The position numbers and the translations under genes are program-made. The notes below the pieces were generated by a model that saw only the letters and a list, made by a program, of their open reading frames with translations, was not told the origin of the DNA and did no database searches. Positions 1-30,269 of a DNA stretch of 30,269 nucleotides are shown piece by piece (position 1 is the first letter of the stretch; every line of letters starts with the position of its first letter). Source of the DNA: a virus. The DNA is taken from positions 1 to 30,269 of IMG/VR virus record IMGVR_UViG_3300008107_005139. One strand, given 5' to 3'.

Positions 1-121
1 TGATGTATTAAATCCAATTGTGGGGAGTTTGGTTCTTGAAGTTGGAGATAAAATTGAAATTGAAGGTTCTGCAAATAATGCTATGAAATTTACTATGAGT
101 ATTTTAGAATCTGCAAAGTAA
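1..121 (+). CDS. C-terminal end of a small unknown phage protein (partial)
   Basis: This is an open frame entering from the left edge; the first complete codon is at position 2 and it stops with TAA at 119-121, giving 39 visible residues. The visible part alternates hydrophobic and charged residues (VGSLVLEVGDKIEIEG), which suggests beta strands. The stop lies 4 nt before the start of the first collagen-like fibre gene, so the two are probably co-transcribed as virion genes. I do not recognise the family, and the start lies outside the window. Confidence 0.6.
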   Translation, partial: DVLNPIVGSLVLEVGDKIEIEGSANNAMKFTMSILESAK

Positions 122-125
122 GTAA

Positions 126-2123
126 ATGTCAAGACTAAATAGCGGTGCGGTAGTAGGTGCAGACGGTCAGTTTATCTCTCTTGAAGATGCGGAGAGGTAT
201 CTAGGACTACCAGATACGAATGCAAAAGTTCTAGCGTCAAATACGGACGGAACTAGATTTTGGACTACTGGTGGTGCTCAGGGAGACATCGGTGCCCAGG
301 GAGCTCAAGGTCGTCAAGGAGCTCAGGGTGCTCAGGGGCAAGGAGTTCAAGGTGCTCAGGGTGCTGCAGGACCTACTGGACCACAGGGCGTACAGGGCGC
401 ACAAGGTAATACTGGACCTACTGGACCTACTGGAGCTCAAGGTGTTCAAGGTGCCGTGGGTGGAACTGGTGATCCCGGCGATACTGGTCCTACGGGACCA
501 GCAGGTCCTTCAGGACCTCAAGGTGTTCCCGGACCTACTGGTCCCACAGGACCAATGGGTACAGTAGGACCTCAAGGTGTTCAGGGTGCTACCGGAGGAA
601 CTGGCGCAACAGGACCTCAAGGTGCTCAGGGAGTACAAGGTGTTCAAGGTGCTACGGGACCAACAGGACCTCAAGGTATCCAGGGAGCACAAGGTGTTCA
701 AGGTTCTACAGGATCAACAGGACCTCAAGGTGTTCAGGGTGCTATTGGAGAAACTGGTACAACAGGACCTCAAGGTGTTCAAGGTGCAACAGGATCTCAA
801 GGTATTCAAGGATCTGCAGGCACCTCTGTAACAATCGTTGGTTCTGTACCTTCAGTTACAACTTCAAGTCCTAATACAACTTTAACAGCAAACGATACTG
901 GATTTTCTTGGTATCCACCATCCACTGGAGATGGTGTTATTGCTCAAGATAGTGGAAAACTTTGGGTTTATAACGGAAGTGATTGGGATGATGTTGGAAC
1001 CATTGTAGGACCCCAAGGACCTCAAGGTGTTCAGGGGGCACAAGGTGTTCAAGGTGCTACAGGGCCCACAGGACCTCAGGGTGTTCAGGGTGCTACCGGA
1101 GGAACTGGAGGAGCAGGACCTCAAGGTGTTCAAGGTGCTACAGGGCCCACAGGACCTCAGGGTGTTCAGGGTGCTACCGGAGGAACTGGAGGAGCAGGAC
1201 CTCAAGGTGTTCAGGGAGCACAAGGTGTTCAAGGTGCTACAGGGCCCACAGGACCTCAGGGTGTTCAGGGTGGAACAGGACCTCAAGGTAATCAAGGGTT
1301 AACTGGGGGAACAGGACCTCAAGGTGTTCAGGGAGCACAAGGTTTCCAAGGAAGGCAAGGAGCAACGGGACCAACGGGCCCAACAGGACCTCAAGGTATT
1401 CAGGGCGCAACTGGTGTAACCGGTCTAACTGGACCAACTGGACCTACAGGACCACAAGGATTTCAAGGTGTTTTGGGACCAAATGGACCAACTGGACCAA
1501 CCGGTACTCAAGGTGCTCAAGGTGCTCAAGGTACAACAGGAGCAGGAACTCAAGGTCCTCAAGGTTTAACTGGTGGAACGGGACCCCAAGGTGTTCAGGG
1601 AGCACAAGGTGTTCAGGGTGCATTTGGACCCACAGGACCCCAAGGTGTTCAGGGAGCACAAGGTGTTCAAGGTGCCACAGGTCCTTCAACAACTATTAAT
1701 GCTACTGCTGTAACAAATGATGCTACTTATTATCCAATATTTGTAAGTGGTGTAGGCAACAATACGCCAAGTATTAGAACTTTAGCGACTGCATTTACAT
1801 TTAATCCCGGATTAAATGGTGGATCTTTAACTGTTGGTGGAGATATTAATTCTGGTTCCGACGAAAGACTTAAGAAAAATATTGAAACTATTGAAAATGC
1901 ACTCAAAACTATTGAAAGTATTCGTGGCGTAAGATTTAATTGGAAGTTGAGTGGAAATCCATCAATTGGTGTTATTGCACAAGAACTCGAAACAGTTCTT
2001 CCTGAACTTGTAAATGGCAATGAAAACAAAACAGTCAATTATAGTGGATTAATAGGAGTATTAATTGAAGCTATAAAAGAACTTAAAGAAAGAGTTGAAG
2101 TTCTTGAAGTAAATTCTAAATAA
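126..2123 (+). CDS. Collagen-like tail fibre protein with C-terminal S74 chaperone domain (665 aa)
   Basis: Likely a trimeric virion fibre. A short N-terminal domain (about residues 1-50) is followed by Gly-X-Y triplets of the GAQGVQ and GPTGPQ type (about 51-235). A small non-collagen insert (about 236-297, containing [15 protein letters not shown]) comes next, then a second Gly-X-Y stretch (about 298-525), a linker, and a peptidase-S74 intramolecular chaperone from S578. In that family the domain trimerises the fibre and may self-cleave at its first Ser using a nearby Lys; here the motif is S578-D-E-R-L-K583. The C-terminus is a coiled coil. GPT triplets are frequent. Most prolines sit in the X position, with a few in Y (GDP, GVP). 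There is no clear Shine-Dalgarno sequence. Family assignment is confident; the location on the virion is inferred. Confidence 0.88.
1051..1212 (+). repeat. Perfect 81-bp tandem duplication inside the collagen-like coding region
   Basis: Positions 1051-1131 and 1132-1212 are identical. Each unit encodes 27 residues (nine Gly-X-Y triplets). The start of the unit recurs a third time from 1231, shifted by 99 nt. The duplication is in frame, so gain or loss of a unit would change fibre length without breaking the gene. Confidence 0.9.
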
Positions 2124-2141
2124 AAATATAAGGAGTATCCA

Positions 2142-3497
2142 ATGTCTGCAATAACAAGAAATAGAGAACTTTCCCAACTTGGGTCCTTTATTTACATCGA
2201 TGATGTAACAAAAAACATTGGAATTGCAACAGACTTAACTCCTAACGTTGGAATTGGAACTACAAATGCTACATCAAAACTTTCTGTAGTTGGTAATGTC
2301 AATATTTCGGGTGTTGTAACGTCATCCAATTTCTATGGTGGATTCATAGGAACCGCAACTAATGCTATCACTGCAAATTATGCAACAGTTTCTGGATTAT
2401 CAACAGTTGCGGTTGGTATCGAAACTACAAGTAGCGTCAATACTTCTGGTATTATTACGGCATCTGCATTTTATATTAATGATGTACTACTGATTAATCC
2501 GGAGTTTTCAACTTGGTCTTATACTGGTTCTGCTGGTATTGCCAATACAGTATATCGTTTAGGTGATGTTGGAATTGGTACTTCAATTGGAGTTAATGAA
2601 AAACTGACAGTGAATGGCAATGTTTCTGCAAATCGATTCACTTCAACAGTTGCATCAGGCACTGCTCCATTTACAGTTTCATCAAGTACCCTTGTTACAA
2701 ACCTCAATGCGGACTTCTTAAGAGGTAAAACATCACCCTTAGGTGATATTGTTGGTACAACAGACACTCAAACTATTACAAATAAAACTCTAACGTTTCC
2801 AATCATAACATCAATTTCTAATGGTGGAACAGTTACTTTACCATCTTCAACAACAACTTTAATTGGTAGAGATACAACTGATACTCTTACAAATAAAAGT
2901 ATTGCCGCAAGTGGAAATACTATTTCTGGAATTACAAATGCAAATCTTTCCGGATCTGCTGGAATTACAAATGCAAACTTAGCAAATTCCACAATATCTG
3001 GAGTTTCTCTTGGAAGTAGTCTTGCATCATTAAGTTTTAGTGGTTTTATTAGTGCCACTGGTTCTTACAATGGTTTTACTGCAGTTTCTGTTTCTGTAGC
3101 GGCAACAACAGCAAATACTGCAAATAGTATAGTTGCTCGTGATTCTTCCGGAGACTTTACTGCAGGATCTATAAATTGTTCTAACTTAACCGCAACATTT
3201 GCTGTTACTGCAGCAGATATTAACTCAACTAGTGATCTTCATCTTAAAACTAACGTTAACACAATTGAAAACTCCCTAGATATAGTCAATTCGTTAAGAG
3301 GAGTTTCTTTTGATTGGAAGATGAATCATAAAAAGTCTTATGGCGTCATCGCACAAGAACTTGAACAAATCCTTCCCGATTTAGTTACAACTCAACAAAA
3401 TAAATCTGTAAATTATAATGGATTGGTTGGAGTTTTAATTGAAGCAGTCAAAGAACTTTCTGCAGAGGTTGAAGAACTTAAGAAAAAGGTTTCATAA
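2142..3497 (+). CDS. Tail fibre-like structural protein with C-terminal S74 chaperone domain (451 aa)
   Basis: A virion protein without collagen repeats. The body (about residues 1-350) is low-complexity, Thr/Ser/Asn/Gly-rich and beta-type, with recurring phrases such as VGIGT, DTLTNKS and NANLSGSAGITNANL, typical of phage fibre shafts. From S364 the sequence S-D-L-H-L-K369 opens an S74-type chaperone domain with the family's conserved GVIAQELE and VNYNGLVGVLIEAVKEL segments, ending in a coiled coil. The start is supported by AGGAG at 2131-2135, 6 nt ahead of ATG. It lies 18 nt after the first fibre gene and is probably in the same late transcript. The exact part of the virion is unknown. Confidence 0.82.
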   Translation: MSAITRNRELSQLGSFIYIDDVTKNIGIATDLTPNVGIGTTNATSKLSVVGNVNISGVVTSSNFYGGFIGTATNAITANYATVSGLSTVAVGIETTSSVNTSGIITASAFYINDVLLINPEFSTWSYTGSAGIANTVYRLGDVGIGTSIGVNEKLTVNGNVSANRFTSTVASGTAPFTVSSSTLVTNLNADFLRGKTSPLGDIVGTTDTQTITNKTLTFPIITSISNGGTVTLPSSTTTLIGRDTTDTLTNKSIAASGNTISGITNANLSGSAGITNANLANSTISGVSLGSSLASLSFSGFISATGSYNGFTAVSVSVAATTANTANSIVARDSSGDFTAGSINCSNLTATFAVTAADINSTSDLHLKTNVNTIENSLDIVNSLRGVSFDWKMNHKKSYGVIAQELEQILPDLVTTQQNKSVNYNGLVGVLIEAVKELSAEVEELKKKVS

Positions 3498-3500
3498 ATA
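3493..3500 (+). promoter_or_regulatory. T4-type late promoter box CATAAATA
   Basis: The octamer differs from the T4 late consensus TATAAATA at one base. It overlaps the stop codon of the preceding fibre gene and lies 20 nt before the next start, the usual place for late promoters in T4-like cyanophages. This is a motif match only. Confidence 0.5.
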
Positions 3501-3520
3501 TTTAAAAATCCCAAATCACA

Positions 3521-3763
3521 ATGGCAGTTGCTGAAATTACCAATATTGTAATCGAAAAAGGAACTGATTTTGAGGCAACTTTTAATCTATTTGATCCAGA
3601 CCAGTCTGCAACAGTTCTTTCAGGACTCACTACAACTTATGCATCCATTCGTAAGTATCCAGATTCAACAACTGGTGAAGAATTTTCAAAAACAATTACT
3701 GCAGGAACTGGAACAGATATGTGTTGGTTTATGATTCCGCAACTGGAAAGTGGAAAGATATGA
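3521..3763 (+). CDS. Small virion structural protein, probably truncated (80 aa)
   Basis: The N-terminus (MAVAEITNIVIEKGTDFEAT) resembles a small structural protein common in T4-like cyanophages. In my memory of that group the protein is longer, roughly 110 residues. The family-like sequence runs to about residue 68 (TITAGTGT), after which the frame reads an unrelated DMCWFMIPQLESGKI and stops. The bases after 3718 make better sense in another frame, as the end of a different structural gene (see the next entry). The gene therefore looks like the front half of one gene joined out of frame to the back end of another. Whether the product is functional is unclear. Confidence 0.55.
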   Translation: MAVAEITNIVIEKGTDFEATFNLFDPDQSATVLSGLTTTYASIRKYPDSTTGEEFSKTITAGTGTDMCWFMIPQLESGKI

Positions 3764-3900
3764 ACCCAGATGAAGTTCTTTCTGCAGCAACTCTTCAACC
3801 AGATGCAGATAGAACAACTTATTCATTACCTACTGAATTTGAAAATAAACTTGATGTTGATCTCGACGATCGTATTGACCTCGACGCTGGTACTTTTTAG
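3719..3900 (+). pseudogene. Out-of-frame 3' remnant of a second structural gene (possible 46-aa ORF from 3760)
   Basis: In the frame ending with TAG at 3898-3900 the sequence reads VLVYDSATGKWKDMNPDEVL, followed by an acidic tail ending LDAGTF. The neighbouring 794-aa structural protein also ends in DAGTF, so this looks like a genuine C-terminus of a virion protein. Upstream the same frame is closed by TGA at 3676-3678. An ATG at 3760 overlaps the preceding stop (ATGA) and has GGAAAG about 7 nt upstream, so a 46-aa product (3760-3900) could be made by coupled translation. I read it as a deletion or recombination scar. Confidence 0.5.
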
Positions 3901-3903
3901 TTA

Positions 3904-3911
3904 AACTAAAT
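3904..3911 (+). promoter_or_regulatory. Possible late promoter box (CTAAATAA)
   Basis: CTAAATA is a common late-promoter variant in cyanomyoviruses. It is located after the TAG at 3900 and about 26 nt before the 794-aa structural gene; a second AAATAG lies closer to the start. This is a motif match only. Confidence 0.4.
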
Positions 3912-3936
3912 AACTAAAAGTAAATAGCGTAAAGAA

Positions 3937-6321
3937 ATGCCTGCACCCGTACTTCAGTTTAAGAGAGGTAATGCAGGAGTAGCAGGGACAGTTCCAGCAC
4001 TCCGTCCAGGTGAACCAGCAATTTCATTAAACAATTTTGATTTCTTTATTGGTATTGATACCTCAGTCGCAAACAACAAATTCTTCGGTTCCCACCGTTA
4101 CTGGGGGAGAGAAGATGGAACCAATGCACTTAAGTTAAAATTAGTTGATAAAGACGGAACTAATAGTATAAATCTTAAAGCACCTGATACACTTGCTGGA
4201 ATTGTAACTTATACACTTCCAGAAACGATTAATGACGGATATTTTCTAAAGACTAATTCTACTGGTGTTCTTTCTTGGGAACAAGTCGTAAGCAATATTA
4301 ACATCGCTGCAGATACTGGGACTCCCGATAATGTCAGTACAGGTGCAACGATTACATTCACTGGTGGAACAAATGTTAATACTGCAGTCACCGATGATAC
4401 AATAACAATTAATCTTGATGACAATATTAATGTTTCTGGTGTTGCAACTGTTGGATCTTTTGTTTCTAACAATGGTGGATCATTTAATGGTGATGTTCAG
4501 ATCAACAGCAACTTAACTGTAAATGGTAACGTCACTGTTGGTGGCACTACTATTTCATTAAGAGGTGAAGACGTTTTTATTGAAAACAAAGATATTATAC
4601 TTGGATATACAACTTCTATAACACCAAATGATGACACTGCAAATCACGCTGGTGTTGCAATTGCATCAACAGAAGGAACTCCACTAACTTCATTTTCTGC
4701 AACTGGAATTAATACTCTTCCAGATACTTATAAACAGTTAATGTGGTTTAAGAGTGGAACTCTTGGATTTTCTACTGATGCATTTGCCTTTAACTATGGT
4801 GTTGCCATTGGAACTACAACAATGGCAAATGGTGTTCGTCTTGCTGTTGGATCTAATGTAACTGTCACCGATACTACAGTTACTGCAACTACGTTTAGTG
4901 GATCACTTTCTGGTAATGCATCGTCCGCAGATCAAGTTAAGACAGTCACTGCTGGAGATGCTGCAGGAAATTACTATATAACTTTTGTAAATTCTCTTAA
5001 TGGTTCTGCAACCAATGAGACTGTTTATACTGACGATGGTATTTACTACAATCCTGGCACAAATACACTTACTTCACAGAATGGATATTTTACTGGCAAT
5101 TTAACTGTTGATGGTACAATTAATGCAACAATTACCGGTACTGCATCAACAGCAACCCGAGCAATCACAGTTGATACTACAGGAACTTCAACTAATGCTG
5201 ATTACTTTGTAACTTTCGTTGATACTCTTGCTGGCCAAAATGGAGAGACTGTTCGTGTAGGAAGTGGTTTATCAGTCAATCCTTCCAGTGGAGATGTTAA
5301 GGCAGCAGGTTCATTAAGTGTTGGTAATGCAAGTGCTGTTAATGCATACCTTAAAGCAGGTGGTGGATCTAATGCACTTTATCTCTACAGCAATGGTGAC
5401 GTTTCATTCCAGGCAAAGGCAATTGTTAATGAAATTAGAAGTTCATCAAATGCTTCCACATTAATTACCTTAAATGATCTTGATGCTACTTTTGCAAATA
5501 ATGTTAAGATCACAGGAATAACAACTACATCACAACTTACTGTTGGAACTGGTGTAGGTATTACTCAGTTCTCTGCTTCAGTATCTACTGGTTCTTCAAC
5601 TTCTTCTGTTCCTACTTCATCGGCAGTTATTGATTATGTTGGAACTCAAGTTGGAAACATTGATCTAACTACAACTATTGCTGGCGACACTGGTACTGGA
5701 TCTGTTAGCACTTCCCAAACATTTACAATTGCAGGAACTGCAAACGAAATTGAGACTTCTGCTTCAGGGCAAACAATCACTGTTGGTCTTCCTGATGCAG
5801 TTGTTGTTGGAACTTCTCTAAGTGCTCCTACGGTTAGGGCAAATATTATTCAGTCACAAAATACTGGTGCAACTGTATTTACATTAACTGCAGATGACGC
5901 ACAAGTCGCTGGTGACTTTACTGTTGGTGGAAATCTTTATGTCAATGGAAATACTACTCAAATTAATACAACTTCCCTAACAGTTGAAGATCGTACTATT
6001 CAACTTGGAATGGTTGATGGTGCTGCTCCATCTACTGCAACAACTTGGGATCTCGGTGTTCTCTTTAATTATTACACCGATAGTGCAAAACAATCCGCAG
6101 TTGTTTGGGAACACGCAGATGCAAGATTTAAGTTCGGTTCTGTAATTAGTGATGGTGGTGGAACTGGAAATGATAATCCACAAATTACAGTTTCTACATT
6201 TGCACCCATTGAAGTCAGTGCTCTTTGGGTAACTGACTGTGCAGGAACTTCTCAAGTTATTTCTTGTACTGGTTCAACAAGATATCTAGAAAATATCACT
6301 GTTGATGCTGGAACTTTTTGA
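3937..6321 (+). CDS. Large beta-rich virion or tail fibre protein (794 aa)
   Basis: The N-terminus (VLQFKRGNAGVAGTVPALRPGEPAISLN) resembles the N-terminal virion-anchoring domain seen in phage fibre proteins such as Mtd of phage BPP-1: a KRG start, a conserved GE, then a short label-like strand. The rest is Thr/Gly/Asn-rich repeating beta structure. Residues about 215-305 (ENKDIILG ... PDTYKQLMWFKSGTL ... GVRLAVG) match a segment of the 1032-aa collagen-like fibre downstream. A second, more diverged module of this type (VEDRTIQLGMVDG ... LGVLFNYYTDS) lies near residues 680-740. There are no collagen repeats and no S74 domain. AAAGAA 4 nt before ATG is a weak ribosome site. Probably a late virion gene; exact role unknown. 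Confidence 0.75.
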   Translation: MPAPVLQFKRGNAGVAGTVPALRPGEPAISLNNFDFFIGIDTSVANNKFFGSHRYWGREDGTNALKLKLVDKDGTNSINLKAPDTLAGIVTYTLPETINDGYFLKTNSTGVLSWEQVVSNINIAADTGTPDNVSTGATITFTGGTNVNTAVTDDTITINLDDNINVSGVATVGSFVSNNGGSFNGDVQINSNLTVNGNVTVGGTTISLRGEDVFIENKDIILGYTTSITPNDDTANHAGVAIASTEGTPLTSFSATGINTLPDTYKQLMWFKSGTLGFSTDAFAFNYGVAIGTTTMANGVRLAVGSNVTVTDTTVTATTFSGSLSGNASSADQVKTVTAGDAAGNYYITFVNSLNGSATNETVYTDDGIYYNPGTNTLTSQNGYFTGNLTVDGTINATITGTASTATRAITVDTTGTSTNADYFVTFVDTLAGQNGETVRVGSGLSVNPSSGDVKAAGSLSVGNASAVNAYLKAGGGSNALYLYSNGDVSFQAKAIVNEIRSSSNASTLITLNDLDATFANNVKITGITTTSQLTVGTGVGITQFSASVSTGSSTSSVPTSSAVIDYVGTQVGNIDLTTTIAGDTGTGSVSTSQTFTIAGTANEIETSASGQTITVGLPDAVVVGTSLSAPTVRANIIQSQNTGATVFTLTADDAQVAGDFTVGGNLYVNGNTTQINTTSLTVEDRTIQLGMVDGAAPSTATTWDLGVLFNYYTDSAKQSAVVWEHADARFKFGSVISDGGGTGNDNPQITVSTFAPIEVSALWVTDCAGTSQVISCTGSTRYLENITVDAGTF

Positions 6322-6338
6322 TAATTAATTTATAAATC

Positions 6339-6345
6339 CTAAATA
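6339..6345 (+). promoter_or_regulatory. Possible late promoter box CTAAATA (with TATAAATC just upstream)
   Basis: Two late-box-like motifs lie between the 794-aa gene and the small coiled-coil gene: TATAAATC at 6331-6338 and CTAAATA at 6339-6345. The second overlaps the left arm of the following stem-loop. This is a motif match only. Confidence 0.4.
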
Positions 6346-6370
6346 CACCCAGAAAACTGGATGTATTTTT
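6341..6370 (+). terminator. Rho-independent terminator-like stem-loop
   Basis: The left arm 6341-6352 pairs with 6357-6368 through 11 of 12 positions, with one C/A mismatch, around an AAAA loop, and is followed by T residues. It ends directly before the ATG at 6372. It would stop the transcript of the 794-aa gene or shape the leader of the next gene. Confidence 0.6.
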
Positions 6371-6371
6371 T

Positions 6372-6560
6372 ATGTCTGAAGATGATTTGAAGGCAGTGCT
6401 TGCAAAATATCAACAAAAATCTTTTGAGTTATTCAATCAAAACATTGTATTAGAAACACAAGTAGAAAAACTTACCGTAACTGCAAATAATTTAAGTGTT
6501 GAATTAGAAAAACTGCGAAAACAAAAAAGAGGAACAAAGGTAGAGGAAGATTTCTCATAA
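6372..6560 (+). CDS. Small coiled-coil protein (62 aa), unknown function
   Basis: The protein is almost entirely helical with heptad-like spacing (VLETQVEKLTVTANNLSVELEKLRKQK), which predicts a coiled coil over about residues 20-55, and a basic then acidic tail. It sits between two fibre genes, right after a terminator-like stem-loop, and its stop codon overlaps a late promoter box. Small coiled-coil proteins of this kind occur beside cyanophage fibre genes. I cannot name a function; a fibre accessory or scaffold role is only a guess. Confidence 0.6.
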   Translation: MSEDDLKAVLAKYQQKSFELFNQNIVLETQVEKLTVTANNLSVELEKLRKQKRGTKVEEDFS

Positions 6561-6563
6561 ATA
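6556..6563 (+). promoter_or_regulatory. T4-type late promoter box CATAAATA
   Basis: One mismatch from TATAAATA. It overlaps the stop codon of the coiled-coil gene and lies about 50 nt before the 1032-aa fibre gene. A late transcript from here would begin next to the palindrome at 6568-6587. Confidence 0.5.
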
Positions 6564-6567
6564 TCTA

Positions 6568-6587
6568 AAATCCTTATATAAGGATTT
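6568..6587. repeat. Perfect 20-bp palindrome in the fibre-gene leader
   Basis: The sequence AAATCC-TTATATAA-GGATTT is a perfect palindrome with no loop. It follows the late box at 6556 and lies 27 nt before the fibre start. It could be a protein-binding site or a short hairpin at the start of the late mRNA; there is no T tract, so it is not a typical terminator. Confidence 0.75.
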
Positions 6588-6614
6588 CTACGGTCTTTAC
6601 CACTATGCGAATAA

Positions 6615-9600
6615 ATGGCTGATCCCATCATAAGAGTTAAAAGATCTACTGTTCAAGGAAAAATACCAACCAACGAACAATTAGGTCTTGGAGAAATAGC
6701 TATTAACCATTATGATGGTAAAGTTTTTATTCGCCAAGATACTGGTGGAGTAGGAGTAGGAACAACAGTTATTTCTATTGGCAATCAAGGACCTCAAGGG
6801 GCACAAGGTGTTCAAGGTGTTCAAGGTGTCCAGGGTGCTATAGGAGCGCAAGGTGCTCAGGGAGCACAAGGTTTTCAAGGTGCTCAAGGTGCTCAGGGTG
6901 ATGTTGGAGCACAGGGTTCACAAGGTTTTCAAGGTGTCCAGGGTTCTCAGGGATCTCAGGGGGAACAAGGTGTTCAAGGTGCTCAGGGATTCCAGGGAGA
7001 ACAAGGTGTTCAAGGTGTTCAAGGTGTCCAGGGTTCTCAGGGATCTCAAGGAGAACAAGGTGCTCAAGGATTCCAGGGAGTCCAGGGTGCTGTTGGAGCA
7101 CAAGGATCTCAAGGTGTCCAGGGAGCACAAGGAGAACAAGGATTTCAGGGTGCTGTTGGAGCACAAGGATCTCAAGGTGTCCAGGGTTCTCAGGGATCTC
7201 AAGGAGAACAAGGATTTCAAGGTGCTCAGGGGGAACAAGGATTTCAGGGTGTTCAAGGTGCCCAGGGAGTCCAGGGTGCTGTTGGAGCACAAGGATCTCA
7301 AGGTGTCCAGGGAGCACAAGGAGAACAAGGAGCACAAGGTGTCCAGGGAGCACAAGGAGTTCAAGGTGCTGTTGGAGCACAAGGAGTCCAGGGTGCTCAA
7401 GGTGTCCAGGGAGCACAAGGAGAACAAGGATCTCAAGGTGTCCAGGGTGCTGTTGGAGCTCAAGGTGCTACTGGACCAGTAGCAGGATCTGCAAATCAAA
7501 TCGTTTATAAAGATGGATCTAATAATCCCACTGGATCTGCTAATTTAACTTTTGATGGTTCTAATTTATATGTTGGTGGGAACATCACAATCGGTGGTAC
7601 ATCATCATACATTGTATCTAATGAACTTAGAATCAGGGATAAAGACCTCGTAGTTGGTATTGTTACGGATGCTCTTGGTAATGATGTTTCTACAGATACA
7701 ACAGCAAATACTGGTGGTATTGCGATTGCTTCTACCGAAGGTAGTCCATTAATTAGTTTAACTTCTGGCGGAGAAGTAACACCAGATACTTATAAGCAGT
7801 TAATGTGGTTTAAGTCCGGTAGTTTTACTGGTCTGAATACTGATGCTTGGATATTTAATTATGGTGTAGGTATTGGATCCACACAAATTCCTTTAGGAGT
7901 GAGACTTGCTGCAGGTGGTATGCAAGTTACTGATAGCACTCTAAATATTCCACAACTCAATATTTCGGGAATATCAACTTTTAGTGGTCAAATACAACTC
8001 AATTCTTCATTAAAAGATTTTTATGGTCAAGTAGGTACTGGTTCTTCAGTTCTTGTTTCTACTGGTGCAGGTGTTTCTTGGGCTAATATTTCCCAAGTAG
8101 CATTACAAGGACCTCAGGGTGCTCAAGGAGTTCAAGGTGCTCAAGGAGTTCAAGGTGCTCAAGGAGTCCAGGGTGCTCAAGGAGTCCAGGGTGCTGTTGG
8201 TGCTCAAGGAGCACAAGGAGTTCAAGGTGCTGTAGGTTCCCAAGGATTCCAAGGAGTCCAGGGTGCCCAGGGAATTCAGGGAGCACAAGGTGTTCAGGGT
8301 GCTCAGGGTGCTCAGGGTGCTGTTGGGGCTCAAGGAGTCCAGGGGGCCCAGGGAATTCAGGGAGCACAAGGTGTTCAGGGTGCTGTTGGTGCTCAAGGTG
8401 CTCAAGGAGTCCAGGGTGCTGTTGGGGATCAAGGTGCTCAAGGTGTCCAGGGAGCACAAGGTGTCCAGGGTGCTCTAGGAGCACAAGGTGCTCAGGGTCG
8501 TCAGGGTGCTCAGGGAGCACAAGGAGCACAAGGTGTCCAGGGTGCTCAGGGAGCACAAGGTGCTCAAGGTGCTCAAGGTGCTCAAGGAGTTCAAGGAGCA
8601 CAAGGTGTCCAGGGTGCTCAGGGTGTTCAGGGTGCTGTAGGAAATAAAGGAGGAACCCCATATACATTCAGTACGACTACAACTGATGCAGATCCCGGTA
8701 ATGGAGTTATCGCATATAATAATGCAACAATAGGTTCAGTAAATACAATTTTTATTGATAATAATGACTCTAACTCAAATGTACAAACAACTTGGTATGA
8801 TACTTGGGATGATTCGACCAACACTCAAAAAGGATATTTAATAATAACAGGAGCAACAGCAGCAAGTACTGTTGTAAACACTTGGAGTGTAACTGCTATT
8901 GCTGCTGCAGCAGGATATTATAAAATTACAGTTTCTCATATTTCCGGTTCATTACCTGCTAATGGCGCAGCACTAACTGTAGAATTCTCAAGAACTGGAG
9001 ACCGAGGAGCACAAGGAGCACAAGGTGTCCAGGGTGCTCAGGGTATTCAGGGAGCACAAGGTGTCCAGGGTGCTCAGGGTATTCAGGGAGCACAAGGTGT
9101 CCAGGGTGCTCTAGGAGCACAAGGTGCTCAGGGTCGTCAGGGTGCTCAGGGAGCACAAGGAGCACAAGGTGTCCAGGGTGCTCAAGGTGTCCAGGGTGCT
9201 CAAGGTGTCCAGGGTGCTCAAGGAGTTCAGGGAGCACAAGGTGTCCAGGGTGCAACGGGACCTTCAACAACAGTATCCGCATCAGGAACTCAAGCAGCAA
9301 CCACTTTTTACCCAGTTTTTGTTGCCGGAACTGGAAATCAAACCCCATCTATTGGTATTCAAGGTGCTTCAATTTTAAGTTACACTCCTTCAACAGGAAC
9401 TTTAACTACAACTGACTTTAATTCCACTTCAGATATAAAATTAAAAACCAATATTAAACAAATTACAGATGCTTTAGTTAAACTGCTCAAACTAAACGGA
9501 GTAACGTTTAACTGGATTGAAACAAATAAACCTTCAGTTGGCGTCATTGCACAAGATGTGGAGAAAGTATTACCAGAACTTGTAAAACAAACTGATCCCA

Positions 9601-9713
9601 AAACAGTCAATTATGATGGTTTAATTGGTCTTGTTATTGAAGCAATCCGAGAGCAACAAACAGAAATAAATACCATCAAGACAGAAATTGAGAACTTAAA
9701 GAATGAAAGGTGA
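6615..9713 (+). CDS. Very large collagen-like tail fibre with S74 chaperone domain (1032 aa)
   Basis: The N-terminus (IIRVKRSTVQGKIP ... LGEIAINHYDGKVFI) resembles the virion-anchoring domain of the 794-aa protein. Three Gly-X-Y stretches, mainly GAQGVQ with almost no proline, occupy about residues 58-290, 499-677 and 795-881. Two beta-type inserts separate them. The first (about 291-498) contains a segment shared with the 794-aa protein; the second (about 678-794) contains WYDTWDDSTNTQKGYLIITG. A C-terminal S74 chaperone domain starts at S939-D-I-K-L-K944 and ends in a coiled coil. The gene's last 11 nt overlap the first oxygenase gene of the modification operon, tying fibre and modification genes together. 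No clear Shine-Dalgarno sequence is visible before ATG. Confidence 0.88.
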   Translation: MADPIIRVKRSTVQGKIPTNEQLGLGEIAINHYDGKVFIRQDTGGVGVGTTVISIGNQGPQGAQGVQGVQGVQGAIGAQGAQGAQGFQGAQGAQGDVGAQGSQGFQGVQGSQGSQGEQGVQGAQGFQGEQGVQGVQGVQGSQGSQGEQGAQGFQGVQGAVGAQGSQGVQGAQGEQGFQGAVGAQGSQGVQGSQGSQGEQGFQGAQGEQGFQGVQGAQGVQGAVGAQGSQGVQGAQGEQGAQGVQGAQGVQGAVGAQGVQGAQGVQGAQGEQGSQGVQGAVGAQGATGPVAGSANQIVYKDGSNNPTGSANLTFDGSNLYVGGNITIGGTSSYIVSNELRIRDKDLVVGIVTDALGNDVSTDTTANTGGIAIASTEGSPLISLTSGGEVTPDTYKQLMWFKSGSFTGLNTDAWIFNYGVGIGSTQIPLGVRLAAGGMQVTDSTLNIPQLNISGISTFSGQIQLNSSLKDFYGQVGTGSSVLVSTGAGVSWANISQVALQGPQGAQGVQGAQGVQGAQGVQGAQGVQGAVGAQGAQGVQGAVGSQGFQGVQGAQGIQGAQGVQGAQGAQGAVGAQGVQGAQGIQGAQGVQGAVGAQGAQGVQGAVGDQGAQGVQGAQGVQGALGAQGAQGRQGAQGAQGAQGVQGAQGAQGAQGAQGAQGVQGAQGVQGAQGVQGAVGNKGGTPYTFSTTTTDADPGNGVIAYNNATIGSVNTIFIDNNDSNSNVQTTWYDTWDDSTNTQKGYLIITGATAASTVVNTWSVTAIAAAAGYYKITVSHISGSLPANGAALTVEFSRTGDRGAQGAQGVQGAQGIQGAQGVQGAQGIQGAQGVQGALGAQGAQGRQGAQGAQGAQGVQGAQGVQGAQGVQGAQGVQGAQGVQGATGPSTTVSASGTQAATTFYPVFVAGTGNQTPSIGIQGASILSYTPSTGTLTTTDFNSTSDIKLKTNIKQITDALVKLLKLNGVTFNWIETNKPSVGVIAQDVEKVLPELVKQTDPKTVNYDGLIGLVIEAIREQQTEINTIKTEIENLKNER
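8448..9184 (+). repeat. 101-bp perfect direct repeat, copies 636 bp apart, in frame
   Basis: Positions 8448-8548 and 9084-9184 are identical over 101 bp, and their spacing of 636 bp is a multiple of three. Both copies lie in Gly-X-Y coding DNA and flank the second beta insert of the fibre. Recombination between them would remove 212 codons, including that insert, without a frameshift. Confidence 0.85.
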
Positions 9714-10266
9714 GTGGTGTTATTATAAATCACATTTTTCTCCAGATTATTGTAATTCAATTTTAGAAAGATCGAAAGATTTTCAATTCCAGAAAGCAAA
9801 TCTTGGAGAAGATGGTTTATCATCTAATAATAATCATAGAAAAAGTGAAGTAACTTGGTTGTATCCACAAGACTTTCCAGAACTTTATGATGAGATTTGG
9901 AGATTAGAGAGAGAAGTTAATAAAGAATGGTTTGGATTTCATATAGACAATCTTGAATATATTCAACTTGCAAAGTATGATGGCAATATCAAAGCAGAGT
10001 ATAAAATTCATCAAGATGTATTTTGGATTAATGAAAATTCAAGGCATCGAAAATTAAGTGCAGTAATTCAACTTTCAGACCCAAACACTTATACTGGAGG
10101 AGATTTAGAACTTTTTCATTGTAGAGAATATCCCAACAAAGAAGAAATTAAACAACAAGGTACGATCATATTTTTTCCATCTTTTATTTTTCATCAAGCA
10201 AATCCAGTTACTTCTGGAACAAGACATAGTTTGGCGATTTGGTTTGAGGGTCCTAAATGGCATTGA
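9703..10266 (+). CDS. 2OG-Fe(II) oxygenase, prolyl-hydroxylase-like (187 aa)
   Basis: Probably an Fe(II)- and 2-oxoglutarate-dependent hydroxylase. The double-stranded beta-helix signature is complete: H103-Q-D105 for the first two metal ligands, distal H164 (FIFHQANPV), and R174 (GTRHSLAIW) for 2-oxoglutarate. The GGDLELFH strand between them is typical. The length fits the single-domain family. It starts inside the last codons of the collagen-like fibre gene (ATG 9703, fibre stop 9713), which makes the fibre a candidate substrate. However, that fibre has very few prolines, so the substrate could equally be a glycan or another protein. Family confident, substrate unknown. Confidence 0.82.
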   Translation: MKGEWCYYKSHFSPDYCNSILERSKDFQFQKANLGEDGLSSNNNHRKSEVTWLYPQDFPELYDEIWRLEREVNKEWFGFHIDNLEYIQLAKYDGNIKAEYKIHQDVFWINENSRHRKLSAVIQLSDPNTYTGGDLELFHCREYPNKEEIKQQGTIIFFPSFIFHQANPVTSGTRHSLAIWFEGPKWH

Positions 10267-10967
10267 ATTATCCTTTCGATTATCGAGTCATTGATAATTT
10301 TTTAGATGTAAAACAAGCAAAAACAATATCTCAAGAATTTCCAAATTACAATTCGGATATTTGGTATTGCTATAGCAATCCATTAGAAAATAAAAAGTCT
10401 TGCAACAACTGGTATCATTTTGGTTCAGAGACTTATAAAACTTTAGCGCACTTAAATTCCCCAGAGTTCATACAAAATCTTCAAGAACTTACGGGAATAT
10501 CAAAACTTTATCCTGATATTGGTCTTCACGGTGGAGGACTTCACATTCACGGAAAGGGTGGCAAATTAAATATCCATCTGGACTATTCAATTCACCCTAA
10601 ACTTAAACTTCAAAGAAAACTTAATCTTATCATTTACCTAACTGAAGATTGGGATTATAGATGGGGAGGTTCATTAGAATTTTGGTCGCATAACGAAGAA
10701 ACAAATAAACCAGATAAAAAGTATGTAGAAATTAATAATGTGTTCAATCGTGCTGTTTTATTTGATACAACTCAAAATTCTTGGCACGGATTTCCAAAAC
10801 CACTCACTTGCCCAGAGCATACATATAGAAAGAGTTTGGCAGTTTATTATCTTACTGACCCACCAGAAGATACTGACACAAGATCCAGAGCACTTTACGC
10901 ACCCACAAAAGAACAAGAAAACAATCCTGACATATTAAATTTAATTAAACAAAGAGTGAATTTATGA
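10257..10967 (+). CDS. 2OG-Fe(II) oxygenase (236 aa)
   Basis: A second oxygenase of a different subtype. Metal ligands H107-L-D109 (KLNIHLDYS) and H177 (NSWHGFP) are visible, with R191 (YRKSLAVYYL) for the co-substrate. The strand RKLNLIIYLTEDW and the GGSLEFW turn between them fit the fold. Proteins with this GLHIHGKGGKLNIHLDYSIH pattern occur in surface-polysaccharide clusters of bacteria and their phages. It overlaps the upstream oxygenase by 10 nt and the downstream multidomain gene by 4 nt (ATGA), so translation is coupled. Substrate unknown; a sugar or a glycosylated protein is plausible. Confidence 0.82.
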   Translation: MALNYPFDYRVIDNFLDVKQAKTISQEFPNYNSDIWYCYSNPLENKKSCNNWYHFGSETYKTLAHLNSPEFIQNLQELTGISKLYPDIGLHGGGLHIHGKGGKLNIHLDYSIHPKLKLQRKLNLIIYLTEDWDYRWGGSLEFWSHNEETNKPDKKYVEINNVFNRAVLFDTTQNSWHGFPKPLTCPEHTYRKSLAVYYLTDPPEDTDTRSRALYAPTKEQENNPDILNLIKQRVNL

Positions 10968-13918
10968 CATTTAGATCCATTACGATTGATACCACAGGAA
11001 AAGTATCAAAATTGTGCAAGATTGCAATGCACTTTAATAGTGATAAGTGCCCATATTCACAGAACACTACAAGTGGGCATCGTCATCCTTATACACCAAT
11101 TTATGATGATTTGTTTTCTTCATTGAGAGATGAGGAAATTAATGTTGCAGAGATTGGAATTGAAAAAAATGACTCCATCAATATCTGGAGACGTTACTTT
11201 CCACTTGCAAAAATCTATGGATATGAGTATAACGATGATTATATTCAGAATGCAGAAAATCAAAATCTCATCGATGTTCAGTATGTGAAGATGAACATCC
11301 AGGATGAAAGTTCAATTCAATCTTGTCTTGATCAAGTCGGAGTTAAGTATAATGTTATAGTTGAGGACTCAACTCATATATTTGAGGATCAGATTAGATT
11401 TATTAAAAAGAGTATCAATTATCTAAATGAAGGTGGAATTCTTGTAATTGAAGATATTTTTAGAAATCGTAGTGAAGAGGATTATAAAAAAGAACTGCTT
11501 GAAGTAGAAAAATATTTTTCAGAGATTACTTTTATTACAGCAGAGCACGAAAATAGATATTCTCCAGGTTGGGATAATGATAAATTGATTGTTCTGAAGA
11601 GAAACAATGTCCCTCTTCAGAACTCAAACACAAAATTAAAAGTATTCATCGTAACACCATCAAGACGCCCCTTTAATTTGGAATTCATTGAAAAGACGAT
11701 TCCCAATGAATGCGAATGGGTGGTAGTGTTTGATAAAACGGTTAAGAATACACATCAAATTGAAAACGCAACGATTATAAATTCAGATGAAACTGGATTC
11801 TGGGGAAATCCAAATCGTAATATTGGATTAGAATATATTAAAAATAATCTGAATCCAAGTGATAATGATTGGATTTACATTCTAGACGACGATAATATTC
11901 TTCACTCAGAATGGTGGAATACTATTCAATCACACCTTGATTCAACTGATGCAATTATTACTTGGGGACAGTCTTGGCCATCTGGAGAACCAAGAACTGA
12001 ACCGACAAATGAACCAAAGATTGCAACGATTGATACCTCACAGTACATCGTTCGTTGGAGTGTCGCCAAAGATCTTCGTTTTGAGTGGATTTATGAAGCA
12101 GATGGAATTTATGCAGAAGAAGCAGCAAAGAGAGGAACTGTTAAAAAATTAGATCAATATCTAGGATATTATAATTTCCTTCGTGCACACAAACAAGGAC
12201 AAGAAATTCGTACAAACATCTGTATGATTTCAATGTTTAAGAACGAATCCAAGGGCATTCGTAGAATGCTTGAGTCTGTTTGGAGACATATTGATTTTTA
12301 TATTTTCCAGGACAATGGATCAACTGACGGAACACCTGATATTGTTCGCGAGTTTTTTGCGGATAAAAACATTCCAGGATTTATCTACGAAGTAGAGGAA
12401 GGTTGGGTAAGCTTCGGATGGAATCGTGACCATTTGCTTCAAACGGCACTTCGCAATGATCATGGTTGCGATTGGATTATGAAGATGGATTGTGATGAAT
12501 ATATAGAGGTTGATTCTGATTTTGATTGGTCTGCGTTTTATGACACAACAATTCAGAGTTTTCACGTTGCAGCATTAAATCCTGGTTGCATTTATTATCG
12601 TGCTTGGATTTGGAATGCAAAGTTACCCTGGAAATTTAAGCACGATCTTGCGCACGAATGTATCTACCTCGATGATGGTGTAACTGGAGAAAATTTCCAA
12701 ATTAAAGATCTTCCACGTTCATTAAGAATGTGTGGCACAAACGATGGTGAAAGTTATACTGTAAGAACCAAATATATTAGCGATGCATTAAAACTTGAAG
12801 AAAAACTGATTCGTGAAGACACAATGCTCACAGACAGGTATCACTTCTGGTACACTGCAAAAAGTTATATGGATTGTTTTAGAGGAGATTTTTATCCTCT
12901 TGGCGAGTATCATTCAAGAGAGTTTGCTCGTCGTGCAATTTTCTACTTTGAGCAGTATCTTGATGTCGTTCACCAAAGAGGAAATCTCCAAAGAGGTATC
13001 AATGAAATGTGCTATTATGCAACATTTTGTATTGGTGAATGTTATAAGTTTCTTGGTGATATTGAAAAGGCAATCTTTTACTTCAAGGATGCAGAATCTT
13101 TCTGTCCAGTGAGAAATGAACATCTTGTTCATCTCGCACATACTTACAATGAAATGGGACAATATGATAAGATGCTAGAAGTTACGACAAAACTGGTTGA
13201 TTCTGAAAGAAAACTTCCTTTCCCAGATTATTATTTTCTAATCGATACCAATCTTTATTATGATAGTGGTCCTATTCCACAACACCTACATAATCATGCT
13301 TTAGCAAAGGTAAATGAAACTCCCAAAAATGAATCAACCGATTCATTTTCGGTGAGTATTCAAACAAAACCAAGACTATGGATTATTGATAATTTCTATG
13401 AAGATCCCTATGCTGTAAGAGAATTTGCATTGAATCAAGAATTTGAAGAAAATCTTGATTATTATAAAGGCAATCGGTCAAAGAATCAGTTCATTGTCCC
13501 AGGAACAAAAGAAGCATTTGAAAAAATTATCGGCAAGAAAATTACAAACTGGACAGAAACTCACGGAATGTGTGGCAGATTTCAATATTGCACCGCACAA
13601 GACGATCTAGTATATCATTGTGATGGACAAACACTTGCCGGTATGATTTATTTGACTCCTGACGCTCCACATTCTTGCGGAACTTCATTATTTGCACATA
13701 AAAGAACGGGACTTCGTAATGAAAATGATTTTGATGATGTAGATGTATTTGGAGAAACCGGTTTCTATGACCGCACAAAATTTGAACTTGTAGATACTGC
13801 AGGTAATGTATTCAATCGTTTAGTCTTATTCGATGCAAAGTGTATTCACTCTGCAAATGAATACTTTGGTACAAATAAAAATAACTCAAGACTTTTCCAC
13901 TTATTCTTCTTTGATTGA
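10964..13918 (+). CDS. Four-module enzyme: methyltransferase, two glycosyltransferases, 2OG oxygenase (984 aa)
   Basis: The domains are, in order: a SAM methyltransferase-like fold at about residues 1-215 (motif VAEIGIEKNDSI, then VIVEDSTHIFEDQ); a GT-A glycosyltransferase-like domain at about 225-415 with metal-binding D308-D-D310; a second, family-2 type glycosyltransferase at about 416-650 (NICMISMFKNES, QDNGSTDGT, D509-C-D511); a helical TPR-like stretch at about 690-760; and a C-terminal oxygenase-like domain at about 800-984 resembling DUF6445, with H885-C-D887, H962 and R976. This would let one polypeptide build and trim a methylated glycan. It overlaps the upstream gene by ATGA and ends 2 nt before the next ATG. 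Each domain call rests on motifs; domain limits are approximate. Confidence 0.78.
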   Translation: MTFRSITIDTTGKVSKLCKIAMHFNSDKCPYSQNTTSGHRHPYTPIYDDLFSSLRDEEINVAEIGIEKNDSINIWRRYFPLAKIYGYEYNDDYIQNAENQNLIDVQYVKMNIQDESSIQSCLDQVGVKYNVIVEDSTHIFEDQIRFIKKSINYLNEGGILVIEDIFRNRSEEDYKKELLEVEKYFSEITFITAEHENRYSPGWDNDKLIVLKRNNVPLQNSNTKLKVFIVTPSRRPFNLEFIEKTIPNECEWVVVFDKTVKNTHQIENATIINSDETGFWGNPNRNIGLEYIKNNLNPSDNDWIYILDDDNILHSEWWNTIQSHLDSTDAIITWGQSWPSGEPRTEPTNEPKIATIDTSQYIVRWSVAKDLRFEWIYEADGIYAEEAAKRGTVKKLDQYLGYYNFLRAHKQGQEIRTNICMISMFKNESKGIRRMLESVWRHIDFYIFQDNGSTDGTPDIVREFFADKNIPGFIYEVEEGWVSFGWNRDHLLQTALRNDHGCDWIMKMDCDEYIEVDSDFDWSAFYDTTIQSFHVAALNPGCIYYRAWIWNAKLPWKFKHDLAHECIYLDDGVTGENFQIKDLPRSLRMCGTNDGESYTVRTKYISDALKLEEKLIREDTMLTDRYHFWYTAKSYMDCFRGDFYPLGEYHSREFARRAIFYFEQYLDVVHQRGNLQRGINEMCYYATFCIGECYKFLGDIEKAIFYFKDAESFCPVRNEHLVHLAHTYNEMGQYDKMLEVTTKLVDSERKLPFPDYYFLIDTNLYYDSGPIPQHLHNHALAKVNETPKNESTDSFSVSIQTKPRLWIIDNFYEDPYAVREFALNQEFEENLDYYKGNRSKNQFIVPGTKEAFEKIIGKKITNWTETHGMCGRFQYCTAQDDLVYHCDGQTLAGMIYLTPDAPHSCGTSLFAHKRTGLRNENDFDDVDVFGETGFYDRTKFELVDTAGNVFNRLVLFDAKCIHSANEYFGTNKNNSRLFHLFFFD

Positions 13919-13920
13919 TT

Positions 13921-14616
13921 ATGAAAGCACACATACGTATCAATGAGAATGGAGATTCAAAGTATTCTTCTGCTATTTTGAACTCATATTTCTACGCAAA
14001 TCAACTCTCCCAAAATCTTCCAGATTGGTTACTGAATATGGAATCAATGTCTGGAAGAAAGTATAAAAACTTTATCAACCGACTGATCTCTCAAGTTTCT
14101 GATGTAAGATACCTTGAAGTAGGAACTTGGACAGGATCAACTGCTTGCTCTGCAATGTATAAAAACAATGTGAGTTGTTTCTTTGTTGATAATTGGGATC
14201 AGTTTAATCCTCAAGGTAATGTAAAGAATTTATTTTTTGAGCATACACAAAAAATTAAAGAAGAAAGTCCCAAAGCAAACTTTACTTTTCAGGAAAATGA
14301 TTTTAGACTCATAGATTACAATCATATTGGCAAATATAATGTTTACTTCTTCGACGGACCTCACGAAGAAGAGGATCAATATGATGGAGTTGTCTATGCT
14401 CAACCAGCATTAGATGATGAATTTATTTTTATTTGCGATGATTGGAACTGGCATCAAGTTAGATCAGGAACTGCACAAGCGTTCTCTGATTTGGGCATAG
14501 ATATAACATATTCACTTGAAGTAAGAACATCTTTAGACGGTTCCACACCAGAAATTGTTTATGAAACAAGTGACTGGCATAATGGTTATTTTATTGCATC
14601 CTGTAAGAAAAAATGA
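13921..14616 (+). CDS. SAM-dependent methyltransferase, class I (231 aa)
   Basis: The Rossmann-type motif I (VRYLEVGTWTGSTA) and the following acidic strand end (CFFVDNWD) are clear, as is VYFFDGPHEEEDQ later, as in the Methyltransf_24-like group. It probably methylates a sugar or a small metabolite in glycan assembly. I chose ATG 13921 over the TTG at 13915, because it follows the upstream stop (13918) by 2 nt. Its stop overlaps the next ATG (ATGA at 14613). Substrate not determinable from sequence. Confidence 0.72.
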   Translation: MKAHIRINENGDSKYSSAILNSYFYANQLSQNLPDWLLNMESMSGRKYKNFINRLISQVSDVRYLEVGTWTGSTACSAMYKNNVSCFFVDNWDQFNPQGNVKNLFFEHTQKIKEESPKANFTFQENDFRLIDYNHIGKYNVYFFDGPHEEEDQYDGVVYAQPALDDEFIFICDDWNWHQVRSGTAQAFSDLGIDITYSLEVRTSLDGSTPEIVYETSDWHNGYFIASCKKK

Positions 14617-15848
14617 AATTTAGTATTATTACACCCTCACATAAGTATCAAACTTATATTGAAGAACTTTACGCAAGTATTTCAAAACAAACTTATCAGA
14701 ATTGGGAATGGATTTTGTATCTCAATGGAAAGTTTAAAAAAGATCAACTTTCAAATGAAATTCTCAACGATGAAAAAGTAAAAATTTATACCAACTATGA
14801 TGGCAATACAAATATTGGATATGTAAAGAATAAAGCATTTTCTCTAGGAACTGGTGACGTTCTTGTTGAAGTAGATCACGATGATATTCTTACGCCAGAA
14901 TGTTTAGAAAATCTTGCAGAAGCATTTGAAAACAATCCCGACTGTGGATTTGTCTATAGTGATAATGCAACTTATCATATGGAGAGTAAGTTTATCCCAT
15001 ACAATCCCCTTTTTGGATGGACATATAAGGACTTTGATTGGAATGGAAAGCAACTGATTGCAATGAATTCTTTTGATCCATCCAGTCACGCACTATCATA
15101 CATTTGGTATGCTCCAGATCACGTTCGTGCCTGGAGAAAAAACATTTATGATGAAATTGGAGGACATAATGTAGAACTTTCTATGTGCGATGACCACGAA
15201 CTGATGATAAGAACTTATCTAGTTACAAAGTTTTATCACATTCCCAAAGTTCTTTATATTTACAGAATTACTGGTGATAATAGTTTTCTTGAGAGAAATG
15301 AAGCAATTCAAATCAAAACAAAAGAACTTCATAATCAATATGCACAACTTCTTGCAGAAAGAGATGCTGATTTGAATGGATTATTGAAGATTGATATCGG
15401 AGGCGGACTTTTTCCAAGAGAAGGTTATACGACGATTGATCAAGAAGGTGGTCATATTACCTGCGATCTAAATGATGGTATTCCTCTAGAAGATAACAGT
15501 GTTGGTGTCATCAATGCTTCGCACGTTATTGAACACCTAAAAGATCCAATCAAGACGATGAAAGAGATTCATCGAGTTCTTGCGCACGGAGGTTGGGCAT
15601 TTATTGAGGTTCCTTCTACTGATGGTAGAGGAGCGTGGCAAGATCCAACTCATGTATCATTCTGGAATGAGAATTCTTTTTGGTATTATACCAAACAATC
15701 TCATGCGCAGTTTATTCGTAATAAAGATATCAAGTTCTCATGTCTAAGACTAGAAACCAACTGGTGGGATCATAATATCGCAGTTGTCAATACTCATCTT
15801 GTTGCAGTGAAGGATGGTGTGAGATATCCAGGTCCTATTGAGATGTAA
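14613..15848 (+). CDS. Glycosyltransferase family 2 fused to a methyltransferase (411 aa)
   Basis: The N-terminal half (about residues 1-240) is a GT-A family 2 glycosyltransferase: FSIITPSHKYQTYIEELYASI, then the nucleotide-sugar/metal motif D88-H-D-D91, and CDDHELMIRTYL as the acceptor-side region. The C-terminal part (about 255-400) is a class I methyltransferase with D261-I-G-G-G265, CDLNDGIPLEDNSV and SHVIEHL, as in type-11 enzymes. The pair suggests addition and methylation of one sugar. It overlaps the previous gene by ATGA. The DGR promoter begins 2 nt after its stop. Confidence 0.8.
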   Translation: MKFSIITPSHKYQTYIEELYASISKQTYQNWEWILYLNGKFKKDQLSNEILNDEKVKIYTNYDGNTNIGYVKNKAFSLGTGDVLVEVDHDDILTPECLENLAEAFENNPDCGFVYSDNATYHMESKFIPYNPLFGWTYKDFDWNGKQLIAMNSFDPSSHALSYIWYAPDHVRAWRKNIYDEIGGHNVELSMCDDHELMIRTYLVTKFYHIPKVLYIYRITGDNSFLERNEAIQIKTKELHNQYAQLLAERDADLNGLLKIDIGGGLFPREGYTTIDQEGGHITCDLNDGIPLEDNSVGVINASHVIEHLKDPIKTMKEIHRVLAHGGWAFIEVPSTDGRGAWQDPTHVSFWNENSFWYYTKQSHAQFIRNKDIKFSCLRLETNWWDHNIAVVNTHLVAVKDGVRYPGPIEM

Positions 15849-15849
15849 C

Positions 15850-15879
15850 TTGACATGAATAGTTGATTGTGTTTATAAT
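15850..15879 (+). promoter_or_regulatory. Consensus sigma-70 promoter driving the DGR
   Basis: TTGACA at 15850-15855 and TATAAT at 15874-15879 match the bacterial sigma-70 consensus at all 12 positions, with an 18-bp spacer. Transcription would start near 15886-15888, about 105 nt ahead of the DGR target gene. It begins 2 nt after the stop of the upstream glycosyltransferase gene. Such promoters are read by host RNA polymerase without phage late factors, so the retroelement could be on early in infection or at low level at all times. Confidence 0.8.
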
Positions 15880-15910
15880 CTGCCTTGTCAAGGTTGAAAG
15901 TTAATTTAAT

Positions 15911-15918
15911 TATAAATA
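15911..15918 (+). promoter_or_regulatory. Perfect late promoter box TATAAATA upstream of the DGR target
   Basis: An exact match to the T4 late promoter consensus, 74 nt before the GTG start of the variable tail-fibre-like gene. Together with the sigma-70 promoter it suggests early plus late expression of the cassette. Confidence 0.6.
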
Positions 15919-15949
15919 AGTTATAGTTAAGCCGAGTGGAGACACGAAG

Positions 15950-15988
15950 ATGGCATCAAGGAAACTCTTTCTTATTGCTGGAGGGTGA
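15950..15988 (+). CDS. Possible 12-aa leader ORF (MASRKLFLIAGG)
   Basis: ATG 15950 to TGA 15986-15988, ending 3 nt before the GTG start of the DGR target and spanning the target's Shine-Dalgarno site (15980-15985). If translated, it would couple initiation of the target gene to the leader. It could also be a remnant or chance; there is only a weak ribosome site (GAAG) before it. Confidence 0.25.
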   Translation: MASRKLFLIAGG

Positions 15989-15991
15989 TAA

Positions 15992-16591
15992 GTGGCAATT
16001 AAGATAAGTAGCAACACTGTTATTGATAACAGTAGAAATTTAACTTGTATTGCTACTGCTTGCGCTGATTCCGCAGGTGGAAATTGGATAGCAACTCAAG
16101 CAGAAGCAGAAGCAGGTTCAGATAATACTCAACTTATGACCCCATTAAGGGTTTCACAAGCAATTACGAAGTTAGCAGGTATGAAAGACGCAGACATTAA
16201 CTGGTCAGCATGTAATGTAGGATGTTCCGTAAGAGGTGGTGGTAATGTAATCAGAAAAACGGGTGGAGTTATCTGGATTGTAGCGCCATCAACAGCAGAA
16301 GCATCTTCTACATGGCCTATGGGTTATTGTAATGGAAATTCTGGATCAACACCAAACCAAGCACAAAGAATCACTGGTCGTTCTGGATGGTTTATTCCAG
16401 ATTTAGGTATGCTTCAATGTGCTTATGCTTGTAGATCTTATTGGGATACTTATTCCTCGGGCTGCTACTGGAGTTCTGCTGAGTTCACTACCAGCCATGC
16501 GTTCGCTGTGTACTTTGGTAATGGCTGCACGAGCTGCAACATTAAGTGCTTCAGCAGCTGTGTTCGTCCGTTTCGGGTCGTGTGCTATTGA
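15992..16591 (+). CDS. DGR-diversified tail fibre-like receptor-binding protein (199 aa)
   Basis: The N-terminal part (AIKISSNTVIDNSRNLT; WIATQAEAEAGSDNTQLMTPLRVSQAI) carries the repeat typical of phage tail fibre proteins. The C-terminal part (about residues 100-199: GRSGWFIPDLGMLQ, CYWSS, CVRPFR) resembles the DUF1566/Lcl_C C-type-lectin-like fold used as DGR display domain. The variable repeat covers residues 155-195, reaching within four residues of the end. The protein has 13 cysteines, four of them produced in the variable repeat by AAC to TGC changes. The start is GTG with a strong GGAGGG site at 15980-15985, 6 nt upstream. It probably forms the variable tip that touches the host surface. 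Confidence 0.88.
   Translation: MAIKISSNTVIDNSRNLTCIATACADSAGGNWIATQAEAEAGSDNTQLMTPLRVSQAITKLAGMKDADINWSACNVGCSVRGGGNVIRKTGGVIWIVAPSTAEASSTWPMGYCNGNSGSTPNQAQRITGRSGWFIPDLGMLQCAYACRSYWDTYSSGCYWSSAEFTTSHAFAVYFGNGCTSCNIKCFSSCVRPFRVVCY
16453..16577 (+). repeat. DGR variable repeat (VR)
   Basis: Aligns without gaps to the template repeat at 17126-17250. From 16454 to 16576 there are 28 substitutions, all at template adenines: 14 to G, 11 to T, 3 to C. The 47 template adenines in that stretch are thus about 60 percent changed, while no C, G or T position differs. Nineteen codons change, including 17 of the 19 AAC/AAT codons. The adenine-free 3' end (16558-16577) is identical in both copies and is the likely initiation-of-mutagenic-homing (IMH) site. 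Confidence 0.97.
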
Positions 16592-16632
16592 ACTTTGTAC
16601 TTTGTTTTTTGTATTTTGTAACGAGATTTTTT

Positions 16633-16968
16633 ATGGTAGAAGAACTGAAAATATATAAAGATACAAGTGAATTAGTTAAAAGAGTTTTTATAATAGTTAA
16701 AAATTTCCCTAGAGATTATAAGTATACTATTGGATCTAGAATTCAAAATACTGCATTAGATTGTGTTGAGTTGATTTATAAAGCATCTAGACATAAGCAA
16801 AAAGAGAAAGACTTAGATGAGTTAGTATCTTCTTTAGATTTTTTATCTTATTTAATTAGAATTTCTAAAGACATGAATATTGTGACAGAAAAACAATATT
16901 CTCTTTATATTGAAAGAAGTATTCCATGCGTAAAACAAGCATCAGGATGGTTGAGGTCTGCTAAATAG
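16633..16968 (+). CDS. avd: Avd, DGR accessory variability determinant (111 aa)
   Basis: A small, basic, all-helical protein of the size of known Avd proteins. In that family it forms a pentamer of four-helix bundles that binds the DGR reverse transcriptase and template RNA and is needed for mutagenic retrohoming. The typical helix pair is visible (SELVKRVFIIVKNFPRDYKYTIGSRIQNTALDCVELIYKAS), and the C-terminus is basic. The frame is open upstream to 16546, but that part runs through the end of the target gene, so ATG 16633 is chosen; CGAGA lies just upstream. Its place between VR and TR matches the BPP-1 order target-avd-TR-RT. Confidence 0.88.
   Translation: MVEELKIYKDTSELVKRVFIIVKNFPRDYKYTIGSRIQNTALDCVELIYKASRHKQKEKDLDELVSSLDFLSYLIRISKDMNIVTEKQYSLYIERSIPCVKQASGWLRSAK
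16961..16967 (+). promoter_or_regulatory. Possible late box CTAAATA before the template RNA
   Basis: Overlaps the avd stop codon, about 160 nt ahead of the template repeat. It would allow separate late transcription of template RNA and RT. A 7-bp inverted repeat (GTTGAGT at 16968-16974, ACTCAAC at 17020-17026) follows directly. Confidence 0.3.
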
Positions 16969-17250
16969 TTGAGTCATTCATAATGAGCAGAATATTATTT
17001 CGTCAAGAAATAGTAGTGTACTCAACTCACGCGATTTTCATACCTTAATAGGGTAAAGGTTTTAAATATATTTTTAAAACACTTTCTTCTAAAGAGAAAC
17101 TTGTGAATGAAAATCAAATTTGTTGTTCCTCGAACAACTACTGGAGTTCTACTGAGAACAATACCAACAATGCGTACAATGTGAACTTTAATAATGGCAA
17201 CACGAACAACAACAATAAGAACAACAACAACTGTGTTCGTCCGTTTCGGG
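16969..17250 (+). ncRNA. DGR template RNA region (limits approximate)
   Basis: The gap between avd and the RT gene holds the template repeat and about 155 nt of upstream sequence with no convincing gene. In studied DGRs the template RNA includes sequence on both sides of TR, reaching into avd and RT, and folds to present the template. The inverted repeat GTTGAGT/ACTCAAC at 16968-17026 could form the base of such a fold. The RNA ends are not visible in the sequence. Confidence 0.6.
17126..17250 (+). repeat. DGR template repeat (TR)
   Basis: The invariant template for the variable repeat. It is dominated by AAC/AAT codons (19 in the aligned 41) placed exactly where the display domain varies; adenine-directed mutation of AAY gives 15 residues and never a stop. 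It ends 11 nt before the RT start codon. The last 20 nt contain no adenine and match the VR end perfectly. Confidence 0.97.
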
Positions 17251-17261
17251 AGTGAGAAGTT

Positions 17262-18302
17262 ATGAATGACATCACATTTGAAGAAGTTGTAACAGCATAT
17301 TACGACTGCAGAAGAAATAAAAGAAATACATCACAACAATTAGAATTTGAGTTTCATCTAGAACAAAATCTTTGGAAACTCTATGAAGAATTAAATCAAG
17401 AAATTTTTACTCCAGAAGCACATAATTTTTTTATTATAACTTACCCCAAACCAAGAGAAGTTTGGTGCTCAAATTTTAGAGATAGAATAGTTCACCACTT
17501 AATTTATAATAGAACAAATTATATTGAGAATGACTATATTGATAGCACTTTTGCATGTTTAAGAGGAAAAGGAACTTTAAGGTGTGCTCAAAAAGTACAA
17601 AAAACGATGAGAAATTTGTGGAAAGAAAAAGATGACTACAGATTTCTTCATGTAGATATTGCAAATTTTTTTGTTTCAATTGATAGAGAAATTATCAAAA
17701 AACAACTATATCCAAAAATTGAAAATAAAACTACTATCAAACTTATAGAAATATTTTTAAATCAAGTTCCAACAGAAAATTATTACTATACTGGAGATCC
17801 AAAATTAAGAGAGTTGATTCCAGATAGAAAATCACTATTTGGGAAGTCTACTGGTCTTACTATTGGAAACTTAACATCTCAAATTTTTGCCAATCATTAC
17901 TTAAATGAATTTGATTGGTATTGTAAAGAAAATATATCTCAACATTATTTTAGATATATGGATGATTTACTATTTTTTATACTTAAAGATCAAAAAATAT
18001 ATCAAATTATTGATGATATTAATGATTATTTGGCAACTTTAAATATGACTTTAAATTCGTCAAAAACAAAACATAATAAACTTGAGCATGGTGTAAATTT
18101 TGTTGGATACTTTATTAGACCATTCTGCAAATATGTAAGAAATTCAACTAAACAAAGAGCAAAATTGGCAACAAACTGGAAATCAATTAATTCTTATTAT
18201 GGACTCATGAGACAAGCAAACTGTTACAATTTGAGAAAAAAGATTGCTATTCAAAACAATCTAAATATGATAAACTATGAAAAGATGAATCAATTACCAT
18301 GA
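17262..18302 (+). CDS. DGR reverse transcriptase (346 aa)
   Basis: Copies the template RNA into adenine-mutagenised cDNA that replaces the variable repeat. Visible RT motifs are D132 in HVDIANFF (first catalytic Asp), I201-G-N-L-T-S-Q207 (DGR-type motif 4, where other group II-like RTs have QGxxxSP), and Y232-M-D-D235 (catalytic pair). The thumb region contains NFVGYFIRP. The length is usual for DGR RTs. GAGAAG just upstream of ATG is the ribosome site. The stop overlaps the ATG of the next oxygenase gene (ATGA at 18299), so the downstream operon continues directly. Confidence 0.95.
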   Translation: MNDITFEEVVTAYYDCRRNKRNTSQQLEFEFHLEQNLWKLYEELNQEIFTPEAHNFFIITYPKPREVWCSNFRDRIVHHLIYNRTNYIENDYIDSTFACLRGKGTLRCAQKVQKTMRNLWKEKDDYRFLHVDIANFFVSIDREIIKKQLYPKIENKTTIKLIEIFLNQVPTENYYYTGDPKLRELIPDRKSLFGKSTGLTIGNLTSQIFANHYLNEFDWYCKENISQHYFRYMDDLLFFILKDQKIYQIIDDINDYLATLNMTLNSSKTKHNKLEHGVNFVGYFIRPFCKYVRNSTKQRAKLATNWKSINSYYGLMRQANCYNLRKKIAIQNNLNMINYEKMNQLP

Positions 18303-18925
18303 ATTTGACTACAGTTTTCTCTACACCAATTTGGCAAACAGAATATCCACATTTTGAAGAAAATAAGGCACAGTTCACTCAAGCAATAAGAGACTTAAAA
18401 GAAAAATATCCAGAAGGAGTTAAGAAATCAAATCTTTTTGGGTATCATTCTCATGAAAGAATTCATGAGGAAGATTCAAGAATTCACCCACTTCTTCATT
18501 ATGTTGGAGAGATGGCAGTTAAGGCAGCAGAAGATCTTGGTTTTATTTCAGTTGATGTTGCACTGACTTCTGTGTGGTTTAATATCAGTGACAGTAGACA
18601 ATGCATGAATGCAGAACATACGCATGGAGATACATTTTCTGGAGTATTTTATCTCAAAGCACCAGAAGGTAGTGGTAAATTAGTTCTACAGAATACAGGA
18701 ATCAATAGATTGTGGCAAGGACTTTCTTTGGTTGAAAGAAAAAATCAATTTACTGGAGAAAAAATTAGCATTGCTCCAGTAGAAGGAAGTATTGTTATGT
18801 TTCCATCATATCTTCCTCATTGGGTAGAACCTAATGATCATGATGATGAAAGAATTTCAATTGCTTTTAATGCAATTTGTCTTCCTGAAGGTTCACTTGG
18901 TGTTCCACAACAAAATGCAGAATAA
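18299..18925 (+). CDS. 2OG-Fe(II) oxygenase, TIGR02466-like (208 aa)
   Basis: The opening VFSTPIWQTEYP and the core pattern fit the TIGR02466 group of putative 2OG oxygenases, common in marine cyanophages. Metal ligands H109-G-D111 (EHTHGDTFSGVFYL) and H174 (PHWVEPN), with R185 for 2-oxoglutarate, are present. It overlaps the DGR reverse transcriptase stop by ATGA and the next gene by 11 nt, so it is translated in one chain with both. Substrate unknown. Confidence 0.85.
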   Translation: MNLTTVFSTPIWQTEYPHFEENKAQFTQAIRDLKEKYPEGVKKSNLFGYHSHERIHEEDSRIHPLLHYVGEMAVKAAEDLGFISVDVALTSVWFNISDSRQCMNAEHTHGDTFSGVFYLKAPEGSGKLVLQNTGINRLWQGLSLVERKNQFTGEKISIAPVEGSIVMFPSYLPHWVEPNDHDDERISIAFNAICLPEGSLGVPQQNAE

Positions 18926-19724
18926 AGAATACTATTTTATTTCCGGTCTTCCAAGATCTGGTTCTACATTACTTTCTGGAATACTCAAACAAAATCCAGA
19001 GTTTTATGCTGATATTACTTCACCAGTATCAGGAGTAGTTCAAAATACAATTAATGGAATTAGTGGAAGTGAAAATAATTTAAATGTGGATGAAGAAAGA
19101 AGAAAATCAATACTTCAAGGAATTTTTGATGGGTATTATTCATTCACAGAAACTCCAGTAATCTTTGACACATCAAGAGCATGGACTGGAAATACTCCAT
19201 TACTTAAAGCACTTTTTCCCTACACTAAAATTCTTTGTTGTGTAAGAGATATTGGATGGATTTTAGATTCCTTTGAAAGAATTTCTGCAAAAAATCCATT
19301 TCATACAAATACACTAATTCCACAAGAACATAATGCAAATGTGTTCTCAAGATGTGATGCAATGATGAGTAAAGAAGGTGGAATAGTAATGAGTGTATGG
19401 GCACTACTCCATGAAGGATATGCAATGAATCCTGATATGATTAAGTTAATTGAATACAAGGACTTGTGCAAATATCCAGAAAAAACTATGAAATCAATTT
19501 ATGAGTTTATTAATAAACCATACTACAATCACGACTTTGATAATGTAGAATACTCAAATGAAAATTTTGATTTATCTTGCAATCTTAAAGACCTACATAC
19601 AGTAAAAAGAAAAGTAGAGTGGATTGAAAGAAGATCTATTTTACCTCAAGATGTTTGGGAAAAGTATTCTAGTATGGAATTCTGGAGACAAACAAATAAG
19701 AAATCAACATTAGATTATAACTGA
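18915..19724 (+). CDS. PAPS-dependent sulfotransferase (269 aa)
   Basis: Transfers sulfate from PAPS, which the host must supply, most likely to a glycan or protein. The 5'-phosphosulfate loop G11-L-P-R-S-G-S-T18 is textbook. The 3'-phosphate motif R111-D ... S119 (VRDIGWILDSFERI) has the usual Arg and Ser spacing. A C-terminal KRKVEWIERRSILP stretch fits the family. The frame is open further upstream, but ATG 18915 overlaps the preceding gene by a normal 11 nt and begins directly before the nucleotide loop. The next gene follows after 1 nt. Confidence 0.85.
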   Translation: MQNKEYYFISGLPRSGSTLLSGILKQNPEFYADITSPVSGVVQNTINGISGSENNLNVDEERRKSILQGIFDGYYSFTETPVIFDTSRAWTGNTPLLKALFPYTKILCCVRDIGWILDSFERISAKNPFHTNTLIPQEHNANVFSRCDAMMSKEGGIVMSVWALLHEGYAMNPDMIKLIEYKDLCKYPEKTMKSIYEFINKPYYNHDFDNVEYSNENFDLSCNLKDLHTVKRKVEWIERRSILPQDVWEKYSSMEFWRQTNKKSTLDYN

Positions 19725-19725
19725 T

Positions 19726-21438
19726 ATGAACATTTTAGGACTTTATGGTGGATTTAACTGGAATCCAAATAAATCTGCAGACAAAGATAACCTTGCAACT
19801 TGGACTCATGATGCAGGTGTAACATTAATTTCTCATGGAAATCATGTTACTAGTATTTCGGAGGAAAGACTAACCAGAATCAAATATGATGGAAATTTTC
19901 CACAAAATTCAATAGATTATTGCCTATCTGCTGGCAATCTTTCTTATGAAGATATTGATTTAGTTTGTGTTCCTTCAATGTGCTTAACTATTTGGTATAA
20001 GCAATATTATGAAGGAACTATACATGATAAATTAAATTCAATGTTTCCTGATGCAAAAATTAAATTTGTCTCCCATCATTTAAGTCATGCAGCATCTGCA
20101 GTATTCTCTTCTAATTTTAATGAAGGTTCTTTTTTAGTTCTTGATGGTGCTGGTTCACTTTTGTATGCTCATAACTACCAAGATGTAAAACATGTTGAGA
20201 CTAATTCAATAGGATATTTTAATAAAGAAAAAGGAATTTTTAGATTTTTTCCAGGTCTTCCAAATGTCAATGAATTTGGTTCTTATTATCACTCACTATC
20301 TCATAAAATCTACTGTGAAAAAATACAAAAACAAATAAGTGGTTATGATGAAAAATATAGAGAATCTTGGGATGGCAAAATCATGGGTCTTTCTGCCTAT
20401 GGAAGTCATTTAAAATTCACAGAAGAACTTAAAGATTATCAACTTTCAAAAGATCTTGCTTATGAAGATTTGCCCTATGTAACTTTTGATGGTAGACCTT
20501 ATAAGGAAAATCATACTTTTAAAAATGCCGATGAAAAGGCATACATTCTTCAAAAAAACTTTGAGTGTGCTTTGTTGGATTATGTAACTGAACTTAAAGA
20601 AAAGTCCTATCTTGATGATTATGTTTGCCTTGCTGGTGGTTCATTCCTAAATGTTCTTGGAAATAGTGTTCTAAAACAAAGTGGATTATTCAAAGATATT
20701 CATGTTCCGCCATATCCTAATGATGTAGGACTTCATTTTGGTGCTGCTTGTTTTGGTGCATTTCAAAATAAAGAAGAAATTAATTTACCAAATAATATTG
20801 CACTTCTTGGAAAGGAATATTCCCAAGATATTATTGAACAAGAACTTCAAAAGTTTGAATTAAATTATAAAAAATATGAGAACTTTGAAGAACTTTGCGA
20901 ATTTACGGCACAAGAACTCAACAAAAACAAAATCATTGGTTGGTTCCAAAATAGAAGTGAATTTGGTCCAAGAGCATTAGGTTCTAGATCACTTCTTATG
21001 CATCCAGGTCCAGCAAAAAATAAGGACATTATGAACTCCAGAGTAAAGCATAGAGAATACTGGAGACCTTTTGCTGGAATTGTTCTTGAAGAACACCTTA
21101 ATGATTATTTTGAAGAAAACTTTTGTTCTCCTTATATGCTTTACTCTCTTACAGTAAAGGAAGAAAAGAGAGATGAGATTGCTGCAATTACTCATGTAGA
21201 TAATACTTGCAGAATTCAAACAGTCACTCAAGAACTTCAACCAGAAGTCACTACACTGATTCAAAAATTCAAAGAGGTGTCTGGAATTCCTGTGATTCTT
21301 AATACTTCATTTAATGACAATGGAGAACCTATTGTAGAGACACCAGAAGATGCCATAAGAGCATTTAATAATCTTGATATTGATTATTTGGTCATTGGAA
21401 ATTATATTGTTAAAAAAAGTGAGATTGCTTACTCATGA
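19726..21438 (+). CDS. NodU/CmcH-type carbamoyltransferase (570 aa)
   Basis: Carbamoylates a hydroxyl, usually of a sugar, using carbamoyl phosphate and ATP. The N-terminal Kae1-like domain shows HDAGVTLI, SEERLTR, and metal-binding H117-H-L-S-H121, followed by VLDGAGS (D140). The C-terminal YrdC-like domain shows FGPRALGSRSLL and REYWRPFAGIVLEE, then THVDNTCRIQTV and NTSFNDNGEPIVETPEDAI. The length is normal for the family. It sits between a sulfotransferase and a glycosyltransferase, overlapping the latter by ATGA, so the acceptor is probably a sugar made by this operon. Confidence 0.9.
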   Translation: MNILGLYGGFNWNPNKSADKDNLATWTHDAGVTLISHGNHVTSISEERLTRIKYDGNFPQNSIDYCLSAGNLSYEDIDLVCVPSMCLTIWYKQYYEGTIHDKLNSMFPDAKIKFVSHHLSHAASAVFSSNFNEGSFLVLDGAGSLLYAHNYQDVKHVETNSIGYFNKEKGIFRFFPGLPNVNEFGSYYHSLSHKIYCEKIQKQISGYDEKYRESWDGKIMGLSAYGSHLKFTEELKDYQLSKDLAYEDLPYVTFDGRPYKENHTFKNADEKAYILQKNFECALLDYVTELKEKSYLDDYVCLAGGSFLNVLGNSVLKQSGLFKDIHVPPYPNDVGLHFGAACFGAFQNKEEINLPNNIALLGKEYSQDIIEQELQKFELNYKKYENFEELCEFTAQELNKNKIIGWFQNRSEFGPRALGSRSLLMHPGPAKNKDIMNSRVKHREYWRPFAGIVLEEHLNDYFEENFCSPYMLYSLTVKEEKRDEIAAITHVDNTCRIQTVTQELQPEVTTLIQKFKEVSGIPVILNTSFNDNGEPIVETPEDAIRAFNNLDIDYLVIGNYIVKKSEIAYS

Positions 21439-22226
21439 AACCAATACATGTATTTTTAAGGCATTGCTATTATTCCAAACTCCAAGAACTTCCAACAAGA
21501 AACAGACCAGTTTGGTTTAATAAAGAAAAAATATTTGAAAATTTTAAGAATACCATAGACCTTGAACTTGCTGATTATACCATTGTCTATGATGAACACT
21601 TTGGACCTATTGAAGATACTTTCCTAAAAGATGAAAAGAATGTAGAAATCATCAATTGCGGAAAAGAAACTACAAGTTTTCTAAAAACTTTAGATATTGT
21701 CCAATCTAAAAATTTTCAAGACAATAAAATCATTTATTTTCTTGAAGATGATTATTTACATAGACCAAATTGGTGTAGTGTAATTCTTGAAGGATTAAAT
21801 GTTAAACAATTCGATATCAGTTATATTAGTTTAACTGACTTTGATTTTCTTTACGGATTTGAGGATTATAATAAACTTATGCACACTAAAACCACTCATT
21901 GGAAGTCTTCTAGTGGAACAACAAATACTTTTGCAACTAAATATAGGACTCTAAAGGAAGATTTGGATATTCATAAGCATTATTCATTGAATCCTTGGAT
22001 TCCAGAATTGGATGGACAAAAAATGCCTGAACATGAGTTTTCAATTGATTTTGATAAGTTTGTTCAATTATTGGCAGAAAGAGATAGATTATTAATTTCT
22101 CCCATTCCTGGATATGCAACTCATTGTCAATATGGTAAAGAAATTGCAGATCATTTATCTCCGTGTATCAAGTGGGAAGACTACCTAAATATTCCCAAAT
22201 CAAAGAATGTTTTGTTATACTCATGA
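21435..22226 (+). CDS. Glycosyltransferase-like protein, GT-A type (263 aa)
   Basis: The segment KIIYFLEDDYLHRPNW with E104-D-D106 is a nucleotide-sugar/metal motif of GT-A glycosyltransferases, preceded by a variable N-terminal region and followed by LTDFDFLYGFEDY. I do not recognise the exact family. Its overlaps with the carbamoyltransferase upstream (ATGA 21435) and the GT-B gene downstream (ATGA 22223) place it in the glycan pathway. It could transfer the sugar that is carbamoylated. Confidence 0.6.
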   Translation: MKPIHVFLRHCYYSKLQELPTRNRPVWFNKEKIFENFKNTIDLELADYTIVYDEHFGPIEDTFLKDEKNVEIINCGKETTSFLKTLDIVQSKNFQDNKIIYFLEDDYLHRPNWCSVILEGLNVKQFDISYISLTDFDFLYGFEDYNKLMHTKTTHWKSSSGTTNTFATKYRTLKEDLDIHKHYSLNPWIPELDGQKMPEHEFSIDFDKFVQLLAERDRLLISPIPGYATHCQYGKEIADHLSPCIKWEDYLNIPKSKNVLLYS

Positions 22227-23203
22227 GCACTATAATTACTATTGATGGTGGAGTTGGAAGAGCAGTAGCAGCAATACCAGCACTTCTAAAGTATCATAAG
22301 AACCATCCAAATGAAGAGTGGTATGTAATGGTCCATGGTTGGGACTTTATGTTCTGGGGGTTTCCAGAACTCCAAGAAAGAACATTTAATCCCAATGACA
22401 AATCAATCTTTAAGGGTTATTTTTGGAATGCAACTAAAATAATCAAACCAGAACCTTATAGTGTTCCTGCATACTATAGAAATGAAATATCATTGAGAGA
22501 AGCATTTGATATTGAAATTAATGGTTCCACTGATAAAGATTTACCAGAGATGCAATTAAAACTCTCTATGACTGAAATTAGAAATGGTCATAGGGTCATT
22601 GCAGAAGCAAAAAATTACCAAAAGAAAAATAAAACCATAGTCATTCAACCTTATGGAAGTACTGCACTGATGTGTCCATTGGAAATCTTTGATGATAGTT
22701 TGAGATCCATTCCTCAAAAAATGTATCTTACTTTAGTTAATAAACTCTCAAAAGATTATAATATTATCTACATGGGAGCAAAGGAGTTTCATGATGGAAA
22801 AACATATAAACCAGATCCAGATCCATCTTTAAGAGATTGGGCAGGTGTTATTAAAGTAGCAGATTACTTTATTGGTTGTGATAGTTGTGGTCAGCATTTT
22901 GCAAAAGCAGTTGGTCAAAATGCTTCTGTAATGGTTGCAGGAACTCATAAGACTAATGTAACATATCCAGATACATTTCATATTATTGAAAGAGATTGTG
23001 AGTTTCATCCAGATGCCATGAGAATTTCACAAATCCAAGCACAACTTTCTTCAAGATTAAATGAGGAAAGAATTATGTTTACTGATGAAGAAATTGAAAG
23101 TGCTTATCAAACTATTATTCAAAAAATTGAAGGAAATAAAAAGATAAAAGAAAAGACAGAACCAAGTATAAAATTAAATCAAGAAAATCTACTATATAAC
23201 TGA
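22223..23203 (+). CDS. GT-B glycosyltransferase, heptosyltransferase (GT9)-like (326 aa)
   Basis: The N-terminus (IITIDGGVGRAVAAIPALLKY) fits the acceptor domain of GT9 enzymes. The C-terminal half has VIQPYGST and VADYFIGCDSCGQHFAKAVG, which corresponds to the family's D-S/T-G-x-x-H-x-A-x-A-x-G donor motif. GT9 enzymes add heptose or related sugars to LPS cores or proteins. The open frame extends back to 22163, but ATG 22223 overlaps the upstream stop (ATGA) and begins at the conserved domain. Donor sugar unknown. Confidence 0.72.
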   Translation: MSTIITIDGGVGRAVAAIPALLKYHKNHPNEEWYVMVHGWDFMFWGFPELQERTFNPNDKSIFKGYFWNATKIIKPEPYSVPAYYRNEISLREAFDIEINGSTDKDLPEMQLKLSMTEIRNGHRVIAEAKNYQKKNKTIVIQPYGSTALMCPLEIFDDSLRSIPQKMYLTLVNKLSKDYNIIYMGAKEFHDGKTYKPDPDPSLRDWAGVIKVADYFIGCDSCGQHFAKAVGQNASVMVAGTHKTNVTYPDTFHIIERDCEFHPDAMRISQIQAQLSSRLNEERIMFTDEEIESAYQTIIQKIEGNKKIKEKTEPSIKLNQENLLYN

Positions 23204-23205
23204 TT

Positions 23206-24840
23206 ATGAATATTCTATCAATAAATTATGGTCTTCATGATGCTTCTGCTTGTATTTTAAAAGATGGTGAAGTTGCTGTTTATTTTAAAGAAGAAAGATT
23301 AAGTAGATCAAAAAGAGATACAGACCCTGTATTGTCTATTATTGATTGTATTAAAAACTTCAAAGAAAAGATTGATTATGCTCTTGTTATTTCATATCCA
23401 AATGCAAAAAAATATGCAAAATTGACCAATAAGTTATCAAATACGACAATTGAAAATCTAGTTGAGTTTAGTTACAATCATCATTTGTGTCATGCAAGTC
23501 TTGCATTTTATAATAGTGGATTTGAAAAATCTATTGTTGCAGTTGTGGATGGACAAGGTTCAATTTATGCGGATAGTCTAGCAGAATGTGAAACAGTTTA
23601 TCTTGTATCATATCCAAATAATTTTGAGTGTTTAATTAAAAATTTATCAGTTAATAAAGAACATTCCCATTTTGAAGTGGATGAAAAATACGATAGAAAA
23701 ATTATTCCTCACAAAAATTACGAATGTAATGTCAATCAAAAAGAAGGTGGTATAGTTAATGTTTATAATACTGCATCAGTTTTAATTTCTCAGGGAGTTC
23801 TTGAGAATGGAAAAACTATGGGATTGAGTTCTTATGGATCCAAAATAGACTATCCAAATTTTTTCAATAAAAACTCTCAACCAATTTGGGATTTATTCAC
23901 GGATAAAAATTCTCACGAAAGGTTGTTTAATGATCATGAAGATAAAGTAACCAAAGAACTTACAGAAGAAAACCATAAATTCTATGCAGATTATGCTTAT
24001 GAGGTTCAAATTCAAACTCAAGAAGCAGTTGGAAATTTAATTGAAAAGGCAATTCAAAAAAGTGGTTGTAATAATGTTTGTGTAGTCGGTGGTTATGGAA
24101 TGAATATTGTTGCTAATTATTATTACACACAAAGATTTCCTAATGTGAATTTTTATTTTGAACCTAATGCAGACGATGGAGGTCTTCCTATTGGTGCTGC
24201 AATGTTGTATCATCACGCTCTCACAAAAGACAAAACAATTAGACCATTAAAAACTACGGCATTTCATGGTGTTCCTTATAGTGTTTCCCAATACAAAGGA
24301 AAAACCGCATCAATAGAGGAGATTGCGAATCTTCTGCAACAAGATAAATCAGTTGCAGTATATACTGGACTTGCTGAAGCGGGTCAAAGAGCACTAGGAA
24401 ATAGATCAATTTTATTCAATGCACTCAATCCAGATGCAAAGAATATCGTGAACAAAATCAAGAAAAGAGAGTGGTATAGACCATTTGCTGCAATGGTTTT
24501 AGAAGAGGACGCAAATATCTATTTTGATATGGGGAGAATAAAATCAAGTCCTTTTATGACAATCTCTTTTCCTGTAAGAGAAGACTATGTTAATATTATT
24601 TCAGGAGTAACTCATGTAGATAATACTTGTAGAATACAAACAATTTCTAAGAAGAATGGATATACTTATGATCTTCTTCAGGAATTTAAAAAACTAACAG
24701 GTCATGGAATAATTTTAAATACAAGTTTTAATCTTGCTGGAGATCCATTAGTTGAAACTCCAGAAGATGCCTTTAAAACATTAAATCAGTCTTCTCTAGA
24801 TTATTTGTGGTTTGAAGAAACCCAACAATTATTTCGATAA
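23206..24840 (+). CDS. Second carbamoyltransferase, NodU/CmcH type (544 aa)
   Basis: The family features are an N-terminal NYGLHDASACILKDGEVAVYFKEERLSR, metal-binding H92-H-L-C-H96, D115 in VVDGQGS, and a C-terminal QRALGNRSILFN, REWYRPFAAMVLEED, THVDNTCRIQTI and NTSFNLAGDPLVETPEDA. The usual GPRALG is GQRALG here. It is clearly diverged from the first copy (19726-21438), so the two probably act on different positions or sugars rather than being a recent duplication. It starts 2 nt after the GT9-like gene. Confidence 0.88.
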   Translation: MNILSINYGLHDASACILKDGEVAVYFKEERLSRSKRDTDPVLSIIDCIKNFKEKIDYALVISYPNAKKYAKLTNKLSNTTIENLVEFSYNHHLCHASLAFYNSGFEKSIVAVVDGQGSIYADSLAECETVYLVSYPNNFECLIKNLSVNKEHSHFEVDEKYDRKIIPHKNYECNVNQKEGGIVNVYNTASVLISQGVLENGKTMGLSSYGSKIDYPNFFNKNSQPIWDLFTDKNSHERLFNDHEDKVTKELTEENHKFYADYAYEVQIQTQEAVGNLIEKAIQKSGCNNVCVVGGYGMNIVANYYYTQRFPNVNFYFEPNADDGGLPIGAAMLYHHALTKDKTIRPLKTTAFHGVPYSVSQYKGKTASIEEIANLLQQDKSVAVYTGLAEAGQRALGNRSILFNALNPDAKNIVNKIKKREWYRPFAAMVLEEDANIYFDMGRIKSSPFMTISFPVREDYVNIISGVTHVDNTCRIQTISKKNGYTYDLLQEFKKLTGHGIILNTSFNLAGDPLVETPEDAFKTLNQSSLDYLWFEETQQLFR

Positions 24841-24843
24841 AAT

Positions 24844-25212
24844 ATGAACATTATTGATATACCAGTTTCTATTGGAGAATTATTAGATAAAATTATAATT
24901 CTTCAAATTAAAGCAGAAAAAACAGATAATCAATTTGTCCATAAAGAACTTAAAGATCTTATAAAAATTGCAAAGTTTAATAATGTTTATAATGAAGAAT
25001 ATATCAATCAACTAAAAGAAGTAAACTCTACACTATGGGTTGTTGAAGATGAATTGAGAGAATTAGAATCTCAACAAAGATTTGATGATCACTTCATTCA
25101 ACTTGCAAGGTTGGTTTACACTACCAATGATAAAAGAGCATTTATTAAAAAAGAAATAAATAAAAAATATAACTCTACTTATCAAGAAGTAAAGTTATAT
25201 TCCAATAAATAG
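24844..25212 (+). CDS. DUF6165 family protein (122 aa)
   Basis: The N-terminal IPVSIGELLDKIIILQIKAEK is the signature of DUF6165, a small helical family of unknown function often found next to LPS or glycosyltransferase genes. The remainder is helical and charged, ending in a basic tail. It lies 3 nt after the second carbamoyltransferase and is probably the last gene of the contiguous glycan block. No catalytic motif is visible. Confidence 0.72.
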   Translation: MNIIDIPVSIGELLDKIIILQIKAEKTDNQFVHKELKDLIKIAKFNNVYNEEYINQLKEVNSTLWVVEDELRELESQQRFDDHFIQLARLVYTTNDKRAFIKKEINKKYNSTYQEVKLYSNK

Positions 25213-25233
25213 TCTAACAATTGATTTCTAACA

Positions 25234-25557
25234 ATGACAGTAGAAAGATTTATTCCAGAAGATCCATATAGTCCACCAAATATTCCTGTGGATGAAATGA
25301 ACCTTGGTTCTTATGTATATCAAGGCAAATATCTTTATGCAATTCTACCACTTCCTTGGTATCCTGTAGATTCTGGTGACACTAAAGATAGATTTGATTT
25401 AAGAGTTCTTCCAGATACTGAACTTGCAGCACTTGGATGGACTCCAGCACCTGCACAACCAACTTTTGACTCAGAAACAGAAATCTGTCAGTGGGATGAA
25501 GAAGTTGGTAACTGGGCAGTATCTCCAATTCCAACTCCAGAAGAACCAGCAGAATGA
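25234..25557 (+). CDS. Hypothetical acidic protein (107 aa)
   Basis: An acidic, proline-rich protein with no recognisable domain. The segment LAALGWTPAPAQPTFDSETEICQWDEEVGNWAV recalls small tail-associated or fibre-assembly proteins in cyanophages, but only weakly. AATAAATAG just upstream may be a degenerate late box. It is followed 4 nt later by an oxygenase gene. Confidence 0.5.
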   Translation: MTVERFIPEDPYSPPNIPVDEMNLGSYVYQGKYLYAILPLPWYPVDSGDTKDRFDLRVLPDTELAALGWTPAPAQPTFDSETEICQWDEEVGNWAVSPIPTPEEPAE

Positions 25558-25561
25558 TTAA

Positions 25562-26056
25562 ATGACTTTTGAAATTATAGATAATGTTCTCACTGAAGAT
25601 GAACTAAAACCAATCAGGGAAATCATGTTTAATTCGGGATTTCCCTGGAATTTTACTCCAGTGGTATCATCATTAAATGATAGTGATGATACTATCATGG
25701 GATCTTATTATTTTACTCATACTTTTTATAATAAATTTTATGCTGATGAGTTTTGTCCTGTTTTTGCTCCAATCCTGAATAAAATTAATGTAAAAGCATT
25801 AATGAGAGTTAAAGGTAATTTGTATACCTCAACAGAAAAACTCATACATCATAATAACCATTGCGATTTCCAATTTGAACATCGTGGTGCTATCTTTTAT
25901 TTGAATACTAATAATGGACTAACTGTTCTTGAAGATGGTACTGAAGTTCAATCAGTAGAAAACAGATTACTTTTATTTGAACCACACAAACCTCATCATA
26001 GCACTACATGCACTGACTCGCAGTGTAGAATGAATGTAAACTTTAATTTCTTTTAA
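25562..26056 (+). CDS. Small 2OG-Fe(II) oxygenase, cyanophage type (164 aa)
   Basis: A compact oxygenase core: H100-C-D102 (HHNNHCDFQ), distal His at 145 or 146 (PHKPHHSTT), and R156 (CRMNVNFNFF). The strand RGAIFYLNTNNGLTVLEDGTEV between them is characteristic of the short oxygenases widespread in T4-like cyanophages. Their substrate is not established; protein or nucleotide modification have both been proposed. It lies 2 nt ahead of the next gene. Confidence 0.82.
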   Translation: MTFEIIDNVLTEDELKPIREIMFNSGFPWNFTPVVSSLNDSDDTIMGSYYFTHTFYNKFYADEFCPVFAPILNKINVKALMRVKGNLYTSTEKLIHHNNHCDFQFEHRGAIFYLNTNNGLTVLEDGTEVQSVENRLLLFEPHKPHHSTTCTDSQCRMNVNFNFF

Positions 26057-26058
26057 CA

Positions 26059-26385
26059 ATGAATAAGAATGATATTGTCTCTCCAGTTTCTTATAATGTC
26101 AATGATTTTCCATTTTTGACTTATGAACAACTTGCAGTTCTAAGACTTGAAGTTGCGGAAAGACTTACGAGACAGATGAGTGATGAGGAAAGATTTAAGT
26201 ACATCAGCGATCACATTTTTCATAGTTTGCCTTTGGAGCATATTGAGTTGCAAGGAACATTGATTAGAGCAGGTGCTGGTGAATTACTTGACCAAATACT
26301 GAAAGAAATACTTGGTGAGGACTATAAGATAACTGCAAAAAAGACCTCTGAAATACGAAGAGAAAATGGTGATCCTCCATTGTGA
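26059..26385 (+). CDS. Hypothetical protein (108 aa)
   Basis: A mixed helical protein (LTYEQLAVLRLEVAERLTRQMSDEERFKYISDHIF) with no family I recognise and no membrane segment or metal motif. It closes the block that begins in the fibre region; a stem-loop follows after 25 nt. Confidence 0.5.
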   Translation: MNKNDIVSPVSYNVNDFPFLTYEQLAVLRLEVAERLTRQMSDEERFKYISDHIFHSLPLEHIELQGTLIRAGAGELLDQILKEILGEDYKITAKKTSEIRRENGDPPL

Positions 26386-26410
26386 AGACACTTTAAAAAC
26401 TGGCACACTG

Positions 26411-26440
26411 ACCCACTAAATCGATTTTGGTGGGTTTTAT
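26411..26440 (+). terminator. Terminator-like stem-loop fused to a promoter-like element
   Basis: ACCCAC (26411-26416) pairs with GTGGGT (26430-26435), followed by TTTTAT. The last bases form the TATAGT of the promoter-like element at 26437-26454. Confidence 0.55.
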
Positions 26441-26454
26441 AGTATGTGAGTACA
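26437..26454 (+). promoter_or_regulatory. Conserved promoter/leader element, copy 1
   Basis: An 18-bp element with TATAGT followed by ATGTG and GTACA, identical at 17 of 18 positions to 29604-29621. Both copies follow a stem-loop and both end 11 nt before an ATG. TATAGT fits a sigma-70 minus-10 box; no good minus-35 box is seen for this copy. Confidence 0.55.
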
Positions 26455-26465
26455 GAACGAAACCA

Positions 26466-26570
26466 ATGAGGTACTCCAATCTAGATCGACTGCTTTTTCT
26501 TGGATCCCTGGTGTGGATGATTCACTGGGTAACAAAAGTTACTGAAGCAGTTTTGAATGCATTATTCTGA
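26466..26570 (+). CDS. Small hydrophobic peptide (34 aa), unannotated-type gene
   Basis: ATG 26466 to TGA 26568-26570 encodes a 34-residue peptide with a central hydrophobic stretch (LLFLGSLVWMIHWV), probably one short membrane helix. Its stop overlaps the ATG of the metalloprotease gene, giving translational coupling. The start is supported by the conserved element upstream, whose spacing to ATG is the same as for the gene at 29633. Function unknown. Confidence 0.5.
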   Translation: MRYSNLDRLLFLGSLVWMIHWVTKVTEAVLNALF

Positions 26571-27007
26571 TGCTCACATTATATACTACTGGGTACAATT
26601 ATAGCAAGAAACGTTGTACCAAAATCGTTGAATGGTTCATCACTAAAGAACTTCCACATCATAAACTTGAGATTACAGTTAATCATCGAGGAATGTTGCG
26701 CGAAGGAGTTTGGGGTTGGGTTGGTGTGACTGATTGTGATTATCGTCCACGTTCATTTGAAATTGAATTGCACAATCAAATGGATTCGGAGCACTATACA
26801 AGAACCCTTCTACATGAACTGTGGCACGTCTATCAGCACGTTATGGGGGATCTTAGGGATAAGTATGGAAAGAGGCACTGGAGGGGCATAGACCACTCTC
26901 TCACAGACTATTCTGAACAACCATGGGAAGTACAAGCATTTCAAATGGAACAAGTCCTCTATGAGGAATTCCTAAACCACTTGACAGACACCCAACAATC
27001 TCTGTAG
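26570..27007 (+). CDS. SprT-like zinc metalloprotease (145 aa)
   Basis: The zinc motif H82-E-L-W-H86 with preceding TLL is clear, and E120 in the PWEVQAF segment is a good third ligand, as in SprT-like and related cyanophage peptidases. The protein is single-domain and has no signal peptide, so it should act in the cell or virion. Possible roles are processing of virion proteins or of DNA-bound proteins; the target is not visible. It begins at the stop of the small membrane peptide. Confidence 0.75.
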   Translation: MLTLYTTGYNYSKKRCTKIVEWFITKELPHHKLEITVNHRGMLREGVWGWVGVTDCDYRPRSFEIELHNQMDSEHYTRTLLHELWHVYQHVMGDLRDKYGKRHWRGIDHSLTDYSEQPWEVQAFQMEQVLYEEFLNHLTDTQQSL

Positions 27008-27023
27008 ACTACCTTTGTTGGGT
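26990..27023 (+). terminator. Stem-loop overlapping the end of the metalloprotease gene
   Basis: A perfect 9-bp stem, ACCCAACAA (26990-26998) with TTGTTGGGT (27015-27023). The stop codon lies in the loop. Only two further T residues follow, so termination may be weak. Confidence 0.5.
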
Positions 27024-27058
27024 TTGATGACCATCATCTAAACACTCTTAAAACCACA

Positions 27059-27259
27059 ATGAAACTCAAGAAAAACCTTATCAACGTTCAACCAAAGAGT
27101 TCAAAGGCTAAGAACAGATTTGTGAACCAAATGGATAAACTTCATGCAATGGAGGTAGAACAGGAAACTGAGACTCAACTCTTTGTTGTTTCTATTAATC
27201 GTAAGTACTGTTTTTGGATGAATAAAGAAAACGATCCTCATTGGAGTATTATTAAATGA
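27059..27259 (+). CDS. Hypothetical protein (66 aa)
   Basis: A small basic protein (NLINVQPKSSKAKNRFVNQMDKLHAMEVEQ) with a C-terminal aromatic stretch (NRKYCFWMNKENDPHWSIIK). No family recognised. The stop overlaps the ATG of the RlpA-like gene (ATGA at 27256). Confidence 0.5.
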   Translation: MKLKKNLINVQPKSSKAKNRFVNQMDKLHAMEVEQETETQLFVVSINRKYCFWMNKENDPHWSIIK

Positions 27260-27567
27260 TTGGATTGATTGCTGCACTTACTTGCGGTACGACCACGTAC
27301 TATGGTTTGAACGATAATACTCATGGAAAAACTACTGCAAACGGTGAGCGGTTTGATGCTTATTCTTGGACTGCAGCTAGTCCTCATCTACCTATGGGTA
27401 CACGCATACGGGTGACAAACCAAGATAACGGTAAACAAGTTATCGTTCGTGTGAATGATCGTGGTCCTTATTCTCATGCGGATCTAGATCTTTCTTATGC
27501 TGCTTTTGCTCATATAGAATCACCAAAAAAAGGAAATGCTGTCGTTTGTTGGAGGGTTGTTGGATGA
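27256..27567 (+). CDS. RlpA-like double-psi beta-barrel protein (103 aa)
   Basis: Shows the RlpA core in order: TYYGLNDNTHGKTTANGERFDAYSWTAASPHLPMGTRIRVTN, then NGKQVIVRVNDRGPY with the active-site Asp D68, then LDLSYAAFAHI (long stretches are cited here only as landmarks; the key parts are TANGERFD, LPMGTRIRV and RVNDRGP). RlpA family enzymes cleave peptidoglycan glycan strands lacking stem peptides. Only the barrel is present, without the SPOR domain of bacterial RlpA, and only a very short hydrophobic N-terminus. A role in host wall damage or release is plausible. It overlaps the next gene by ATGA. Confidence 0.8.
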   Translation: MIGLIAALTCGTTTYYGLNDNTHGKTTANGERFDAYSWTAASPHLPMGTRIRVTNQDNGKQVIVRVNDRGPYSHADLDLSYAAFAHIESPKKGNAVVCWRVVG

Positions 27568-27923
27568 AAAAACTGATTGTTCTTGCTGCACTTTTGTTTT
27601 CCTCTCCTGTCTTTGCACAAGAGGTTAAAACATATCGCCCATTTCGATATGAAACTGCATGTGGAATTGAAAAAGATGATCAATTCTATGATGATACTTG
27701 TGTGGTAATTGAAACACGAGAATCAAATGGTGCTCTACGCACTCGTAATATCTTTTCCAATCGCTTTGGATTGACAATCAAATCACGTTTTGATAAAGAA
27801 AAAGGTTTCGTTCAGTGGGACTCTCATAATAAATTTGAATATTCTTGGTCATATAAATCTGGAGGAATTGGATGGACTATGGTAATGCCCGGATTCCTAG
27901 TAGAAAATATTTCTTGGGACTAA
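27564..27923 (+). CDS. Secreted protein with signal peptide (119 aa), unknown function
   Basis: MKKLIVLAALLFSSPVFAQ is a clear Sec signal peptide with an A-x-A-like cleavage site after VFA. The mature part (about 100 residues) has two or more cysteines (ACGIEKDDQFYDDTC), compatible with a disulfide in the periplasm. I chose ATG 27564, which overlaps the RlpA-like stop, over the upstream ATG at 27546. Coupling to the RlpA-like gene suggests a shared envelope role. Confidence 0.65.
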   Translation: MKKLIVLAALLFSSPVFAQEVKTYRPFRYETACGIEKDDQFYDDTCVVIETRESNGALRTRNIFSNRFGLTIKSRFDKEKGFVQWDSHNKFEYSWSYKSGGIGWTMVMPGFLVENISWD

Positions 27924-27969
27924 ATAACTCTGCCTGATTAAGGTTAACTGCAATTTATCTTTTCAGGTT

Positions 27970-27995
27970 AAAAGAGAGGGTGACCTCTCTTTTTT
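27970..27995 (+). terminator. Strong rho-independent terminator
   Basis: A perfect 10-bp stem (27970-27979 with 27984-27993) and a GTGA loop; the T run continues to 27995. It separates the secreted-protein gene from the endonuclease gene. Confidence 0.88.
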
Positions 27996-27997
27996 AA

Positions 27998-28005
27998 TAT
28001 AAATA
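27998..28005 (+). promoter_or_regulatory. Perfect late promoter box TATAAATA
   Basis: An exact T4-type late consensus, 27 nt before the GIY-YIG endonuclease start and just after the terminator, giving the endonuclease its own late transcription. Confidence 0.6.
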
Positions 28006-28031
28006 TCTTTGCAGTTAACCTTATAATTACG

Positions 28032-28907
28032 ATGCCTAAAGGCATAATTTACTGTGCTCATTGTATTCCAACAGGAAAAAAATATATTGGAAAAACACTT
28101 AAGTGTTTAGAGAGAAGAAAGTCCTCACACAAAAGTGCTGCAAAGTATGAAAAAAGAAATTTAAAATTTTATAATGCTATAAAAAAATATGGATGGAATT
28201 CTTTTATATGGGGAGTAATTGAAGAATGTGATGTAGAATTACTAAATGAGCAAGAAGTATTTTGGATAGACAAATATAATACCTACTATAAAGGATACAA
28301 TTCTACTTTAGGAGGTGACGCAACAAATCCAACTTGCTTTAAAAAATTTAAATTTAAATCTCCTAATGGGGAAATATTAGAAGGAGAAAATATTGCAGAA
28401 TTCTGTAGAAACTATAATTTAAGTTCTTCATCAATGGGATGTGTTTTATCTGGAAAAAGAAAATCTCATAAGGGTTGGACATTACCCGAAACCAAAGTTT
28501 ATGGATATGAATTAAGAACACTCAAAATTGAAAGAGAATTTACAATACAAAGTCCTGATGGTACGATTATAACTGGTAAAAATGTAACAAAATTTTGTAA
28601 TCAATATAATTTAAACCCTGCTAGTATAATTAATGTTTTAAATGGAAAGTATAAATCATATAAAAAATGGAAACTTACAAAAACAAATTTAATAAGTCAT
28701 AAATCTAGAATTGAAAAAATATCAAAAGAATTTGTTATTATGAGTCCCGATCAAACTATTATAAAAGAAAAAAATATTAAAGAATTTTCTAAAAAATATA
28801 ATTTAATTCCTGGAGAAATATCAAGAGTTTTGTCTAAAAAAATAAAATCCCATAGAGGTTGGAAATTACCAACAATAGATACAAATCAAAACGTGAGCTG
28901 GGATTAG
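28032..28907 (+). CDS. GIY-YIG homing endonuclease with three repeat DNA-binding modules (291 aa)
   Basis: The N-terminal nuclease domain (about 1-95) shows G4-I-I-Y7, K17-Y-I-G-K21, conserved Arg near 28-29 and E75 in NEQEVFWID. The C-terminal part has three similar 45-residue modules (about 107-151, 170-215, 234-279). Each has SP(N/D)-G/Q at the start, an F-C/S-x-x-Y-N-L helix and a K-S-H/Y-x-x-W-x-L end, as in NUMOD-type repeats that read the homing site. The gene is more AT-rich in its codons than its neighbours and lies free-standing between a terminator and an unrelated operon, with no intron visible around it. It is a typical selfish gene of T4-like phages. Confidence 0.85.
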   Translation: MPKGIIYCAHCIPTGKKYIGKTLKCLERRKSSHKSAAKYEKRNLKFYNAIKKYGWNSFIWGVIEECDVELLNEQEVFWIDKYNTYYKGYNSTLGGDATNPTCFKKFKFKSPNGEILEGENIAEFCRNYNLSSSSMGCVLSGKRKSHKGWTLPETKVYGYELRTLKIEREFTIQSPDGTIITGKNVTKFCNQYNLNPASIINVLNGKYKSYKKWKLTKTNLISHKSRIEKISKEFVIMSPDQTIIKEKNIKEFSKKYNLIPGEISRVLSKKIKSHRGWKLPTIDTNQNVSWD

Positions 28908-28940
28908 TCTATTAAATAGTAATCAAATACAAAAGTAAAA

Positions 28941-29114
28941 ATGAACGAAGAATCTCAAATTGACAAGTGGAATCGTGGAGTGACTCTTTTTGAAGAAAGT
29001 GTGTTGAAACCTGATTCAGAACTTCGTAACTGTGCTCATAACCAACTTTGTTTTCACGAGTTGATGGCAGTTCGTGAACAAGTTCTGCAATATCTTAAGA
29101 CTCTAAGACAATGA
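28941..29114 (+). CDS. Hypothetical protein (57 aa)
   Basis: ATG 28941 to TGA 29112-29114. A mostly helical, acidic then basic protein (MNEESQIDKWNRGVTLFEES; ELMAVREQVLQYLKTLRQ) with two Cys and several His, but no clear metal-site pattern. Its stop overlaps the ATG of the next membrane protein (ATGA at 29111), which supports it as a real gene. Function unknown. Confidence 0.55.
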   Translation: MNEESQIDKWNRGVTLFEESVLKPDSELRNCAHNQLCFHELMAVREQVLQYLKTLRQ

Positions 29115-29347
29115 GTTCATATACATTTTGGTTTGCTATTTTTGCTTTGTTTACCTATTTCATAGTTACGGATAATAGTGTAGCGAGGGCATTTTATATG
29201 CTAACTCAACTGGCAAAAGTACAATATGAAAAAACAAAATGGTGGATACTGCATAATCCAGCAAATCCAATTGTAAAGTATTTGATATGGCGTAAGTCTA
29301 TGAAACTTGCAGAAGAACTCATGAGGGAGTTTGAGGAAAAACAATGA
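29111..29347 (+). CDS. Small membrane protein (78 aa)
   Basis: An N-terminal membrane segment (FWFAIFALFTYFIV, about residues 6-19) followed by a helical, mostly basic cytoplasmic tail (YEKTKWWILHNPANPIVKYLIWRKSMK) and an acidic end. The orientation is likely with the tail inside. It overlaps both neighbours by ATGA. Function unknown; an envelope-associated role is suggested by the secreted protein that follows. Confidence 0.55.
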   Translation: MSSYTFWFAIFALFTYFIVTDNSVARAFYMLTQLAKVQYEKTKWWILHNPANPIVKYLIWRKSMKLAEELMREFEEKQ

Positions 29348-29565
29348 AATATCTCATTCTCCTCTTACCTTTTATCACTCTTCCTGCAAGTGCAATTACT
29401 TGGAAAGAATTTTGGGAACCTTTTGAACCAAGAGTTTATTATAGAGAACCAGTTTGCACTGGAGTTGTGTATCGTGAGGAATATGTTCCAGGAGATAGGT
29501 GGAGACCTGGATATGTAAGATCTTGGAAAGAAAGAGTAAGAGTTCCTTGTTGGCCCAGATATTGA
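29344..29565 (+). CDS. Small secreted basic protein (73 aa)
   Basis: MKYLILLLPFITLPASA is a signal peptide with an A-S-A cleavage site. The mature part (about 56 residues) is rich in Trp, Tyr, Arg and Pro (EPRVYYREPVC, GDRWRPGYVRSW) and has two cysteines that could pair in the periplasm. No family recognised. It overlaps the membrane protein upstream by ATGA, and a stem-loop follows. Confidence 0.55.
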   Translation: MKYLILLLPFITLPASAITWKEFWEPFEPRVYYREPVCTGVVYREEYVPGDRWRPGYVRSWKERVRVPCWPRY

Positions 29566-29573
29566 ACTGTCAC

Positions 29574-29605
29574 AAGACCCCTTGATTTCTGATTGAAGGG
29601 GTCTT
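29574..29605 (+). terminator. Stem-loop fused to a promoter (second cassette)
   Basis: AAGACCCCTT (29574-29583) pairs perfectly with AAGGGGTCTT (29596-29605) around a 12-nt loop. There is no T run; the stem merges into the minus-10 box of the following promoter, so it may act more as a processing or boundary element than a strong terminator. Confidence 0.6.
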
Positions 29606-29621
29606 ATAGTATGTGCGTACA
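29582..29621 (+). promoter_or_regulatory. Sigma-70-like promoter with conserved leader element, copy 2
   Basis: TTGATT (29582-29587), a 17-bp spacer and TATAGT (29605-29610) form a good sigma-70 promoter laid over the stem-loop. The 18 bp 29604-29621 repeat the element at 26437-26454 with one difference, and the distance to the next ATG is again 11 nt. Confidence 0.65.
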
Positions 29622-29632
29622 AATCAAGATCA

Positions 29633-30205
29633 ATGACCTACAAAGCAAAACTCAAAGTTCAATTTGATACTGAATGGACTCCTACTTATGGTGGGTCTGG
29701 AATGTATGATGATGAAACTCTTCCTGAGGAGCATTATACTTTTGAGATTCCTTGTGAAGACATTAACACTATTCAACTGTTCCGTTTTTTTGGAACGATT
29801 GCCCGCACAATGGGACATAATGAAATTGGTATTATGAAAGGTGCTTGTTCGCTTGCATTTAATGATACGCGAAGTGAAGAGGATATGAAAAAGATTGCTT
29901 ATGAGTTTGACCTTAAACTCTCTGAAGAGTATTCAAAAGAATTTGCTGAGATGCAGGATGAGATTTATGATCTGAAAGCAAAACTCTCACGTTTTGAGAA
30001 TCCTGATAATCCTCAATATACTGATGAGGAAATGGATGCAATGACAGCAGAACAGTATAAGTATAAAGGATGGAATGGTCTTGTTCCTGGTTCTCCTGAA
30101 GCAGTTGAAAAAAATTGTAAGTGCCCTGTAATGGATAATGAAGATATGCCTGAGGATCGTAAATGGGTAAATGGTGATTGTCCTCTTCATGGTAAAGCAA
30201 AATGA
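29633..30205 (+). CDS. Hypothetical protein with C-terminal Cys motif (190 aa)
   Basis: The N-terminal half is mixed alpha/beta; residues about 80-125 are strongly helical and charged (KLSEEYSKEFAEMQDEIYDLKAKLSRFEN), likely a coiled coil. The C-terminus has C-x-C followed by C-P-L-H, a possible small zinc site (KNCKCPV ... NGDCPLHG). I do not recognise the family. It starts 11 nt after the conserved promoter element, so it may be an early gene, and overlaps the next gene by ATGA. Confidence 0.55.
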   Translation: MTYKAKLKVQFDTEWTPTYGGSGMYDDETLPEEHYTFEIPCEDINTIQLFRFFGTIARTMGHNEIGIMKGACSLAFNDTRSEEDMKKIAYEFDLKLSEEYSKEFAEMQDEIYDLKAKLSRFENPDNPQYTDEEMDAMTAEQYKYKGWNGLVPGSPEAVEKNCKCPVMDNEDMPEDRKWVNGDCPLHGKAK

Positions 30206-30269
30206 AACTTCTTCAATATGGCGTGAGAAACGATTACGGCCGAGAATACTATATGACTCTTTGTACTGG
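30202..30269 (+). CDS. N-terminal fragment of a phage protein (partial)
   Basis: ATG 30202 overlaps the stop of the preceding gene (ATGA) and the frame stays open to the window edge: MKLLQYGVRNDYGREYYMTL and three further residues. Too short to identify. Confidence 0.5.
   Translation, partial: MKLLQYGVRNDYGREYYMTLCT

Follow-up and report, generated by a model that had tools for sequence, protein, structure and literature searches.

A complete, probably functional diversity-generating retroelement in a putative T4-like cyanophage

Does a T4-like cyanophage carry a diversity-generating retroelement (DGR) that rewrites one of its own genes, and what would the product of that gene do for the virus? 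The question is raised by a locus in the IMG/VR virus record IMGVR_UViG_3300008107_005139, the whole 30,269-nucleotide stretch of which was analysed here and is referred to as "the window". Few marine viruses have been studied as thoroughly as the T4-like cyanophages, and it is an open question how they keep pace with host surfaces that change; with a DGR, part of them would have a built-in source of binding variants. The best explanation of the evidence as a whole is that a T4-like cyanophage has a complete DGR, probably functional, which diversifies a lectin-like, fibre-associated protein, a reading to which we assign a probability of about 90%.

The cassette and the virus that carries it

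The window holds a complete DGR, consisting of a target gene with its variable repeat (VR), the accessory gene avd, a template repeat (TR) and a reverse transcriptase (RT) gene (Table 1). This is what the initial annotation had proposed, and both the completeness and the order of the parts are borne out by profile matches and coordinates. The range given there for the locus, 15850 to 18302, does contain the cassette, but its first 140 bases (15850 to 15990) are a non-coding leader. Avd matches Pfam bAvd (2e-18) and the PHROG family "Avd protein of DGR" (4e-24), as well as NCBIfam DivGenRetAVD (2e-17), the last of these under that model's cutoff. The RT matches RVT_1 and phrog_1423 (5e-76), and its two motifs listed in Table 1 align with those of Brt. 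Among solved structures, it matches PDB 8ub7, "Reverse transcriptase" (E 4e-26), which belongs to the series 8ub7-8ube that we take to be the BPP-1 complex. Classification of the RT as a retron, group II intron or DRT enzyme was rejected, as all three model scores were under their cutoffs. When the window was scanned with the TR, no second VR came up, and Rfam gave no match in it either.

Table 1. Features of the DGR cassette (positions in the window)
Feature	Position	Strand	Remarks
NATAAATA late-promoter-like site	15911..15918	+	sole such site between 9665 and 25155
DGR target gene, GTG start	15992..16591	+	fibre-type N-terminus and C-terminal Lcl_C/DUF1566-like, putative lectin domain with VR
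VR (variable repeat)	16453..16577	+	gapless alignment to TR
Invariant VR 3' end, IMH-like, TGTGTTCGTCCGTTTCGGG	16559..16577	+	19 nt common to TR
7-nt tandem-repeat tract, ACTTTGT-like	16592..16622	+	right behind target stop codon; BPP-1 has a GC-rich hairpin there
Avd accessory protein	16633..16968	+	profile matches; dN/dS 0.07 vs sister virus
Structured RNA leader 5' of TR, covarying stem-loops	16984..17115	+	covariation count
Helix closing around TR, 5' arm	17026..17032	+	pairs with 17250-17256; two pairs with two-sided changes
TR (template repeat)	17126..17250	+	123/125 identical to sister virus
Helix closing around TR, 3' arm	17250..17256	+	pairs with 17026-17032
DGR RT	17262..18302	+	motifs GLTIGNLTSQ and YMDD; dN/dS 0.09 vs sister virus

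The window itself holds few marker genes, and T4 core genes are absent from it; it encodes a SprT-like protein 66% identical to that of S-SM2 and a glycosyltransferase/methyltransferase 59% identical to that of S-CRM01. More can be learned from a sister virus (L003/L004 in IMG/VR; L and G numbers are contig labels), which is about 89% identical to the window over 5 kb. The 125-kb contig of this sister, G002, matches Synechococcus myophages (megablast) and carries psbA with 99% amino acid identity to that of S-SM2 (tblastn), together with gp43, uvsX, gp41, gp61, nrdA/B, gp32, gp59, gp53 and phoH. The identities of these genes to S-SM2 range over 50-85%, e.g., gp43 (70%), uvsX (81%), nrdA (84%) and gp32 (65%), and are Kyanoviridae-like. 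The major capsid gene, gp23, gave no match on G002, a result that is uninformative as the control search was equally empty. Judged from this gene content, the assignment to the T4-like cyanophages (Kyanoviridae) holds, directly for the sister and, because the two are close kin, also for the window. From the window, it had been only a guess.

Scans with RT alignments revealed RTs 61-74% identical to the window RT in L024/L105, L025, L104, L106, L107 and L027, the next match being at 42%. T4-type core genes are present on the contigs of L105, L106, L107 and L027; L024 would be T4-type by kinship, as it is 99.98% identical to L105, and the contigs of L025 and L104 are too short for these genes to be assessed. 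No psbA was found on the fragments of these relatives, and their hosts are therefore less sure than that of the sister. The tree places the eight cyanophage RTs together, in a fully supported group that lies within a set dominated by phages and prophages of Pseudomonadota. A clade uniting the cyanophage RTs with three cyanobacterial plasmid DGR RTs, the only ones sampled on the host side, was rejected (p-AU 0.0007), and the tree thus gives no sign of an origin from the sampled cyanobacterial DGRs. Among the 50,697 phage records of INPHARED, 89 contain a relative of the window RT, none of which is named Synechococcus, Prochlorococcus or cyanophage. Two of the records, Shewanella phage vB_Sb_QDWS (OK094664.1) and Hujiaoplasma phage zrk29-1 (OP650936.1), agree in size (both 47902) and in their RT match, and are possibly one genome under two host names.

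The target gene, its expression and a proposed mechanism

The target gene is situated downstream of collagen-like fibre genes, and residues 22-62 of its product match phrog_910, a tail collar fibre family. For the C-terminal domain, Lcl_C (DUF1566) matches were obtained in eight of nine homologous targets (best 1.7e-5), with the window's own copy under the curated cutoff, and the target profile matches PDB 8q4e HbP1 (E 9e-11). As an AlphaFold model of the target, made with nine homologues, had a mean pLDDT of 37, which is too low for use, we infer the lectin fold of this domain from sequence profiles. The VR occupies the 3' end of the gene. We regard the product as a candidate, and a probable one, for a tail-tip protein. 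In L024 (3003-3772), a fibre-type N-terminal part and a lectin VR part are encoded by two ORFs with an ATGA overlap, which are fused in the window. Just upstream of the target start, positions 15929-15991 carry a leader with CCGAGTGGAGACACGAAGATGG and a 12-codon ORF, and the CCGAGTGGAGACACGAAGATGG motif also precedes a fibre-module gene in L003 and L024.

The motif NATAAATA, presumably the late promoter of T4-like cyanophages, occurs seven times on the plus strand of the window, each time with an ORF starting 28-81 nt downstream of it, and the minus strand has none (binomial P 3e-7). One of these sites lies 81 nt upstream of the target, and in L106, such a site is found within 35 nt of each of three targets. 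No NATAAATA is present between the target and the RT gene, so that late co-transcription of the cassette would be the simplest reading.

We propose that an RNA spanning avd and the TR would fold so that a stem-loop leader and a closing helix keep the TR between them, and that the RT together with Avd would copy the TR into cDNA, making errors at adenines. This cDNA would then replace the VR, the 3' end of the small lectin-like, fibre-associated gene. Because the TR has no adenine at the third codon position, and most of its adenines stand in AAC or AAT codons, nearly every mutation would alter an amino acid, and the altered residues would lie on the presumed ligand-binding face. Since the cassette stands behind a late-promoter-like site, diversification would take place in late infection, and the variants would be spread among the progeny. 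Most likely, the target product helps to select the host surface bound by the virion, and its variation might thereby affect host range.

A different role for the target is less likely, though it deserves consideration: the DGR may work on a protein that does not bind a receptor and instead decorates the capsid or serves another purpose, e.g., binding to particles, to other phages or in the host interior. The targets of the relatives, which are small stand-alone lectin-like ORFs of ~139-170 amino acids with no evident fibre part, would fit such a role, as would the VR copy downstream of the RT gene in L027 and L106, which sits among sugar-modification genes. However, the target in the window has a tail-collar-fibre-like N-terminus and follows the collagen-like fibre genes, and according to the environmental DGR catalogue (PMC8144416), most viral DGR targets in several RT clades are proteins of the tail. 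Recognition of the host surface is the role that we favour for the window target.

Template and variable repeats in the window, the sister virus and the clade

The TR and the VR, located by a repeat finder and by direct diagonal alignment, form a 125-nt pair at an offset of 673, and the initial annotation was right to describe this alignment as gapless. From 16454 onward, the TR consists of 47 adenines and 77 other bases. The VR differs at 28 of the adenines (A to G 14, A to T 11, A to C 3) and at none of the 77 other sites. The earlier count of 28 adenine differences is thus reproduced, whereas the 76 non-adenine positions counted at that time become 77. Homology between the repeats dies away a few bases 5' of 16453; in a wider 131-nt block, which takes in three non-adenine mismatches at this fading 5' edge, 28 of the 31 differences are at adenines (hypergeometric P 6e-13). 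In the reading frame of the VR, the TR adenines number 24, 23 and 0 at codon positions 1, 2 and 3, respectively, and 19 of the 41 TR codons are AAC or AAT.

Comparison with the sister virus shows how the two repeats have fared since the lineages separated. The TRs are 98.4% identical, with two differing sites in the compared block, and the target part before the VR is 78.5% identical. The VRs differ at 25 of 47 adenine-templated sites versus 1 of 74 others (Fisher P 6e-12), and all of the 20 VR codons that differ do so nonsynonymously. The lone non-adenine difference in the VR, at 16457 (where the window has T and the sister A), is mirrored by a like difference at TR position 17130, which indicates that sequence moved between the TR and the VR after the lineages split. 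This two-lineage comparison strengthens the earlier view that the VR is a footprint of past mutagenic retrohoming. At the same time, the dN/dS values of the RT and Avd (Table 1) indicate strong purifying selection.

It is improbable, in our judgment, that the DGR is a relic that diversified the VR in the past and no longer works in the window virus. Such a loss would agree with the identical VRs seen in three near-identical contig pairs from different assemblies (window/L002, the latter from IMG/VR and differing only at 16001; L003/L004, which show no mismatch; L024/L105, whose two mismatches fall outside the VR), and these pairs do count against ongoing rapid change. Decay also occurs in the clade, as in L104 (5169-5300, 5863-5990) the adenine-rich run is gone from the TR, and the TR and VR differ at many non-adenine sites; the pattern is one that overwriting by a VR-like copy, or decay of the TR, would leave. 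In the window, however, the RT is intact with its YMDD motif, the RT and Avd have been kept under selection, the TR has stayed 98% identical to that of the sister while the VR diverged, and the VR contains a TR change specific to its lineage, all of which argue for a DGR that would be active at present. Public read data could test this activity at once.

The adenine rule also holds in L024 (with one non-adenine mismatch), L025, L027, L106 and L107. L106, a T4-like phage, has one TR and three VRs (1103-1236, 1669-1802 and 7998-8131) in three lectin-like genes, two of the VRs being in tandem targets before Avd and the third ~5.5 kb after the TR, beyond the RT gene. These VRs differ mutually at 22, 15 and 22 sites, all of them at TR adenines. 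In L027, the VR lies downstream of the RT gene. The three VRs of L106 were considered as a unique trait, which was rejected because multiple VRs are common in the related DGR group. An ordinary duplication followed by random mutation and selection on the binding face could yield solely amino-acid-changing differences, yet we give it next to no credence, as it is contradicted by the unchanged non-adenine sites and the P value on the wider block, by the same rule in five other viruses and among the three VRs of one virus, and by the RT and Avd genes adjoining the repeats.

RNA structure, the site behind the VR and relation to known DGRs

The 157 nt between Avd and the TR are well conserved across the cyanophage clade. 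RNAalifold, applied to seven sequences, predicted leader stem-loops and the helix closing around the TR (Table 1). By direct counting, 97.2% of cells were paired and 17 pairs had two-sided changes versus a shuffled mean of 7.3, none of 500 shuffles being as high. Sliding the pairing partners abolished this covariation signal, a control that is lenient because the structure itself comes from the alignment being tested. The two-sided changes in the TR RNA are substantive. When the leader motif TTCAYAATGAGCAGAAT was searched for in IMG/VR, the matches beyond the known DGR contigs came without an RT or Avd and were taken as chance.

In BPP-1, the VR must be followed by a GC-rich hairpin whose loop is GRNA, a feature reported as conserved in phage DGRs (PMC3240598). 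No such GC-rich hairpin was found within about 75 nt after any cyanophage VR, in a scan that detects the one of BPP-1. Its absence does not exclude these elements from the DGRs, since 252 of 361 VRs of related DGRs are also without it, and for the same reason, it was rejected as a cyanophage speciality. In the next 45 nt, the cyanophage VRs are followed by a T-rich tandem repeat with a period of 7 (autocorrelation 0.53 versus 0.34 shuffled, z 9.4, from a set of ten VRs that are not independent), which is absent after the TR and further downstream. A period of 8 was obtained for 127 dereplicated hairpin-less VRs of related DGRs (0.42 versus 0.27 shuffled, z 25), and 40 related VRs with a hairpin show the period-8 repeat too. 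In L028-L253, which are phages and prophages of Pseudomonadota, a T-rich period-8 repeat is seen in the 45 nt after each VR and is absent after the TR. No earlier description of a post-VR tandem repeat was found in open-access text.

Tentatively, this branch of DGRs might recognise the VR not, or not only, via a hairpin but via the T-rich repeat of 7-8 nt, which with the TR-closing helix would make for a different distinction between donor and target; the role of the repeat as a mark of the VR and not the TR is a guess. Covariation in the TR RNA and the repeat behind the VR provide concrete elements for studying how DGRs choose template and target.

The anatomy of the cassette is that of a known DGR type. 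As in the DGR of Bordetella phage BPP-1 (mtd-avd-TR-brt), the order is target/VR, Avd, TR and RT, the TR/VR differences are at adenines only, and the RTs are homologous (30% identity). Unlike BPP-1, which is a temperate Bordetella phage, the window represents a putative T4-like cyanophage, its RT falls in a different branch, its target has an Lcl_C-type lectin domain and not Mtd, and its VR is followed by a tandem-repeat tract without a GC-rich hairpin. The nearest DGRs of catalogued phages are of the types found in Burkholderia phage Magia, Shewanella phage vB_Sb_QDWS and Pseudomonas phage phPA-G (RT 37-40%, Avd 32%). Like the window, these have short targets, mostly no hairpin and a tandem-repeat tract after the VR; they often have 2-3 VRs and, unlike the window, are mostly found in integrase-bearing or prophage contexts in Pseudomonadota. 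In the DGR loci of these types, the leader motif that is conserved across the cyanophage clade gave no match. In cyanobacterial DGRs (Anabaena, Acaryochloris and Microcystis plasmids), the RT is only about 30% identical to the window RT and has formylglycine-generating-enzyme-type genes nearby, with Avd annotated in two of three. DGRs of crAss-like and Bacteroides phages, which belong to other hosts and have distant RTs (about 23-30% identity), diversify phage tail proteins (PMC7290462, PMC6199706).

DGRs on apparently lytic phages have already been reported (PMC7981956), and the environmental DGR catalogue may already contain these contigs unremarked. No description of a DGR in a T4-like cyanophage was found in the open-access papers searched. 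What seems to be new is the T4-like cyanophage DGR clade, the structured TR RNA and the post-VR repeat.

Several other genes in the window were also noted. A carbamoyltransferase gene (19726-21438, Pfam) and a second look-alike, identified by eye (23206-24840), lie in the fibre region, surrounded by genes for glycosyltransferase, methyltransferase and 2OG-Fe(II) oxygenase; the group may serve glycan or virion modification. By eye, the gene at 28032-28907 resembles that of a homing endonuclease of the GIY-YIG type whose DNA-binding modules are repeated. The genes at 126-2123, 2142-3497 and 6615-9713 encode fibre proteins of a collagen-like or repetitive kind, and these share a similar C-terminal end that, by eye, resembles an S74-type self-cleaving chaperone.
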